Below are positions 1-64,000 of a stretch of DNA of 64,000 nucleotides, piece by piece (position 1 is the stretch's first letter; every line of letters starts with the position of its first letter). This DNA is from Cellulomonas sp. P24. GTDB lineage: Bacteria; Actinomycetota; Actinomycetes; Actinomycetales; Cellulomonadaceae. Location of the stretch: contig NZ_JAJDFX010000002.1 in NCBI RefSeq assembly GCF_024704385.1, positions 1,426,001 through 1,490,000 of the forward strand. The letters are read 5' to 3'. Made by a program: the position numbers and the translations under genes. Under the pieces are notes generated by a model. That model ran no database searches. It had not been told where the DNA came from and saw only the letters and a list, made by a program, of their open reading frames with translations.

Positions 1-1046
1 CGGTCACCGTGCAGGACGGACCGGCGGGCGCGAACGTGGTCGTCGGCGTCGACCTCACCGTGGCCGGGTGCCCGATGAAGGACACCTTGACCAAGGACAT
101 CCGGTCGGTCGGGATGTCCGTCGAGGGTGTCGCGTCGGTCCGGGTCGACCTGGGGGTCATGAGCGCCGAGCAGCGCGCCGAGCTCCGGTCGCAGCTGCGC
201 GGCGGTGTCGCGGAGCCCGAGATCCCGTTCTCGAAGCCGGGATCGCTCACACGCGTCTACGCGATCGCCTCCGGGAAGGGCGGGGTCGGCAAGTCGTCGG
301 TCACCGCGAACCTCGCGGTCGCGATGGCGGCGGACGGGCTGCGGGTCGGCGTGGTCGACGCGGACATCTACGGCTTCTCGATCCCCCGCATGCTCGGCGT
401 GAGCCAGCCGCCGACCCGGGTCGACGACATGCTGCTCCCCCCGGTCGCGCACAACGTCAAGGTCATCTCGATCGGGATGTTCGTCACCGCGGGCCAGCCG
501 GTCGTGTGGCGCGGCCCGATGCTGCACCGCGCGCTCCAGCAGTTCCTCGCCGACGTGTTCTGGGGCGACCTCGACGTCCTCCTGCTCGACCTCCCGCCCG
601 GAACCGGTGACATCGCGATCTCGGTCGCCCAGCTCCTGCCGAGCTCCGAGCTCGTGGTGGTGACCACCCCGCAGCTCGCCGCGGCCGAGGTCGCCGAGCG
701 CGCCGGTTCGATCGCGACCCAGACGCGGCAGAACATCGTCGGCGTGGTGGAGAACATGTCGTGGCTCGAGCAGCCCGACGGCACGCGCCTCGAGGTGTTC
801 GGCACCGGTGGCGGCGCACGGGTCGCGGAGAACCTCGCGAGCCTCACGGGTGCATCCGTCCCGCTCCTCGGCCAGGTCCCGCTCGACCTCCGGCTGCGTG
901 AGGCGGGCGACGACGGCGTCCCCGTCGTGCTGACGTCCCCCGAGTCTCCCGCGGCCATCGCCCTGCGCGAGGTCGCCCGGACGCTCGCGACCCGGTCCCG
1001 CGGTCTCGCGGGTCGGCCGCTCGGGCTCACCCCGACGACGCCCTGA
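1..1046 (+). CDS. mrp: Mrp/NBP35-family iron-sulfur carrier ATPase (5' end outside window)
   Basis: P-loop ATPase of the Mrp/ApbC family, which in other bacteria binds and transfers Fe-S clusters in the cytoplasm. The open frame runs in from the window edge, so the true start is upstream; the GTG at position 9 is probably internal. The visible part opens with the tail of the N-terminal MIP18/DUF59 domain (a CPMKDTL segment about 20 residues in). A deviant Walker A, GKGGVGKS, follows at about residues 89-96 counted from position 9, then DADIYG and the LLLDLPPGTGD switch region. The rest is full length for the family. It ends 4 bp before the stop of a convergent gene. Family confident; client proteins unknown. 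Confidence 0.93.
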   Translation, partial: VTVQDGPAGANVVVGVDLTVAGCPMKDTLTKDIRSVGMSVEGVASVRVDLGVMSAEQRAELRSQLRGGVAEPEIPFSKPGSLTRVYAIASGKGGVGKSSVTANLAVAMAADGLRVGVVDADIYGFSIPRMLGVSQPPTRVDDMLLPPVAHNVKVISIGMFVTAGQPVVWRGPMLHRALQQFLADVFWGDLDVLLLDLPPGTGDIAISVAQLLPSSELVVVTTPQLAAAEVAERAGSIATQTRQNIVGVVENMSWLEQPDGTRLEVFGTGGGARVAENLASLTGASVPLLGQVPLDLRLREAGDDGVPVVLTSPESPAAIALREVARTLATRSRGLAGRPLGLTPTTP

Positions 1047-1050
1047 CCCG

Positions 1051-1368
1051 TCAGGACGTCGTCGACCGCCCGGCGCCGGTCCGTACGGGCTCCCAGCGGG
1101 AGCCCCAGCGCCGGGTGACCCGCGGGTCCCGGACCTCGGCGAGCCGGGCGACGGTCGCGCGCACCCGCGCACCGACACCGAGCGCCTCGGCGTCGTCCGC
1201 TGCGGTGAAGCGCACGGTGACGCGCGCCTGACCGTGCACGATGCCCACGTCGTAGGCCTCGACGGTCACGACGTCGCGTGCGGCCTGCGCAGCCGCGGGC
1301 AGCACGTCCTGCGGTGCCACGCCCGGCGCGAGCACACCCACGCCGAGCGTGACCCGGAACGACGGCAC
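1051..1368 (-). CDS. Small conserved-looking hypothetical protein downstream of ppc
   Basis: A 105-residue protein that I do not recognise. It starts at GTG 1368, 8 bp after the ppc stop, so the two are probably co-transcribed. The longer open frame reaching 1407 would overlap the 3' end of ppc. The sequence begins PSFRVTLGVGVL and holds hydrophobic beta-like segments (RDVVTVEAYDVGIV, ARVTVRFTA). There is no signal peptide or transmembrane segment and the C-terminus is basic. It may be a small ferredoxin-like fold; no function can be assigned. Codon usage matches its neighbours, which supports it being real. Confidence 0.6.
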   Translation of the reverse strand: MPSFRVTLGVGVLAPGVAPQDVLPAAAQAARDVVTVEAYDVGIVHGQARVTVRFTAADDAEALGVGARVRATVARLAEVRDPRVTRRWGSRWEPVRTGAGRSTTS

Positions 1369-1375
1369 GGGACGC

Positions 1376-4051
1376 TCAGCCGGTGTTCTGCAGCCCGGCG
1401 GCCACACCGTTGACGCTGAGCAGCAGCAGCTGACGCAGCCCCTCGACCTCGTCGGGCTCGACCCCGGACCGCAGCCGCTTGAGCGCGCGGAGCTGGAGCA
1501 GAGACAGGGCGTCGACGTACGGGCTGCGCAGCTGGACGGCCCGGCCGAGCACCCGGCGCCGCGACAGGACCTCGTCGCTGCCGGTGATCGCCAGGACCCA
1601 GCGCCGGGTCAGCGCCATCTCCTCGAGCACGAGGTCCGCGAGGTCCTGACGCTCGCCGAGGGCCAGGTACCGGCTCGCGATGCGCCGGTCGGTCTTCGCG
1701 AGGGACATCTCCACGTTGTCGATGACGGTCGTGAACAACGGCCAGCCCGCGTACGCGGCACGCAGCTCGTCGAGGTCGCCGACGGCGTCGAGCGCGGTGC
1801 CGAGCCCGAACCAGCCGGCGAGGTTCGTCCGGGCCTGGGACCACGAGAACACCCACGGGATCGCGCGCAGGTCGTCGAGGGACTCGACCGAGAGCCCACG
1901 GCGGGCCGGGCGCGACCCGAGCGGGAGCAGCCCGATCTCCTCGAGCGGAGTGACCTCGGCGAACCACTGCGGGAAGCCCTCGGCCCGCACCAACGAGTAG
2001 AACCGGTCACGCGACGTCCGGTCGAGGAGCTCCGCGAGCGGGGCGAAACGCGCGGTCGAGGCGGCATTGCGCTGCTCGACGGACGGTGCACCGGCGAGGA
2101 GCGTGGCAGCGGCCACCTGCTCGATGTGGCGTGAGGCGATGACCGGGTCGCCGTAGCGCGCGAAGATGACCTCACCCTGCTCGGTGAGCTTGAAACGGCC
2201 GTCGACCGACCCGGGCGGCTGCGCGAGCAACGCCCGGTTGGCGGGGCCGCCCCCACGGCCGAGCGCGCCACCACGGCCGTGGAACAACGTCAACGTGATG
2301 TGGTGGCGGTGCGCCCAGTCGGCGATCCGGCTCTGCGCGACATCCAGGGCGAGGGTCGCCGAGACGGGTCCGACGTCCTTCGAGGAGTCCGAGTAGCCGA
2401 GCATGACCTCGACCCGCCGGCCGTTGGCAGCGAGCCGCTGCTGCACGATCGGCAGCTCGAGCATCGCATCGAGGATGTCGACGCTCGCCTGGAGGTCCGC
2501 GAAGGTCTCGAACAGCGGGACGGCGTCGATCACCGGCGCCTGGCTCGGGTCGGGGAAGACGAGCGACGCGAGCTCGTAGACCGCGGCCAGGTGCTCCGGG
2601 CGCTGCGTGAACGAGACGATGTAGCGGCGCGCGGCCTCGACGCCGTGACGCCGCTGTACCGCACTGATCGCCCGGAACGTGTCGAGGACCTCCTGCGTGC
2701 GCGGCTGCAGCGGGCCGTCGATGCCGTGCTCGGCGATGTCGGCGAGCGCGGCCTCGTGCACCTGGGAGTGCTGACGGATCTCGAGCTCGGCGAGGTGGAA
2801 GCCGAAGGTCTGCACCTGCCAGATGAGGCGCTGCAGGTCGCCGTACGCCGCGCGCGCGGCACCGGCCTCGACCAGCGACCGCTGGACGACCGCGAGGTCC
2901 GCCTCGAGCTGGTCGGCCCCGGTGTAGGCGAGGTCGGCGTCGCGGAGGCGGGTCGCCGCGATCCGCTCGGCGATCACGATCAGCGCCCGCCGGTGCGGCT
3001 GGCCCGGTGCGCCCTCGGTCGCCCGCGCGGTGACGACCTCGGAGAACTCGCGCTGGCGCTGCCAGAGCGCGAGCAGCTCGGCCGAGGGCGGGGTGCCGAC
3101 GCCGTCGAGCGTGAGGACGTGCGCCGTGCGGCGCGCGGCCGACTCCAGCGCGGTGAGGATGTGCTCGGACGCGATGACGGCGGCCGCACGCGTGACCTCG
3201 GAGGTGACGTTCGGGTTGCCGTCGCGGTCGCCACCGATCCACGAGCCGAGGCGGACGAACGGCCGCACGATCGGCTCCCGCGCACCGGCGTGCTCACCCT
3301 GGAGCCAGTCGTCGAGGCGCCGGTAGACGGACGGGAACACGTCGAAGAACGTCGAGTCGAACACGGCCATGACGCTGTGGATCTCGTCCAGCACGGTCGG
3401 CTTCGACGCGCGCAACGGCGAGGTCCGCCACAGCACGTCGATCTCGGCCAGCAGCCGGCGCTCGTTCTCGGCGAGCGAGATGCCGCCGGCGGTCATCCCG
3501 TCCCGCTCGGCGACGAGGTCGGAGATCCGCCGGATCGAGTTGGCGACCGAACGGCGCCGCGCCTCGGTCGGGTGCGCGGTGACGACCGGACGGAACTCGA
3601 GGTTGCGCAGCCGCTCGAGGGCTGCGTCCTGACCGATCTCCTTGGCGAGCTCGACGACGGCCGACGGGAGCGAGTCGTCCGGGGCGAGCTCGTGCGGTGC
3701 GAGGACGGACTCCCGCTCACGGAGCATGCGGATGCGGTGGTACTCCTCGGCGAGGTTCGCCAGGTGGAAGTAGCACGTGAAGGCCCGTGCGACCTGCTCG
3801 GCGCGGTGCTCGGAGAAGCTCTCGACGAGGTCCTCCGCGAGCTCGAGCGCATCGGTCTCGGACTCGTCGTGCGCGCGGATCGTCAGCTCGCGCAGGCGCT
3901 CGACGTCGGCGAGGAGGTCGTCGCCGCCGGCCTCGCGGAGCACGGTGCCGAGCAGCCCGCCGAGCAGGCGGACGTCGTTGCGCAGCGGGTCAGGGACCTC
4001 ATGGCGCGCAAGACCTCGGCGGACGTCCTGGGGAGAGATGTCGGCTGCCAC
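1376..4051 (-). CDS. ppc: Phosphoenolpyruvate carboxylase
   Basis: Carboxylates phosphoenolpyruvate with bicarbonate to oxaloacetate, refilling the TCA cycle. The 891 residues from GTG 4051 match the length of bacterial PEPC. Family motifs appear in order: VVTAHPTE with the catalytic His near residue 160, GGDRDGNP in the middle, LFHGRGGALGRGGGP, and the invariant C-terminal QNTG. One signature usually written GYSDSGKD reads GYSDSSKD here. It is divergent from the DeoR-galTK operon and shares the 4052-4263 intergenic region with it. The oxaloacetate link to mdh, icd and sucCD elsewhere in the window is functional, not operonic. Confidence 0.97.
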   Translation of the reverse strand: MAADISPQDVRRGLARHEVPDPLRNDVRLLGGLLGTVLREAGGDDLLADVERLRELTIRAHDESETDALELAEDLVESFSEHRAEQVARAFTCYFHLANLAEEYHRIRMLRERESVLAPHELAPDDSLPSAVVELAKEIGQDAALERLRNLEFRPVVTAHPTEARRRSVANSIRRISDLVAERDGMTAGGISLAENERRLLAEIDVLWRTSPLRASKPTVLDEIHSVMAVFDSTFFDVFPSVYRRLDDWLQGEHAGAREPIVRPFVRLGSWIGGDRDGNPNVTSEVTRAAAVIASEHILTALESAARRTAHVLTLDGVGTPPSAELLALWQRQREFSEVVTARATEGAPGQPHRRALIVIAERIAATRLRDADLAYTGADQLEADLAVVQRSLVEAGAARAAYGDLQRLIWQVQTFGFHLAELEIRQHSQVHEAALADIAEHGIDGPLQPRTQEVLDTFRAISAVQRRHGVEAARRYIVSFTQRPEHLAAVYELASLVFPDPSQAPVIDAVPLFETFADLQASVDILDAMLELPIVQQRLAANGRRVEVMLGYSDSSKDVGPVSATLALDVAQSRIADWAHRHHITLTLFHGRGGALGRGGGPANRALLAQPPGSVDGRFKLTEQGEVIFARYGDPVIASRHIEQVAAATLLAGAPSVEQRNAASTARFAPLAELLDRTSRDRFYSLVRAEGFPQWFAEVTPLEEIGLLPLGSRPARRGLSVESLDDLRAIPWVFSWSQARTNLAGWFGLGTALDAVGDLDELRAAYAGWPLFTTVIDNVEMSLAKTDRRIASRYLALGERQDLADLVLEEMALTRRWVLAITGSDEVLSRRRVLGRAVQLRSPYVDALSLLQLRALKRLRSGVEPDEVEGLRQLLLLSVNGVAAGLQNTG

Positions 4052-4228
4052 AGGTCGAAGAGTAGGTCACGGATGTGTCAACGCAAGGTCGCGCCCAGTG
4101 GATGGGCGCTCGCCGGAGAGCGCGGCGCCAGGCGACGACGGGCGCGGCCGAGCACTGCCGGGTGGTGTCGGCCGAGGGCGCGAGGCGGCAACGGCAGGCG
4201 GTCGACCGCGCCCGCGTCGTCAAGCATG

Positions 4229-4264
4229 TGCGAATTTGTTGGTTCATGGGCAATACTGTTCGCA
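4229..4264. promoter_or_regulatory. Candidate DeoR operator (inverted repeat) at the regulator start
   Basis: TGCGAA at 4229-4234 and TTCGCA at 4259-4264 form a perfect 6-bp inverted repeat whose half-sites are 30 bp apart, about three helical turns. They flank an unusually AT-rich stretch for this genome. The second arm touches the proposed ATG of the DeoR gene. Position and symmetry suggest autoregulation of the gal operon; this is inferred, not shown. Confidence 0.4.
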
Positions 4265-5064
4265 TGCTTGCGGAGCAGCGCCAGGACCAGATCGTCGCGA
4301 TGGTGCGCGCGCACGGCGCGGTCCGGGTCGCGGACCTGGTCGAGCGCTTCGGCGTCTCGGACATGACGGTCCGCCGGGACATCGGCGAGCTGGCCCAGGC
4401 CGGGCTGCTGCGGCGTGTGCACGGTGGCGCGGTGAGCCCGACCGAGAACGCGCGGGCGAGCGACGAGCCCGGCTTCGAGGCCAAGCGCGCCTGGGCCGCC
4501 ACGGAGAAACAGGCGATCGCGCGCGCCGCCCTCGCCCTCGTCGAGCCGCACGAGGCGATCGCGCTCTCTGCCGGGACCACCACCCACCTGCTCGCTGCAC
4601 TGATCGCAGAGACCCCGACGCTGCGCCCGCTCACCGTCGTGACGAACTCGCTGCCCGTCGCGGAGACGCTGCACCGCGCGCCGGGCGTCGGCCTCGACGT
4701 CGTGCTGACGGGCGGTACCCGCACACCGTCCGACGCCCTCGTCGGCCCGCTCGCGGTCGCGGCGCTCGGCTCTCTGCGCGTCGACCGCCTGTTCCTCGGC
4801 GTCCACGGCCTCGACGCCTCGGGCCTGACCACACCGAACCTCCTGGAGTCGGAGACCGACCGCGCGCTCATCGCGAGCGCCGCGGAGGTCGTCGTCCTCG
4901 CCGACCACGGCAAGTGGGGCGTCGTCGGTCTCAGCCGCATCGCCCCGCTCGACACCGTCGACGTCCTCGTCACCGACGACGCACTACCCGAGGACGCCCG
5001 CGGCGTCCTGCGCAACGACGTCGGCCGCATCGTCCTCGCCCACCCCGAAGGAGCAGCATCGTGA
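4264..5064 (+). CDS. DeoR/GlpR-family transcriptional regulator of the gal operon
   Basis: Cytoplasmic sugar-responsive repressor of 266 residues. The N-terminal DeoR winged helix occupies residues 1-57 (QRQDQIVAMVRAHGAVRVAD, then SDMTVRRDIGEL). The C-terminal phosphosugar-sensing domain includes SAGTTTHLLA and the TNSLPVAE segment. ATG 4264 was chosen because the helix-turn-helix begins right after it; the frame stays open further upstream without domain sequence. The stop overlaps the galT GTG by 4 bp, so it is the first gene of a deoR-galT-galK operon. Control of galTK is inferred from this arrangement; the ligand is presumably a phosphorylated sugar. Confidence 0.9.
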   Translation: MLAEQRQDQIVAMVRAHGAVRVADLVERFGVSDMTVRRDIGELAQAGLLRRVHGGAVSPTENARASDEPGFEAKRAWAATEKQAIARAALALVEPHEAIALSAGTTTHLLAALIAETPTLRPLTVVTNSLPVAETLHRAPGVGLDVVLTGGTRTPSDALVGPLAVAALGSLRVDRLFLGVHGLDASGLTTPNLLESETDRALIASAAEVVVLADHGKWGVVGLSRIAPLDTVDVLVTDDALPEDARGVLRNDVGRIVLAHPEGAAS

Positions 5065-6254
5065 CCAGCACCGCCCCACGGGTTCGGCGCACATCGACCA
5101 CCTTGGCCGACGGGCGTGAGCTCCTGTACTTCGACGACTCCGAGCCGTACGTCTCCGGGGCCGCGACCCGTCGGCTGGACGACCCGCGACCGCTGCCGGA
5201 CCGGTTCGCGCCGGTCACGGGCCCGGACGGGATCGAACGGCCCGTCAGCGGGCCCGAGATGCGCTACGACGTCCTCACCGGCGAGTGGGTACCGATGGCC
5301 GCGCACCGGATGAACCGGACGTTCCTGCCGCCCGCCGACGCGAACCCGCTCGCACCGGCCAAGCCCGGTGCGGCGTACTCCGACGGCGAGATCCCGGCTG
5401 AGGACTACGACGTCGTCGTCTTCGAGAACCGCTTCCCGTCGCTGCTGACCGTGCCCGGGGTGACCGACCAGGTCAGCCCGCTGGACGGCGAGGAGCTCTA
5501 CCCGGTGCGCCCCGCCGTCGGTCGCTGCGAGGTCATCTGCTTCTCGAGCGACTCGACGGCGAGCCTGGCCTCGGTGACGCCGGGCCGCATGCGCACCGTG
5601 ATCGAGGCCTGGGCCGACCGCACCACTGCGCTCGGTGCCCTCGACGGCGTCGAGCAGGTGTTCTGCTTCGAGAACCGGGGCAAGGAGATCGGTGTCACGT
5701 TGCACCACCCGCACGGGCAGATCTACGCCTACCCGTACCTGACGCCGCGCACCGCCACGATGCTGCGCCAGGCCCGGGCGCACCGCGAGCGCACCGGACG
5801 CAACCTGCTGCGGGACGTCCTCGACGCCGAGCTTCGCGCCGGGGTGCGGATCGTCCTGGAGTCCGCGCACTGGGTCGCGTACGTGCCGGCGGCCGCACGG
5901 TGGCCCGTCGAGGTGCACCTCGCGCCGCGCCGCGACGTCCCGGACCTCCCCGCCCTGACCGACGACGAGCGGGCCGACCTCGCGACCACCTACCTGACGC
6001 TGCTGCAGCGGCTCGACCGGTTCTTCGTCGACCCCGACGGCGCCCCGGTGCCCCTCCCCTACATCGCCGCGTGGCACCAGGCACCTGTGCGTGACGGCCG
6101 CGACGACCTGCGCCTGCACCTCCAGCTGTTCTCCGTGCTCCGCGCCCCCGGCAAGCTCAAGTACCTCGCAGGATCGGAGTCGGCGATGGGCGCCTGGATC
6201 AGCGACACCACCCCGGAACGGATCGCCGCGCGGCTTCAGGAGCTCGCCCGATGA
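5061..6254 (+). CDS. galT: Galactose-1-phosphate uridylyltransferase
   Basis: Leloir pathway enzyme: UDP-glucose plus galactose-1-phosphate gives UDP-galactose plus glucose-1-phosphate. It has 397 residues. The catalytic HPHGQ, whose His is uridylylated, lies at residues 216-220 after GKEIGVTLH. ENRFPSL and the C-terminal ESAHWVAYVP and APRR segments fit the HIT-like GalT fold. GTG 5061 overlaps the deoR stop (GTGA) and is preceded by AAGGAG at 5048-5053. Its own stop overlaps the galK start (ATGA), which indicates translational coupling. Confidence 0.96.
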   Translation: MTSTAPRVRRTSTTLADGRELLYFDDSEPYVSGAATRRLDDPRPLPDRFAPVTGPDGIERPVSGPEMRYDVLTGEWVPMAAHRMNRTFLPPADANPLAPAKPGAAYSDGEIPAEDYDVVVFENRFPSLLTVPGVTDQVSPLDGEELYPVRPAVGRCEVICFSSDSTASLASVTPGRMRTVIEAWADRTTALGALDGVEQVFCFENRGKEIGVTLHHPHGQIYAYPYLTPRTATMLRQARAHRERTGRNLLRDVLDAELRAGVRIVLESAHWVAYVPAAARWPVEVHLAPRRDVPDLPALTDDERADLATTYLTLLQRLDRFFVDPDGAPVPLPYIAAWHQAPVRDGRDDLRLHLQLFSVLRAPGKLKYLAGSESAMGAWISDTTPERIAARLQELAR

Positions 6255-7567
6255 CCGGCGAGTGGCTCACCGCGTGGGACCGCTCCGCGGGTGCGCACAG
6301 CGCCGCCGAGCTGTTCCGGTCCCGCTTCGGAGCCGAGCCCGACGGTGTGTGGTCGGCACCGGGTCGCGTCAACCTCATCGGTGAGCACACCGACTACAAC
6401 GGCGGCCTGTGCCTGCCGATCGACCTGCCGCACCGCACCTACGTCGCACTGCGCCGCCGCGACGACGACGTCCTGCGGCTCGTCTCCGAGCGCGAGCACG
6501 CCATGTGGACCGGCACGACGGACCAGGTGCACCCCGGCGCCCATCTCGGCTGGGCGGCCTATGCGGCCGGGGTCGCCTGGGCCGTGAACGAGTCCGCGGA
6601 CCCGGCACCGGCGACCGGTGCGGACGCGACCGGGGACGTCCGCGCGACATCCGACACGCATCCGGCACCCGGCACCCGTCCGACGCCCGGCACCCGCGTC
6701 GCAGGCTTCGACGCGGCGGTCGCGTCGTGCGTGCCGTACGGCGCGGGGCTATCGTCGTCGGCCGCCCTGGAGTCTGCGGTCGCGGTCGCGCTCGACGACG
6801 TGTGCGACCTCGGTCTCGGCGACTCCGACGCCGGCCGGGCGGTGCTGGCGGCCGCATGTGTGCGGGCGGAGAACGAGATCGCCGGCGCACCCACGGGCGG
6901 CATGGACCAGTCCTCGTCGCTCCGGGCGCAGCCCGGTCACGCCCTGCTCCTCGACACGCGCGACGGCACGGTCCGGCACGTGCCGTTCGACCTGTCAGCC
7001 CACGGTCTCGCGCTCCTCGTGATCGACACCCGCGCCGAGCACCAGCTCGCCGACGGCCAGTACGCGAACCGACGCGCGACGTGCGAGGCCGCGGCCGCCC
7101 GCCTCGGGCACGCGACGCTCCGGGAGGTGGGCGCCGGAGCGGAGCTCGAGGCGGCACTCGCCCTCCTGGCGGAGCCGGGTGACGCCGACGCGGAGACCAC
7201 CATCAGACGCGTCCGGCACGTCGCCACCGAGATCGCACGGGTGGAGGACTTCGTCGCGCTGCTCGACGCCGGTCGGGTCGCGGAGGTCGGCCCGCTCATG
7301 GACGCGTCGCACGCCTCGCTCCGGGACGACTACGAGGTGAGCTGCGCCGAGCTCGACCTCGCCGTCTCCGTCGCACGGGCGAACGGGGCGCTGGGCGCTC
7401 GGATGACCGGCGGCGGGTTCGGCGGGTCGGCCATCGCGCTGGTCGAGGCCGACGGCGTCGAGCGCATCGCATCCGCGATCGCCGACGCTTTCGGTGCGGC
7501 CGGCTTCACGTCACCGGTGTTCCTCGTGGCGGATGCCTCCGCGCCCGCGGACCGCGACACCGCCTGA
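6251..7567 (+). CDS. galK: Galactokinase
   Basis: Phosphorylates galactose at C1 with ATP, feeding GalT. The 438-residue GHMP kinase has the galactokinase signature GRVNLIGEHTDYNGG (about residues 38-52), the ATP-binding PYGAGLSSSAAL (about 162-173) and the C-terminal GGGFGGSAIAL. It carries an unusual insert of about 37 residues rich in Ala, Thr, Pro, Gly and Asp (about residues 113-149, DNA 6587-6697), between WAVNE and the VAGFDA strand, where most galactokinases have a short loop. The frame is intact through it. Last gene of the deoR-galT-galK operon. Confidence 0.95.
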   Translation: MTGEWLTAWDRSAGAHSAAELFRSRFGAEPDGVWSAPGRVNLIGEHTDYNGGLCLPIDLPHRTYVALRRRDDDVLRLVSEREHAMWTGTTDQVHPGAHLGWAAYAAGVAWAVNESADPAPATGADATGDVRATSDTHPAPGTRPTPGTRVAGFDAAVASCVPYGAGLSSSAALESAVAVALDDVCDLGLGDSDAGRAVLAAACVRAENEIAGAPTGGMDQSSSLRAQPGHALLLDTRDGTVRHVPFDLSAHGLALLVIDTRAEHQLADGQYANRRATCEAAAARLGHATLREVGAGAELEAALALLAEPGDADAETTIRRVRHVATEIARVEDFVALLDAGRVAEVGPLMDASHASLRDDYEVSCAELDLAVSVARANGALGARMTGGGFGGSAIALVEADGVERIASAIADAFGAAGFTSPVFLVADASAPADRDTA

Positions 7568-7613
7568 TCGCGACACCGACCCACCACGTCGCACCAGCGA
7601 CGGTTCGACGACC

Positions 7614-7628
7614 CGGCGGCGACCGCCG
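7614..7628. terminator. Weak hairpin between convergent galK and exonuclease III genes
   Basis: CGGCGG and CCGCCG form a 6-bp GC stem with a 3-nt loop in the 145-bp convergent gap. There is no U tract. It is plausible as a bidirectional stop, but short GC stems are common in this genome. Confidence 0.3.
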
Positions 7629-7712
7629 CCGACCGGGCGTCGGACCAGGTGCGGATGCACGGTCCGGCTCCTGACGCGGCCTGTGCGTCCGCGGCCGAGC
7701 GGCGCCCGCGCC

Positions 7713-8525
7713 TCAGAGGTCGTAGGTCGCGACGAGCGGCGCGTGGTCGCTCCACCGCTCGTCCCACGCCGCGGCGCGGTCGACCTCGATCGACACCGCT
7801 GCGTCGGTGAGGTCGGGGGTCGTGAGCTGGTAGTCGATCCGCCAGCCGGCGTCGTTGTCGAAGGCCTGGCCGCGCCACGACCACCAGGTGTACGGACCGG
7901 GACCGTCGCCGCCGAGCCGCCGGCCGAGGTCGGTCCAGCCGAGGTCGTCGAACCACCGGTCGAGGTAGGCGCGCTCCTCCGGCAGGAACCCGGCGGACTT
8001 CAGGTTGCCCTTCCAGTTCTTGATGTCCACGTTCCGGTGCGCGATGTTCAGGTCACCGGCCACGACGGTCAGCCCGCCGGCCTCCGCGAGCTCACCGAGC
8101 CGCGCCGTGACGTGGTCGAGGAACGCGTACTTCTCGTCCATCTTCGGTGTGCCGGCCTGGCCCGAGTGGATGTACGCCGACACGACGGTCAGCGTGCGCG
8201 GTGCACCGCCGTCGACCGCCGGGAGCTCGAGATCGGCCTCGACCCATCGACCGGTGTCGACCGGGACACCGGTCGCCAGGCCGATGCGGATCGCCGACAT
8301 CGGCAGCCGCGACGCGATCGCGACCCCCGCCCGGCCCTTGATCTCGCAGGCTTCGTGCGCGAGGTCCCACTCGCCGGGCGGGAGGAACTCACCGACCATC
8401 TCGTCCGGAGCCCGGACCTCCTGGAGCAGCAGGACATCGGGCCTGCGGGACTCGACCCAGGCGCCCATGCCCTTCTTGTACGCGGCCCTGATCCCGTTCA
8501 CGTTGGCGGTGGCGATCGTCAGCAT
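7713..8525 (-). CDS. xth: Exodeoxyribonuclease III / AP endonuclease
   Basis: Base-excision repair nuclease of the endonuclease/exonuclease/phosphatase fold, 270 residues. It starts at ATG 8525 (MLTIATANVNGIRAA). The metal-binding and catalytic residues are visible in LLQEVR, VAGDLNIAH and the terminal SDHAP, and AYIHSG is the family tyrosine strand. The open frame extends about 26 residues upstream without conserved sequence, so the internal ATG was preferred. A tiny membrane-protein gene lies 53 bp upstream on the same strand. The gene is convergent with galK. Confidence 0.95.
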   Translation of the reverse strand: MLTIATANVNGIRAAYKKGMGAWVESRRPDVLLLQEVRAPDEMVGEFLPPGEWDLAHEACEIKGRAGVAIASRLPMSAIRIGLATGVPVDTGRWVEADLELPAVDGGAPRTLTVVSAYIHSGQAGTPKMDEKYAFLDHVTARLGELAEAGGLTVVAGDLNIAHRNVDIKNWKGNLKSAGFLPEERAYLDRWFDDLGWTDLGRRLGGDGPGPYTWWSWRGQAFDNDAGWRIDYQLTTPDLTDAAVSIEVDRAAAWDERWSDHAPLVATYDL

Positions 8526-8578
8526 GGGCCCATCCAACCCCATGCCACCCACGCTCCTCACGAACGCCGCTGCTACCC

Positions 8579-8752
8579 CTATCTGGGCGGACGCCGGCCC
8601 CACCAGCCGTACTCGCGGGACGCCACCCAGCTCATCGTGCTGAGCATCGTCGCGAAGTACAGCGTGCGCGGGACGATGCCCTGAATCCTCAGCAGGTCAA
8701 GCACGAAACCAACGGCGATGAACGCGAGCGCCACGGCGATGATCTTCTTCAT
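8579..8752 (-). CDS. 57-residue membrane protein
   Basis: A small gene: ATG 8752 to TAG 8579. The product begins MKKIIAVALAFIAVGFVLDL, has an N-terminal hydrophobic segment (about residues 4-20), a second weakly hydrophobic stretch (TLYFATMLSTMSWVA), and ends in a Trp/Arg-rich tail (EYGWWGRRPPR). Purine-rich AGGGGA and GAGG lie just before the ATG. The Lys-Lys N-terminus suggests an inner-membrane hairpin or a signal anchor. No family recognised. It stands 53 bp upstream of exonuclease III on the same strand and may be co-transcribed. Confidence 0.6.
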   Translation of the reverse strand: MKKIIAVALAFIAVGFVLDLLRIQGIVPRTLYFATMLSTMSWVASREYGWWGRRPPR

Positions 8753-8828
8753 TCCCCTGTCACCTCAGCCCGTGCAGGTGCCGCCCTTGAAGAGCCGGAC
8801 GTCGCCCACGCTAGCCAACTCCGACAGC

Positions 8829-8868
8829 GACGGCGGTGGCGATCGCCATCGCGATCGCCACCGCCGTC
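8829..8868 (-). terminator. 18-bp perfect stem-loop downstream of the secreted nuclease
   Basis: Arms 8829-8846 and 8851-8868 are perfect complements with a 4-nt loop. It lies 85 bp beyond the stop of the large nuclease gene, on its downstream side. It lacks a U tract, as many actinobacterial terminators do. Confidence 0.7.
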
Positions 8869-8952
8869 GTCCGTACGCGAACGGTGGGTACGTCACCGGT
8901 CGCCGGGTACCCCTCTCACCGGCACCCGGCCGACCGACCCGTCACCTGCCGA

Positions 8953-11900
8953 TCACCAGTGCCAGATCGACCACCAGCCGCCATGCCCGTGGCGGGGCCA
9001 CGCCTTGACGGTCAAGGTCTCCGAGTCCGAGGACGGCGCGAACGTCGCGCTGCCCAGGTACTCGACCGTGACCGTGTGCGTGCCCGTCGCGAGGTTCCTC
9101 GGCAGCAGGACCCCGGTGACTCCCCAGCTGAGCGTCCGGGTCGCCACGACGGTGCCGTCGACGCTGATCTGCACCTGGCCGGCCGGCCGCGCGTGGTGCG
9201 CGGAGACCTGCACCAGGACGACGGACGGCATCCCCTCGAACGTCGTGCGCGGCACCAGGGTCGCGCGCGTCGTGGTCGCGATCCGCGCGGCCTCGACCGT
9301 CACCGGGACACGAACCGTGGTGCCCGACGGGGTCGCCACCAGGACCAGCGTCGCCGCACCGACCACATCTGTCGGGACCGTGACGTCGACCTGCGCCGCG
9401 CCGTCCGTCACCGGCACGTCCACCGCTGCGGCAGAGCTGCCCTCCCACGTCGCCCGCAGGCTCGTGTTGGCCGGGCTGCCGAGCGACGTGAGGTCGAGCT
9501 TCGAGACGCCGAAGCTCACCGCATCGCCCTGCGTCACGGTGCCGGGAAGGCCCGACGCCGCCACCGCGTGCCGTGCGAAGTCCGGGCTGACCGGACGGTT
9601 CGCGGACAGGTAGGCGATCCACGCGTCCCGGTCGATCAGACCGGAGTCACGCACGTCCGTCGCCTCGGTGAAGACGCGGAAGTTGTCGCCGCCCGTGGCG
9701 AGGAACGAGAACGTCCCCACCCGGTACGACGCCGCCGGGTCGAGCGGCACGCCGTCCACCGAGACCGACGTGATCCGGCTGCCGGCCGGCAACGTCGCGT
9801 CGTACGTGTACGAGACGTTGTCGGAGAGCCCGAGCTGCAGGTACGGCCGCGACGGCACGGTGCCGTCCGGGAGGGTCTGCCACTGCTGCTCGAGCATCGT
9901 GCGGACCTGCTCGCCCGTCATGGACATGGTCCACAGGTTGTTGACGAACGGCAGCACCGCGTTGGCCTGCGCGTACGTGATCTCGCCGTCGGCCGCAGGC
10001 CCGGGCGGGCTGTAGGACGACTGCGACGCGAACAGGTCGGACCGGAGCCCACCGGGGTTCACCACCCCGATCTGCGCCCCGCCGCGGTCGGCGCTCGCGA
10101 GCGAGTCGCGCAGCGCGTCGGCCACCAGGTTGCCCAGGGTGGACTCGGACGCCCGGTCGTCACGCACCGGGCCGATGTAGGCGGTCGTGATGTCCGCCGT
10201 GAGCGAGCCGATCACGACGTCGCCCTGGGTCTTCGCGTTCGCGAGGGCGGCGTCGACGACCTCCTTGACCGCGGCGACCCGCGGGTACGTCGCGACCAGG
10301 TCGGCCGCCGGCGTCGTCGTGCGCGGCACGTTGGTCGCGGTGTAGGCCGTGACGGTGTCGGTCGCGTCGTCGATCGTCAGGGTGACCTCGCCGATGTACG
10401 CCCCGTAGGAGCCGGTCTGCACGATCGGCCGCGTCGTCCCGGGCTCGCCCGGTACCGGTGCGTCCCACGCGTACAGCTTGTGGGTGTGACCGGTGAAGAT
10501 CGCGTCGACCGACGCAGCGGTCTGGTTCACGATCTCGGCGAACGCACCGCCCGCGGCGACCTCCTGCTCGAGGGTCGCGCCCTCGGCCAGGCCGGCGCCG
10601 GCACCTTCGTGGTACTCGGCGACGAGCACGTCGGCCTCACCGTTCGACGGGTCGCCGTCGCTCAGCTGGGCTGCGACCCGGTTGACTGCGGCGACCGGGT
10701 CGCCGAAGTCGAGCGTCGCGATCCCCGCCGGGCTGACCAGTGACGGCGTCTCCTGCGTGATGGCCCCGATGATGCCGACCTTCTTGCCCGCGACGTCGAG
10801 GATCGCGTACTCGGGCAGGGCGGGCGTCTGGGTGCCCTTGAGGTACACGTTCGCCCCGAGGTAGTCCCACCGGGCATTCGTGCCACCCGCGACGACACGG
10901 TCCGTGAGGTCCGTGAAGCCCTGGTCGAGCTCGTGGTTGCCGACCGCCGACGCCTTCAGGTCCAAGGCGTTCAGCACGTCGATCGTCGGCTGGTCCTGGG
11001 CGATCGAGGACGCGAACAGCGACGCCCCGATGTTGTCGCCCGCCGAGAGCAGCACGGTGTTGCCCTCACCCTTGGCGGCGCGCTGCTGCTCGATCGTCCC
11101 GGCGAACGCGACGGTGTTGCCGTCGATCCGACCGTGGAAGTCGTTGATGTTGAGGAACGTCAGGTCCGTCGTCGAGGCCGGTGCGGTCGCGCTGAAGCCC
11201 AGCAGCACCGGGTCGTGGTCGGAGGACCGGTACGGGTCGGCCGCGTAGAACAGGGTGCCGTGGTAGTTGTACCGGCTGTACTCGAGGGCGATCGACTCCT
11301 CGGCGTTGATCCCCCAGATGTCCGCCCCGGTCGCCCGCGCGAGGAGCGCGTCGTTCACCAGGACGTGGTCGAGGGAGCCGGAGAGCCCGCTGTAGCTGTA
11401 CGACTGCTTGCCCGTCGCGAAGCCCGTGTTCACATCGGTGTACCCGGCTGCGTAGAGCACCTGCAGCGGGTCCTCCTGGGTGTAGGAGTTGAAGTCGCCG
11501 ACCAGCGCGACCGCCTCGACCGGTGTGGTCGTGTAGGTCGCGAGGACCGTCGGGATCCAGTCCTTCAGCGCGGTGGCCTGGGCGACCCGGGACGCGTTCG
11601 ACGCGCCCTGGCCGTCACCGGAGTCGACGTCGCCCGGCAGCGGTCCCGCCGAGCCCTTCGACTTGAAGTGGTTCACCGCGACGAAGAACGGCGCGCCCCC
11701 GGCGACCGGCGTGAACGCCTGGCCGATGGGCTCGCGGGCGTTGTCGAACGCCTGATCGGTCCCGCTCAGCGTCCCCAGGGCGTGCGAGACGCCCAGCGGG
11801 CTGACCGCGCCGGTCCGGTAGATGAGCGCGTTCGAGATGACGTCCATCTCGGCCGGGTCGGGGAGCTCCGTCGACGACGGCACGTACGCCCAGTGCGCAC

Positions 11901-13707
11901 CGGGGTCGGCGGCGTTGAGCGCGTCGACCAGGGTGCTGACGGCGGTGTCGGGCGCGTCACCGAGGACCACGGAGTTCTCGATCTCCATGAGCCCGACGAC
12001 GTCCGCGTCCAGCGCGTTGATCGCCGCCACGATCTTGTCCTGCTGACGCTGCAGGTTCGCGGCGTCCCACGCCCCGCGCGGACCGGTTCCCGGGCAGCTC
12101 TTGACCGTGATCGGGTTGCCGTCACGGTCGTTGTACGACGTGCAGCCGGCGACGTCGGCGCCGAGCGTCGTGAAGTAGTTGAGCACGTTGAACGAGGCGA
12201 CCCGCAGTGCTCCGGACCCGAGCGCCGTGGCGTCCGGTGCCGAGGTCCGCGTGTTGCTGAACTGCGTCCGCTCCGCGAGCGGGGTCGCGGCGGTGACCTG
12301 GGAGGTCGGGTTGAGCTTCCAGGTGCTGTTGCGGTAGTCGACGATCAGCGGCGTCACGAAGTCGACCTGCGCGCCGACCCGGACGGGGTTCGTCAGTGAG
12401 ACGTACGGCGGCGTGAGGCCGGAGTTCGCCGCGGACAGGAAGTTGGTGGTCGCGCCGTCGTCCAGCACGACACCACGGGCGGCGTCGTCCGCCACGACCG
12501 CGGCGGCCTCGGCCGAGCCCGGCAGGGCGACGTCCGTGGGCTGCAGCAGCGGGGTGGTCCCGGCAGCCAGCCCGACCTCGCCGTACTGGTTGGTCGAGTA
12601 GGTGTTGGTGACCGTGAAGTCACCCGCCGGTGCGACGAGCATGGACTCGAGCCGCTCACGCTCGTCTGCCGTCGTGGGCCACGCCGTGACAGACGCGGTG
12701 ACCGGCGCTGCCGGGTCGGCGTCCACCGCGTAGCCCGCGGCGCTGGAGATCGTGAGCTCGGTGAGCCCGTTGTACTCCGAGACGGAACCGGTCACCGTGA
12801 GGTGCTGGCCGATCGTCGGGAGCGTCCCGGACTGCTGGTACACGAAGATCGCGTCCGACGCGGTGCGGGTCGCCGGGTCCGTCGGACCGCCCGTCCCGGG
12901 CGTCTGGATCACGAACCCGGAGAAGCCACCCGTCGGGTAGGCCGCGGTGACGATGCCGGTGGTGGTGACCTGCTGGCCGACGTACGGGCTGCTCGCGCCG
13001 GTGCCCTGCACCTCGGCGATCGTCAGCGTTCCGGCCGGCGGCGGAGGCGGCGTGGTGCCGGACGCGGCCGGCGTCGGCGCGGCGACCGTGAAGTCCGCGC
13101 CGTTGTCCGCGGTGTTCACCCCGCCCGTGCGGTTGACGGAGGTGGTGTTGCTCGGGGCCGGGGCGGCGGCCGTCCCGGCGAACGCCTGACCGGTGCCGTA
13201 GCCCACGAGGTCGACGACGGCGGGGTCGGTCGCGCACGCCGACGTCACGCACGTCAGTGCGCTCGCAGCGGAGACGAGGGCCACGTTGCCGTTCGTCGCT
13301 GAGAGGTTGACGGTGCCGCTCGCGTCGGCTGGCGGCAGGTTCGAGACCGTGCCCGTCCCGAGCTGCGAGGCGCCCTGCACCAGGTAGGTGGCCCCTGCGG
13401 CGATCGACCCGGTCAGCGGGATGACCCCGCTCCAGGTCGTGCCGGCGGACGAGGCGTACTGGACGGACCACCCGGAGAGGTCCACCGGTGCGGAGCCCGG
13501 GTTGTAGAGCTCGACGAAGTCGTGGGTCAGCGGCGCGCCGGAGTTGCCGCCACCCCCGTAGACCTCGTTGATGACGACAGGGGCCGTGACGGACACCGCA
13601 CCCTGCGCAGGTGCGAGACCGACGACGATCATGGCGAGGGTGGCGAGGACTGCCGAGACGATCTGTCTGGGCCTACGCCTGCCGCCCTGTACGGGGACTT
13701 GTGACAT
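8953..13707 (-). CDS. Secreted ExeM/NucH-type nuclease fused to a 5'-nucleotidase, with lamin-tail and Ig-like domains
   Basis: A 1,584-residue exported protein. A Sec signal peptide (about residues 1-37, basic start, hydrophobic core, AQG-A) is followed by a lamin-tail domain (about 42-165, VINEVYGGGG and DFVELYN). A proline linker near 220 and an OB-like region (about 226-340) come next. The nuclease domain of the endonuclease/exonuclease/phosphatase fold spans about 500-838 (SFNVLNY, MEIENS, VNHFKSKG, GDFNSY, SSDHDP). A calcineurin-like 5'-nucleotidase spans about 848-1110 (NINDFHGR, SAGDN, GNHE, GHTH) with its C-terminal domain at about 1165-1350 (NPGGLR, GGDNFR). An Ig-like repeat ends the protein. 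No LPXTG anchor. It probably degrades extracellular DNA and dephosphorylates the nucleotides to scavenge phosphate and nucleosides. GGAGGAG at 13716-13722 precedes the ATG. Confidence 0.92.
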   Translation of the reverse strand: MSQVPVQGGRRRPRQIVSAVLATLAMIVVGLAPAQGAVSVTAPVVINEVYGGGGNSGAPLTHDFVELYNPGSAPVDLSGWSVQYASSAGTTWSGVIPLTGSIAAGATYLVQGASQLGTGTVSNLPPADASGTVNLSATNGNVALVSAASALTCVTSACATDPAVVDLVGYGTGQAFAGTAAAPAPSNTTSVNRTGGVNTADNGADFTVAAPTPAASGTTPPPPPAGTLTIAEVQGTGASSPYVGQQVTTTGIVTAAYPTGGFSGFVIQTPGTGGPTDPATRTASDAIFVYQQSGTLPTIGQHLTVTGSVSEYNGLTELTISSAAGYAVDADPAAPVTASVTAWPTTADERERLESMLVAPAGDFTVTNTYSTNQYGEVGLAAGTTPLLQPTDVALPGSAEAAAVVADDAARGVVLDDGATTNFLSAANSGLTPPYVSLTNPVRVGAQVDFVTPLIVDYRNSTWKLNPTSQVTAATPLAERTQFSNTRTSAPDATALGSGALRVASFNVLNYFTTLGADVAGCTSYNDRDGNPITVKSCPGTGPRGAWDAANLQRQQDKIVAAINALDADVVGLMEIENSVVLGDAPDTAVSTLVDALNAADPGAHWAYVPSSTELPDPAEMDVISNALIYRTGAVSPLGVSHALGTLSGTDQAFDNAREPIGQAFTPVAGGAPFFVAVNHFKSKGSAGPLPGDVDSGDGQGASNASRVAQATALKDWIPTVLATYTTTPVEAVALVGDFNSYTQEDPLQVLYAAGYTDVNTGFATGKQSYSYSGLSGSLDHVLVNDALLARATGADIWGINAEESIALEYSRYNYHGTLFYAADPYRSSDHDPVLLGFSATAPASTTDLTFLNINDFHGRIDGNTVAFAGTIEQQRAAKGEGNTVLLSAGDNIGASLFASSIAQDQPTIDVLNALDLKASAVGNHELDQGFTDLTDRVVAGGTNARWDYLGANVYLKGTQTPALPEYAILDVAGKKVGIIGAITQETPSLVSPAGIATLDFGDPVAAVNRVAAQLSDGDPSNGEADVLVAEYHEGAGAGLAEGATLEQEVAAGGAFAEIVNQTAASVDAIFTGHTHKLYAWDAPVPGEPGTTRPIVQTGSYGAYIGEVTLTIDDATDTVTAYTATNVPRTTTPAADLVATYPRVAAVKEVVDAALANAKTQGDVVIGSLTADITTAYIGPVRDDRASESTLGNLVADALRDSLASADRGGAQIGVVNPGGLRSDLFASQSSYSPPGPAADGEITYAQANAVLPFVNNLWTMSMTGEQVRTMLEQQWQTLPDGTVPSRPYLQLGLSDNVSYTYDATLPAGSRITSVSVDGVPLDPAASYRVGTFSFLATGGDNFRVFTEATDVRDSGLIDRDAWIAYLSANRPVSPDFARHAVAASGLPGTVTQGDAVSFGVSKLDLTSLGSPANTSLRATWEGSSAAAVDVPVTDGAAQVDVTVPTDVVGAATLVLVATPSGTTVRVPVTVEAARIATTTRATLVPRTTFEGMPSVVLVQVSAHHARPAGQVQISVDGTVVATRTLSWGVTGVLLPRNLATGTHTVTVEYLGSATFAPSSDSETLTVKAWPRHGHGGWWSIWHW

Positions 13708-13856
13708 GAGGGGTTCTCCTCCGGAGGGGTGTCGAGACCGACACGCCAGGTCTACCGGGGAGCGGGTGAAAGCGCGCGCTGAAACTGTGAACTGACAATG
13801 TCCAGCCCATGAATGTCCTGTTGCAGCGTCGCGCCACCCGTCGCGGGGCGGGACGA

Positions 13857-13892
13857 CGACGCCCGCGCCTCCGGACCGGGGCGCGGGCGTCG
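13857..13892 (-). terminator. 13-bp stem-loop terminator of glyA-folD
   Basis: Arms 13857-13869 and 13880-13892 are perfectly complementary around a 10-nt loop, 10 bp beyond the folD stop. No U tract. The placement fits the end of the riboswitch-controlled glyA-folD transcript. Confidence 0.65.
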
Positions 13893-13902
13893 GGACGTGC
13901 GG

Positions 13903-14778
13903 TCAGACCCGCTCGGCCGCTTCCACCACGTTGGCGAGCAGCATCGCCCGGGTCATCGGCCCCACCCCGCCGGGGTTCGGGGACAGCCAGCCCGCGACCT
14001 CGGCCACGCCCGGATCGACGTCCCCGGCGAGCCGGGTCTTGCCGGTCACCGGGTCGACGACGCGCGTGACGCCGACGTCGAGCACGACCGCACCCGGCTT
14101 GACCAGGTCCGCCGTGACGATCCCCGGCACGCCCGCCGCCGCCACGATGATGTCGGCGTAGCGCGCGTGCTCGGCGAGGTCGGCCGTGCCGGTGTGGGTG
14201 AGCGTCACCGTGGCGTTGTGCTCACGGCGGGTCAGCAGGAGCCCGATGGACCGACCGACCGTGGTCCCCCGGCCGATCACCAGGACGTCCGCGCCCGCGA
14301 GCGCCACACCGTGCCGCGTCAGCAGCTCGATGATCCCGCGGGGGGTGCACGGCAACGGCGAGTCGATCGGGCCGTTCACGCGGAGCACGAGCCGCCCGAG
14401 GTTGGTCGGGTGCAGGCCGTCGGCGTCCTTCGCCGGGTCGATCAGCTCGAGGACGCGCTGGGTGTCGATCCCGCCCGGCAGCGGCAGCTGCACGATGTAC
14501 CCCGTGCACGCGGGGTCCGCGTTGAGCTGCTCCACGGCCGCCTCGACGTCCGCCTGGCTCGCATCGGCCGGCAGGTCGACGCGGATCGAGGCGATGCCGA
14601 CCTCGGCGCAGTCCCGGTGCTTGCCCGCGACGTACGCGCGGCTCCCGGGGTCGTCGCCGACGAGGATCGTCCCGAGGCCCGGCACGACGCCGCGGGCGGC
14701 CAGGGCCGTCACCCGCTCGGTGAGCTCCGCCTTGATCGCGGCGGCGGTCGCCGTCCCGTCGAGGACCCGAGCCGTCAC
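13903..14778 (-). CDS. folD: Bifunctional methylenetetrahydrofolate dehydrogenase/cyclohydrolase
   Basis: Interconverts 5,10-methylene-THF, methenyl-THF and 10-formyl-THF with NADP, supplying the formyl donor for PurN and PurH. It has 291 residues. Seen: [10 protein letters not shown] with the catalytic Lys, the QLPLP loop, the dinucleotide loop [16 protein letters not shown], and the C-terminal [14 protein letters not shown] signature. GTG 14778 overlaps the glyA stop in the GTGA arrangement, so glyA and folD are translationally coupled under the ZTP riboswitch upstream of glyA. Confidence 0.97.
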
Positions 14779-16055
14779 TGCTGCAGCCCGGCGTAGAGCG
14801 GGAAGTCCGCGGCGAGCTTCGCCACCCGCACGCGGAGCGCGTCGACGTCGGCGCCGCCCTTGAGGGCGGTGGCGATGACGTCGGCGACCTCGGTGAACTC
14901 CGCGTCGCCGAACCCGCGCGTCGCGAGCGCCGGGGTGCCGATCCGCAGACCGGACGTCACGCGCGGCGGGCGCGGGTCGAACGGCACCGCGTTGCGGTTC
15001 ACGGTGATGCCGACGGAGTGCAGGAGGTCCTCGGCCTGCTGACCGTCGAGGTCGCTGTTCCGAAGGTCCACGAGCACGAGGTGCACGTCGGTGCCACCGG
15101 TCAGCACGGAGACACCGGCACCTGCGACGTCCGGGGCGCTCAGACGCTCGGCGATCAGGCGCGCGCCGTCGATCGTGCGCTGCTGGCGCTCACGGAACTC
15201 CTGCGTCGCGGCGACCTTGAAGGACACGGCCTTGGCGGCGATGACGTGCATGAGCGGCCCGCCCTGCTGGCCCGGGAACACCGCCGAGTCGATCTTCTTG
15301 GCGAGCTCCTCGCGGGAGAGGATGAAGCCCGACCGCGGGCCGCCGATGGTCTTGTGGACGGTCGAGGACACCACGTCGGCATGCGGCACGGGGCTCGGGT
15401 GCAGGCCCGCGGCCACCAGGCCCGCGAAGTGCGCCATGTCCACCCACAGCTTCGCGCCGACCTCGTCGGCGATCGAGCGGAACGCCGCGAAGTCCAGGTG
15501 ACGGCTGTACGCGGACCAGCCGCCGATGATCACGTCGGGGCGCTGCTCGAGCGCCTTCTCGCGGACCTTGTCCATGTCCACCAGGAACGTGTCCGGGTCG
15601 ACGCCGTACGCGGCGACCTCGTACAGCTTCCCGGAGAAGTTGATCTTCATGCCGTGGGTCAGGTGCCCGCCGTGCGCGAGCTCGAGGCCGAGGATCTTGT
15701 CGCCCGCGTTGATGAGCGCGTGCAGCACCGCCGCGTTCGCCGTCGCGCCGGAGTGCGGCTGGACGTTGGCGTGCTCGGCACCGAAGAGGGACTTCGCGCG
15801 GCTGATCGCGAGGTTCTCGGCGATGTCGACCTGCTCGCAGCCGCCGTAGTACCGCTTGCCGGGGTAGCCCTCGGCGTACTTGTTGGTCAGCACCGAGCCC
15901 TGCGCCTGCAGGACGGCTCGCGGCACGAAGTTCTCGCTCGCGATCATCTCGAGGGTGCTCTGCTGACGCAGCAGCTCGCCGTCGAGGACCGCCTGGATCT
16001 CGGGATCGAGCTCGGCGAGGGTCTGGTCGAGGATCGGGGTGGAGTCGGAGCTCAT
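14775..16055 (-). CDS. glyA: Serine hydroxymethyltransferase
   Basis: PLP enzyme: serine plus THF gives glycine plus 5,10-methylene-THF, the main one-carbon entry. It has 426 residues from ATG 16055, with AAGGAG before it. The family starts with [12 protein letters not shown]. The PLP Lys sits at about residue 235 in [13 protein letters not shown], and [21 protein letters not shown] and [13 protein letters not shown] are all present. The open frame runs upstream to 16094 but that part has no homology-like sequence. The leader (16056 to about 16240) holds a ZTP riboswitch, so expression is predicted to rise when 10-formyl-THF is short and ZMP/ZTP accumulates. folD follows with a 4-bp overlap. 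Confidence 0.97.
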
Positions 16056-16123
16056 GGTTCTCCTTGCAGACAGCGGTGGTCGGTTGACGTCCACGAGGGA
16101 CTGGCGGGCGACCCGGCGGATGA

Positions 16124-16157
16124 CCGGGTTCGCGCACCACGAGGTGCGGTGACCCGG
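16124..16157 (-). promoter_or_regulatory. Expression-platform hairpin of the glyA riboswitch
   Basis: On the minus strand CCGGGT pairs with ACCCGG (16152-16157 with 16124-16129), and inside it CGCACC pairs with GGTGCG (16143-16148 with 16133-16138). The hairpin begins one base after the conserved GCCTGGGC pseudoknot strand of the riboswitch. It is the likely regulated terminator or antiterminator element; the mechanism is inferred. Confidence 0.5.
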
Positions 16158-16236
16158 GGCCCAGGCGTACGACCCGTCGTCGGCTGCTGCTCGTCGCTCC
16201 CCGGTGGTGACCCACCCTTTCGCCAGTCGCGACGCG
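16156..16236 (-). promoter_or_regulatory. ZTP (pfl) riboswitch upstream of glyA-folD
   Basis: Read on the minus strand from about 16236: CGTCGCGACTGGCG, a short loop, GGTGGGTCACCACC, then GGGGAGCGACG, a variable hairpin (ACGAC-GG-GTCGT), then GCCTGGGC at 16166-16159. These match the pfl/ZTP riboswitch core in order: G(T/C)GACTGGCG, a GGTGG...CCACC stem, CGGGGAGCG, and the GCCTGGG pseudoknot strand. CGTCG and CGACG close the first domain. Known biology: the aptamer binds the AICAR nucleotides ZMP/ZTP, which build up when 10-formyl-THF is scarce. glyA and folD are typical targets. Confidence 0.93.
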
Positions 16237-16277
16237 CACAGCCTACCAAGGGGACAGGTCGGGGCAAGGGGCGACGA

Positions 16278-16307
16278 GGCCCCGGGCGCACGGGAGCCCG
16301 AGGGGCC
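16278..16307 (-). terminator. Hairpin downstream of the GNAT gene
   Basis: GGCCCC (16278-16283) pairs with GGGGCC (16302-16307), and the inner CGGGC with GCCCG, 17 bp beyond the GNAT stop. It would separate that gene from the glyA leader on the same strand. No U tract. Confidence 0.45.
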
Positions 16308-16324
16308 GCACGGGGCGTGCGGGG

Positions 16325-16807
16325 TCAGGCGTCGCCGAGGATCTTGCGCAGGTAGGCGTACGTCAGGTCGCCGGCCGTCTGGTCGTACTCGTGGGCGTAG
16401 CCGTGCTTGGCGTACAGCGCGAGGTTCTGGACCGAGTCACGCCCCGTGAAGACCCACACCTCTTCGATCCCCTCGGACAGGTGCGGCACGACGGCGAGCA
16501 GGAGCTCGGTGCCGATCCCCATGCCCTGCAGGTCCGGCGCCACGGCGAGCCGCCCCAGGGTGGCCTTCTTGCCCTCGAGCAGCACCCGGATCGACCCGAC
16601 GAGCCGGTGACCGAGCCACGCCCCGAGGGTGATCACGTTCTCGTCGGCGAGGTCCTCGACGAGCTCGTCGAGGGTCTGGGTCAGGGGTGGGATGTGCGGG
16701 TCGTCGTAGAGCTGCGCCTCGCTCACGAACGCGGCACGTCGCAGCGTCAGCAGCTCTCCGGCAGCGTCGCGACTGACGACGTCGATCCTCACCTCGGGCG
16801 CACTCAT
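16325..16807 (-). CDS. GNAT-family N-acetyltransferase
   Basis: A 160-residue acetyl-CoA-dependent N-acyltransferase of the single-domain GNAT fold. Motif A ([20 protein letters not shown]) gives the pyrophosphate-binding turn, followed by the [11 protein letters not shown] motif B region with a Tyr. The N-terminus ([12 protein letters not shown]) resembles unassigned acetyltransferases of this size. The substrate cannot be told. It is divergent from purU with 87 bp between starts, and upstream of the glyA leader on the same strand but probably a separate transcript. Confidence 0.85.
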
Positions 16808-16894
16808 GCGGCCATCGTCTCAGAGGACCGCGCGTGGAGCACGCACGTGACCATTCCCGGCGCGGGCCGGCGGTCAGGACTACCCTCAGCACTC

Positions 16895-17788
16895 GTGTCC
16901 CCCGCCATCGAGGTCCCGCAGCGCACCGACTCCCCCGACGCGACCGCGACGCACTGGGTGCTGACCCTCTCGTGCCCCGACCGGCCCGGGATCGTGCATG
17001 CCGTCGCCGGTCTCCTGGCCGAGAACGGCGGGAACATCACCGAGTCCCAGCAGTTCGGCGACCCGCTCACCGGGCTGTTCTTCATGCGGGTGCAGGTGAC
17101 CGCGACGGCGTCGCGCGCCACCCTCGAGGCGGCACTGGCGGACCTCGCCGCCACCTTCCAGATGACGTGGGGCCTCGACGTCGCCGGCCGGCCGGTCCGG
17201 ACGCTCGTGCTCGGCTCGACCGCGGCGCACTGCCTCAACGACCTGGCGTTCCGGCAGCGGTCCGAGAACCTGCCGATCGACATCGTCGCAGTGGTCTCGA
17301 ACCACACCGTGCTGCAGGAGCTCGCGGAATTCTACGGCATCGCGTTCCACCACGTCCCGGTCACGGCGGCAACCAAGCCTCAGGCGGAGGCCCGGCTCCT
17401 CGAGCTCGTGCACGACCTCGACGTCGAGCTCGTCGTGCTCGCGCGGTACATGCAGATCCTGTCCCCGGAGCTGTGCCGTGAGCTCGCCGGGCGGGCGATC
17501 AACATCCACCACTCGTTCCTGCCGTCGTTCAAGGGCGCACGGCCGTACGCCCAGGCCCACGACCGCGGCGTCAAGCTGATCGGCGCGACCGCCCACTACG
17601 TGACCGGCGACCTCGACGAGGGGCCGATCATCGAGCAGGACGTCGAGCGGGTGGACCACACGCGGAGCGTCGAGGACCTCGTGGCCCTCGGCCAGGACGT
17701 CGAGCGTCGGGCCCTCGCCCGCGCGGTGCGCTGGCACGCCGAGCACCGCGTCCTCCTCGACGGGCACCGGACGATCGTCTTCCGCTGA
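16895..17788 (+). CDS. purU: Formyltetrahydrofolate deformylase
   Basis: Hydrolyses 10-formyl-THF to THF and formate, balancing the folate pools. It has 297 residues: an N-terminal ACT domain (about 20-90, SCPDRPGIVHAVAGLL) and a C-terminal formyltransferase-fold domain with NIHHSFLPSFKG (Asn203, His205) and HYVTGDLDEGP, whose Asp completes the catalytic triad. GTG 16895 fits the family start; the longer open frame overlaps the divergent GNAT gene. The glyA-folD operon lies close by on the other strand. I found no ZTP riboswitch in front of this gene. Confidence 0.95.
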   Translation: MSPAIEVPQRTDSPDATATHWVLTLSCPDRPGIVHAVAGLLAENGGNITESQQFGDPLTGLFFMRVQVTATASRATLEAALADLAATFQMTWGLDVAGRPVRTLVLGSTAAHCLNDLAFRQRSENLPIDIVAVVSNHTVLQELAEFYGIAFHHVPVTAATKPQAEARLLELVHDLDVELVVLARYMQILSPELCRELAGRAINIHHSFLPSFKGARPYAQAHDRGVKLIGATAHYVTGDLDEGPIIEQDVERVDHTRSVEDLVALGQDVERRALARAVRWHAEHRVLLDGHRTIVFR

Positions 17789-17807
17789 GCGGGCGCTGTC
17801 GGCCCGC
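17789..17807 (+). terminator. Short hairpin after purU
   Basis: GCGGGC and GCCCGC form a 6-bp stem directly after the purU stop. Weak evidence. The rest of this convergent gap to 17913 consists mainly of short tandem repeats. Confidence 0.3.
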
Positions 17808-17826
17808 ACGTCCTGCACGGCGCGCA

Positions 17827-17858
17827 CGGTCGATCGGACGGTCGATCGGACGGTCGGA
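17827..17858. repeat. 12-bp tandem repeat, 2.7 copies
   Basis: The unit CGGTCGATCGGA occurs twice exactly, followed by a partial third copy, in the convergent gap between purU and the sugar ABC ATPase. Probably slippage-generated; no function suggested. Confidence 0.75.
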
Positions 17859-17883
17859 GCAGGCGTCCGGACGGCAGCCCTCA

Positions 17884-17925
17884 GATCAGCACAGACTGGT
17901 CAGCACAGGCTGGTCAGCGCGGGCG
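17884..17925. repeat. 14-bp tandem repeat across the stop of the ABC ATPase gene
   Basis: Three 14-bp units built on GGTCAGCACAGGCT. The last, diverged unit contains the stop codon of the minus-strand ABC ATPase (TGA at 17914-17916). It looks like duplication of the gene's 3' end into the intergenic region. Confidence 0.65.
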
Positions 17926-18759
17926 TGCGACCGCTCGCGGACGACGTGCGACGGCGTCGTCGGTCGCCCCGGTCACGGCCGCGATGATCGCCTCGTAGCT
18001 GGCGTCCGCCGAGTGGAAGCTCCCGTTGTTGCGGCCGAGTCGCAGCACCACGATCCGATCGGCGACGGCCTGGACGTCGGCCATGTTGTGGCTGATGAAC
18101 ACGACGCCGTGGCCACGATCACGCAGGTTCTCAACGAGGTTGAGGACCTCGGCGACCTGCGCGACCCCGAGGGCGGCGGTCGGCTCGTCGAGCACGACCA
18201 CGCGCGGGTCGCCCAGGAGCGCCCGTGCGATCGCGACCGACTGCCGCTGGCCACCGGACAGCTGCGCGACCGGGACCCGGGTCGCCGGGATCCGCACCGA
18301 GAGCTGACGCATGAGCTCCCACGCACGCTGCTCCATCTCGACGTCGTCGAAGATGCCGTAGCGGTTGATCTCGTGACCGAGGAACAGGTTCGCGACCACA
18401 TCGAGGTTCTCGCACAGCGCGAGCTCCTGGTACACCGTGGCGATCCCGAGGTTGCGCGCCACGGCGGGGGTGCCGAGCACGGCCTGCCGTCCGTCGACCC
18501 AGATCTGCCCCGAGTCCGGCTGGAGCACGCCCGCCATGATGTCGACGAGCGTGGACTTGCCGGCGCCGTTGTCGCCGACTACGGCGACGACCTCACGGCT
18601 GTGCACGTCGAGGTCGACGTCGACGAGCGCCTGCACCGCACCGAAGCGCTTGTGGATGCCGCGCAGCGAGAGCAGTGGGACACGTGCCGACGCTGCCGGT
18701 GCGCGCGCAGGCTCCGGCACCGCAGCACGACCGTCGACCTCCGTGTGGGTCCAGGTCAT
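17914..18759 (-). CDS. Sugar-type ABC transporter ATP-binding protein (orphan)
   Basis: A 281-residue ATPase of the carbohydrate-uptake class (FrcA/XylG-like single domain). Walker A GDNGAGKST is at about 62-70, the Q loop in TVYQELALCENLD, the signature LSGGQRQ at about 167-173, Walker B VVVLDEPTAALG at about 187, and the switch His in FISHNMADV. ATG 18759 has GAGGAGG in front. No permease or substrate-binding protein lies nearby: upstream is a ROK regulator and downstream the convergent purU. It probably energises a permease encoded elsewhere or is a remnant of an uptake operon. The last codons lie in a 14-bp tandem repeat. Confidence 0.85.
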   Translation of the reverse strand: MTWTHTEVDGRAAVPEPARAPAASARVPLLSLRGIHKRFGAVQALVDVDLDVHSREVVAVVGDNGAGKSTLVDIMAGVLQPDSGQIWVDGRQAVLGTPAVARNLGIATVYQELALCENLDVVANLFLGHEINRYGIFDDVEMEQRAWELMRQLSVRIPATRVPVAQLSGGQRQSVAIARALLGDPRVVVLDEPTAALGVAQVAEVLNLVENLRDRGHGVVFISHNMADVQAVADRIVVLRLGRNNGSFHSADASYEAIIAAVTGATDDAVARRPRAVARPR

Positions 18760-18910
18760 GACGTCCTCCTCGTGTTCTGCCGCCGGTCTGCGTCCTTGCA
18801 GGCCTGCCCGTAGGACCGTCCGTGCGACGCGCGTCGGGTCGCACCAGCCCGGTCCACGCGCCCCCACCTGACACTCTTCACGCTCAGTGGTGCGCGTGTC
18901 ATCAGCCACA

Positions 18911-18927
18911 CGCGAACTTCTTTCGCG
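18911..18927. promoter_or_regulatory. Candidate ROK operator palindrome
   Basis: CGCGAACTTCTTTCGCG: 6-bp perfect arms around a 5-bp AT-rich centre, in the 240-bp gap between the ROK regulator stop and the ABC ATPase start. Size and symmetry fit a winged-helix dimer site. Binding by the neighbouring ROK protein is inferred from proximity only. Confidence 0.4.
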
Positions 18928-18999
18928 AGCGGTGCCGGGGATGTCGTGTGGGCGGGTCGCTGCCACGCGGCGCAGGACCCGCTCCCGACGCGGACCCCG

Positions 19000-20190
19000 C
19001 TAGCCATGGAGCACCGCCAGGGACATGGTGTCGATCTTGACGGAGTCGAGGGCGAGGGCGACCGCTCCCCTGACCTCGACGTCCTGACCGAGTGCCGCGG
19101 GCAGCACCGGGATCAGCTGCTCGCTGTTCGGGATCACGCTGCGACCGAGGACCTCCCGCAACGGGTCGAGCACGAGGTCGCCGGCCGCCGCGAGCTCTCC
19201 GCCGACCACCACGACCTCAGGGTTGAGGAGGTGGCACATGTTCGTCACGGCGACCCCGACGCGCCGGCCGGCCTCCTCGATCACCTCGACGCACGCCGGG
19301 TCGCCGTTCCGTGCGTCCACGATGATGTCGCCGAGGGTGAGGTGGCCGTGGCTCGCCTCGAGCCGGCTGACCAGCGCCGACGCGCCGACGAAGGACTCGA
19401 GGCAGCCGCGGTTGCCGCACCGGCACAGCGGGCCGGTGTCGTCGACGATCGTGTGGCCGAGCTCCCCCGCCGTGCCGAACGCGCCGTGGAACACGGACCC
19501 GCCCAGGACCAGCCCGGCGCCGACGCCGTGCGACAGGTGGATGTAGGCGGCCGTCTGGTACCCCTGGATCGCCCCGTACCGCAGCTCCGCGAGAGCGCTG
19601 AGGTTCCCGCTGTTGTCCACCCGCACCGGCACCCCGAGCCGGGTGCCGAGGCTGCCGGCGACATCCACCCCGTCCCACCCTCGCAGGATGCCCAGCGCAG
19701 GGACCCGACCGGAGCGGGGATCGACGGGCGCTGCCACCCCGACCCCCACGGCCAGGAGCTCGTCGAGCGAGGAGCCGACCGACTCGATGAGCTCGGTGAC
19801 GAGCAGCGCGACCCGGTCCAGGCCGCTGTCCGCCCGGTGGTCCGGCGCGAGCGGCAGCCGCCGCTCGGCGATGAGCTGGTGCGCGACGTCCACGACCTGC
19901 AGCCGGAGGTTGCGGACCCCGAAGCTCGCGCCCACCACGAGCCCGAGCTTGCGGGCCAACGTGACCTCTTGCGCCCGTCGTCCGCTGCGGGACGTCGGGG
20001 ACGTGTGCAGGAGCCCCGCGATCGAGAGCTCCTTGACGATGTTGGACACCGTCGCCGGGGACAGCCCGGTGACGCCGGCGAGCTCCACCTGGGTCAGCGA
20101 CCCGCGCTGCGTGACCGCGCTCACGATCCGCGCTCTGTTGGCCTCTCGCAGCGAAGTCTGGGACCCGGGGGTGACCCGGCCGACGCTCAC
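19000..20190 (-). CDS. ROK-family transcriptional regulator
   Basis: Sugar-responsive repressor of the NagC/XylR type, 396 residues. A winged helix-turn-helix occupies about residues 10-75 ([25 protein letters not shown]), followed by an actin-like ROK domain. The zinc motif [11 protein letters not shown] is intact, as are GVGVAAPVD and [12 protein letters not shown] 20190 places the helix-turn-helix where the family expects it; the open frame reaches 20277 without domain sequence. The ABC ATPase downstream on the same strand is the likely target, with a palindrome at 18911-18927. The inducing sugar is unknown. It lacks kinase-type context and is not expected to phosphorylate sugar. Confidence 0.9.
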
Positions 20191-20308
20191 GGGGGCATCA
20201 TAGAGGTCACGCCGCACGCGCTCCAAGGTTCCCCGTCGTCGCTGCCGCACGTCACGGCCGCGGTCGGAGCCGCACATCGCTGCCGCACGAGACCGACGCG
20301 TCCGGCTC

Positions 20309-21725
<1,417 letters not shown>

Positions 21726-21814
21726 GATGAACTCCTTCGTCCAGGTCCTGCGGTGCGCCCGGTCGTGCCGTGCGTCCGGTCGTGCGGTGGGTCGGTCGTC
21801 GGTGAAGGTCGGGC

Positions 21815-21850
21815 GGCGACCCGTCGGCAGCAGGCCGTCGACGGGTCGCC
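21815..21850 (-). terminator. 12-bp stem-loop terminator of icd
   Basis: GGCGACCCGTCG (21815-21826) pairs perfectly with 21839-21850 across a 12-nt loop, 12 bp after the icd stop. It separates icd from mdh on the same strand. Confidence 0.65.
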
Positions 21851-21862
21851 GTGCGCGACGGG

Positions 21863-23080
21863 TCAGCGCAGGCGCGCCGCGAGGTTCTCGTCGAGCGTCG
21901 CGAGGAACTCCTCCGTCGTCTGCCACGCCTGGTCGGGCCCGACGAGCAGGGCCAGGTCCTTGGTCATCGCCCCGCCCTCGACGCTCGTGATGACGACGTC
22001 CTCGAGGGTCTGCGCGAACGCGGTGACCTCCGGCGTGGAGTCGAGCTTCCCCCGGTGCTTGAGGCCGCCGGTCCACGCGAAGATCGACGCGATCGGGTTC
22101 GTCGAGGTCGGCTTGCCGGCCTGGTGCTGGCGGTAGTGCCGGGTGACCGTGCCGTGCGCGGCCTCGGCCTCGACGGTCTGGCCGTCCGGGGTCATGAGGA
22201 TCGACGTCATCAGGCCGAGCGAGCCGAACCCCTGAGCCACCGTGTCCGACTGCACGTCGCCGTCGTAGTTCTTGCAGGCCCAGACGTAGCCGCCCTCCCA
22301 CTTCATCGCGGAGGCGACCATGTCGTCGATCAGCCGGTGCTCGTAGGTCAGCCCGCGCGCGGCGTAGTCGGCGGCGTAGTGGGCCTCGAACACCTCCTGG
22401 AAGATGTCCTTGAACGCGCCGTCGTAGGCCTTGAGGATCGTGTTCTTGGTCGAGAGGTACACCGGGTAGCCGCGCTGGAGGCCGTAGGCGAACGACGCGT
22501 GGGCGAAGTCCTCGATCGACTTGTTGAAGTTGTACATGCCCATCGCGACGCCGCCGTCGGCACCGTAGTTCGCGACCACGTGCTGGATCGGCTCGGAGCC
22601 GTCCTCGGGCGTGAAGGTGATCGTGAGCTGGCCCGCACCGGGGACCTTGAAGTTCGTCGCCTTGTACTGGTCGCCGTGCGCGTGACGACCGATCACGATC
22701 GGCTTGGTCCAGCCCGGGACGAGCCGCGGGATGTTCGAGATGATGATCGGCTCGCGGAAGACGACGCCGCCGAGGATGTTGCGGATCGTCCCGTTCGGCG
22801 ACACCCACATCTTCTTCAGGCCGAACTCCTGCACCCGCGCCTCGTCCGGCGTGATCGTCGCGCACTTGACGCCGACGTGGTGCTCCTTGATCGCGTTGGC
22901 CGCGTCGATCGTGACCTGGTCGTCCGTCGCGTCCCGGTTCTCGATCGACAGGTCGTAGTACCGCAGGTCGACGTCGAGGTACGGGTGGATCAGGCGGTCC
23001 TTGATGAACTGCCAGATGATCCTGGTCATCTCGTCGCCGTCCATCTCGACGACGGGCCCGTCCACCTTGATCTTGGCCAT
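21863..23080 (-). CDS. icd: NADP-dependent isocitrate dehydrogenase (homodimeric, eukaryote-like type)
   Basis: Oxidative decarboxylation of isocitrate to 2-oxoglutarate with NADPH. The 405-residue subunit belongs to the short dimeric class: [19 protein letters not shown] at the start, substrate-binding [23 protein letters not shown], and the dinucleotide segment [12 protein letters not shown]. This differs from the roughly 740-residue monomeric form found in some actinobacteria. A 20-bp element at 23118-23137 upstream is repeated upstream of sucC. A stem-loop follows the gene. Confidence 0.96.
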
Positions 23081-23117
23081 GGGAGACCTTCCTGTGCGCG
23101 TGTGGGTGCTCCGACAG

Positions 23118-23137
23118 ATTACTCGACATCGAGAGAT
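23118..23137. promoter_or_regulatory. Shared TCA-gene element upstream of icd
   Basis: ATTACTCGACATCGAGAGAT, centred on the near-palindrome CTCGA-CA-TCGAG, 38 bp upstream of the icd start. The 12-base core ACATCGAGAGAT recurs exactly upstream of sucC (36393-36404), and the two 20-mers agree at 15 positions. Candidate site for a common regulator of TCA cycle genes; the factor is unknown. Confidence 0.5.
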
Positions 23138-23286
23138 CTCGGTGCGGGGCCGCTCGGCGAACCGACTGTGACGCGGCGGCGAGGCCTGACATGCTGGTGT
23201 CGCCCAGCGGGCGCACAGGCGCCGCTGACATCATGCGCCGGGGGCCCGGACGGGTCCCCCGACATCGTTGCAACGACAGGATGATC

Positions 23287-24261
23287 ATGGCCAACGACCA
23301 CCCCGAGAACCTCCCCGGAGACGACGCGGACCTCGTCGAGGTGACCGCGACCCCGGAGACCCCCTCCGACGCCCTTCCCGACGAGCTCGCGGACCTGCCC
23401 GAGGACGCGGACGACGACTACGACGACCTGGACGACGAGCCCACCGGCCCGTCCCTGGCCGCCCGGGCCGGCGCAGAGGCGCTGGGCGCGTTCGTGCTGG
23501 TCCTCGCGAGCGTCGGGATCGCCGTGTACACGGTCCTCACCACCGCGGCCGACCTCGGCATCGCCCTCGGCTCCGGGATCGCCGTGCTCGGCGCGATGCT
23601 GGCGTTCGGGAACGTCTCGGGCGGGCACTTCAACCCGGCCATCACTCTCGGCTCGGCGATTGCCGGTCGCCTCCGCTGGGCCGACGTCCTGCCGTACTGG
23701 CTCGCCCAGATCGTCGGTGCCGTCGCTGCTGCCGCGGTGATCCTCGTGACGATCCCGAGCGCACTCCCCGCACTCGTCGCCTCCGGGGCGGCCAGCTCGC
23801 GGCAGACCTTCTTCGGCGGGGTGGCCAACGGGTTCGACACCCACTCGCCGCTGCACACGCTGTCCCAAGGACGCGCCACGTTCAGCCTGATGTCCGCGCT
23901 CCTCATCGAGGCCGTGCTGGCCGCGGTGCTCGTCGCGGTCTACCTCGGCGCGACCCGGCGGCGCACCGACCGCACCGTCGCACCGGTCGCCGTGGGTCTG
24001 ACGTTCGGCATCCTGATCCTCATCAGCCTCCCGATCACGAACGGCGCGCTGAACCCCGCCCGGGCCACCGCGGTCGCGCTCTTCTCGGGCTCCGCAGCAC
24101 TCGGCCAGCTCTGGCTGTTCTGGGTCGCCCCGCTCGTCGGAGCGGGCGTCGCGGCGCTGCTCTACCGGGTGTTCTCCGGCTCCCCGACCGAGCAGGACGA
24201 GTACGACCAGGACGACGACGCCGTCGAGGAGCTCGACGTCACGTTCGTCTCCCAGCGCTGA
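23287..24261 (+). CDS. MIP-family channel (aquaporin-like) with acidic termini
   Basis: Membrane channel of the major intrinsic protein family for water or small neutral solutes, about 324 residues. The two half-helix motifs are NPA at about residues 116-118 ([10 protein letters not shown]) and NPAR at about 256-259 (ALNPARATA), with six hydrophobic segments around them. It carries a soluble, very acidic N-terminus of about 55 residues ([15 protein letters not shown]) and an acidic C-terminal tail ([17 protein letters not shown]), which most bacterial aquaporins lack. ATG 23281 is an alternative start two codons earlier. Substrate selectivity cannot be read with confidence. Confidence 0.87.
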
Positions 24262-24304
24262 GCGGCATCAGCCAGCGCTGATCGCCGTCCGGACCCGACC
24301 GACA

Positions 24305-24342
24305 CGTGCGGCCCGGCACCCCTCGAGGTGCCGGGCCGCACG
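24305..24342. terminator. 16-bp perfect stem-loop between convergent genes
   Basis: Arms 24305-24320 and 24327-24342 are perfectly complementary with a 6-nt loop. It sits between the ends of the aquaporin-like gene (+) and the DUF3017 gene (-), so it can serve both strands. Confidence 0.75.
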
Positions 24343-24363
24343 CGCGTCCGGGCACTGCTCCGG

Positions 24364-24922
24364 TCAGGCCTCGGGGATGAGCTGCGCGAGGATGCCGACA
24401 CCCACCGCGAGCAGCACGAGGACGACGACGTCGACCGGTCGCGACCGGACCGTGAGCGCGACGGGTCCCGGAGCCGGAGCTACCACCCGTGCCACCGCCG
24501 CGGCCCCCAGCAGCAGCGCCATCGTCGTCGCCCCGGCCCAGGCCGACACGACGACCGCGAGCAGCACGACGACCACCACACCGGCGCAGACCCACCACAG
24601 CGAGAGGGTTGCGCCCGGCGATCAGGGACGCACGCGCGATCTCACGTGGGTCCGGCAGCAGCTCGGGCGGGACGTCGTCGAGCAGACCGGGACCGACCAC
24701 GACCTCCGGGTCGTCGTCGTGGTCGGGACCGTCGACGCGAACCCGGTCGTCGTCTCGGTCGGGATCACCGACGTGACCCGGGTCGTCGTCGTGGTCGGAA
24801 CCGTCGTCGCGACCCTCGCCATCCGGTGCCGGGCTCGACGCGACGTGCCGGCCGGCCGGTGCACCGGCGTCCGTGGGCTCGTCCGCGCCGTCGAGCAGCT
24901 CCCGCCCGGGTTCCTCAGTCAT
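24364..24922 (-). pseudogene. DUF3017-family membrane protein, apparent frameshift
   Basis: The first part (ATG 24922) is an Asp/His-rich acidic region of about 90 residues, followed by PRE-IARASLIAGRNP, the entry to the DUF3017 domain. The frame is then lost, and the remaining transmembrane part continues in another frame down to 24364 (WAGATTMALLLGAAAVARVV, SRPVDVVVLVLLAVGVGILA). Removing one base in the GGG run at 24606-24608 (CCC on the coding strand) joins them into a protein of about 185 residues with three hydrophobic segments. DUF3017 proteins are actinobacterial and of unknown role. Its start is 38 bp from the divergent flavin reductase. Sequencing error or a real break cannot be separated here. 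Confidence 0.7.
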
Positions 24923-24960
24923 CGATCCCGCCTCTCCGCGGCGCACACTACCGTGGCCGG

Positions 24961-26331
24961 GTGAGCATCACGGGGGTCCCCGCACCGGACGCAGCCACGC
25001 GGCACCGCGAGCAGGAGCGACCCGCGTCGATCGTGGTGGTCGGTGCCGGTCTCGCTGGGGCGCAGACCGTGGCGGCGCTCCGCCGGCACGGTTTCGACGG
25101 GAGGGTGACGCTCGTCGGCGCCGAGAAGACCCTGCCGTACGACCGCCCACCGCTGTCCAAGGAACTCGTCACCCGTGCCGAGCCGGCCTGGCTCTCCGAC
25201 GAGCTCGACGTCGACGTCCTGACCCTGGCGGACGACGTCCGGCTCGCCGAGAGCGCCGTCGGCCTGGAGCTGCTGGAGGATGGCGTCGTCGTGAGGACCC
25301 GCCGCACCGCGAGCGCCCACGACACCGACGACACGATCAGTGCCGACGCCGTGGTGCTCGCGTGCGGGGCCCGGGCGGTGCGGCCGACGGCCTGGCCGGA
25401 CGCCCTCGTGCTGTACACCGCCTCCGACGCCGCTGCACTGCGGCAGCGACTCGCCTCGGCCCACCGGCTCGTCGTGGTGGGCGCGGGCTGGATCGGTGCG
25501 GAGGTGGCCGGTGTGGTCGCCGCCTCCGGGACGGCGGTCACCGTCGTCGAGGCGGCGCCGGAACCGCTCGCCGGGCAGCTGGGAGCCGACGTCGGCGCCT
25601 TGACCCGGCAGTGGTACGCCGACGCCGGGATCACCCTCCTGACCGGCGTGACCGTCGGCGGAGTCGACGCCACCGGCGTCGTGCTCGCCGACGGGACGCG
25701 ACTGCCGGCGGACGTCGTGCTCGCCGCCGTCGGGGCGGTCCCCGCCACCGCCTGGCTGCGCGGCACGCTGCCGCTCACCGCCCGAGGCGCCGTCCCGGTG
25801 GGCCCCACCGGGAGCCTCGAGGTCGGCGGGGCTGTCGGCGGCCCGACGCTCAGCGAGCGTGCCGCCACCCGGATGTGGGCCGTCGGTGACTGCGCGGACC
25901 GCCGCACGGATCGCTTCGGCGTGGTCGCCGGGGCGCACTGGACCGGCGCCCTCACGCACCCCGAGGCGGTCGCGTGCGCGATCACCGGCCACCCGGCGCC
26001 GCCCGAGTCCGCGCCGTACGTGTTCTCCGACCAGCTCGGACATCACCTGACGGTGGTCGGGACACCGGAGCCGGACGCCGAGGTCGTCCACCGAGGTTCT
26101 CCCGGGGGCCCCGACGGCTGGACGACCCTGTGGGTGCGCCGCCCCACCGACGGGGCCGCGGCAGATGTCCGCGAGCTCCTCGCGGTCCTCACCGTGGACC
26201 GCCCGCGGGACGTCGGACCCGCGCGACGGCTCCTCGCCGGGAGCCGACCGCCCATGATCGACGTGCTCCGCGCATGCGACCCGGCCGTCCCGCTGAAGGC
26301 GAGCGTCGTCGGCCCGGCTCCGTCGGTCTGA
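24961..26331 (+). CDS. FAD-dependent pyridine nucleotide-disulfide oxidoreductase (ferredoxin/rubredoxin reductase-like)
   Basis: A flavoprotein of 456 residues likely to pass electrons from NAD(P)H to a small redox protein. It has an FAD-binding loop near the N-terminus (VVVGAGLAGAQTV), the YDRPPLSKEL segment typical of dioxygenase-type ferredoxin reductases, and a second loop for NAD(P) (VVVGAGWIGAEVAGV). The FAD signature VWAVGDCAD (read as MWAVGDCAD) and a C-terminal reductase domain follow. GTG 24961 is 38 bp from the divergent DUF3017 gene. No ferredoxin or oxygenase gene is adjacent, so the partner is unknown. Confidence 0.88.
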   Translation: MSITGVPAPDAATRHREQERPASIVVVGAGLAGAQTVAALRRHGFDGRVTLVGAEKTLPYDRPPLSKELVTRAEPAWLSDELDVDVLTLADDVRLAESAVGLELLEDGVVVRTRRTASAHDTDDTISADAVVLACGARAVRPTAWPDALVLYTASDAAALRQRLASAHRLVVVGAGWIGAEVAGVVAASGTAVTVVEAAPEPLAGQLGADVGALTRQWYADAGITLLTGVTVGGVDATGVVLADGTRLPADVVLAAVGAVPATAWLRGTLPLTARGAVPVGPTGSLEVGGAVGGPTLSERAATRMWAVGDCADRRTDRFGVVAGAHWTGALTHPEAVACAITGHPAPPESAPYVFSDQLGHHLTVVGTPEPDAEVVHRGSPGGPDGWTTLWVRRPTDGAAADVRELLAVLTVDRPRDVGPARRLLAGSRPPMIDVLRACDPAVPLKASVVGPAPSV

Positions 26332-26341
26332 CGGAGCCGGG
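26313..26341. terminator. 12-bp stem-loop overlapping the reductase stop
   Basis: CCCGGCTCCGTC (26313-26324) pairs perfectly with 26330-26341 around a 5-nt loop; the stop codon of the reductase lies in the loop and second arm. It faces the purH 3' end 58 bp away on the other strand and may act for both. Confidence 0.65.
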
Positions 26342-26398
26342 TCCGGACGGCGTCGTCGGGGATCTGGGGTTGTCGGGGAGCTGGGGTCGGCGGCGACC

Positions 26399-28030
<1,632 letters not shown>

Positions 28031-28043
28031 GCGGGTGACCTCC

Positions 28044-28079
28044 CGGGTCGTTGCGGTCTCGTGAGACTTCATGGACCCG
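28044..28079 (-). promoter_or_regulatory. Expression-platform stem of the purH riboswitch
   Basis: On the minus strand CGGGTC (28079-28074) can pair with GACCCG (28049-28044), enclosing a GTCTC-GAGAC hairpin (28056-28067). The downstream arm abuts the ribosome-binding site GGAGG, so control of translation start is plausible. Inferred from pairing only. Confidence 0.45.
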
Positions 28080-28080
28080 A

Positions 28081-28163
28081 GCACCCAGGCGAACGGTGCA
28101 CCGGCGGGGACTTCCGGCCGCTCCCCGGTGGTTCGGTCCACCTCAGGTACGCCAGTCACGGCC
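28081..28163 (-). promoter_or_regulatory. ZTP (pfl) riboswitch upstream of purH
   Basis: Read on the minus strand from 28163: GGCCGTGACTGGCG, a loop, GGTGG-ACCGAA-CCACC, then GGGGAGCGGCC, a variable part with a CGGT-GC-ACCG hairpin, then CGCCTGGGTGC ending at 28081. These are the conserved pfl/ZTP elements in order, with GGCCG and CGGCC as the closing helix. Direct comparison with the glyA leader shows the same GTGACTGGCG / CCACCGGGGAGCG / GCCTGGG blocks with different covarying stems. Ligand (ZMP/ZTP) is established for the class; here ZMP is also the PurH substrate. Confidence 0.94.
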
Positions 28164-28224
28164 AGGGGTAGTTTAGCGGGGCGCCGGGACTCCCGGCACC
28201 CCCCGACGAGCACCGAGGACTGAC

Positions 28225-29448
28225 ATGACGGCATGGATCGACCAGCCCAGCCACCACGCCTGGCTCGAGGCCGAGTCGCAACGCCTGCTCGCGTTCGGGC
28301 GCCGCTTCCCCGCACCCGACGGCGGGTCCCGCTGGCTCGACGACGACGGCGTGCCCGACCCCGACCGGCCGGTGTTCACCTGGATCTCGGCCCGGATGGC
28401 GCACGTCTACGGCCTCGCGCACCTTCGCGGCACCCCGGGCGCGGGGATCCTCGCAGGCCGCGCGCTTGCCGGGCTCACCGGCCCGCTGCACGACGACGTG
28501 CACGGTGGCTGGTTCGCCTCGGTCGGACCGGACGGTCAGGTGGCGGCCGAGAAGTCCGCATACGCGCACGCGTTCGTGATCCTCGCGGCCTCCACCGGCA
28601 CCGTCGCACACCTGCCCGGCGCGCGCGACCTGCTCGACGACGCCCTGGCGGTCTACCTCGACCGCTTCTGGGACGAGGCCGACGGCCTGGCGCGCGACGG
28701 CTGGGACCGCTCGTGGACGACGCTCGACGAGTACCGGGGGGTCAACGCGAACATGCACTCGGTCGAGGCGATGCTCGCCGCCGGGGACGCGACGGGCGAC
28801 CCGTCCTGGCACGCGCGCGCCCTGCGGATCGTCTCCCGGGTCGTCGACGGGTGGGCGCGTGACAACGACTGGCGGATCCCGGAGCACTTCGACTCGTCGT
28901 GGAGCCCGCTGCTCGAGTACAACGCCGACCGGCCGGACGACCAGTTCAAGCCGTACGGCGCGACGATCGGGCACGGCCTGGAGTGGGCGCGGCTGACGCT
29001 GCACCTGCGCGCTGCCCTGGGTGACGCGGCCCCGACGTGGATGCTCGACGCGGCGGTCGCCCTGTACCGGCGCGCCGTCGCGGACGGCTGGGCGGTCGAC
29101 GGTGCACCGGGTTTCGTCTACACGACGGACTGGTCCGGCACGCCGGTGGTCCGTACCCGCCTGCACTGGGTGCCGGCCGAGGCGATCGGGGCCGCCGCGG
29201 CCCTCTACCTCGCGACCGGCGACGAGGCGTTCGACGCCGACTACCGGCGGTGGTGGGACTACGTCGCCACCGACGTGATCGACCTCGATCGCGGGTCCTG
29301 GCACCACGAGCTCGACACCGACAACCGCCCCGCGGCCACGGTCTGGCCCGGGAAGGCGGACATCTACCACGCCTACCAGGCGACGCTCGTGCCGCGCTCA
29401 CCGCTCGCCCCCGGGCTGGCGCTGGCGCAGCGCGCCGGGGTCGTCTGA
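28225..29448 (+). CDS. AGE-family epimerase/isomerase
   Basis: A 407-residue protein with the (alpha/alpha)6-barrel pattern of N-acylglucosamine 2-epimerases and related aldose-ketose isomerases (mannose isomerase, YihS). Seen: [15 protein letters not shown] near the start, [22 protein letters not shown] with the His expected in the active site, [22 protein letters not shown], and [24 protein letters not shown] near the end. It presumably interconverts a free hexose; which one cannot be told. It starts 195 bp from the divergent purH, whose leader occupies most of that gap. Confidence 0.86.
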
Positions 29449-29503
29449 CACGTCGGCCCGGTCGATCGGGCCCCGACGAGGCAAGGAGGCGCCAGGTGGT
29501 GGC

Positions 29504-30244
29504 TCACACCTCGGCGTGCAGCCCGACTCCGGCCGCGGCGGTGGCGATCGTGACGTCGAACAGGAGCGCAGGGTCTCCGGCGATCCCGTGCAGGTGGCCG
29601 AAGAGCTCGGCCGTGAGTGCCCCGATCAGGCTCGTGAAGAGCGTCACCGACCGGGCGACGGCCTGGGCGACGGGGCGCGGTGGCACCGCGCCCGGTGCGG
29701 CGAGACCGGAGAACGCATAGACGGACGGGTCGAGGGTCGGTCCGGGGGTGAAGTCGGGACCCGCGGGTCGCAGGGTGTGGTCCTCCAGCCCGGCCCGGAG
29801 GATCCCGGCGATCACGTCCCAGATCCGGACCGCCGCAGGCACGGTGTCCTGTGGCGCCCGATACCCGGGGACCGGGGTCCCGTAGATCAGCTCGAAGGAG
29901 TGCGGGTTCTCGAGTGCCCAGGCGCGGACGGCTCGCGCGACCGCGAGCCAGGTGGACGCGGGGTCGGCGCCGTCTGCTCTCGCGGCGGCGGCGGCATCCT
30001 CGGCGACCTGGCCGACCGCGTCGTACGCGTCGATGATGAGCAGCGTGAGGAGGGCGTCCCGGGACGCCACGTACCGGTACACCGCCGACGAGGCCACCCC
30101 GAGGTCGCGCGCCACCGCACGCAGGGACAGGTTCGCCGGCCCGTCGGCGATCAACCGGGAGCGCGCGCTCGCCAGGAGCTCCGTCATGACCTCGACCCGG
30201 GCTCGGTCGCGCGCGGACTGGGGAACGCTCCGCTCCGTCGGCAC
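29504..30244 (-). CDS. TetR/AcrR-family transcriptional regulator
   Basis: A 246-residue repressor. The TetR helix-turn-helix sits at about residues 22-70 (ARSRLIADGPANLSLRAVAR, then LGVASSAVYRYVASRDALL). A ligand-binding domain of the WHG/TetR_C_13 kind contains RAWALENPHSFELIYGTPVPGY. GTG 30244 was chosen by the usual distance to the helix-turn-helix; the open frame reaches 30472 but covers the divergent promoter. The intergenic region holds three copies of a GAGAGC-N3-GCTCTC palindrome, so it very likely represses itself and the divergent epimerase gene. The ligand is unknown. Confidence 0.9.
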   Translation of the reverse strand: MPTERSVPQSARDRARVEVMTELLASARSRLIADGPANLSLRAVARDLGVASSAVYRYVASRDALLTLLIIDAYDAVGQVAEDAAAAARADGADPASTWLAVARAVRAWALENPHSFELIYGTPVPGYRAPQDTVPAAVRIWDVIAGILRAGLEDHTLRPAGPDFTPGPTLDPSVYAFSGLAAPGAVPPRPVAQAVARSVTLFTSLIGALTAELFGHLHGIAGDPALLFDVTIATAAAGVGLHAEV

Positions 30245-30282
30245 CGCCCGATCATCGCGCGCCGAGAGCGGCGATCGCAAAC

Positions 30283-30350
30283 GAGAGCAGCGCTCTTGAC
30301 TCCGGACCCTCCCGCTGAGAGCATCGCTCTCAGAAGAGAGCGGTGCTCTC
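30283..30350. promoter_or_regulatory. Three palindromic TetR operators in a divergent promoter
   Basis: Sites at 30283-30297 (GAGAGC-AGC-GCTCTT), 30317-30331 (GAGAGC-ATC-GCTCTC) and 30336-30350 (GAGAGC-GGT-GCTCTC); a lone GAGAGC half-site stands at 30264-30269. A TTGACT at 30296-30301 could be the -35 of the rightward gene, overlapped by site 1. Assignment to the adjacent TetR protein is inferred but strongly suggested by repetition and symmetry. Confidence 0.8.
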
Positions 30351-30374
30351 ACAACGGATCGATCGGAGCAGACC

Positions 30375-31394
30375 ATGTCTCGCCACCTCGTCCTCGGCAA
30401 GGGGCCCATCGGGACGACCCTCGCCGGCCATCTCGCCGCGCAGGGCCACGACGTCGTCGTCGTCAGCCGCACAGGTGCACCGACGGCAGGTCACCGCGCC
30501 GCCCCGGTGACGACACCGCACGTCTCGGCGACGACCTCGACCGCCGTCTCGACATCCGCGGCCACCCGGCCCGGGCGCTTCGCGCACGCGGCGGCCGAGG
30601 CCACCGATGTCGCGCGCCTCACCGACCTTGCCGCCGGGGCCGAGGCGATCTACAACTGCGTCAACCCGCCGTACCACCGGTGGCCGGCCGACTGGCCCCC
30701 GGTCATGTCGGCACTGCTCGACGTCGCGGAGGCGACCGGAGCCGTTCTCGTCACGGCGGGCAACCTCTACGGCTACGGCGCGGGGACACGACTCATGCGC
30801 GAGGACTCACCGCTCGCGAGCGCCGAGAGCAAGGGTCTGACCCGCGCCACGCTCTGGCACGACGCCGAGCAGAGGCACCGCGCCGGGCGCGTCCGCGCGA
30901 CCGAGGTGCGTGGAAGCGACTACCTCGGTCCCGGCGCGGGCTCGACCGCCCATGCCGGAGACCGGCTGATGCGTCCCCTTCTCGCCGGCGCGACCATCCG
31001 TCCTGTCGGGTCCGCGGACCAGCCGCACACCTGGACCTACCTCCCGGACTTCGCCCGCGCTCTGGCCGCCGCCGCGGTGGTCGAGGCCGCGTGGGGCTCG
31101 GCCTGGCATGTCCCCTCACCCGAGCCGCTGACGTTCCGGGAGCTTGCCGGGCGGTTCGCCTCCGCCGCCGGAGCCCCCGAGCCACGGATCCGTCCCCTCC
31201 CGATCGGGATGGTGCGCGCGCTCGGTGTCGTCTCCCCGCTGATGCGCGAGGTGGCCGCGGTGGGCTACCAGTTCACCGAGCCGTTCGTGATGGACTCCGC
31301 ATCGTCTGCGCAGGTCCTGGGTCTCACCCCGACTCCCTGGCCGACGATCGTCGACGCCACGCTCGCCGCCTGGCCGTCCGCAGCCCACCACTGA
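30375..31394 (+). CDS. NAD(P)-dependent epimerase/dehydratase-family protein
   Basis: A 339-residue short-chain dehydrogenase/reductase of the extended type. An N-terminal Rossmann loop (LVLGKGPIGTTLAGHL) is followed by a YNCVNPPYHRW segment, VTAGNLYGYG holding the position of the catalytic Ser/Thr and Tyr, EVRGSDYLGPG, and a C-terminal substrate domain. The first beta-alpha unit reads GKGPIG rather than the canonical GGTGFIG, as in many uncharacterised actinobacterial members. It is divergent from and probably controlled by the TetR gene through the triple operator. The substrate is unknown. Confidence 0.85.
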   Translation: MSRHLVLGKGPIGTTLAGHLAAQGHDVVVVSRTGAPTAGHRAAPVTTPHVSATTSTAVSTSAATRPGRFAHAAAEATDVARLTDLAAGAEAIYNCVNPPYHRWPADWPPVMSALLDVAEATGAVLVTAGNLYGYGAGTRLMREDSPLASAESKGLTRATLWHDAEQRHRAGRVRATEVRGSDYLGPGAGSTAHAGDRLMRPLLAGATIRPVGSADQPHTWTYLPDFARALAAAAVVEAAWGSAWHVPSPEPLTFRELAGRFASAAGAPEPRIRPLPIGMVRALGVVSPLMREVAAVGYQFTEPFVMDSASSAQVLGLTPTPWPTIVDATLAAWPSAAHH

Positions 31395-31451
31395 TCGTCG
31401 CCGGCCGGACCGCGCCGGCACCGCTCCCGGCACCGGCGGCGGAACCCACGG

Positions 31452-32162
31452 TCAGCCGACGCGGACCTGTCGACCGTCGATCTCGAGACCGCCGCGCGCG
31501 ATCCGGCCGACCCAGTCGACCAGCAGCTGCCGTTCGGCGATCTTGATCCGCGCGTGCAGCGACGCCTCGTCGTCGTCCGGGAGGACCTCGACGGCCGTCT
31601 GCGCGACGATCGGCCCGGTGTCCGTCCCCGCGTCGATCACGTGCAGGGTGCACCCGGTCACGCGGACACCGTAGGCGAGCGCGTCACGCACGCCGTGCGC
31701 GCCGGGGAACGCCGGCAGGAGGGCGGGGTGCGTGTTGAGGATCCGCTCGGGGAACCGGTCGAGGACGGCAGCGCCGAGGATCCGCATGAACCCCGCGCTC
31801 ACGACGAGATCCGGCCGGAACACGGCGATCGCCTCCGCGAGCGCGGCGTCCCAGCGGCTGCGGTCGGTGAAGTCCCCCGGGGTGACGACCACGGTCGGGA
31901 CGCCGGCCTCGCGCGCGAGGTCGAGGGCGGCGATGCCGGTCTTGTCCGCCACGACCCCGACGACGCGGGCGCCGTACGCCGGGTCGCCGTGCGCGGCCAG
32001 CAGGGCGCCGAGGTTGGTGCCGGTGCCCGACACGAGCACGACCACACGACGCGCCGACGTCGTGGCGACGGGTTCCCCGGAGGGCGTGCGGACCGGCGGA
32101 CGCGGGCCTGGACGACCTGCGGTGTCGGCAGGGACGTGCGGGGACCTGTCGGCTGGGCTCAC
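31452..32162 (-). CDS. purN: Phosphoribosylglycinamide formyltransferase
   Basis: Third step of purine synthesis: GAR plus 10-formyl-THF gives FGAR. It has 236 residues from GTG 32162. The core begins RRVVVLVSGTGTNLGALL, with the catalytic NTHPALLPAFPGAHGVRDAL and the C-terminal HVIDAGTDTGPIVAQ. About 34 residues precede the usual family start, and GTG 32066 is an alternative that would remove them. A -10-like TAGAGT lies just upstream of 32162, so a leaderless transcript is possible. I see no ZTP riboswitch here, unlike purH. Confidence 0.94.
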   Translation of the reverse strand: MSPADRSPHVPADTAGRPGPRPPVRTPSGEPVATTSARRVVVLVSGTGTNLGALLAAHGDPAYGARVVGVVADKTGIAALDLAREAGVPTVVVTPGDFTDRSRWDAALAEAIAVFRPDLVVSAGFMRILGAAVLDRFPERILNTHPALLPAFPGAHGVRDALAYGVRVTGCTLHVIDAGTDTGPIVAQTAVEVLPDDDEASLHARIKIAERQLLVDWVGRIARGGLEIDGRQVRVG

Positions 32163-32241
32163 GTCCTGGACTCTATCCGCGTGCGCGACAATGGACCGTC
32201 GGCGGACCACAGCCGACCCCAGCAGAGCAGGGAAGGACGCG

Positions 32242-32763
32242 GTGAGCAACCCGTACGCGCCACCGTCCGGAGACGGACGACCGGGCCCCGTCGGCCGACC
32301 TCCTCACGGACCGACCGGATCCCCGCCGGCACCCCCGCCCGCCCGTCCACCGATGCCGCCCCGGCAGCCGGACCCGGAGGCGATGCGGCGGACGAGTCGC
32401 CACGTCATGCACTTCGGGGTCCTCATGCTCGCGACCCTCCTGGTCAGCTCGCTCCCGTTGCCGTGGCAGGCGGCGGCCCTGCTCTTCGCGATCGCCGCGC
32501 TCGTCGAGGGGATCCGTGGCCTGCGATCGGCGTGGACGGCCGGGGTGCGTGGCGCTCTGGTCCCGATGCTCGTGATGGGCATCGCGGCCTCGTCGTTGCT
32601 GACCGTCGGCACCGCCGGGATGATCGCCCTCTGGCCCATCCAGATGGAACGTCAGACGTGCCTGCGTGACGCCCTGACCATCTCGTCGCAGGAGCAGTGC
32701 GAGAACGCGTATCAGGCCTCGCTCGACTCGCTCCGCTCCCGGCTCTCCGGAACCACGCCCTGA
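32242..32763 (+). CDS. Proline-rich small membrane protein
   Basis: A 173-residue protein of unknown function. A soluble proline-rich N-terminus of about 60 residues (SNPYAPPSGDG, APPPARPPMPPRQP) is followed by a cluster of three hydrophobic segments (LMLATLLVSSLPLPW, AALLFAIAALVEGI, ALVPMLVMGIAASSLL) and a short polar tail with two Cys. GTG 32242 has GGAAGGA upstream. It starts 79 bp from the divergent purN, and its 3' end overlaps the convergent DUF6350 gene by 52 bp. Confidence 0.75.
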   Translation: MSNPYAPPSGDGRPGPVGRPPHGPTGSPPAPPPARPPMPPRQPDPEAMRRTSRHVMHFGVLMLATLLVSSLPLPWQAAALLFAIAALVEGIRGLRSAWTAGVRGALVPMLVMGIAASSLLTVGTAGMIALWPIQMERQTCLRDALTISSQEQCENAYQASLDSLRSRLSGTTP

Positions 32764-34100
32764 GCTGACCCGAACGCACGGCGGGCCGTCCGGACCACCG
32801 CGGCCCGGACGGACGCGTCGGCGGGAAGCATGACGAGCAGCGCGCCGAGCAGCACCTCCCCGGCGACCGCCGGTCCGACCGCCCACGCCTGGGCACCGAC
32901 GTCGAGCATGCGCCCGGGGCCCACCGCACCGCCGGCGAGCACCACGAGGGCGGCCGCCCCGAGCCCGGCGGTCCCGGCGAGAACCGCTGCGGCCGTCAGG
33001 GCCTGCCACCACGGTCCGCCCGGACGTCGCCGGAGCGTCCACAACCCGCACACCGCCCCGACCGCCACGAGGACGACCGGCGCCCAGCGGAGCAGCCCAC
33101 CGGCACCGTCCGGCTGCGGCAGGGCACCGAGCAGCGGGAGCGCCGGGAGCGGCCCGGCGACGACATGGCCCGGTGAGAACAGCGACCCTGCCCCGACGGC
33201 GAAGCCCGGACCCGCCAGCCAGGACAGGCCCCACACGACCAGGTTGGGCACGAGCACGGCCTCGGCGAGGCCGAGCACGACTCCCCCGACGGGATCCAGC
33301 CCGAGACCGGCGAGGAGGTCCGAGATCGTCGCGCGACCGCCCAGCACCCAGGCGACGACGAGAGCGCTCGAGGCGAGCACCAGCAGGGCGAGGGCCAGCA
33401 CACCACCGGCCGCCCCGACCCGCACCGGGGCCGGGATTCGCACCCAGCCGACGCGGGTGACCTCGCGCAGGGACGGTGCGCCCGGCCGCGCCAGCAACCC
33501 GGCGCCGAGCCCGATCCCGCCGACGACCGCCGCACCCAGGAGGGTCAGCACGATCCCCTGCGCCGTCCGGTCCACGACCACGGCGACGACGACGGCGACG
33601 GTCACGTAGGCGCCGACCGCCCCGAGGAACCCCGACCGCGTCGCACGCCCGGAACGCCGCGCGGACGCGTAGCAGGAGAACAGCGCCAGACCGGTGATCC
33701 CGAGCGGGACGATCGTGACGGTCGCGCTGGAGGTGACGATCGGGACGCCGTGGGCGAGCAACCACAACGACGACGCGAGTGCGGCCGAGCCCTGCCACCC
33801 GACGTCGGCGTTCGTCGGGTCGGCCGAGGTGGCGACGTACGTGGCGAGCGCCGGGGCGACGACCACGAGCAACGAGAGCAGCGCCGCCTGGACCCCGGCG
33901 AGGACGCCGGCCGCCCACCGGGGCGCCCCGTCGATCGCGCTGCCGGTCCAGCCACCGGCGACCGAGCCCCGCAGCGACTCCCAGCCACCGTGGACCCGCG
34001 CGCCCATCGTCCCGACCAGCCCGGGCTCGGCCTTCCGGGACGACGGCGCCCCGGTGCGGGTCGGGCGACGGGTCGGGAGGCGGAGCGAGGGGGACTTCAC
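32712..34100 (-). CDS. DUF6350-family polytopic membrane protein
   Basis: A 462-residue integral membrane protein with roughly ten hydrophobic segments, resembling the actinobacterial DUF6350 family (sometimes labelled cell-division protein PerM). Seen: VLAGVQAALLSLLVVVAPALA near the start, the conserved-looking NADVGWQGSAALASSLWLLAHG, and GLSWLAGPGFAVGAGSLFSPG in the middle. GTG 34100 has GGAG just before it; ATG 34007 is a shorter alternative. It lies downstream of sucD on the same strand behind a terminator hairpin. Function unknown. Confidence 0.8.
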   Translation of the reverse strand: MKSPSLRLPTRRPTRTGAPSSRKAEPGLVGTMGARVHGGWESLRGSVAGGWTGSAIDGAPRWAAGVLAGVQAALLSLLVVVAPALATYVATSADPTNADVGWQGSAALASSLWLLAHGVPIVTSSATVTIVPLGITGLALFSCYASARRSGRATRSGFLGAVGAYVTVAVVVAVVVDRTAQGIVLTLLGAAVVGGIGLGAGLLARPGAPSLREVTRVGWVRIPAPVRVGAAGGVLALALLVLASSALVVAWVLGGRATISDLLAGLGLDPVGGVVLGLAEAVLVPNLVVWGLSWLAGPGFAVGAGSLFSPGHVVAGPLPALPLLGALPQPDGAGGLLRWAPVVLVAVGAVCGLWTLRRRPGGPWWQALTAAAVLAGTAGLGAAALVVLAGGAVGPGRMLDVGAQAWAVGPAVAGEVLLGALLVMLPADASVRAAVVRTARRAFGSAQGVVPESRERSESSEA

Positions 34101-34139
34101 GCCTCCATGGTCACCCGGGCAGGGACGAGAGGCGGCGAA

Positions 34140-34171
34140 GGGGGCCGCCACGCCGGTGCGTGTCGGCCCCC
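34140..34171 (-). terminator. Stem-loop terminator of sucCD
   Basis: GGGGGCCG (34140-34147) pairs with CGGCCCCC (34164-34171), and CACGC with GCGTG inside, separated by single-base bulges. It starts 25 bp after the sucD stop. Confidence 0.6.
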
Positions 34172-34195
34172 TCGCATCCGAGTTGTCGGGCGTGC

Positions 34196-35083
34196 TCAGG
34201 CGAGCAGGGCCCGCATGAGCTCGGCGGTCTCGCTCGGCGTCTTGCCGACGCGCACGCCGGCGGCCTCGAGGGCCTCCTTCTTCGCCTGCGCCGTGCCGGA
34301 CGAGCCGGAGACGATCGCACCGGCGTGCCCCATGGTCTTGCCCTCGGGGGCGGTGAAGCCCGCGACGTACCCGACGACGGGCTTGGTGACGTGCTCGGCG
34401 ATGAACGCCGCGGCACGCTCCTCGGCGTCCCCGCCGATCTCGCCGATCATGACGATCGCGACGGTCTCCGGGTCGGCCTCGAACGCGGCGAGGGCGTCGA
34501 TGTGCGTGGTCCCGATGATCGGGTCTCCGCCGATGCCGATCGCCGTCGAGAACCCGATGTCACGGAGCTCGAACATCATCTGGTAGGTCAGCGTGCCGGA
34601 CTTCGACACGAGACCGATCGGGCCGGGGCCGGTGATGTCCGCCGGGATGATCCCGACGTTCGACTTTCCGGGGCTGATCAGGCCGGGGCAGTTGGGGCCG
34701 ATCAGCCGCACGCCCTTGGCCTGGGCGTAGGCGAAGAACTCGGCCGTGTCGGCGACCGGGATGCCCTCGGTGATGATGACCACGAGCGGCACACCGGCGT
34801 CCGCCGCCTCGATCACGGCGGCCTTGGTGTGGGCCGGCGGCACGAAGATCACCGAGACGTCCGCACCGGTCGCGGCGACCGCGTCGGCCACCGTGCCGAA
34901 CACGGGGACCGCGACGGTGCTGTCGCCGACGGTGAAGTCGACCGATGTGCCGGCCTTGCGCGGGTTGACGCCGCCGACGACCGTCGTGCCCGAGGCGAGC
35001 ATGCGGGCCGTGTGCTTCTGGCCCTCGGAGCCGGTCATGCCCTGGACGATGACCTTGGAGGACTCAGTCAGGAAGATTGCCAT
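34196..35083 (-). CDS. sucD: Succinyl-CoA synthetase, alpha subunit
   Basis: Substrate-level phosphorylation step of the TCA cycle with SucC. The 295-residue alpha subunit has the CoA-binding domain ([19 protein letters not shown]), [12 protein letters not shown], the phosphohistidine loop [14 protein letters not shown] near residue 250, and [18 protein letters not shown] 35083 lies 32 bp after the sucC stop on the same strand, forming a sucC-sucD operon closed by a stem-loop. Confidence 0.97.
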
Positions 35084-35115
35084 CTGTCAGTTCTCTCGTC
35101 TCTGCGTCAGCGGTC

Positions 35116-36306
35116 TCAGGCGGCGTCGCGGCGGGCGGCGGCGAGGGCGGCGGCCGCGTTGGCGCCACCGTCCATGGTGTCGGCGAGGGTCACGAGCGGG
35201 TGCGCCGCCGCCGAGAGGATCGCGCGGCCCTCGGCCACGTTGTTGCCGTCGAGGCGGACGACGAGCGGCTTCGTCGCGTGGTCACCGAGGATCTCGAGAG
35301 CGGCCACGATGCCGTTGGCGACGGCGTCGCACGCGGTGATCCCGCCGAAGACGTTGACGAACACCGCCTTGACCTGCGGGTCCGAGAGGATGATGTCGAG
35401 GCCGTTCGCCATGACCTCGGCCGAGGCGCCGCCACCGATGTCGAGGAAGTTCGCGGGCCGGACCCCGTCGTGGGACTCGCCGGCGTAGGCGACGACGTCG
35501 AGGGTGCTCATGACGAGCCCGGCGCCGTTGCCGATGATGCCGACCTCGCCGTCGAGCTTGACGTAGTTGAGGCCCTTCTCCTTGGCCCGGGCCTCGAGCG
35601 GGTCGGCCGCGGCGACGTCCTCGAGCTCGGCGTGGTCGGCGTGCCGGAAGCTCGCGTTCTCGTCGAGGGTGACCTTGCCGTCGAGGGCGACGATCGCGCC
35701 GTCCTCGGTGCGCACGAGCGGGTTCACCTCGACGAGCGTGGCGTCCTCGGCCTGGTAGACGGTCCAGAGCTTCTGGAAGACCTCGGCGACCAGAGGCGCG
35801 ACCTCGGCGTCGAAGCCGGCCGTCGCGGCGATCTCCGCGGCCTTGGCGGCGTCGATCCCGACGAGCGGGTCCACGGCGACGCGGGCGAGGGCCTCGGGGC
35901 GCTCGACGGCGAGCTGCTCGATCTCCACGCCGCCCTCGACCGATGCCATCGCGAGGTACCGGCGCTCGGCGCGGTCGAGCAGCACCGAGAAGTAGTACTC
36001 CTCGGCGATCTGGGCTCCGGCGGCGATCATGACCCGGTGGACCGTGTGGCCCTTGATGTCCATGCCGAGGATCTCGGCGGCCTTCTCGGCGGCCTCGTCG
36101 GCCGACCGCGCGAGCTTGACTCCGCCGGCCTTGCCGCGTCCGCCCGTCTTGACCTGCGCCTTGACGACGACCACACCGGGCTTGCCGCCGAGCAGCTGCT
36201 CCGCTCCGGCGCGGGCCTGCTCGGGTGTCGTGGCGACCACGCCGCCGAGCACGGGAACCCCGTGCTTCTCGAAGATGTCACGTGCCTGGTACTCGAACAG
36301 GTCCAC
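35116..36306 (-). CDS. sucC: Succinyl-CoA synthetase, beta subunit
   Basis: Beta subunit, 396 residues, with an N-terminal ATP-grasp domain and a C-terminal CoA-ligase domain. It begins at GTG 36306 ([19 protein letters not shown]) and has [41 protein letters not shown] and [11 protein letters not shown]. The frame remains open upstream but lacks family sequence there. The 20-bp element upstream (36385-36404) is shared with icd and may coordinate the two TCA genes. Confidence 0.97.
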
Positions 36307-36384
36307 CTGGCTTGGTCCTTCCGTCGACCCGCGTGCGACCTCGGTGGCCGCAGCGCCCCGACCGATCGTAGCCGCGCCGCGCAA

Positions 36385-36404
36385 GTATCTTCACATCGAG
36401 AGAT
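36385..36404. promoter_or_regulatory. Shared TCA-gene element upstream of sucC
   Basis: GTATCTTCACATCGAGAGAT, 79 bp upstream of the sucC start. The last 12 bases are identical to those of the icd element. It is also partly palindromic (ACATC-GAGA-GATGT). Function inferred from recurrence and gene class. Confidence 0.5.
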
Positions 36405-36439
36405 GTTGGCTCGGCCACATCGACGGCCGGGCGGACGCG

Positions 36440-39034
36440 TCAGAGCTTGGTGACCGGTGAGTACCGCAGCAGCAGCCGCTTGGTGCCCTCGGTGCCGAAG
36501 TCGACCTTTGCGACCGCGTTCGGGCCGCCGCCCTCGACACCGACCACGGTGCCGAGGCCGTACGCGTCGTGCGTCACGCGGTCGCCGACCGCGAGGCTCG
36601 GGACCTCGGCGTCCGGACGCGGCGTCGCGGAGCCGAAGCGCGGACCGTCGGCCGCGGGCACCCCCGTCTTCCGCGCGGTGTCGCTGCGCCCACCGGCGCC
36701 ACGGGTGGTGTACCCGCCCGAGCCGTGCGCGCCAGAGCCGTACCCGCCGGAACCGAAGCCGCCCGCCCCGAACCCGCCGGGCCCGCGAAGCGCTGACATG
36801 GACGACTCGCGTCGACGCCAGTCCAGCAGGTGCTCCGGGAGGTCGTCGAGGAACCGGCTCGGCGGGAACTCGTTGGGCACCCCCCACGCCGTGCGCACGG
36901 CGGCGCGCGAGATGTACAGCCGCTCCCGGGCACGGGTGAGCCCGACGTAGGCCAGGCGCCGCTCCTCGGCGAGCTGGTCGGTGTCGGCGAGGGACCTCAT
37001 GTGCGGGAAGGTCCCGTCCTCCATCCCGGTGAGGAAGACGACCGGGAACTCGAGGCCCTTGGCGGTGTGCAGGGTCATGAGCGTCACGACGCCCTGGTCC
37101 ACGGTCGAGGTCTGCGCCGCGTCGTCGCCGCCCGCGTCGGGGCTGGGGATCTGGTCCGAGTCCGCCACCAGGGACACCCGCTCGAGGAAGTCCGCGAGGT
37201 CACCCTCCGGCTCGCTCTGCTCGAACTCGCTCGCCACCGCGTGGAGCTCCGCAAGGTTCTCGACCCGGGACGCGTCCTGCGGGTCGTCGCTCCCGCGCAG
37301 CTCCGCGAGGTAACCGGTCCGGTCGAGGACCGCACCGAGCACCTCCGCCGGCCCGGCACCGCTCGAGGCGAGCGCGCGGAGGTCCGTCATCAGGTCCGCG
37401 AAGGTGCGCAGCGCGTTCAGGGACCTGGTCGCGACGCCGGGGACCTCGTCGACACGGTCGAGCGCGGCACCGAACGAGATCCGCTCGCGCTCCGCGTAGG
37501 CCGCCACCATCGCCTCGGCCCGGTCGCCCAGACCACGCTTGGGGACGTTGAGGATCCGCCGGAGGTTGACGTCGTCGTCGGGGTTCGCGATCGCGCGCAG
37601 GTACGCGACCGCGTCCTTGATCTCGCGACGCTCGTAGAAGCGGGTGCCACCGACGACCTTGTACGGCAGGCCGACGCGGATCAGCACCTCCTCCATGGCG
37701 CGGGACTGGGCGTTCGCGCGGTAGAAGATCGCGACGTCGCCCGGCCGGACCCCGTCGGAGTCGGCCAGTCGGTCGATCTCCTCGGCGATGAACCGGGCTT
37801 CCTCGTGCTCGTTGTCCGCGACGTACACGACGATCGCGGCGCCGTCGCCGGAGTCGGTCCACAACCGCTTGGGCTGACGCCCGGGATTCCGGGAGATCAC
37901 CGCGTTGGCGGCCGAGAGGATCGTCTGCGTCGAGCGGTAGTTCTGCTCGAGCAGGATCGTCGTGGCGTTCGGGTAGTCGTGCTCGAACTCGAGGATGTTG
38001 CGGATCGTCGCACCGCGGAACGCGTAGATCGACTGGTCGGAGTCCCCGACGACGGTCAGCTCGCCGGTCTCACCGGCCAGCTCGCGCACGAGCGTGTACT
38101 GCGCGTGGTTCGTGTCCTGGTACTCGTCGACCAGCACGTGCCGGAACCGTCGGCGGTAGTGCTCGGCGACCGCCGGGAACGCCTGCAGCAGGTTGACGGT
38201 GGACATGATGAGGTCGTCGAAGTCGAGCGCGTGCGCCTGCCGCAGCCGGGTCTGGTACCGCTGGTAGACCTCGGCGAGCGTCGCGTCGAAGTCGTTCCCG
38301 GACCCCGCGGCGGATCCCGACACCCGTGCGTACGTCTCGGGGTCGACGAGCTCGTCCTTGAGGGCCGAGATCTTCGAGGCGAGCGCCTTCGCCGGGAACT
38401 TCTTCGGGTCGAGGTCGAGCTCGCGGGAGACCATCGTCAGCAGGCGCTGCGCGTCGGCGGAGTCGTAGATCGAGAAGCCGGAGCGAAGTCCGAGCGTCGC
38501 GGCCTCCTTGCGCAGGATCCGCACGCAGGCCGAGTGGAACGTCGAGACCCACATCGACCTCGCGGCCGGGCCGACCAGTGCCTCCACGCGGTCGCGCATC
38601 TCCGCCGCGGCCTTGTTCGTGAACGTGATCGCGAGGATCTCGCCGGGCCGGGCCCGCCCGGTCGCGAGCAGGTGACCGATCCGGTGGGTCAGGACGCGCG
38701 TCTTGCCGGAGCCCGCGCCGGCGACGATGAGCAGCGGACCGCCGGCGTGCAGGACGGCGGCACGCTGCTCGGGGTTCAGCCCGACGAGCAGGCGCGCGGC
38801 CTCCTCGGCGTCGGGCCGGCCCGTGGCCCCGGTCGTGGAGCGACCGGACGGCCGGTCGCCGAGCGACTCGTCGCGTCCCTCTCCGCCGACGGACGTGGTG
38901 CTGCGCGCGGAGGACTCAGGGACGTCGTCGGCGTCACGCAGCTCGTCGTCGTCACGCGGCGCGACCACGGGCAGGCGGGCTGCTGCGGTGGGGCCGAGTC
39001 CGGGCAGGGGGAGGTTCTCGAAGAGCGACGTCAT
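36440..39034 (-). CDS. pcrA: ATP-dependent DNA helicase PcrA/UvrD
   Basis: Superfamily 1A 3'-5' helicase used in repair and replication restart, 864 residues. The Q motif LNPEQ is at about 86-90, Walker A AGAGSGKT at about 105-112, motif II in VDEYQDTN, and motif VI in YVGLTRARERLYISRA. An N-terminal extension of about 75 polar residues and a glycine/tyrosine-rich linker (GAGGFGSGGYGSGAHGSGGY) precede the C-terminal DxxxHxxxGxGxV-type module (VTHDAYGLGTVVGVEGGG), which in PcrA contacts RNA polymerase. ATG 39034. Confidence 0.97.
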   Translation of the reverse strand: MTSLFENLPLPGLGPTAAARLPVVAPRDDDELRDADDVPESSARSTTSVGGEGRDESLGDRPSGRSTTGATGRPDAEEAARLLVGLNPEQRAAVLHAGGPLLIVAGAGSGKTRVLTHRIGHLLATGRARPGEILAITFTNKAAAEMRDRVEALVGPAARSMWVSTFHSACVRILRKEAATLGLRSGFSIYDSADAQRLLTMVSRELDLDPKKFPAKALASKISALKDELVDPETYARVSGSAAGSGNDFDATLAEVYQRYQTRLRQAHALDFDDLIMSTVNLLQAFPAVAEHYRRRFRHVLVDEYQDTNHAQYTLVRELAGETGELTVVGDSDQSIYAFRGATIRNILEFEHDYPNATTILLEQNYRSTQTILSAANAVISRNPGRQPKRLWTDSGDGAAIVVYVADNEHEEARFIAEEIDRLADSDGVRPGDVAIFYRANAQSRAMEEVLIRVGLPYKVVGGTRFYERREIKDAVAYLRAIANPDDDVNLRRILNVPKRGLGDRAEAMVAAYAERERISFGAALDRVDEVPGVATRSLNALRTFADLMTDLRALASSGAGPAEVLGAVLDRTGYLAELRGSDDPQDASRVENLAELHAVASEFEQSEPEGDLADFLERVSLVADSDQIPSPDAGGDDAAQTSTVDQGVVTLMTLHTAKGLEFPVVFLTGMEDGTFPHMRSLADTDQLAEERRLAYVGLTRARERLYISRAAVRTAWGVPNEFPPSRFLDDLPEHLLDWRRRESSMSALRGPGGFGAGGFGSGGYGSGAHGSGGYTTRGAGGRSDTARKTGVPAADGPRFGSATPRPDAEVPSLAVGDRVTHDAYGLGTVVGVEGGGPNAVAKVDFGTEGTKRLLLRYSPVTKL

Positions 39035-39194
39035 GGCACCTCTAGCCTAGGCAACGTCACCGACACCCACCGACACCCACCGACAGCCGCAGCCACCCCG
39101 AGGCCCGGCTTCCCCCGGGCGCCGGACCGCCCACCGGAGCGGCCCGGATCCCGCCCGACGCTCCGCTTCCGGCGGCGCAAGGTCTCAGGCAGCC

Positions 39195-40775
39195 TCAGGC
39201 TCGGTACACCGTCACCGCGGACTTCAGCCCGGCCGAGGTCCCGACGAGCTCGCGGGCCTCGGAACGGATCGTCTCGAGCTCACGGGTGGTCTCCGCGGTG
39301 CCGTGACCGACCTCCTCGAGGTTCGTGACCATCGTCCGGCTGTGGTCGGCGACGCTCGACACGCTCTCGGCCATCGCCGACGTCGTCGCCGTCTGCTCCT
39401 CGACCGCACCCGCGATCGTCACCTGGTAGTCGTTGATGCGCCCGATGATCTCGGCGATCTCGGCGATCTCGGCGGCGGCCTCCTGGACGGCGGTCTGGAT
39501 GGACTCCACGCGGTCGGAGATGTCACCGGTGGCCCGGGCGGTCTCCTGGGCGAGCTCCTTGACCTCGCCGGCGACGACCGCGAAGCCCTTGCCGGCGTCC
39601 CCGGCCCGCGCGGCCTCGATCGTCGCGTTGAGCGCCAGCAGGTTCGTCTGCTCGGCGATCGCCGTGATGACCTTGACGACGCTGCCGATCTCGGCGGACG
39701 AGGCGCCGAGGGCGGCGACGGTCTGGTTGGTCGTCTCGGCGACCCGCACCGCGTCCGCAGCGATCCGCGCGGCAGCGTTCGCGTTCTGGGAGATCTCGCC
39801 GATCGACGCCCCCATCTGGTGCGTGCCGGAGGCCACCATGTCGATGCCCTCGCTGACCTGCAGCGCGGCGGCGGTGACGGCAGCGGTCTGACGCTGGACA
39901 CCGTCGGCCGTCCGCGCCATGCCGTCGCTGCTCCCGACGAGCCGGCCGGCTGCTGCGTCGAGCTGGGCCACTGCTGCCGACACCTCGCTGGCGACCGACG
40001 CCGACCGGTCGAGGGTGCGGTTGAGCGCAGCGCCGAGCTGCTCGAGCTCGGTCCGTCCACGTCCGGTCTCGAGCCGCGTCGAGATGTCCCCGCTCGCGAG
40101 CACCTGCGTCGCGTGGCGGATCGGGCGGACAATGCTCCGGCCGACGACCATCCCGAGACCGGCGACGGCAGCCAGGATGGCGAGGGCGCTGAGGCCGAGC
40201 GCCCGGGTGTCGGCCAGCGCGACGCTCTGGACGTCGTCGACGTAGATCCCCGACCCGACGACCCAGCCCCACGGGGCGTAGCCGGCGACGTAGGAGACCT
40301 TCGGCTGCGGCTTGTCGGAGCCCGGCTTCGGCCAGAGGTAGTCGACGAACCCGGCGCCGTGCGCCTTGACCTCGTCGACGAACGCGACGAAGAGGTGCTT
40401 CCCGTCGGGGTCGACGGTCGCGCTCAGGTTCGTCCCGTCGAGCTCCGGCTTGATCGGGTGCGCGATCATCGTCGGCGTCATGTCGTTGATCCAGAAGTAC
40501 TCGTTGCCCGCGTACCGCAACGACAGGACGGTGTCGATCGCGGCCCTCTTCGCCTGCGCCTCGGTGAGGGTCCCGGCGGCCGCCTCGTCCCCGAAGTGCG
40601 TGACGACGCCGAGCGCCTCCTCGACGACCGAGCGCGTGGCGTTCTCACGCTCGGTCATGATGCGGGTGCGGATCTGCGCCGCGGCGATCGCGGCGAGGCC
40701 CGCCATCCCGAGCGCGACGACCACGACGACGGCGACGAGGCGGGCAGAGATCGACAAGGACGACAGTCGGCGCAT
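39195..40775 (-). CDS. Methyl-accepting chemotaxis protein with a single Cache domain
   Basis: Membrane chemoreceptor of 526 residues. TM1 is at about 12-35, with a periplasmic-side sCache_2 domain at about 40-185 (GNEYFWINDMTPTMIAHP, YAPWGWVVGSGIYVDD) that typically senses small organic acids. TM2 is at about 188-212, HAMP at about 213-265, and then a signalling coiled coil with the conserved tip EQTNLLALNATIEAARAG. It implies flagellar motility. No che or fla genes are in the window. A sigma-28-like promoter (CTTA-N16-GCCGATAG) lies 38 bp upstream, as expected for a late chemotaxis gene. The ligand is unknown. Confidence 0.93.
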   Translation of the reverse strand: MRRLSSLSISARLVAVVVVVALGMAGLAAIAAAQIRTRIMTERENATRSVVEEALGVVTHFGDEAAAGTLTEAQAKRAAIDTVLSLRYAGNEYFWINDMTPTMIAHPIKPELDGTNLSATVDPDGKHLFVAFVDEVKAHGAGFVDYLWPKPGSDKPQPKVSYVAGYAPWGWVVGSGIYVDDVQSVALADTRALGLSALAILAAVAGLGMVVGRSIVRPIRHATQVLASGDISTRLETGRGRTELEQLGAALNRTLDRSASVASEVSAAVAQLDAAAGRLVGSSDGMARTADGVQRQTAAVTAAALQVSEGIDMVASGTHQMGASIGEISQNANAAARIAADAVRVAETTNQTVAALGASSAEIGSVVKVITAIAEQTNLLALNATIEAARAGDAGKGFAVVAGEVKELAQETARATGDISDRVESIQTAVQEAAAEIAEIAEIIGRINDYQVTIAGAVEEQTATTSAMAESVSSVADHSRTMVTNLEEVGHGTAETTRELETIRSEARELVGTSAGLKSAVTVYRA

Positions 40776-40812
40776 GGGGGGCTCCTGGGGGAGAGAGGAC
40801 GACTCCCCTCCC

Positions 40813-40840
40813 CTATCGGCCGAGTCCGTTGCGCCGTAAG
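40813..40840 (-). promoter_or_regulatory. Candidate FliA (sigma-28) promoter of the chemoreceptor gene
   Basis: On the minus strand CTTA (40840-40837), 16 bases, then GCCGATAG (40820-40813). The sigma-28 -10 consensus is GCCGATAA, and actinobacterial FliA promoters use a CTCA-like -35 about 15-16 bases upstream. It sits 38 bp before the ATG of the chemoreceptor. Confidence 0.5.
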
Positions 40841-40842
40841 GG

Positions 40843-40874
40843 GTACACCCGGGACGTCACCCGCCCGGGTGCAC
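40843..40874 (-). terminator. Stem-loop downstream of the small membrane protein
   Basis: GTACACCCGGG (40843-40853) pairs with CCCGGGTGCAC (40864-40874) with one wobble pair, 22 bp after the stop of the 116-residue gene and just upstream of the chemoreceptor promoter. Confidence 0.55.
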
Positions 40875-40896
40875 GACGGTCAGCCGAGCGTCGCGC

Positions 40897-41247
40897 TCAG
40901 CTCCACAGCACCGCGAGGCAGACGTTCACGACCACGAGGCCGGCGATCGCCCCGAGGAATCGCGTGGTGACCTTCGCGGGCTCACGGGTCCCGACGATGA
41001 CGAGCGCCGTGACGACGATCGCGATGACCAGCTTGATGCCGAACTTCGCCATGACGAGCTTGGGGTCGCTCGGGTACACCGAGTCGTGCATCCCGACCAT
41101 CGCGATGCCGGTGACCAGGGCGGTGAGGATCCCATGGAGCACACCGGGCGCGATGCGCGGGGACTTCATCGACACCAGGGTGCCACCGAGCACGATGGCC
41201 CAGCCGAGCAGGTGCAGGACGAGAAGGATGCCGTAGACGATGGTCAT
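40897..41247 (-). CDS. Small four-helix integral membrane protein
   Basis: A 116-residue protein with four hydrophobic segments: ILLVLHLLGWAIVLGGTL, ILTALVTGIAMVGM, GIKLVIAIVVTALVIVG and LGAIAGLVVVNVCLAVLW. His12 in the first helix and HDSVYPSDP in the loop are the only notable polar sites. I recognise no named family with confidence; similar proteins are common in actinobacteria as uncharacterised integral membrane proteins. ATG 41247. It is divergent from the sulfur operon, with 136 bp to the leader peptide start. Confidence 0.8.
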   Translation of the reverse strand: MTIVYGILLVLHLLGWAIVLGGTLVSMKSPRIAPGVLHGILTALVTGIAMVGMHDSVYPSDPKLVMAKFGIKLVIAIVVTALVIVGTREPAKVTTRFLGAIAGLVVVNVCLAVLWS

Positions 41248-41348
41248 GCGCCCACCCTAGGTCACGTGCTGACATCTTGTCGCAAACCTGCCGTCAGCCC
41301 GATGCGCGCCCGGCTGGACACCGCGCCATCCCAAGGAGCGGGCACGCA

Positions 41349-41377
41349 TGGACATCAGGTGAGACGCCACCTAGCCT
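41349..41377 (+). promoter_or_regulatory. Promoter of the sulfur assimilation operon
   Basis: TGGACA (41349-41354), 17 bases, TAGCCT (41372-41377). The GTG of the leader peptide follows 6 bases after the -10 hexamer, where transcription would be expected to begin, so the leader message is probably leaderless. Confidence 0.65.
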
Positions 41378-41383
41378 CGTCGC

Positions 41384-41458
41384 GTGACGTACCGACTGAG
41401 CGCCGCCCGCGCCCGCACCACGACCGCCTCGGCGCGTCGTGCGTGTTGTTGTCGTTGA
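41384..41458 (+). CDS. Polycysteine leader peptide of the sulfur operon (attenuator)
   Basis: A 24-codon reading frame, VTYRLSAARAR then TTTASARRACCCR and TGA, with three consecutive Cys codons (TGT TGT TGT at 41444-41452) just before the last Arg. GTG 41384 lies 6 nt after a -10 hexamer, with no room for a ribosome-binding site. Leaderless short frames with Cys runs upstream of sulfur genes act as cysteine-responsive attenuators in mycobacteria. Here the first gene of the operon begins 380 bp downstream. Ribosome stalling at the Cys codons when cysteinyl-tRNA is low would favour expression of the sulfate-reduction genes. Function inferred from sequence and context. Confidence 0.82.
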   Translation: MTYRLSAARARTTTASARRACCCR

Positions 41459-41838
41459 CCGTCGCGTGACGCGGTCCGCCTCAGCGCCTCGTCGCTGAGC
41501 GCAGGACACCCCGCCACCACCCGAGGTACCGCCCCGGCCGTCTCGTCGCCGACGACCTCCTGCGCGCACGCAACCAGCTGAGCCCGCGCGCGACGTCGGC
41601 CACGCCCACCGCGGCCGGTCGCCACGCTGGTCCGCGCCCGTCCGGCCCCTCGGTGATCTGCGCGGACCCGGCTCCTGCCTCGGTCCCCGCACGCCCCTCG
41701 CGTCACGTGCCCGCCGCCGGCACGCCCTCGCCCCTGCGCCGGTCCCGCGCACCGGGACCTGCTCACCTCGCCCCCACCCGCCCCGGCACGTCCGCCCGCA
41801 CACGTCCGCCCCGATCCCCGGAGGAACCGAGCACCGCC
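41459..41838 (+). promoter_or_regulatory. 380-bp leader of the sulfur operon (attenuation region)
   Basis: No gene seen on either strand beyond shadow frames. It contains stem-loops CTCAGCG-N6-CGCTGAG (41480-41499, 21 bp past the leader stop) and GGTCCCG-N5-CGGGACC (41741-41759). Long C-rich, G-poor runs (for example around 41505-41530 and 41760-41790) would suit Rho loading. This is where premature termination, relieved by stalling on the Cys codons, should occur. Structure inferred by eye. Confidence 0.5.
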
Positions 41839-43590
41839 ATGACGCCTACCCGAGCCACGCCCGCCAGCACCCTCACCTCGACAGACGCTCCCGCCGCCGC
41901 GGTGCCCGCACGTCCGCGCACCACCCGGTCGAACGGCCAGTGGGCCGTCGACGGTCGCACCCCGCTCAACGCGAGCGAGGAGATGAAGGCCGAGGACAAC
42001 GGCCTGAACGTGCGCGAGCGCATCGAGCGCGTCTACGCGGTCCAGGGCTTCGACTCGATCGCCGACGACGACCTGCACGGGCGCTTCCGCTGGTGGGGCC
42101 TGTACACGCAGCGCAAGCCCGGGATCGACGGCGGACGGACCGCGACGCTCGAGCCGCACGAGCTCGAGGACCGCTACTTCATGCTCCGGGTGCGGGTGGA
42201 CGGCGGCGCACTGACGACCGAGCAGCTCCGGACGATCGGCGGGATCTCGACCGCGTTCGCCCGCGACACCGCCGACATCACCGACCGGCACAACATCCAG
42301 CTGCACTGGGTCCGCATCGAGGACGTCCCCGAGATCTGGCGGCGGCTCGAGCACGTCGGGCTGAGCACGACCGAGGCGTGCGGCGACGTCCCGCGCGTGA
42401 TCCTCGGCAGCCCGGTCGCCGGCATCGCGGCCGACGAGATCATCGACCCGACCCGCGCGATCCAGGAGATCGCCCGGCGGTACATCGGCGACCCCGAGCT
42501 CGCGAACCTGCCGCGCAAGTTCAAGACCGCGATCACCGGGCACCCGAGCCAGGACGTCGTGCACGAGATCAACGACGTCGCGTTCGTCGCGACCGTGCAC
42601 CCGGACCTCGGCGCCGGGTTCGACCTGTGGGTCGGCGGCGGGCTCAGCACGAACCCCCGCCTCGGTGAGCGCCTCGGCGCGTTCGTGTCCGAGGAGCTGG
42701 TCCCGCAGGTCTGGGTCGCGGTCACCTCGCTCTTCCGTGACTACGGCTACCGCCGACTGCGCACCAAGGCCCGGCTGAAGTTCCTGCTCGCGGACTGGGG
42801 TCCGCAGGAGCTCCGGCGCGTCCTGCAGGACGAGTACCTCGGCTTCGCGCTGCCCGACGGACCACCGCCTCCGCAGCCGACCCGCTCCGGCGACCACGTC
42901 GGCGTGCACCGCCAGAAGGACGGCCGGTACTACGTCGGCGCCGCACCGTACGTCGGGCGGGTGTCCGGATCCGCACTGACCGGTGTGGCCGACCTCGCCG
43001 ACGCCGCCGGGGCGCACCGGGTCCGCCTCACGCCGTACCAGAAGCTGCTCGTGCTCGACGTCCCCGAGGACCACGTCGACGCCGTCGTGTCCGGTCTGCG
43101 CACGCACGGCCTCGAGACCGACCCGAGCCCGTTCCGACGGGCGACGATCGCGTGCACGGGCATCGAGTTCTGCAAGCTGGCGATCGTCGAGACCAAGGCC
43201 ACGGCCGCCCGCGCGATCGACTCGCTCGAGGAGCGCCTCGGCGACCTCGGCGACCTGACCCCCATCCGGCTGCACGTCAACGGCTGCCCCAACTCGTGCG
43301 CCCGGATCCAGACCGCGGACATCGGCCTCAAGGGTCAGCTCGTCCTCGACGACGACGGCACCCAGGTCCCCGGCTACCAGGTGCACCTCGGTGGCGGTCT
43401 CGCGTCGGCCGACCGTGAGGAGGCCGGGCTCGGCCGCACCGTGCGCGGGCTCAAGGTCACGGCCGACGGCGTCCCCGAGTACGTCGAACGCGTCGTGCGC
43501 CGGTACGTCGCCGAGCGCGAGACGGGCGCGGACGGACCCGAGTCGTTCGCCGTCTGGGCACACCGCGCGGACGAGGAGGCGCTGCGATGA
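41839..43590 (+). CDS. Ferredoxin-type sulfite reductase (nitrite/sulfite reductase family)
   Basis: Siroheme/4Fe-4S enzyme, 583 residues, reducing sulfite to sulfide with six electrons. Two ferredoxin-like half domains alternate with catalytic halves. The cluster-siroheme cysteines are all present: Cys439 and Cys445 (CTGIEFC), Cys483 and Cys487 (NGCPNSC). An N-terminal Ala/Thr/Pro-rich stretch of about 35 residues precedes the core. Sulfite rather than nitrite is inferred because cysH, cysD and cysN follow directly. ATG 41839 is preceded by GGAGGA. The stop overlaps the cysH start (ATGA). Transcription is led by the Cys attenuator. Confidence 0.93.
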   Translation: MTPTRATPASTLTSTDAPAAAVPARPRTTRSNGQWAVDGRTPLNASEEMKAEDNGLNVRERIERVYAVQGFDSIADDDLHGRFRWWGLYTQRKPGIDGGRTATLEPHELEDRYFMLRVRVDGGALTTEQLRTIGGISTAFARDTADITDRHNIQLHWVRIEDVPEIWRRLEHVGLSTTEACGDVPRVILGSPVAGIAADEIIDPTRAIQEIARRYIGDPELANLPRKFKTAITGHPSQDVVHEINDVAFVATVHPDLGAGFDLWVGGGLSTNPRLGERLGAFVSEELVPQVWVAVTSLFRDYGYRRLRTKARLKFLLADWGPQELRRVLQDEYLGFALPDGPPPPQPTRSGDHVGVHRQKDGRYYVGAAPYVGRVSGSALTGVADLADAAGAHRVRLTPYQKLLVLDVPEDHVDAVVSGLRTHGLETDPSPFRRATIACTGIEFCKLAIVETKATAARAIDSLEERLGDLGDLTPIRLHVNGCPNSCARIQTADIGLKGQLVLDDDGTQVPGYQVHLGGGLASADREEAGLGRTVRGLKVTADGVPEYVERVVRRYVAERETGADGPESFAVWAHRADEEALR

Positions 43591-44399
43591 GCACCCCGAC
43601 GACGCCACGCACCTCGGCGCTCCCCGGTCTCCGGGTCGCGCCGACCGCCGCGACCACCTCCACACCGACGGTGCAGGTCACTCGCCGGCCGCGTCGCACC
43701 GCGGACGAGCTCCGGGCCGTCGTCGAGGAGGCCGCTCCCCGGCTCGCCGACGCCGGCGCGCAGGGCGTGGCAGCGTGGGCTGTGCAGGAGTTCGGCGGGT
43801 GGCTCGCGGTCGCGTGCTCGATGGCCGACGCCGTCCTGCCTCACCTGGTCGCTCAGGCGGGCCTGGCCGCCGGCGTCGCGCCGGTCGACGTGCTGTTCCT
43901 CGACACCGGCTACCACTTCGCCGAGACGCTCGCGACGCGGGACCTCGTCGCGGCGCGGCTGCCGGTCCGGGTCGTCGACGTCACGCCCCGGCTCAGCGTC
44001 GCCGAGCAGGACGCCGCGCACGGCGTCGACCTGTACGCCCGGGACCCGGGCGCGTGCTGCCGGATGCGCAAGGTCGAGCCGCTCACGGAGCAGCTCGCCG
44101 GCTACGAGGCGTGGGTGACCGGCGTGCGACGCGAGGAAGCACCGACGCGTGCCGGGACGCCCGTCGTCACGTGGGACGCGGCGCACGGGCTCGTGAAGAT
44201 CAACCCCCTCGCGGCGTGGACCTTCGACGAGCTGCTCGCGTACGCGGCCGAGCACGAGGTCCCGCTCAACCCGTTGCTGGACGACGGGTACCCGTCGATC
44301 GGCTGCCGCCCGTGCACCAGCCGCGTCGCCCCCGGAGCAGACCCCCGGTCCGGCCGTTGGGCCGGGCTGGCCAAGACCGAATGCGGGATCCACCCATGA
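43587..44399 (+). CDS. cysH: Adenylyl-sulfate (APS) reductase, 4Fe-4S type
   Basis: Reduces activated sulfate to sulfite with thioredoxin. The 270-residue PP-loop protein has the paired cysteines Cys157-Cys158 (GACCRMRK) and Cys240/Cys243 (GCRPC), which ligate a 4Fe-4S cluster and mark the APS-using class, plus the catalytic Cys266 in the C-terminal KTECGIHP. FLDTGYHFAET is the nucleotide-binding segment. The absence of an APS kinase gene in the operon agrees with APS as substrate. It overlaps its neighbours by 4 bp on both sides. Confidence 0.95.
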   Translation: MSTPTTPRTSALPGLRVAPTAATTSTPTVQVTRRPRRTADELRAVVEEAAPRLADAGAQGVAAWAVQEFGGWLAVACSMADAVLPHLVAQAGLAAGVAPVDVLFLDTGYHFAETLATRDLVAARLPVRVVDVTPRLSVAEQDAAHGVDLYARDPGACCRMRKVEPLTEQLAGYEAWVTGVRREEAPTRAGTPVVTWDAAHGLVKINPLAAWTFDELLAYAAEHEVPLNPLLDDGYPSIGCRPCTSRVAPGADPRSGRWAGLAKTECGIHP

Positions 44400-45394
44400 C
44401 CACCACCGACGCACCGACGACCCCCCGCGACCACGCGGGCGCCGGCAGGCAGCCGGGCACCGGCGACGAGCTCGGGCCGACCGCGACGAGTACCGCACCA
44501 CGCGAACGCCGCCTGACGCAGCTCCAGGCGCTCGAGAGCGAGTCCGTGCACATCATCCGCGAGGTCGTCGCGGAGTTCGAGCGACCCGTGCTGCTGTTCA
44601 GCGGCGGCAAGGACTCCGTCGTGATGCTGCACCTCGCGGTCAAGGCGTTCTGGCCGGGACCGGTGCCGTTCCCGGTGCTGCACGTCGACACCGGGCACAA
44701 CTTCCCCGAGGTCCTCGCGTTCCGGGACGCGACGGTCGAACGCCTCGGGCTGCGCCTCGAGGTCGTCCGCGTGCAGGACTACCTGGACGACGGACGACTG
44801 CGTGAGCGGGCGGACGGGACGCGCAACCAGCTCCAGACGATCCCGCTGCTCGACGCCGTCTCACGTCACGACGCGGTGTTCGGGGGTGGGCGCCGGGACG
44901 AGGAGAAGGCGCGCGCCAAGGAGCGCGTCTACAGCCTGCGTGACGAGTTCGGGCAGTGGGATCCGCGTAACCAGCGGCCCGAGCTGTGGAACCTCTACAA
45001 CGGTCGGCACCGGCCGGGTGAGCACGTCCGCGTCTTCCCGCTGAGCAACTGGACCGAGCTCGACGTGTGGCGCTACGTCGCGGTCGAGCAGATCGCGCTG
45101 CCACCGCTGTACTACGCGCACGACCGCGAGGTCTTCTCCCGCGACGGCATGTGGCTCGCCGTCGGGCCGCACTCGATGCCTCGCGCAGGCGAGGTCCCGA
45201 CGACGCGCCGGGTGCGCTACCGGACCGTCGGTGACGCGTCGTGCACGGGCGCCGTCGAGAGCGACGCCGTCCACGTGGACGACGTCGTGCGGGAGATCGC
45301 GGCCACCCGGATCACCGAGCGAGGCGCCACCCGGGCCGACGACCGCGCGTCGGAGGCCGCCATGGAGGACCGCAAGAAGGAGGGGTACTTCTGA
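44396..45394 (+). CDS. cysD: Sulfate adenylyltransferase, small subunit
   Basis: Makes APS from ATP and sulfate, with CysN driving the reaction by GTP hydrolysis. It has 332 residues. The PP-loop SGGKDS is at about 69-74 (RPVLLFSGGKDSVVML), followed by HVDTGHNFPEVL, the GGRRDEEKARAKER loop, and the C-terminal DRASEAAMEDRKKEGYF ending typical of CysD. ATG 44396 overlaps the cysH stop, and its own stop overlaps the cysN ATG (TGATG). Confidence 0.97.
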   Translation: MTTTDAPTTPRDHAGAGRQPGTGDELGPTATSTAPRERRLTQLQALESESVHIIREVVAEFERPVLLFSGGKDSVVMLHLAVKAFWPGPVPFPVLHVDTGHNFPEVLAFRDATVERLGLRLEVVRVQDYLDDGRLRERADGTRNQLQTIPLLDAVSRHDAVFGGGRRDEEKARAKERVYSLRDEFGQWDPRNQRPELWNLYNGRHRPGEHVRVFPLSNWTELDVWRYVAVEQIALPPLYYAHDREVFSRDGMWLAVGPHSMPRAGEVPTTRRVRYRTVGDASCTGAVESDAVHVDDVVREIAATRITERGATRADDRASEAAMEDRKKEGYF

Positions 45395-46701
45395 TGAGCA
45401 CGCTGCTGCGACTGGCCACGGCCGGTTCCGTGGACGACGGCAAGTCCACCCTCGTGGGCCGTCTCCTGTACGACTCCAGGTCGGTGCTGACCGACCAGCT
45501 CGACGCGGTCGAGCGTGTGAGCCGTGACCGCGGGCTCGAGCAGACCGACCTCGCGCTGCTGACCGACGGCCTGCGCGCCGAGCGCGAGCAGGGCATCACG
45601 ATCGACGTCGCGTACCGGTACTTCGCGACGGCCCGACGCTCGTTCATCCTCGCCGACTGCCCCGGTCACGTGCAGTACACCCGGAACACCGTGACCGGGG
45701 CGAGCACCGCGGACGCCGTCGTGCTGCTCGTCGACGCGCGCAAGGGGCTCCTCGAGCAGACGCGGCGGCACCTGGCCGTCGCGAGCCTGCTGCGGGTGCC
45801 GCACGTGGTCGTCGCGGTGAACAAGATCGACCTGGTCGACTTCGACGAGGCCACCTACCTCGCGCTCGCGGCGCAGGTCGGTGCGGCCGCGACCGACCTC
45901 GGGCTCGCCGACGTGCGGACCCTGCCGGTCTCGGCCCTCGCCGGGGACAACGTCGTGGACCGGTCCGGCCGCACCCCCTGGTACGGCGGGCCGAGCCTGC
46001 TCGAGCTGCTCGAGGAGCTCCCGGCCGGCGACGACCCGTCCGCGGAGGCGTTCCGGTTCCCGGTGCAGGTCGTCCTGCGTCCGCAGGGTGCCGCGCGCGA
46101 CGCACGCCACCGTGACTACCGCGGGTACGCCGGGCAGATCGCGGCAGGCGTCGTCACGGTCGGCGACGCGGTGATCGCCCTGCCGTCCGGGCGTCGCAGC
46201 ACCGTCGTCGGGATCGACACCGCTGACGGCGAGCTCGCCGAGGCGTTCGCGCCGCAGTCGGTGGCCCTCCGGCTCGCCGACGACATCGACCTCGCGCGGG
46301 GCGACCTGCTCGCGGCCGTCGCCGACGCCCCGGTCCCGACGCGGGAGCTCGCGGCCACGATCGCCTGGTTGTCCGACCGCACGCTGCTCCCGGGCACACG
46401 CGTGCTGCTCAAGCACACGACCCGCACGGTCCAGGCGGTGGTGCGCGACGTCGTCGGGCGCCTCGACCTCGATTCGGCCGAGATCGTCCCGGCCGAGCAG
46501 CTCGGGCTGAACGACATCGGGCAGGTGCAGCTGCGGCTCGCCTCGCCCGTGGTGGCCGAGGAGTACGTCGACGCGCGGCGCACCGGCGCGTTCCTGCTGA
46601 TCGACCCGCACGACGGCGCGACGCTCGCGGCCGGGATGGTGGGCGAGCCGCTCGCGGAGGCGCGGTGTCCCGGACGCCGCCCCGCCCAGTACGCGATCTG
46701 A
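45394..46701 (+). CDS. cysN: Sulfate adenylyltransferase, GTPase subunit
   Basis: EF-Tu-like GTPase of ATP sulfurylase, 435 residues. G1 GSVDDGKST is at 11-19, G3 DCPGH at 88-92, G4 NKID at 143-146, followed by two beta-barrel domains. No APS kinase (CysC) domain is fused at the C-terminus, so this organism appears to feed APS directly to CysH. ATG 45394 shares one base with the cysD stop. A 36-bp gap leads to the sulfonate-type ABC genes. Confidence 0.97.
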   Translation: MSTLLRLATAGSVDDGKSTLVGRLLYDSRSVLTDQLDAVERVSRDRGLEQTDLALLTDGLRAEREQGITIDVAYRYFATARRSFILADCPGHVQYTRNTVTGASTADAVVLLVDARKGLLEQTRRHLAVASLLRVPHVVVAVNKIDLVDFDEATYLALAAQVGAAATDLGLADVRTLPVSALAGDNVVDRSGRTPWYGGPSLLELLEELPAGDDPSAEAFRFPVQVVLRPQGAARDARHRDYRGYAGQIAAGVVTVGDAVIALPSGRRSTVVGIDTADGELAEAFAPQSVALRLADDIDLARGDLLAAVADAPVPTRELAATIAWLSDRTLLPGTRVLLKHTTRTVQAVVRDVVGRLDLDSAEIVPAEQLGLNDIGQVQLRLASPVVAEEYVDARRTGAFLLIDPHDGATLAAGMVGEPLAEARCPGRRPAQYAI

Positions 46702-46737
46702 CGCGTACGTCCGCACGCCCCAGCTCGAGAGGCCCTC

Positions 46738-47517
46738 ATGACGACGACCCTGATCGACGACGCCGCCCGTCTGCGCACGACGCCCGCGGTCCGGCTGCAC
46801 CAGGTGGGCAAGCGGTTCTCCGCCCACGGGACCGCTGCCGTGGACCGTGTCGACCTGACGATCGCACCCGGTGAGTTCGTGTGCCTCGTGGGCGCGTCCG
46901 GGTGCGGGAAGACGACGTTGCTGCACCTCGTCGCCGGGATCGAGACGCCGACGTCGGGCACCGTCGAGGTCGCGGGTGCAGGTGTCGGGACGGGGGCAGC
47001 CGTGATGTTCCAGGACGCGGCCCTGTACCCGTGGCTCTCGGCGCGCGGCAACGTCGAGCTCGCGCTGCGCCTGGGCGGCGTGGCGCGGCGCGAGCGGCGT
47101 GCGCGCGCCGAGGACCTGCTCCGGCTGGTGCATCTCGGGGAGCGCGGCGAGTCGGCCGTGCACGAGCTCTCCGGCGGGATGCGTCAGCGGGTCGCGCTCG
47201 CGCGGGCCCTCGCCCAGGACCGCGAGGTGCTCCTCATGGACGAGCCGTTCGCGGCGCTCGACGCGATCACTCGCGACCTGCTGCACGACGAGCTCGAGCG
47301 GGTCTGGCGTGCGACCGGGCGCACGGTTGTGCTCATCACCCACGATGTGCGCGAGGCCGTGCGTCTGGGGCAGCGCGTCCTGCTGATGGCGGGCCGGCCG
47401 GGGCGGGTCGTGCACGAGTGGCAGGTCGAGGATCGTCGTGAGCCGGTGGCCGCCGCCGCCCTCGCGGCCACGATCACCGACCGGTTGCGCGAGGAGATGC
47501 ACCGCGATGCCCGCTGA
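46738..47517 (+). CDS. Sulfonate/nitrate-type ABC transporter ATP-binding protein
   Basis: A 259-residue ATPase of the SsuB/TauB class. Walker A GASGCGKTT is at about 52-60, the Q loop in MFQDAALYPWL, the signature LSGGMRQ at about 144-150, Walker B LLMDEP at about 165-170, and the switch His in LITHDVREAV. Its place in the sulfur operon suggests uptake of sulfonates or a similar sulfur source. The permease gene starts inside its 3' end (11-bp overlap). No substrate-binding protein gene is present in the cluster, which is unusual for this transporter class. Confidence 0.9.
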   Translation: MTTTLIDDAARLRTTPAVRLHQVGKRFSAHGTAAVDRVDLTIAPGEFVCLVGASGCGKTTLLHLVAGIETPTSGTVEVAGAGVGTGAAVMFQDAALYPWLSARGNVELALRLGGVARRERRARAEDLLRLVHLGERGESAVHELSGGMRQRVALARALAQDREVLLMDEPFAALDAITRDLLHDELERVWRATGRTVVLITHDVREAVRLGQRVLLMAGRPGRVVHEWQVEDRREPVAAAALAATITDRLREEMHRDAR

Positions 47518-48190
47518 CCACTCCCTGCTGACCGCGCTCGCGACCAGCCTCGGGCGCGGCGTCGTCGGGTTCGTGCTCGCCGTCGCGATCGGCACGCCGA
47601 TCGGGATCGCGGTGGCACGCGTGCGCTGGGTCCGGACCGCGCTCGGGCCGCTCCTGAAGGCCCTTCAGGTGCTGCCGTCCGTGGCGTGGGTCCCGGCTGC
47701 GGTGCTCTGGTTCGGGCTCACCGACGCGACGGTGTACTTCGTGGTGCTCGTGGGGTCCGTCCCGTCCGTCGTGACCGGCCTGGTGACCGGCATCGACCAG
47801 GTACCGGCGTGGTACCGGCGCGTGGGCACCGTGCTCGGCGCCGGACCGCTCGCGATGACCCAGCACGTGATCCTGCCGGCGGCCCTCCCCGCGTACGTCT
47901 CCGGGCTCCGGCAGAGCTGGGCGTTCGCGTGGCGGTCGCTGATGGGCGCCGAGCTGATCGCCGGTGGCGACCGTCTCGGCTTCGGGCTCGGTTCGCTGCT
48001 CCACGACGGCCGGGTGCGGGACGACCTCCGCACGGTGCTCGTCGCGATGCTCCTGATCCTCGCGGTCGGCGTCGTGGCGGAGCTCGCCGGCTTCGCGCCG
48101 CTCGAGCAGCGCCTCGCACGCCGCCGCGGTCTCGTCACCGAGGTGGCCCGGCGACCGCGCCGCGGGCTCGCTCCGGAGCTGGCCCGGTGA
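47507..48190 (+). CDS. Sulfonate-type ABC transporter permease, short N-terminus
   Basis: A 227-residue BPD-type permease (SsuC/TauC class). The EAA-like loop region is visible (AMTQHVILPAALPAYVSGLR, then WAFAWRSLMGAELIAG), with about five hydrophobic segments including SLGRGVVGFVLAVAIGTPIG. Compared with typical members it begins at what is usually the second membrane segment: the first helix and the PSP-containing loop are missing, and the upstream frame (to 47438) is not hydrophobic. ATG 47507 overlaps the ATPase by 11 bp; the stop overlaps the next gene (GTGA). Possibly functional, possibly a 5'-deleted gene together with the missing binding protein. Confidence 0.82.
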   Translation: MPADHSLLTALATSLGRGVVGFVLAVAIGTPIGIAVARVRWVRTALGPLLKALQVLPSVAWVPAAVLWFGLTDATVYFVVLVGSVPSVVTGLVTGIDQVPAWYRRVGTVLGAGPLAMTQHVILPAALPAYVSGLRQSWAFAWRSLMGAELIAGGDRLGFGLGSLLHDGRVRDDLRTVLVAMLLILAVGVVAELAGFAPLEQRLARRRGLVTEVARRPRRGLAPELAR

Positions 48191-49488
48191 ACGCGTCGCA
48201 GGTGAGTGGGCCCACCGGGCGGTCGGCTGGGCAGCCGGGCGGGTTCGACCACCCGGACTACCCACTGACGCTGCGGGTCGCCGGTCGCCGCGTTCTCGTC
48301 GTGGGCGGCGGTCCGGTGGCTGAGCGACGGGTTCGCGGGCTCCTCGACGCCGAGGCCGACGTGCACGTGGTCGCCCCCGAGGTGACTCCCGGTCTCGGTG
48401 CGCTCGCAGCAGCGGGCCGGCTGACCTGGCGTGATCGCGTGTACCGCGACGGCGACCTCGCCGACGCGTGGCTCGTGCACACCGCAACCGGCTCGCGCAC
48501 GGTCGACGAGCGCGTCGCGGCCGACGCGGAGGTCGCACAGGTGTGGTGCGTCCGCACCGGCGACCCTGCGGCCTCGGCGGCGTGGGTTCCCGCGGTGACC
48601 CGCGTCGACGACGTCCTCGTCGCGGTCAACGCCGGCGGCGACCCACGCCGTGCGATGCGGCTCCGGGACGCCGTCACGACGCTGCTGCGCTCCGGGCGCC
48701 TGCCGCTCCGGCGCCACCGACCGGGCCCGGGTTCTGTCGCGCTGGTCGGGGGCGGCCCCGGCGACCCCGGTCTGCTCACGGTCCGCGGGCGAACCCTGCT
48801 CGCCGAGGCGGACGTCGTGGTCGTCGATCGCCTCGCGCCCCGAGCGGTGCTCGCCGAGCTCGACCCCGACGTCCTCGTGGTCGACGTCGGCAAGTCACCC
48901 GGTCACCACCCGGTCCCGCAGGACGACATCAACGCGCTGCTCGTCGAGCACGCGCGGGCCGGACGCCGAGTAGTACGACTCAAGGGTGGCGATCCGTACG
49001 TCTTCGGCCGCGGCTCCGAGGAGGCCTCCGTACTACGGGAGGCCGGGATCCCGGTCGAGGTCGTCCCCGGTGTCACGAGCGCGGTCTCGGTCCCGGCAGC
49101 CGCCGGTATCCCGGTCACCCACCGGGGTCTGTCGCGCGGGTTCAGCGTCCTGACCAGCCACGACGAGCTGCACACGCTCCCGCCCACCGAGCAGCACACG
49201 ATCGTGCTGCTCATGGGCGTGAGCCGGCTCGCAGAGAGCTGTGACGCCCTCGTCGCGGGCGGTCGCTCGCCGCACACCCCGGTGGCCGTCGTCGAGGACG
49301 GCTACGGTCCCGGCCAGCGCGTCACCACTGGAACGCTGGCGACGATCGCGGCCCGGGCGACGGAGGTCGGCGTACGGTCACCGGCCGTGACGGTGATCGG
49401 CGACGTCGTGCGGCTCTCACCGGCGTGGGGCGTTCCCGCGACCGGTGTCACCCCAGCGCGACCAGGCGTCCCCCTGGCGTCGTGGTGA
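48187..49488 (+). CDS. cysG: Siroheme synthase: precorrin-2 dehydrogenase domain fused to uroporphyrinogen-III C-methyltransferase
   Basis: Makes the siroheme needed by the sulfite reductase at the head of the operon. It has 433 residues. An N-terminal NAD-binding domain (VLVVGGGPVAERRVRGLL, about 36-53) resembles CysG-B/Met8. A C-terminal SAM-dependent methyltransferase from about residue 185 has VALVGGGPGDPGLLT, VVRLKGGDPYVFGRGSEE and the [21 protein letters not shown] region. The linker is shorter than in enterobacterial CysG, and the N-terminal domain is quite diverged, so ferrochelatase activity is uncertain. GTG 48187 overlaps the permease stop. The 3' end overlaps a convergent gene by 41 bp. 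Confidence 0.92.
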   Translation: MNASQVSGPTGRSAGQPGGFDHPDYPLTLRVAGRRVLVVGGGPVAERRVRGLLDAEADVHVVAPEVTPGLGALAAAGRLTWRDRVYRDGDLADAWLVHTATGSRTVDERVAADAEVAQVWCVRTGDPAASAAWVPAVTRVDDVLVAVNAGGDPRRAMRLRDAVTTLLRSGRLPLRRHRPGPGSVALVGGGPGDPGLLTVRGRTLLAEADVVVVDRLAPRAVLAELDPDVLVVDVGKSPGHHPVPQDDINALLVEHARAGRRVVRLKGGDPYVFGRGSEEASVLREAGIPVEVVPGVTSAVSVPAAAGIPVTHRGLSRGFSVLTSHDELHTLPPTEQHTIVLLMGVSRLAESCDALVAGGRSPHTPVAVVEDGYGPGQRVTTGTLATIAARATEVGVRSPAVTVIGDVVRLSPAWGVPATGVTPARPGVPLASW

Positions 49489-50987
49489 AGAGCTGGCCTG
49501 CGAGCACGAGCAGGGAGACCACGCTCCCCGTCAGCGTGCTCGTCCACACGAGCGACCCGTCGGACAGGCTCACCGCCCGCAGGGTCGAGGCGACCGACGA
49601 CGCGCTGATCGTCGTGACGTACAGCGACTGACCGTCGGTCTCGAGCGTCGGCATCGGGCCGTAGTGGTTGCGACGCGTCCACCGGACCGTGCCCGTCTCG
49701 GCGTCCTGGGAGCGGAGCACGTTCGAGCTCACCGAGTACACGGTGCCGTCGAGCACGACGACCGAGTCCGCCGGGCCGTCGACGTGCCAGCGCTCGGCCC
49801 CCGTCGCGAGGTCCCACGCCGTCAGCCGCGCACCGCCAACAAGGAGGAGGTCCGGGGCCGACCCGTCGTCCACCCCGACGAGGTTCTGCACGGTGCCGGA
49901 CGTCACGACGCGCACCCCGGTGTCGAGATCCGTCACGGTCGTCTCGCCGCCGAACGGCGCGAACGTCGCCCGCAGGAGGTGCCCGCCGGTCGTGCGCCAG
50001 ATCGACCACGTCGTGCTGGTCCGCAGGTCGCTCCAGTGCCCCTGCACCACGCCGGTGCCGGACACCTCCCACGCCAGCGCACCCGCGTCGACCACCACGT
50101 GGCCGGCGAACACCCGGAGACCCGGAGACGACGCTGCGGCACCTGCTGGATGGGTCAGGTCGGTCGTCCACACCACGGAACCCGTGCGGGGGTCGATCCG
50201 GGAGAGCTGCACACCCCCGGTCAGGACCCGTGAGACGACGATGTCCGCGCCGAGCCCGGCGATCACGTCCGTCGGTGCGGCCGGCAGGGTCGACAGGACG
50301 GCCCCGGTCCGTGGGTCGAGGACGTCGAGGTGCACCTGGGTGGGCACGGATCGCGCACCGGCGTCGGCGGACGTCGCCGCGTCGACGACCATGCACACCA
50401 GCACCGCGCGGTCGGTCCCGGCGACCGGACCGTCGGCCAGCGCGCAGCGGCCCACATGACTGCCGGCGCCTTCCAGCGGCCGCGACCACACGTCGGTGCC
50501 GGTCTGCGGGTCGATCCCCCGGACGACCGTGCCGTCCGGTCCGCTCCAGGTGTCGACCATCACCCCGCCGACGTCATGGGCGCCGGCAAGGTCGGGCTGC
50601 CGGTCCGTCGCCCAGAGCTCGTTCACCGGCCCGACGACCGGCGAGACGACCCCCGGCACGCCCGCCAGCCGTGCCAGTCGCCCACGCTCCCGCACCACCT
50701 GGACCACCGACGACGCCGTCGCCACGAGCGCCACGACGACCAGAGCGGCCCAGAACCGCCGCCGGCGCCAGAGCGACCGCGGTGCGCGGCGCTCGTCGGC
50801 GTCGACCGGCCCGCCGACCGTCCCGGTCGGCGGGTGGATCTGCGGGTCGGCGGAGATGGGGTGCGTCCTTCCAGGTCAGGTCGTCGGAGAGCAGCGGCCC
50901 GGACCGTCCGCGGGCGTGGGGACGGTGGTCCTCCGACGTCGTGGCGCGCAACCACGGTGCGAACCGGTCGGGATGCTCGTCCTGCAC
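49448..50987 (-). CDS. Membrane-anchored PQQ-like beta-propeller protein 1 (apparent frameshift near the 5' end)
   Basis: The intact part, from GTG 50734, gives 428 residues: the end of a hydrophobic segment, then blades of a PQQ/quinoprotein-like propeller (PQTGTDVWSRP, PRTGAVLSTL, PRTGSVVWTTDL, ATGAERWHVDG, ETGTVRWTRR). Upstream in the same frame lie RSLWRRRRFWAALVVVALVA and an acidic linker but no start codon before a TGA. One base removed from the GGGG run at 50858-50861 would join it to a frame starting at GTG 50987 (QDEHPDRFAPW), giving the cytoplasmic tail and one TM expected by comparison with the paralogue next door. Role unknown, outside the membrane. Confidence 0.78.
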
Positions 50988-51038
50988 GGTACCCGACGTG
51001 CCCCGCGAGAACCCTGTCGAGAGCGTGTGGTGACGGTC

Positions 51039-52562
51039 TCAGCCGAGCACCGTGAGCCGGCCTGCCTCGGTGTAGCTGAGCACCGCCAGGCGACCACCGA
51101 CCACCTCGAGGGCGTCGAAGCCCTGCGACAAGGTGCTCGTCCAGGTGACGGTCCCGTTCTCGAGGTCGAGCGCCTCCACCGTCGAGACGCTGCTGCCCGC
51201 AGGGGTACTCATCACGATGAGCGAGCGTCCGTCGGTCGCCAGCATCGCCGGGCTCGCGGAGAAGCTGTGGTGGGCTGTCCACCGGGTCGCCCCGGTCCGT
51301 GCGTCGATGGCGCTGACCGTTCCGGCCCCCACCGCGTAGACCGTGCCGTCGAGGACCACGAACGCGTCGATCCCGTGGTGCACCCGCCAGATCACGTGAC
51401 CGGTCCGCAGGTCGTACGCGACCGGGTCGGATCCCGCGACCAGCAGGAGGTCCGGAGCCGAGCCGTCGTCCACCGTGGCGAGCACCGAGTTCTGGTACGC
51501 GAGCCTGAACGTGGTGTTCTCGCCGAGGTCGGTGATCACCGCCGTCCCGTCCGTGACGACGTACGTGCTGACTGTCGCATCTTCTGGCGGTGCGGCGACC
51601 TGGACGTACGTCGCGCGGAGCACGTGCCCACCAGCGGTCCGCCACAGCGAGTAGACGCCATCGGTCGACAGCCCGCTCCAGGACCGCAGCTCGGTACCCG
51701 ACGCGGAGACTTCCCACACCTCGCCCATGTTCTGGACCAGAAGGACACCGCCGGACTCCTGGATGCCGGTCGACGACCCGCCACCACCAGGCGGGTCCGG
51801 GTGGCGTGCCGTCCACGCCACGGTCCCGGTCCGCGGGTCCCAGCGTCGGACCGTGCTCTCACCCCCGGTCGGACCCGTCTGGTGGGAGGCGATCGCGACG
51901 TCGCTGCCGAGCGCGGCGATCGTGTCGAGCGGGTCCGCCCGGACCGTCCCGAGCACGGCACCGGTGCGCGGGTCGAGCGTCGCCAGGTGCACCTTCGCGG
52001 GCGGCCCGAGGCTCGAGTCGCCCGCAGGTGCGAGCTGCGCCTCGTCCACGACGAGGCACGCGAGCACAGCCTTGTCCTGACCGGAGACCGGGCCGTCGGT
52101 GAGCACACATCCCCCGCCCCACGTGCCCGGGACGGCCACCTGGAAGGACCACCTCACCGCTCCCGTGGTCGCATCGATCCCCCGAACGGTCGGCACGCCG
52201 GTCCCGGATCGCACCGTGCCGATGAGATCACCACCGACCTCGCCGAGCGCCTGGAACGTCGCGTCGACCGACCACCGCTCGTGCACCGGCCCGTCGATCG
52301 GCGCAGCGATCCCCGTCACCCCGGCCAGCTGGGCCAGGCGCACCCGCTCCTGCACCGCGTGCACCACGGAGGGCGTGACGCCGACCAGCACCACGAGCCC
52401 CGAGGCGAGCCACCACCGGTACCGGCGCCGCCACCCGACCCGGACCGGCGCGGGTCTTCCCGCCTCACCCTCCGGTCGCCCGGCCACCGCCGACGGCCCG
52501 CCGTCCGGCTCCACCTCGACGAGCTCGACGTCCTGCGTGCGCTGCGCGCGCTCACCGCCCAT
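51039..52562 (-). CDS. Membrane-anchored PQQ-like beta-propeller protein 2
   Basis: A 507-residue paralogue of the preceding gene in tandem. A short acidic cytoplasmic tail (TQDVELVEVEPDGG) is followed by one basic-flanked transmembrane segment (WWLASGLVVLVGVTPSVV), then propeller blades with repeated GxxxW-type strands (DATTGAVRWSFQV, PRTGTVAWTAR, RTGHVIWRV, ARTGATRWTAHH, ENGTVTWTSTL). ATG 52562 has a weak GGGGGAT upstream. No PQQ-dehydrogenase active-site residues are evident, so a binding or structural role outside the membrane is more likely than catalysis. It lies 51 bp upstream of paralogue 1. Confidence 0.85.
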   Translation of the reverse strand: MGGERAQRTQDVELVEVEPDGGPSAVAGRPEGEAGRPAPVRVGWRRRYRWWLASGLVVLVGVTPSVVHAVQERVRLAQLAGVTGIAAPIDGPVHERWSVDATFQALGEVGGDLIGTVRSGTGVPTVRGIDATTGAVRWSFQVAVPGTWGGGCVLTDGPVSGQDKAVLACLVVDEAQLAPAGDSSLGPPAKVHLATLDPRTGAVLGTVRADPLDTIAALGSDVAIASHQTGPTGGESTVRRWDPRTGTVAWTARHPDPPGGGGSSTGIQESGGVLLVQNMGEVWEVSASGTELRSWSGLSTDGVYSLWRTAGGHVLRATYVQVAAPPEDATVSTYVVTDGTAVITDLGENTTFRLAYQNSVLATVDDGSAPDLLLVAGSDPVAYDLRTGHVIWRVHHGIDAFVVLDGTVYAVGAGTVSAIDARTGATRWTAHHSFSASPAMLATDGRSLIVMSTPAGSSVSTVEALDLENGTVTWTSTLSQGFDALEVVGGRLAVLSYTEAGRLTVLG

Positions 52563-52613
52563 GCGATCCCCACCCCCGGGCACCGACCCTAGCGGCCGGC
52601 AGCACCGCGACCG

Positions 52614-52658
52614 GCGTGACAGCAACAAGCGTCACAGCGACAGGCGTCACAGCAACCG
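52614..52658. repeat. 15-bp tandem repeat across the response-regulator stop
   Basis: Three 15-bp units built on GCGTCACAGCAACAG (52614-52628, 52629-52643, 52644-52658). The last includes the stop codon of the minus-strand response regulator (TGA at 52647-52649), so the units downstream repeat the gene's final codons and stop. Confidence 0.75.
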
Positions 52659-53324
52659 GCGCGCCGCCGCCCACCGGGTGAGCTCGTGCCGGGACGAGAG
52701 CTGGAGCTTGCGCAGCACCGCGGACACGTGCGTCTCGACGGTCTTGATCGAGATGAACAGCTCGCTCGCGACCTCGCGGTAGGTGTAGCCACGGGCGATC
52801 AGCCGCATGACCTCACGCTCGCGCGCCGAGAGCCGGTCGAGCTCGTCGTCGGTGATCGCGACGTCGCCGCCGACCACCCCGAACGCGTCGAGCACGAACC
52901 CGGCCAGGCGCGGCGAGAACACGGCGTCGCCGCCGGCGACGCGCAGCACCGCGTCGACCAGGTCGGGGCCGGAGATGGCCTTGGTGACGTAGCCGCGTGC
53001 ACCGGCGCGGATCACCGCGACGACGTCCTCGGCGGCGTCCGAGACGGACAGCGCGAGGAACTTCGAGTCGCACAGCACGTCGGCGCAGGCGCGGATCACC
53101 TCGGCGCCACCACCGCCGTCACCGCCAGGCAGGTGCACGTCGAGCAGCACGACCGGCGGCCGGAACCGCCGGACGACGGCGATGGCCTCGTCGACCGACG
53201 CGGCCTCGCCCACGACGCGCACACGGTCGTCGAGCGACGCGCGCACCCCGGTGCGGAACATCAGGTGGTCGTCGACGAGCACGATGTCGACCGGCCCCGG
53301 CTGCCCGGTTCCCGACTCGTTCAT
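52647..53324 (-). CDS. LuxR/NarL-family response regulator
   Basis: A 225-residue two-component regulator. The receiver domain has acidic residues VDDH (about 18-20), the phosphoacceptor Asp62 in VVLLDVHLP, and conserved Thr/Lys positions in LALSVSDA and YVTKAISG. The C-terminal LuxR helix-turn-helix is at about 160-215 (LSAREREVMRLIARG, then SIKTVETHVSAVLRKL). ATG 53324 overlaps the upstream histidine kinase stop (ATGA), so the pair is translationally coupled. The divergent PspC gene is a probable target. Confidence 0.95.
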   Translation of the reverse strand: MNESGTGQPGPVDIVLVDDHLMFRTGVRASLDDRVRVVGEAASVDEAIAVVRRFRPPVVLLDVHLPGGDGGGGAEVIRACADVLCDSKFLALSVSDAAEDVVAVIRAGARGYVTKAISGPDLVDAVLRVAGGDAVFSPRLAGFVLDAFGVVGGDVAITDDELDRLSAREREVMRLIARGYTYREVASELFISIKTVETHVSAVLRKLQLSSRHELTRWAAARRLL

Positions 53325-54646
53325 GGGGTCTCCATCCCTGCAGGTCGCGGAGCGACCGGGTCGTCGGCGAGCGCCCCGGGCCCGTCCACGGGCACGGTCA
53401 GGTGCACCTCGGTCCCCCGCTCCGGGTCCGACCGTACGCTCGCGGTGCCACCGCGTCGTGTCACCCGACCGATGATCGACTCCCGTACGCCGAACCTGTC
53501 CTGCGGGACGTCGGCGAGGTCGAACCCGTCGCCGCGGTCGCGGACGAACACCTCGACGGTCTCCGGGGACACCTCGAGGTAGAGCGACACCGGCGGACGC
53601 CCGTGCACGACCGCGTTGACGAGCGCCTCCCGGGTCGCCTGGAGCAGCGCGCGGGTGTCGTCGTCGGGGACGCGGTCGCCGACGACGACGACGTCGATCG
53701 CCACCGCGCCGGTCTGCCCGGGCATGCGACCGTCCTCCACCTCGGCGACGACCGCCCTCAGCGCCGTCGCGAGCGACGTCCCCGCCGGGGCCCGGTCGCT
53801 GTAGAGCCATTCGCGCAGCTCACGCTCCTGGGCCCGGGCCATCCGGGCGACCTCGTCCGGCTGGTCCGACCGGGCCCGGATGAGCGCGAGGGTCTGGAGC
53901 ACCGAGTCGTGCAGGTGCGCCGCGATGTCCGCCCGCTCCGACTCGCGGGCCCGGGCGGCGCGCTCGTCGCCGAGCTCCGAGACGAGCCGCAGCCACCACG
54001 GCGCGAGCGCGAGCGCCGCACCGGCGAGCACGGCGATCGCCGCCACTGCGGAGCGGACGAGCAGGATGGGCGACTCGTCCTGGCCGATCAGCAGCAGCAC
54101 CCCGGCGCCGACGAGCGTGAGCCCGCCGGCGAGCCGGAGGACGCTGACCGGGGTGCGCCCGCCGGCCCGCGAGCGCCAGAGCTCTCGCTGCCCCGCGTCG
54201 AGCTGGCTCCAGGCGAGCGCGATGCCGCCGAGCAGCAGCAGCGTCGGCAGCACCCACGACCACTGGATCTGCGCCCCCTGCCGGACCGCGACCAGCGTCG
54301 CGGCGACGAGGACGAGCAGCAGGCCGATGCCGATATCCGTGACGGGGACCTGCCGGGCGTCCTCCCGTAGCCGCGGCGCGAGCCGGGCCATCGCGGCCGG
54401 GCGCAGGTCCTCGGCGATCTGCGCCGGATCCCCGCTCGGGACCGTCACCCACCAGAAGACGTACAGCGCGGCGCCGACGCCCCCGACGGCGGTGAGCAGC
54501 ACCATCACGGCGCGGACGAGCCGTACCGGGACGTCGAGGTGGGCGGCCAGACCGAGGCAGACCCCGCCGATCCGGCGGCCGTGCACGGGTCGGCGCAGCG
54601 GCAGCCGCTCTCGGCTGCCTGCCACGGTCCCGGTCGTCTGGCTCAC
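53321..54646 (-). CDS. Sensor histidine kinase with N-terminal PspC domain
   Basis: A 441-residue membrane kinase. A PspC domain is at about residues 18-78 (GRRIGGVCLGLAAHLDVPVRLVR with VFWWVTVP), then four further hydrophobic segments (about 103-120, 131-147, 172-188, 196-215), an HisKA_3 dimerisation helix with His246 (AAHLHDSVLQTLALIR), and an HATPase_c domain (REALVNAVVHG, RDRGDGFDL). There is no extracellular sensor domain; such intramembrane kinases commonly watch envelope stress. GTG 54646 is divergent from a PspC-domain gene with 135 bp between them. Confidence 0.93.
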   Translation of the reverse strand: MSQTTGTVAGSRERLPLRRPVHGRRIGGVCLGLAAHLDVPVRLVRAVMVLLTAVGGVGAALYVFWWVTVPSGDPAQIAEDLRPAAMARLAPRLREDARQVPVTDIGIGLLLVLVAATLVAVRQGAQIQWSWVLPTLLLLGGIALAWSQLDAGQRELWRSRAGGRTPVSVLRLAGGLTLVGAGVLLLIGQDESPILLVRSAVAAIAVLAGAALALAPWWLRLVSELGDERAARARESERADIAAHLHDSVLQTLALIRARSDQPDEVARMARAQERELREWLYSDRAPAGTSLATALRAVVAEVEDGRMPGQTGAVAIDVVVVGDRVPDDDTRALLQATREALVNAVVHGRPPVSLYLEVSPETVEVFVRDRGDGFDLADVPQDRFGVRESIIGRVTRRGGTASVRSDPERGTEVHLTVPVDGPGALADDPVAPRPAGMETP

Positions 54647-54697
54647 CCCCTGATCGTCACACGCTCGGCTGCCCCTGGGTACGCCCCGAGCCGTTGT

Positions 54698-54742
54698 TCA
54701 GGGAGCGCGCCCCGGAGAACCAGGGTCACGTCAGGGTGGTTC
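54698..54742. promoter_or_regulatory. Candidate response-regulator sites in the PspC divergent promoter
   Basis: (T/C)CAGGG occurs at 54698, 54720 and 54731, that is at 22- and 11-bp steps. GAACCA (54717-54722) and TGGTTC (54737-54742) form an inverted repeat around the last two. Helically phased repeats between the kinase and the PspC gene suggest a binding array for the LuxR-type regulator; inferred. Confidence 0.35.
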
Positions 54743-54781
54743 CCGATGGTGGGTCGTCACGGGCGGCGACAGGATCGAGAC

Positions 54782-56392
54782 ATGGAATCGACCACCCCCC
54801 CGACGGGCCCGGGCTCCCCCGCTCCGTCGACGCCGCCCCCGACCGCCGGGGCCTACGGCCCCTACGGCCCCTACCGCAGCTCGCCCCCTCCCCCCTCGCG
54901 GCCGGGGTCCGACGGGTTCTTCGACGCGATGCGGCGGATCGGCGTCGTCCGCACCGAGGCCCGCTGGATGGGTGGTGTCGCCGGTGGCATCGCGCGGCGC
55001 TTCGGGATCGACCCGTTGCTCGTCCGCGGGATCTTCGCCGCGAGCCTCCTGCTCGGCGGGGTCGGGTTCGTCGTCTACGGGCTGGGCTGGGCCCTGCTGC
55101 CGGAGGAGAGCGACGGTCGGATCCACCTGCAGGAGACGATCCGTGGCCGGTTCGACATCGGGCTCCTCGGGGCCGTCGCGATGCTGCTCCTCGGGCTCAA
55201 CAGCGGGAGCGGGATGATCCGCTGGTTCGGCTGGGGCACCGCGTTCCAGTGGTTCAACGCCGTTCTGTGGATCGCCGCGATCGCGGTGATCATCGCCCTC
55301 GTGATCGCTGCCAGCGGGCAGCGGCACCGACCGGAGGCCACCATGAGCACGCCCAGCAGCATCCCGCCGGACGCCGGCGGCACGCCGACCGGCGAGGTCG
55401 GTCCGGAACCCGGACCCGCACCGGCACCGGCACCGGCACCGTCCAGCGGCGCCCCGTGGTCGACGACCAACGCGTTCGGCCCGTTCGCGGCCGAGGCTGC
55501 TCCCACGGCGGCGACCACCGTGCCCATCCCCGCCCCGCCCGTTCCCACCCCGGGTCCGGCGCCCGAGCCGCCCGCCGGTCCGTACTCGACCGGTCGGTTC
55601 AGCGGACGCACCTACCCCAGTGGCGGCTACGGCGCGTACGCGCCGCCGGCCCCGCCCCGTCCGCCGCGGCCTCGGCGTCCGGTCGCCCGGGGCGCGGGCC
55701 CGGCGGCCACCGGCACGGTTCTCGCCCTCGGGCTGCTGAGCCTCGCGTGGTTGATGCTGTCGGAGCGTGCCGGGGTGTTCGACGGCCCCGTCCTGCTCAC
55801 GGCCACCGGCATCACGATCGTCCTGGCCGGCGTCGGGATCGTGGTCGCCGGTCTGCTCGGGCGGCGCGGCGGTGGTCTCGGGGCCATCGCGGTGCTCGGC
55901 ATCCTGCTCTCGATCCCGCTCGGCCTGAGCACGACCTCGCGGGTCCCGTGGTACTCGACGTGGGTGGCGTTCGGGCAGGAGTCGTACCAGCCGACGGACG
56001 TCTCGGCGGCCTCCGGTGGCTACTCGGTGTTCGCCGGTGATCTGAGGATCGACCTCACCAGCCTTCCGGTGAGCGCGGCCGACCCGGTGACGGTGCCCGT
56101 GTCGGTCGGCGCTGGGAACGTGACGATCGTCGTACCGCGCGACGTCCCGGTCACCGCGACGACGCACACCCTCGCCGGGCAGGTCGACTGGCTCGTCGAC
56201 GGCTCACGGAGCTCGTCGACCAGCGCCGGCGTCGGCCACTGGCTGATCGACGGTTCCGGCAGCTCGAGCAGCGCTGGGGTCGGGCAGGCCCGTACCTGGG
56301 AGAGCGCCGAGGTGCGCGCGGGCGAGCCGGCCGAGATCGTCCTCGACATCCACGTCAACGCAGGCCAGATCACGATCGAGGAGGCGAGCTGA
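54782..56392 (+). CDS. PspC-domain membrane protein with LiaF-like C-terminal region
   Basis: A 536-residue protein. The N-terminus is rich in Pro, Gly and Tyr (GAYGPYGPYRSSPPPPSRPG). A PspC domain follows at about 48-108 (RWMGGVAGGIARRFGIDPLLVRG), then more TM segments, a long Pro/Ala linker (PAPAPAPAPSS), another TM cluster, and a beta-rich C-terminus (VPVSVGAGNVTIVVPRDVPV) like LiaF/DUF4097 cell-wall-stress proteins. Near residue 470 a 15-16-residue peptide is duplicated in tandem (WLVDGSRSSSTSAGVG and WLIDGSGSSSSAGVG). It probably works with the divergent PspC-kinase/response-regulator pair, perhaps as its accessory inhibitor. Confidence 0.88.
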   Translation: MESTTPPTGPGSPAPSTPPPTAGAYGPYGPYRSSPPPPSRPGSDGFFDAMRRIGVVRTEARWMGGVAGGIARRFGIDPLLVRGIFAASLLLGGVGFVVYGLGWALLPEESDGRIHLQETIRGRFDIGLLGAVAMLLLGLNSGSGMIRWFGWGTAFQWFNAVLWIAAIAVIIALVIAASGQRHRPEATMSTPSSIPPDAGGTPTGEVGPEPGPAPAPAPAPSSGAPWSTTNAFGPFAAEAAPTAATTVPIPAPPVPTPGPAPEPPAGPYSTGRFSGRTYPSGGYGAYAPPAPPRPPRPRRPVARGAGPAATGTVLALGLLSLAWLMLSERAGVFDGPVLLTATGITIVLAGVGIVVAGLLGRRGGGLGAIAVLGILLSIPLGLSTTSRVPWYSTWVAFGQESYQPTDVSAASGGYSVFAGDLRIDLTSLPVSAADPVTVPVSVGAGNVTIVVPRDVPVTATTHTLAGQVDWLVDGSRSSSTSAGVGHWLIDGSGSSSSAGVGQARTWESAEVRAGEPAEIVLDIHVNAGQITIEEAS

Positions 56393-56697
56393 TGTCCACC
56401 CACGACGACGTGCCCGACAGCGTGAGCGGGTCGACCGGCCTACCGGAGAGTGCCGCACCGGAGAGCACCGCACCTGACAGCGCCGCACCGGTGGAACCGG
56501 CACCGCAGCGCGCACGCCTGCGCGTCTCGACAGTGGTCTGGGGCCTGGTCGTCGCGGCGATCGGCATCCTGGTGCTCGCGACCGCGAGCGGCGTGAGCTT
56601 CGACCTCGGGCTCGTGATGATCGGCCTCATCGGCTTCGCGGGGATCGCGCTCCTGATCGGGTCGATCGCCTCCGGGATCCGCAACCGGCACCCGTAG
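56392..56697 (+). CDS. Small two-helix membrane protein in the PspC operon
   Basis: A 101-residue protein. About 45 residues of repetitive acidic Ala/Pro/Ser sequence (LPESAAPESTAPDSAAPVEP) precede two hydrophobic helices (VVWGLVVAAIGILVLATASG and LGLVMIGLIGFAGIALLIGSIA). The ATG shares one base with the PspC-gene stop (TGATG), so it is co-translated. Family unknown; probably part of the same envelope-stress module. A very strong hairpin follows 14 bp after the stop. Confidence 0.8.
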   Translation: MSTHDDVPDSVSGSTGLPESAAPESTAPDSAAPVEPAPQRARLRVSTVVWGLVVAAIGILVLATASGVSFDLGLVMIGLIGFAGIALLIGSIASGIRNRHP

Positions 56698-56711
56698 GGG
56701 GCGCTGCCGAC

Positions 56712-56780
56712 CGGACCGGGCACGACGAAGGGCCGGTCCCACCGGAGGGGTGGGACCGGCCCTTCGTCGTGCCCGGTCCG
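56712..56780. terminator. 32-bp perfect stem-loop between convergent genes
   Basis: Arms 56712-56743 and 56749-56780 are exact complements with a 5-nt loop. It lies between the ends of the PspC operon (+) and the two-TM protein gene (-). An exceptionally long perfect stem for a terminator; no flanking duplication or open frame suggests a mobile element. Confidence 0.8.
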
Positions 56781-56834
56781 TGGGGGCGGACCGTCGAGGC
56801 GGTCCGTCGGGGACGGACCGGCGTCAGTGCTGCG

Positions 56835-57416
56835 TCAGACCGCTGCGGCCGGAACCGACGTCACGACGACGTCGCCGGCGAGCTTGCGCATCGCCCAGCC
56901 GATCAGGATGAACAGGACGCCAAGGCCCATGACCAGGGCGGCGACGCCGAAGGCCACGACCGAGGTGAACAGCGAGGCCCGCAGGAAGGAGCCGTTCATC
57001 GCGGTGGTGCGCTCGGCCGTCAGCTTGACGACGGTCTCGTCCTTGGCCTGGTCCGCGGTCGACACGCCCTCAGCCTTGAGCTTCGCCTTCTGCTCGTTGA
57101 TCGCGGTGCCGAGCTGGGCGTAGGTCAGGCCACCACCGGCGGTCAGAGCGTGGTGCTTGATCGCGTTGGCCTGCGCGTACGCGGTGAACGGGTCCTGGAC
57201 GGTCTTGCCGGCGAGCGAGCCGGGGTTGTCCGCGGTCACAGCCGCAACGGTGATGCCCTCTTCCTTCAGCTGCGAGGTGACCATGCCCCAGGTCACTGCG
57301 CCGGCGACGAGGAAGACGAAGCCCGCGATGATCGTGATGAGGGCGACGACGCGCACCGCGCCGCTGCTCTTGGTGACGGTCGTGCTCGTCGTGCGGTTGT
57401 CGACTGTCGTGCTCAT
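56835..57416 (-). CDS. Two-TM membrane protein (actinobacterial type often mislabelled LigA dioxygenase)
   Basis: A 193-residue protein with two membrane helices (VVALITIIAGFVFLVAGAVTW at about 27-47 and SVVAFGVAALVMGLGVLFILIGW near the end) and a soluble loop between them containing DPFTAYAQANAIKHHAL and MNGSFLRASLFTSVV. Proteins with this pattern are widespread in actinobacteria and often carry the name aromatic ring-opening dioxygenase LigA, but I see no metal-binding residues or soluble dioxygenase fold to support it. ATG 57416 has GGGAG upstream. Function unknown. Confidence 0.8.
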   Translation of the reverse strand: MSTTVDNRTTSTTVTKSSGAVRVVALITIIAGFVFLVAGAVTWGMVTSQLKEEGITVAAVTADNPGSLAGKTVQDPFTAYAQANAIKHHALTAGGGLTYAQLGTAINEQKAKLKAEGVSTADQAKDETVVKLTAERTTAMNGSFLRASLFTSVVAFGVAALVMGLGVLFILIGWAMRKLAGDVVVTSVPAAAV

Positions 57417-57595
57417 GTTGATGCTCCCACCAGAGTCTGGTCGCCCCCGGCTTGTGCCGGAGGTGCTGGACCTTCGTGAGGCCCACAACCCACATCCTCT
57501 CCACAGGTTCGGGGCCCGACGTGAGACGAAAGTCCGTACTTAAGGATTAACCCCGGTCTGATCCGGCACCAATCCTGTGCGCCACCTGGGAAACG

Positions 57596-58714
57596 CTACC
57601 GGATTAAACCCGTCGCCCGTGAATATTCTGACTCCGCGGCAGCCAGGACGACGTCCCAGTCGAACGCCGGTCGCACGCTCCTGTTGTGGGACCGGATGCT
57701 CGCGAGGAGCCCGTCGTCCTGCACGAGCCGCATCACGGCCTCGGTCATGTCGTCGTCGTCGACCGCCAGCAGCCCGTCGACACCGTCCTCGACGAACTCC
57801 TCGATCCCCGTCCCCCGGCGGGCCACCACGGCGAGCCCCGACGCGCGCGCCTCGAGCGCGGCGATCCCGAAGGCCTCGAGCTCTGCCGGCGCGAGGAAGA
57901 CGTCGGCGTCGGCGTAGGCCGTGCGGATCTCGTCCCGGGTCAGCCGCCCGGCCAGGGTCACGACACCGTCCAGGCCCGACCGCCGCACCTGCGCCTCGAC
58001 GCGGTGCTGCTCCGGGCCGGAGCCGATCAGCGTCATCCGCAGGCTGCCGACCGGCAGTCGCGCAGCCGCCGCACCGACCAGCTCGACGAGCGGCACCGCC
58101 CGCTTGCGCGGCGCCAGACGCATCGTGCTGACCAGGTGCACCGGGCCCGACCGGACGTCCGCCCCCGCCGGCGTCCACAGCCGCAGGTCCATGCCGTTGG
58201 GGACGATGCTCACCGGCACCTCGAAGACCTCGCGGACCCGGCCGGCCGCCGCGCTGCTGACCGCGCTGAGCGCTGCCGCCGCATGGTCCCAGCCCGCCAG
58301 CCGGACAGCCGCCCGGAGCGAGCCGACGACACCGTCGAGCATGCAGTGCCACGTGATCGCGACCGGCAGGTTCAGCGCCATCGCGATCCGCGCGCCGTCG
58401 TACGCGAACGGGGACAGCACCCCCGCGTGCACGTGCACCGCATCGGGCTTCACCTCCCGGAACGCCGCGCGCAGCAGACGCGGCCCGGACGGTGTGACCG
58501 GCAGCGCGAACGGCATCCTGGCGCCGAGCCGGTGGACGTGCACCCCGTCGACGACGTCGACGACCCCACCCCGCTCCCCGGCTGCACCGAGGGTGGCCGT
58601 CAGCACGTGGACCTCGTGACCGGCGGCGACCTGATGCGCGGCGAGATCACTCACCTGCGACTCGATCCCCCCGGTCCTCGGCAGGTAGCAGTCCGAGACG
58701 TGAACGATGCGCAC
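57596..58714 (-). CDS. GT4-family glycosyltransferase
   Basis: A 372-residue GT-B enzyme. The N-terminal domain begins RIVHVSDCYLPRTGGIESQV with the usual glycine loop. The C-terminal nucleotide-sugar domain has STMRLAPRKRAVPLVEL, LIGSGPEQ and the family EX7E motif in APAELEAFGIAALEARASG. It resembles mannosyl/glucosyl transferases of cell-envelope glycolipids or polysaccharides; donor and acceptor are unknown. It stands alone, divergent from the diguanylate cyclase gene with 82 bp between. Confidence 0.92.
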   Translation of the reverse strand: MRIVHVSDCYLPRTGGIESQVSDLAAHQVAAGHEVHVLTATLGAAGERGGVVDVVDGVHVHRLGARMPFALPVTPSGPRLLRAAFREVKPDAVHVHAGVLSPFAYDGARIAMALNLPVAITWHCMLDGVVGSLRAAVRLAGWDHAAAALSAVSSAAAGRVREVFEVPVSIVPNGMDLRLWTPAGADVRSGPVHLVSTMRLAPRKRAVPLVELVGAAAARLPVGSLRMTLIGSGPEQHRVEAQVRRSGLDGVVTLAGRLTRDEIRTAYADADVFLAPAELEAFGIAALEARASGLAVVARRGTGIEEFVEDGVDGLLAVDDDDMTEAVMRLVQDDGLLASIRSHNRSVRPAFDWDVVLAAAESEYSRATGLIR

Positions 58715-58796
58715 CCGGCCACCCTAAGCGCTGCCCTCCGGAACTCACCCCACCTCGGGACGACAGGAACGCCGCCCAGATGCCGATACTCGGAGC

Positions 58797-60278
58797 ATGG
58801 AGCGGACGCAGGCGCGACGCGCACACCTGGTGTTCGTCGGCACCAGCGCTCCGCTGTGCATCGGGTTCGCCGGGTCCGGTGGTGCGCTGCGCGGCCTGTT
58901 CCTGGTCCTCGCGGTGGTGCTGCCGACGGGCATCGTCCTCACGCTCCTCGTGCGCCGCGTCGTCCGCCACCCGCTGCCCTGGTGGCTCGTCCTCGCCGGC
59001 CTCGGCCTGCTGACCGTCAACTCGGTCGCCTGGCTCGTCCAGCTCGAGCTGCAGGGCCGTCCCGTCGCCACCGGTGCGGTGGTGTCCGTCACCTTGCCGC
59101 TCGGCTACCTGTGCCTCCTGGTCGCGAGCTCGATCGTCGTGTCACCGTTCGCGCGGCTCGACGCCGGCGGGGTGCTCGACGCCGCGATCTTCGGGCTCGG
59201 CGGTGCGAGCGTCCTGTGGACGCTGATCGTCCGGCCGCCACCGCTGGACGACGTGGTCGCGCGCGTGACGGGACTGAGCGACCTCGTCGTGGTCGTGATC
59301 ATCACGATGATCGTCGGGACCATCGTGCGGGCCTTCACGACCACGCGCAGCGCCGCCCTCGGCTACATCGGTCTGTGCACGGGACTCACCCTGATCGGCA
59401 CGATCGCACGCCTCGCGACCCGGACACCGAACGGCACGTCCGCATGGTGGGTCGAGCTCGTGTGGATCGTCGCCTACACGTCGCTCGGCGCCGCTGCGCT
59501 CCACCCGACACGGGACGCCCTCCCTCGCGCACCTCGACGCGCACCACATGGCACGGACTCGCTCACGCCCGCACGGCTCGTCTTCCTGGGTGTCGCCCTC
59601 TCGCTCAACCCGGCGATCACGGTGCTGATGGCGCTCGGGGACCGCATGGTCGACCTGGCGCTGCTGAGCGTCACCTCGCTCACGCTCGTCCCGCTCGTCC
59701 TCACGCGCATCGCCCTGCTCGCTCGGCGCCAGGCGTCTGCCGAGGCGTCGCTCGAGCACCTCGCGACGCACGACGAGCTCACCGGGCTGCTGAACCGTCG
59801 CGCGGCGATCGCCCGGCTGGACACGGCGCTCAGGCGCGTCGATGCGCGCGAGGTGTCCGCCGCCCTCGTCGTCTACCTCGACGTCGACGGGCTCAAGCGG
59901 ATCAACGACAGGTACGGGCACGCGGCCGGCGACGCCCTCCTGGTCGCCGTCGCCGAGCGGCTGCGCTCCGCGGTGCGCGCAGAGGACACCGTGGCGCGGA
60001 TCGGCGGCGACGAGTTCGTCGTCGTGAGCGTCGGCCCCTCGGGCGCGATCACCCCGATCCCGGACCGCATCGACCTCGCGCTCACCGACCCGGTCGCCTG
60101 GGAGCACCTCACGCTCGCGACCGAGGCCAGCTCCGGTGCCGTGATCGCGCACGCCGGCGAGTACGCCGGCGCCGACGAGGTGCTCGCCGTCGCGGACGCC
60201 CGCATGTACGCGGCCAAGCAGCGCCGACGGTCCGGTCTGGACCGCGACGCCGACGAGTCGGCTCAGCGCGGACGCTGA
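58797..60278 (+). CDS. Membrane-bound diguanylate cyclase (GGDEF)
   Basis: Makes cyclic di-GMP from two GTP. Of 493 residues, the first 310 or so form eight to nine hydrophobic helices without a recognisable sensor fold. The GGDEF domain at about 325-480 has HDELTGLLNRRAA, VYLDVDGLKRINDRYGHAAGD, an intact active site RIGGDEF (about 403-407) and an RAED inhibitory site five residues before it (about 394-397), so it should be active and product-inhibited. ATG 58797. With the chemoreceptor it fits a motile lifestyle. It is convergent with guaA, 7 bp apart. Confidence 0.94.
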   Translation: MERTQARRAHLVFVGTSAPLCIGFAGSGGALRGLFLVLAVVLPTGIVLTLLVRRVVRHPLPWWLVLAGLGLLTVNSVAWLVQLELQGRPVATGAVVSVTLPLGYLCLLVASSIVVSPFARLDAGGVLDAAIFGLGGASVLWTLIVRPPPLDDVVARVTGLSDLVVVVIITMIVGTIVRAFTTTRSAALGYIGLCTGLTLIGTIARLATRTPNGTSAWWVELVWIVAYTSLGAAALHPTRDALPRAPRRAPHGTDSLTPARLVFLGVALSLNPAITVLMALGDRMVDLALLSVTSLTLVPLVLTRIALLARRQASAEASLEHLATHDELTGLLNRRAAIARLDTALRRVDAREVSAALVVYLDVDGLKRINDRYGHAAGDALLVAVAERLRSAVRAEDTVARIGGDEFVVVSVGPSGAITPIPDRIDLALTDPVAWEHLTLATEASSGAVIAHAGEYAGADEVLAVADARMYAAKQRRRSGLDRDADESAQRGR

Positions 60279-60285
60279 GGCGCCG

Positions 60286-61860
60286 TCACTCCCACTCGAT
60301 CGTGCCCGGCGGCTTGCTCGTCACGTCGAGGACGACGCGGTTGACCTCGGGCACCTCGTTCGTGATGCGGTTCGAGATCACCGCGAGCACGTCGTAGGGC
60401 AGCCGCGTCCAGTCCGCCGTCATGGCGTCCTCCGAGGACACCGGACGGAGCACGACGGGGTGACCGTACGTGCGCCCGTCACCCTGCACACCGACCGACC
60501 GCACGTCGGCGAGGAGCACGACGGGGCACTGCCAGATCTCCCGGTCCAGGCCGGCCTTGGTGAGCTCCTCGCGGGCGATCGCATCGGCCGCGCGCAGCGT
60601 GTCGAGCCGATCCGCGGTGACCTCGCCGACGATCCGGATGCCGAGGCCGGGTCCGGGGAACGGCTGGCGCCACACGATCGCCTCGGGCACGCCGAGCTCG
60701 AGCCCGACGGCGCGGACCTCGTCCTTGAACAGGGCACGCAAGGGCTCGACGAGCTCGAACTGGAGGTCGTCCGGCAGCCCGCCGACGTTGTGGTGGCTCT
60801 TGATGTTCGCGGCACCCTCGCCGCCGCCGGACTCGACCACGTCGGGGTACAGGGTGCCCTGCACGAGGAACCGCACCTCGGTGCCGTGCTCCCCCGCCTC
60901 GGCGACCACCTCACGCGCGGCGTCCTCGAAGACCCGGATGAACTCCCGACCGATGATCTTCCGCTTGGTCTCCGGGTCGCTCACGCCCGCGAGCGCACTG
61001 AGGAACCGCTCACGCGCGTCGACGACCATGAGCCGCACGCCGGTCGCCGCCACGAAGTCCGTCTCGACCTGCTCGGCCTCACCGGTCCGCAGCAGCCCGT
61101 GGTCGACGAACACGCACGTCAGCTGGTCCCCGACGGCCTTCTGCACGAGGGCCGCCGCGACGGACGAGTCGACGCCGCCGGAGAGCCCGCAGATCACCCG
61201 GGCGTCGCCCACCTGGGCGCGGATCCGCTCGACCTGCTCCGCGATCACGTTGCCCGGGTTCCAGTCCGGCGTGAGACCGGCACCCTGGTACAGGAAGTTC
61301 TCGAGGGCCTGCTGACCGAGCGGCGAGTGCTTGACCTCGGGGTGCCACTGCATGCCGAACAGCCGCCGGTCGCGGTCCTCGAAGGCGGCGACGGGCGAGC
61401 CGGTCGACGTCGCCAGGACCTCGAAGCCCTCGGGTGCGGTGTGCACGGAGTCGCCGTGGCTCATCCAGACGACCTGCTCCTGCGGGCTGCCGGCCAGCAC
61501 CGTGCCGGGGCCGTCGACCTGGACCGTCGTGCGGCCGTACTCCCGGGCCCCGGTCTCCGCGACCGTGCCGCCGAGCGCGGCCGCCATGGCCTGGAAGCCG
61601 TAGCAGATCCCGAGGACGGGGACGCCGGCGTCGAACAGCGCCGGGTCGACCGACGGCGCACCGGGCGCGTAGACGGACGACGGGCCACCGCTGAGGATGA
61701 TCGCGACCGGGTCCTTGGCCAGGATCTGCTCGACGGAGGCGGTGTGCGGGACGATCTCGGAGTAGACGTTCGCCTCACGGACGCGTCGGGCGATCAGCTG
61801 CGCGTACTGCGCACCGAAGTCGACGACGAGTACCGGCCGGTGCGTCGGGGTCGCGGTCAC
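60286..61860 (-). CDS. guaA: GMP synthase (glutamine-hydrolysing)
   Basis: XMP plus glutamine and ATP gives GMP. It has 524 residues: an N-terminal class I amidotransferase ([20 protein letters not shown], nucleophile Cys in [10 protein letters not shown], His and Glu in MQWHPEV), a PP-loop synthetase ([15 protein letters not shown]), and the C-terminal dimer domain ending [14 protein letters not shown] 61860 overlaps the stop of the DUF3817 gene (GTGA). It adds a further purine step to purN and purH elsewhere in the window; no riboswitch seen here. Confidence 0.97.
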
Positions 61861-62213
61861 GCGGCAAGGGTATCGGGCTCGAGGACCGCCTCGGCGTCCG
61901 CGTGGACGCGACGCTCGAGCACGAACGACATCACCGGGACGACGCCGGCGAGCACCATCGCGACCAGGCGGCCGTAGGTCCACCGCATCTTCGACCAGAG
62001 GTCGAGCACCGCAGCGAGGTACACCACGTAGATCCAGCCGTGGGCGAACGGGACGTACTGGAACGGGCCCAACCGGTCCTTGCTGATCCCGACGACGTAG
62101 TGGAGCACGACCTCGAGGCACAGCAGCAGCAGCATCGATCCGGTGATCCATGCCATCACGCGGTAGCGGCCGAGAGCGGCGCGAGCCTTGTCCTGGGGGT
62201 TCGTCTGAGCCAC
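61857..62213 (-). CDS. DUF3817-family small membrane protein
   Basis: A 118-residue integral membrane protein of the DUF3817 family. Three hydrophobic segments: [38 protein letters not shown] and [20 protein letters not shown]. The [14 protein letters not shown] segment is characteristic. GTG 62213 was chosen at the usual distance before the first helix; the open frame continues upstream without conservation. The stop overlaps the guaA GTG, a common pairing in actinobacteria. Role unknown. Confidence 0.88.
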
Positions 62214-62340
62214 TGTCCTGGTTCCTGTCCTCGGGGCGCGGAGCCGGTCGCGTGCGCGGCGCCCGGCAGCACGATTGTCCACCACCTGCCTGAGCGGGTG
62301 CGCCCGGCTGGTGCCGGGTCGGCGGCGGGTGGGCGGCGGG

Positions 62341-62370
62341 CCCGTGACCTGGGAGCCCGTGACGTGGGAG
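62341..62370. repeat. 15-bp tandem repeat upstream of the DUF3817-guaA operon
   Basis: CCCGTGACCTGGGAG and CCCGTGACGTGGGAG follow each other directly, with CCCG starting a third copy. They lie in the 220-bp divergent region between DUF3817-guaA and the ABC exporter gene. Nothing else is recognisable there. Confidence 0.6.
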
Positions 62371-62433
62371 CCCGGGGCCGCACGACCGAAAATGAGTCGG
62401 CCATGTCCGCGGTCCGGTCTAGCGTTCACAGAT

Positions 62434-64000
62434 GTGCGCCCCCTCCCTCCGGCCGACCCCGGCACCCCGCCGCTGACCTCGCCACAGGCCTACCTGTGGT
62501 GGCAGGCACGTCGTCAGGGCGCGCTGCTGCTCGGGGCCGTCGGGGTCGAGGTCGTCGGTCAGCTCGCCGGCGCCGCGATCCCCGCAGCCCTCGGCCGGGT
62601 GATCGACGACGGGGTCGCGCGCGGGCTGTCGGCGTCGCTCCTCGTCGGGTGCCTGCTGCTCGCCGGGGCCGGGCTGGTGCAGGTCCTGGGCAACGTCGTC
62701 GGGCATCGGCTCGCGGTCGAGAACTGGCTGCGCAGCGCGTTCTCGTCGTCTCAGCTCATCGGTCACCACGTCACGCGGACCGGGGACGCGGTCACCGACG
62801 TGCTCCCGACGGGCGAGGTGGTCGCGACCGTGGCGACCGACGCGCTGCGTACCGGCGAGCTGTTCGCGATCGCCGGCCGGTTCGTCGGCGGGATCGCGGC
62901 GTACGCCGGCATCGCCGTCGTCCTCATGCGGACCTCGGCCGTGCTCGGGGTGCTGATCCTCGTCGGCCTGCCGCTCGTCGTCGCCGTCCTCGCGCTCCTG
63001 GTCACCCCGTTGCAGCGCCGTCAGTCCGCCCAGCGTGAGGCCGCCGGGCGCCTGACCACCCTGGGCTCCGACACCGTCTCCGGTCTGCGGATCCTCCGGG
63101 GCGTCGGCGGCGAGGAGGTCTTCAGCGCCCGCTACCGCGAGCAGTCCCAGCGGGTGCGTCGCGCCGGGGTCGCCGTGGCGCAGACCCAGTCGTTGCTCGA
63201 CGCCCTGCAGACGCTCCTGCCCGGGCTGTTCCTCGCCGCCGTCGTCTGGGTCGGTGCGCGCCTGGCGATCGCGGGGCAGATCTCCCCCGGGCAGCTCGTC
63301 GCCTTCTACGGCTTCGCCGCGTTCCTCACCCAGCCGCTGTGGACCGCGACCGAGACGATGCGGGTCGCCACCCGCGCGGTGGTCGGCGTGCGCAAGATCC
63401 TCGCCGTGCTGAGCGTGCCGGTGGCCGGGGCCGACGTCACGCAGCCACGACCGGCACCGGCGCCCGGCGCCGAGATCGTCGACGTCGCGACCGGCCTCGT
63501 CGTGCGACCCGGCGAGGTCCTCGCCCTGGTGAGCGCCGACCCCGACGAGAGCGCGCGCGTCGCCGCACGCCTGGGCAGGTTCGACGACGCGCACGCGGCC
63601 GACCCCACCGGGACCGGGCACCCGTCCGTCCGGTGGGGCGCGGCGTGGCTGCACGACGTCGCCCTCGCCGAGGTCCGCGAGCGCATCGTCGTCTCGGAGT
63701 CGACGCCGCACCTGTTCACCGGCGTGCTCGCGGACGAGCTCGACGTCCGTGGCACCGCCACGGCGACGCAGCTCGAGCACGCGCTGCACGTCGCCGACGC
63801 CGCCGACGTGCTCGACTCCGTCCCGGGGGGACTGGTCGGGGAGATCGCCGAGAAGGGGAGGTCGCTCTCCGGCGGCCAACGCCAGCGGGTGGCCCTCGCG
63901 CGGGCGCTGCTCACCGACGCCGAGGTCCTCGTGCTCGTCGAGCCGACCAGTGCGGTCGACGCGCACACCGAGGCCCGGATCGCACGACGGCTCGCCGCGA
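62434..64000 (+). CDS. ABC exporter half with degenerate nucleotide-binding site (3' end outside window)
   Basis: A frame of 522 codons running off the window end. About 310 residues of ABC exporter transmembrane domain (VGVEVVGQLAGAAIPAALGRVIDDG, FLAAVVWVGARLAIAG, VAFYGFAAFLTQPLW) precede a nucleotide-binding domain. The Walker A site is lost: where GxxGxGKS/T is expected the sequence reads SADPDESA (about 367-374). The Walker B Asp is Val502 while Glu503 follows (LVLVEPTSAVD). The signature LSGGQRQRVALARAL (about 478) is intact. This is the pattern of the degenerate partner in heterodimeric exporters, so a canonical partner gene is expected just downstream. GTG 62434 is the first in-frame start; the substrate is unknown. 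Confidence 0.85.
   Translation, partial: MRPLPPADPGTPPLTSPQAYLWWQARRQGALLLGAVGVEVVGQLAGAAIPAALGRVIDDGVARGLSASLLVGCLLLAGAGLVQVLGNVVGHRLAVENWLRSAFSSSQLIGHHVTRTGDAVTDVLPTGEVVATVATDALRTGELFAIAGRFVGGIAAYAGIAVVLMRTSAVLGVLILVGLPLVVAVLALLVTPLQRRQSAQREAAGRLTTLGSDTVSGLRILRGVGGEEVFSARYREQSQRVRRAGVAVAQTQSLLDALQTLLPGLFLAAVVWVGARLAIAGQISPGQLVAFYGFAAFLTQPLWTATETMRVATRAVVGVRKILAVLSVPVAGADVTQPRPAPAPGAEIVDVATGLVVRPGEVLALVSADPDESARVAARLGRFDDAHAADPTGTGHPSVRWGAAWLHDVALAEVRERIVVSESTPHLFTGVLADELDVRGTATATQLEHALHVADAADVLDSVPGGLVGEIAEKGRSLSGGQRQRVALARALLTDAEVLVLVEPTSAVDAHTEARIARRLAA

Follow-up and report, generated by a model that had tools for sequence, protein, structure and literature searches.

A short reading frame that ends in three cysteine codons and begins at a predicted transcription start lies ahead of the sulfate-reduction operon in the window (the whole 64-kb stretch of DNA analysed here), and frames of the same kind stand before the sulfite reductase gene in most loci of the host family. 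From these sequence features, the short frame is very probably a cysteine-sensing leader peptide. The locus as a whole, sensor and response together, is likely to be a cysteine-responsive, ribosome-mediated attenuator.

A leaderless-type frame before the sulfate-reduction operon

The promoter-like elements and the short frame are:

41349..41354, + strand: -35 hexamer TGGACA, read directly; TGGACA stands at the matching place in the congeners L003 and L004
41372..41377, + strand: -10 hexamer TAGCCT, read directly, 6 nt 5' of the GTG
41384..41458, + strand: leaderless-type short frame VTYRLSAARARTTTASARRACCCR*, 24 codons with a GTG start, ending Ala-Cys-Cys-Cys-Arg-stop
41444..41452, + strand: three Cys codons, all TGT, read directly

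Both the TGGACA-N17-TAGCCT pair with a GTG 6 nt later and the 24-codon GTG frame ending Cys-Cys-Cys-Arg-stop (41384-41458), described in a first, sequence-only reading of this DNA, are present where that reading had placed them. The two hexamers are 17 nt apart and TAGCCT is followed by the 6 nt CGTCGC and then by the GTG at 41384, a spacing at which the transcript is predicted to begin with the start codon itself. The block GAGACGCCACCTAGCCTCGTCGC-GTG is identical in the window (L001), L003 and L004, and a short-frame length of 75 nt is common to the window, L003, L004, L085, L086, L112 and L113. A sigma-70 promoter scan returned 0 matches at the locus, its thresholds being stricter than this promoter-like pair. 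In Streptomyces lividans the -10 consensus TANNNT lies a mean of 6.3 nt before the start, and the leader peptides in the accessible part of that report are leaderless, as is predicted here, with TANNNT ~6.3 nt before the start; they differ in being assigned to Leu, Trp, Ala, Ile, Met and Thr, and none to cysteine (PMC8079986).

Four frames of 4-60 codons in the 64-kb window (3 on +, 1 on -) begin 5-8 nt past a TANNNT, and VTYRLSAARARTTTASARRACCCR is the only one of them with Cys-Cys. It is also the only one with three Cys within the last six residues among the 581 + and 624 - short RTG frames of the window, where CCC elsewhere than at the frame end was found in one minus-strand short RTG frame. 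When 41248-41838 was shuffled, a leaderless-like frame with at least three Cys arose in 4 of 3000 shuffles and CCC in 0 of 3000. A divergent 116-aa frame adjoins the promoter at 40897-41247 (-); it is hydrophobic by eye and has no Pfam match.

The genes that follow the short frame are:

41839..43590, + strand: sulfite reductase (NIR_SIR), by Pfam
43587..44399, + strand: cysH (PAPS_reduct), by Pfam, named from gene order and family
44396..45394, + strand: cysD (PAPS_reduct fold), by Pfam scanned from 44399, named from gene order and family
45391..46701, + strand: cysN (GTP_EFTU), by Pfam, named from gene order and family
46738..47517, + strand: ABC transporter ATPase, by Pfam
47438..48190, + strand: ABC transporter permease, by Pfam, start provisional
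48094..49488, + strand: siroheme synthase (NAD_binding_7 plus TP_methylase), by Pfam, start provisional

The Pfam assignments agree with the order first read from the translations, namely sulfite reductase, cysH, cysD, cysN, an ABC pair and siroheme synthase. A sulfate-reduction operon supplies the sulfide for cysteine. The genome holds the operon copy of sulfite reductase plus one weak relative, and the enzyme of the window is 82% identical to its Cellulomonas bogoriensis counterpart.

Conservation, codon usage and folding of the short frame

The host family (Cellulomonadaceae) was sampled with 150 genomes, 115 of which carry a sulfite reductase gene; these gave 117 loci, and the upstream DNA of all 117 was used. 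A leaderless-type frame was defined as one of 4-60 codons with at least three Cys, beginning 5-8 nt past TANNNT (strict rule) or NANNNT (relaxed rule). By the strict rule such a frame precedes sulfite reductase in 78 of the 117 loci, against a shuffle mean of 0.2 (maximum 1 in 15 rounds) and 1/117 on the reverse strand. By the relaxed rule it does so in 100/117 (shuffle mean 7.5, maximum 14; reverse strand 7), of which about 7 are expected by chance, and 17/117 loci have no frame by either rule. Counted by genus, 15/21 have a strict-rule and 18/21 a relaxed-rule frame, some of the relaxed ones possibly being due to chance. Carriers include Cellulomonas bogoriensis, Oerskovia rustica, Sanguibacter, Cellulosimicrobium, Antribacter and Promicromonospora. 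The 82% identity to the C. bogoriensis enzyme and the matching frames place the host of the window among them. Between genera the start codon, the -10 spacing and the Cys cluster are kept and the remaining peptide varies; the clusters at the frame ends of relatives read CCCC, CCCCC, SCCR, CRCC and others, that of the window CCCR-stop. A conserved Cys-rich frame at the predicted transcription start in most family loci is what a cysteine-responsive leaderless attenuator predicts, and it supports the sensor part of the mycobacterial-type attenuator that the sequence-only reading had claimed.

Outside the host family the strict rule found 0 frames among 27 loci of the order (a sample that left out genome G177, whose contig begins at the gene) and 0 among 69 named loci. 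The relaxed rule gave 6/27 order loci (shuffle mean 1.7) and 2/69 named loci (shuffle mean 5.7); three genomes from a single family are among these matches, MAFSPDSCAPMMCCCVRCAMCPEA being an example of their frames. In 5/27 order loci there was a strict-rule frame carrying two Cys. Since the frame is common in the host family and has 0 strict matches outside it, the device tracks the lineage and not the gene.

It is highly improbable that the short frame is an ORF due to chance or a vestige, with a DNA-binding regulator acting at the promoter as the operon's sole control. Chance would yield 0.2 family loci where 78/117 were found, and it would not be expected with a covarying hairpin inside the frame and a codon bias confined to Cys (both below), although the lack of strict matches among the 69 named and 27 order loci fits such an origin, as do the GTGACG repeats or leaderless gene start seen by eye in many of 28 outside loci and a Cys run that is down to one Cys in the second gene copy L112.

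L112 and L113 are second sulfite reductase copies of G062 and G047, each with its own leader; in L112 the run has been reduced to one Cys (AWCRR), and in L113 it reads AWCCR. In Sanguibacter suaedae, a leaderless-like Cys-rich frame, MNGSKVPSIVCECRCRHA, lies on the opposite strand near the operon (L015:2754, -). By eye, a conserved GTGACGAAATNTTTCCCTAGGTGAC-like element stands upstream of sulfite reductase in L021, L029, L030, L034, L037, L042 and L059, and repeated GTGACG half-sites do so in Microbacterium-like loci; judging by sequence, either may possibly be the site of a DNA-binding regulator that replaces the leader peptide. In another family of the order (L232-L234) a Cys-rich frame (..CCCVRCAMCPEA / ..RVCCAMCLSA) is found ~220 nt before sulfite reductase; it may be an independent Cys leader. 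Arthrobacter-like loci also hold very short Cys frames, which were dropped, as the region carries conserved elements of another kind.

In the mycobacterial kind of device, several operons per genome share it. In the present genome, 0 leaderless-type frames with at least two Cys were found in 31 loci with flanks of ~1.5 kb, these being the surroundings of 6 PF00291, 11 PF01053 and 14 PF00266 matches (PLP-enzyme genes), and there was no clear DNA paralogue.

The Cys codons of the 68 distinct strict-rule frames are 196 TGT and 124 TGC (n = 320), and the other NNY codons of the same frames are 127 with T and 882 with C (n = 1009; third positions 87% G or C), counts that treat related frames as independent, which they are not. 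Sulfite reductase genes, counted in 30 loci, use TGC 153 times and TGT 0 times, and the operon of the window has 2 TGT and 18 TGC. P values for both codon comparisons come out too small for the same reason of relatedness. TGT equals or exceeds TGC in 14 of the 18 genera with a relaxed-rule frame, and is the rarer codon in g5, g10, g20 and g21. The preference may mean either that a wobble-read codon sharpens the gauge or that a U-rich run is wanted for RNA reasons.

A hairpin within the frame was analysed in the sister genera, using every one of the 42 distinct frames, among 67 in all, that start with MTTA, MTKA, MTTT or MTTV. It lies at codons 9-15, with 96.4% of cells paired and both-side changes at 6/8 pairs. 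The number of cells with both-side changes was 20, against a shuffle mean of 3.3, and 0/500 shuffles were as high. When the partner was slid, pairing fell to 52% or less; L109 is one of the 42 frames and lacks the hairpin. Several of the hairpin changes alter the peptide, and RNA structure therefore seems to be the thing kept. For the full set of 67 frames, the best hairpin is modestly stabler than shuffles (mean z -0.93; 17 below -1.5, 0 above 1.5). The hairpin of the window lies nearer the Cys codons than that of the sister genera, which ends ~30-45 nt before the last Cys cluster:

41415..41446, + strand: hairpin inside the short frame, -20.5 kcal/mol, its 3' arm ending in the first Cys codon

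As a hand-picked segment this hairpin has a z of -3.17, and only -1.2 when the best of the frame is set against the best of each shuffle. Counterparts are present in L003, L085, L086 and L113; in L004 it is not the best hairpin.

With the same sensor, the in-frame hairpin and the U-rich UGU codons could together act as an intrinsic terminator that stops polymerase unless a ribosome is close behind. The strong hairpin at 41415-41446 and two overlapping terminator-scan sites at 41430-41448, then T-rich sequence (2 against a shuffle mean of 0.1, sd 0.4), are consistent with this, and a terminator would also account for TGT instead of TGC. Nevertheless, we consider it very unlikely: the U run is interrupted by G, the covarying hairpin of the sister genera does not adjoin the last Cys cluster, and such a device would respond to any loss of translation and not to cysteine. 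The scan, which covered 40900-42100, had no other site than those at 41430-41448 inside the short frame, and found no U-tailed terminator between the leader peptide and the first gene.

The leader and the output step

Between the short frame and the first gene lie:

41459..41838, + strand: non-coding C-rich leader of 380 nt, between the stop codon of the short frame and the ATG of sulfite reductase (41839)
41474..41507, + strand: hairpin directly after the short frame, its sequence largely kept in two congeners (segment z -0.15, conserved but not unusually stable)
41741..41759, + strand: hairpin GGUCCCG-CGCAC-CGGGACC without a U run (z -2.68 as a hand-picked segment)
41820..41825, + strand: Shine-Dalgarno-like GGAGGA, 13 nt 5' of the ATG, read directly

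The 380 nt had been described beforehand as C-rich and without a gene; the length is exact, C makes up 0.51 and G 0.29, and the composition by codon position is not coding-like. In the gene's frame, G+C at codon positions 1/2/3 is 0.79/0.77/0.83 in the leader and 0.73/0.49/0.95 in the gene, and we judge the leader non-coding because of this flat profile. An N-terminal extension of sulfite reductase would draw on the fact that the gene's frame is uninterrupted for 123 codons 5' of the ATG, as far back as ~41470 (a 706-codon open frame). It is scarcely credible, given the flat codon-position G+C, the GGAGGA ahead of the ATG and the lack of alignment with the congener L004 beyond the first 130 nt. 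The leader of L004 is 209 nt long, and 58/74 loci have 130-160 nt. Alignment of the window with L004 is good over only ~130 nt from the GTG, and a further match, seen by eye, covers the final 17 nt that run up to and across the ATG.

The hairpins that had been claimed for this region held in part: two hand-picked segments stand out, but the frame plus leader folds no better than shuffles (z 0.50, no extra stability). Segment 41760-41850 is on the weak side (z 1.07 against shuffles), and the other folded segments are average or stable. Rfam at gathering scores gave no match at 41349-41838. The window's only Rfam matches are two ZMP-ZTP riboswitches at 16152-16240 (-) and 28076-28169 (-), with 65.3 and 56.9 bits; by eye from the translations they precede serine hydroxymethyltransferase-like (14775-16094) and purH-like (26399-28315) frames, an ordinary placement.

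The proposed attenuator would work as follows. RNA polymerase would start at the G of the GTG at 41384, as promoter spacing and conservation suggest, and a ribosome would load directly onto the leaderless 24-codon frame. When Cys-tRNA is plentiful, the ribosome would read the three UGU codons, stop at 41458 and leave; the leader would then fold and the sulfite reductase start would be poorly used. When Cys-tRNA is short, the ribosome would halt on UGU-UGU-UGU and keep the RNA around the stop codon unpaired, whereupon the downstream pairings would be re-sorted and the sulfate-reduction operon expressed. The in-frame hairpin may delay RNA polymerase until the first ribosome catches up, by analogy with the trp and his attenuators, which have pause hairpins.

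Downstream pairing was analysed in an alignment of 28 of 34 sister leaders (L096, L099, L115, L128, L165 and L167 were dropped); the set of 34 omits Promicromonospora-type leaders, L131, L139, L141, L149, L154 and the window's clade. In the aligned leaders, CGCGCC follows the stop codon by 2-3 nt in 26/28, and a GGCGCG-type element does so by about 44-64 nt in 28/28; a complementary stretch then precedes the Shine-Dalgarno. In the helix between the GGCGCG-type element and that stretch, 89.6% of cells are paired and both-side changes number 14 against 6.1; it is the only helix found by RNAalifold in the 28 leaders; the RNAalifold register was chosen after the first result and the test is partly circular, as the structure comes from the same alignment. 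The first-guessed register of this downstream helix had no excess covariation. Over 61 leaders the GGCGCG-type pairing is stabler than shuffles (mean z -1.24; 22/61 below -1.5, 0 above 1.5). A ribosome stalled at the Cys codons would cover the first element, CGCGCC, and this points to the usual attenuator logic: in the sister leaders a halted ribosome would let the second and third elements pair and so leave the start site open.

For the window itself, the three pairings that were tested are no stabler than in shuffles (z -0.1, 0.9 and 1.6, the GGCGCG-type pairing being that at 0.9), and inspection by eye did not reveal the CGCGCC and GGCGCG elements in its clade. With the ribosome footprint masked, the start site of the window (L001) became no easier to open (9.0 to 9.7 kcal/mol). 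The same mask over 74 loci made opening easier in 23 and harder in 21 (changes above 1 kcal/mol), with start codons set by rule and a few of them doubtful (e.g. L003, L129, L140, L171). Start-site pairing over 61 leaders was no better than shuffles (mean z 0.46, 12 above 1.5), and hairpins that would cover the Shine-Dalgarno were seen by eye in L106, L109, L120, L161 and L124. By analogy with what is reported for mycobacteria, release of the ribosome binding site has in our estimate roughly an even chance of being the output.

The same sensor could alternatively control Rho-dependent transcription termination in the C-rich leader, a serious contender that we nonetheless lean against. A ribosome that has finished the frame would leave rut-like RNA bare and Rho would stop the polymerase; a stalled ribosome, or the fold that it favours, would prevent this. 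Only 7 of the 3181 windows of 380 nt in the 64-kb stretch, both strands counted, reach the C-over-G skew of the leader, each of the 7 overlapping the leader itself. Among 78-nt stretches, the leader's most C-over-G one, at 41742, is the window's maximum (tied with 54816), and segment 41760-41850, as noted, folds no better than shuffles. C likewise exceeds G in 85/85 leaders measured, although high C may be general in untranslated leaders of a GC-rich host family. A halted ribosome covers only about 12-15 nt beyond, and one halted at 41444-41452 would cover far less than the C-rich stretch. Rho has been proposed for the cys leaders of Mycobacterium, P. acnes and B. longum, a prediction that the proposing paper itself, in its accessible part, terms rather weak (PMC1262725).

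Relation to known systems and significance

Leaderless polycysteine short ORFs were reportedly tested in mycobacteria by Canestrari et al. 2020 (doi 10.1111/mmi.14498). In the accessible portions of later and earlier reports, the output in M. smegmatis is given as translation attenuation (PMC13236596), ribosome occupancy at the M. smegmatis cysA2 locus was shown in 2015 (PMC4633059), and the 2020 study is cited in both PMC13236596 and PMC9094748. As far as those portions go, the frame described here resembles the mycobacterial short ORFs in being leaderless by prediction, rich in Cys, placed before sulfur or cysteine genes and kept among relatives. It differs in belonging to another order of Actinomycetota, in its 380-nt leader, in preceding a sulfite reductase operon and in having no second locus in the places examined in this genome. 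Within the host family the Cys codons are mostly TGT, and the response to cysteine is a predicted one.

Actinobacterial cys leader peptides were predicted by comparison by Seliverstov et al. 2005 (PMC1262725). In the part of that paper available to us, the candidate cys leader peptides of Mycobacterium, Propionibacterium acnes and Bifidobacterium longum cbs likewise have Cys codons near the stop, and their leaders have no U-tailed terminator and carry a pyrimidine-rich stretch after the frame, as here. Those leaders are described there as having no conserved terminator hairpins, whereas the sister genera of the host family have a covarying in-frame hairpin and, in the aligned leaders, a conserved downstream pairing. 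The uORFC-8-2 motif before cysS in Rhodobacterales is, in the accessible text, similar in its tandem Cys uORF and in the ribosome-mediated attenuation proposed for it; it differs in its dominant UGC, in the U-tailed terminator after it, in having its Cys codons within the first stem and in its gene, cysS (PMC8632094). A literature search, with most subscription journals outside its reach, found no report of the device in the host family. The kind of switch is known, and the present case is a well-supported instance of it in a new lineage, one with many variants that could be aligned; the preference for TGT and the covarying in-frame hairpin are also new.

The present findings take probable leaderless leader peptides for cysteine far outside the mycobacteria, to most of the genera sampled in a further family of actinobacteria. 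The aligned natural variants make the RNA elements that pass on the signal, a question left by the 2005 prediction (in its accessible part; PMC1262725), directly testable, and the TGT bias yields a simple prediction on the sensitivity of the attenuator. We suggest tentatively, and regard as rather unlikely, that the frame is a codon-tuned gauge in which UGU, a codon avoided by the family's sulfite reductase genes, makes ribosomes hesitate early and the covarying in-frame hairpin holds RNA polymerase back. If this were true, hesitation would set in at the first fall of Cys-tRNA, before ordinary proteins suffer, and one frame would be start signal, timer and gauge without a 5' untranslated region.
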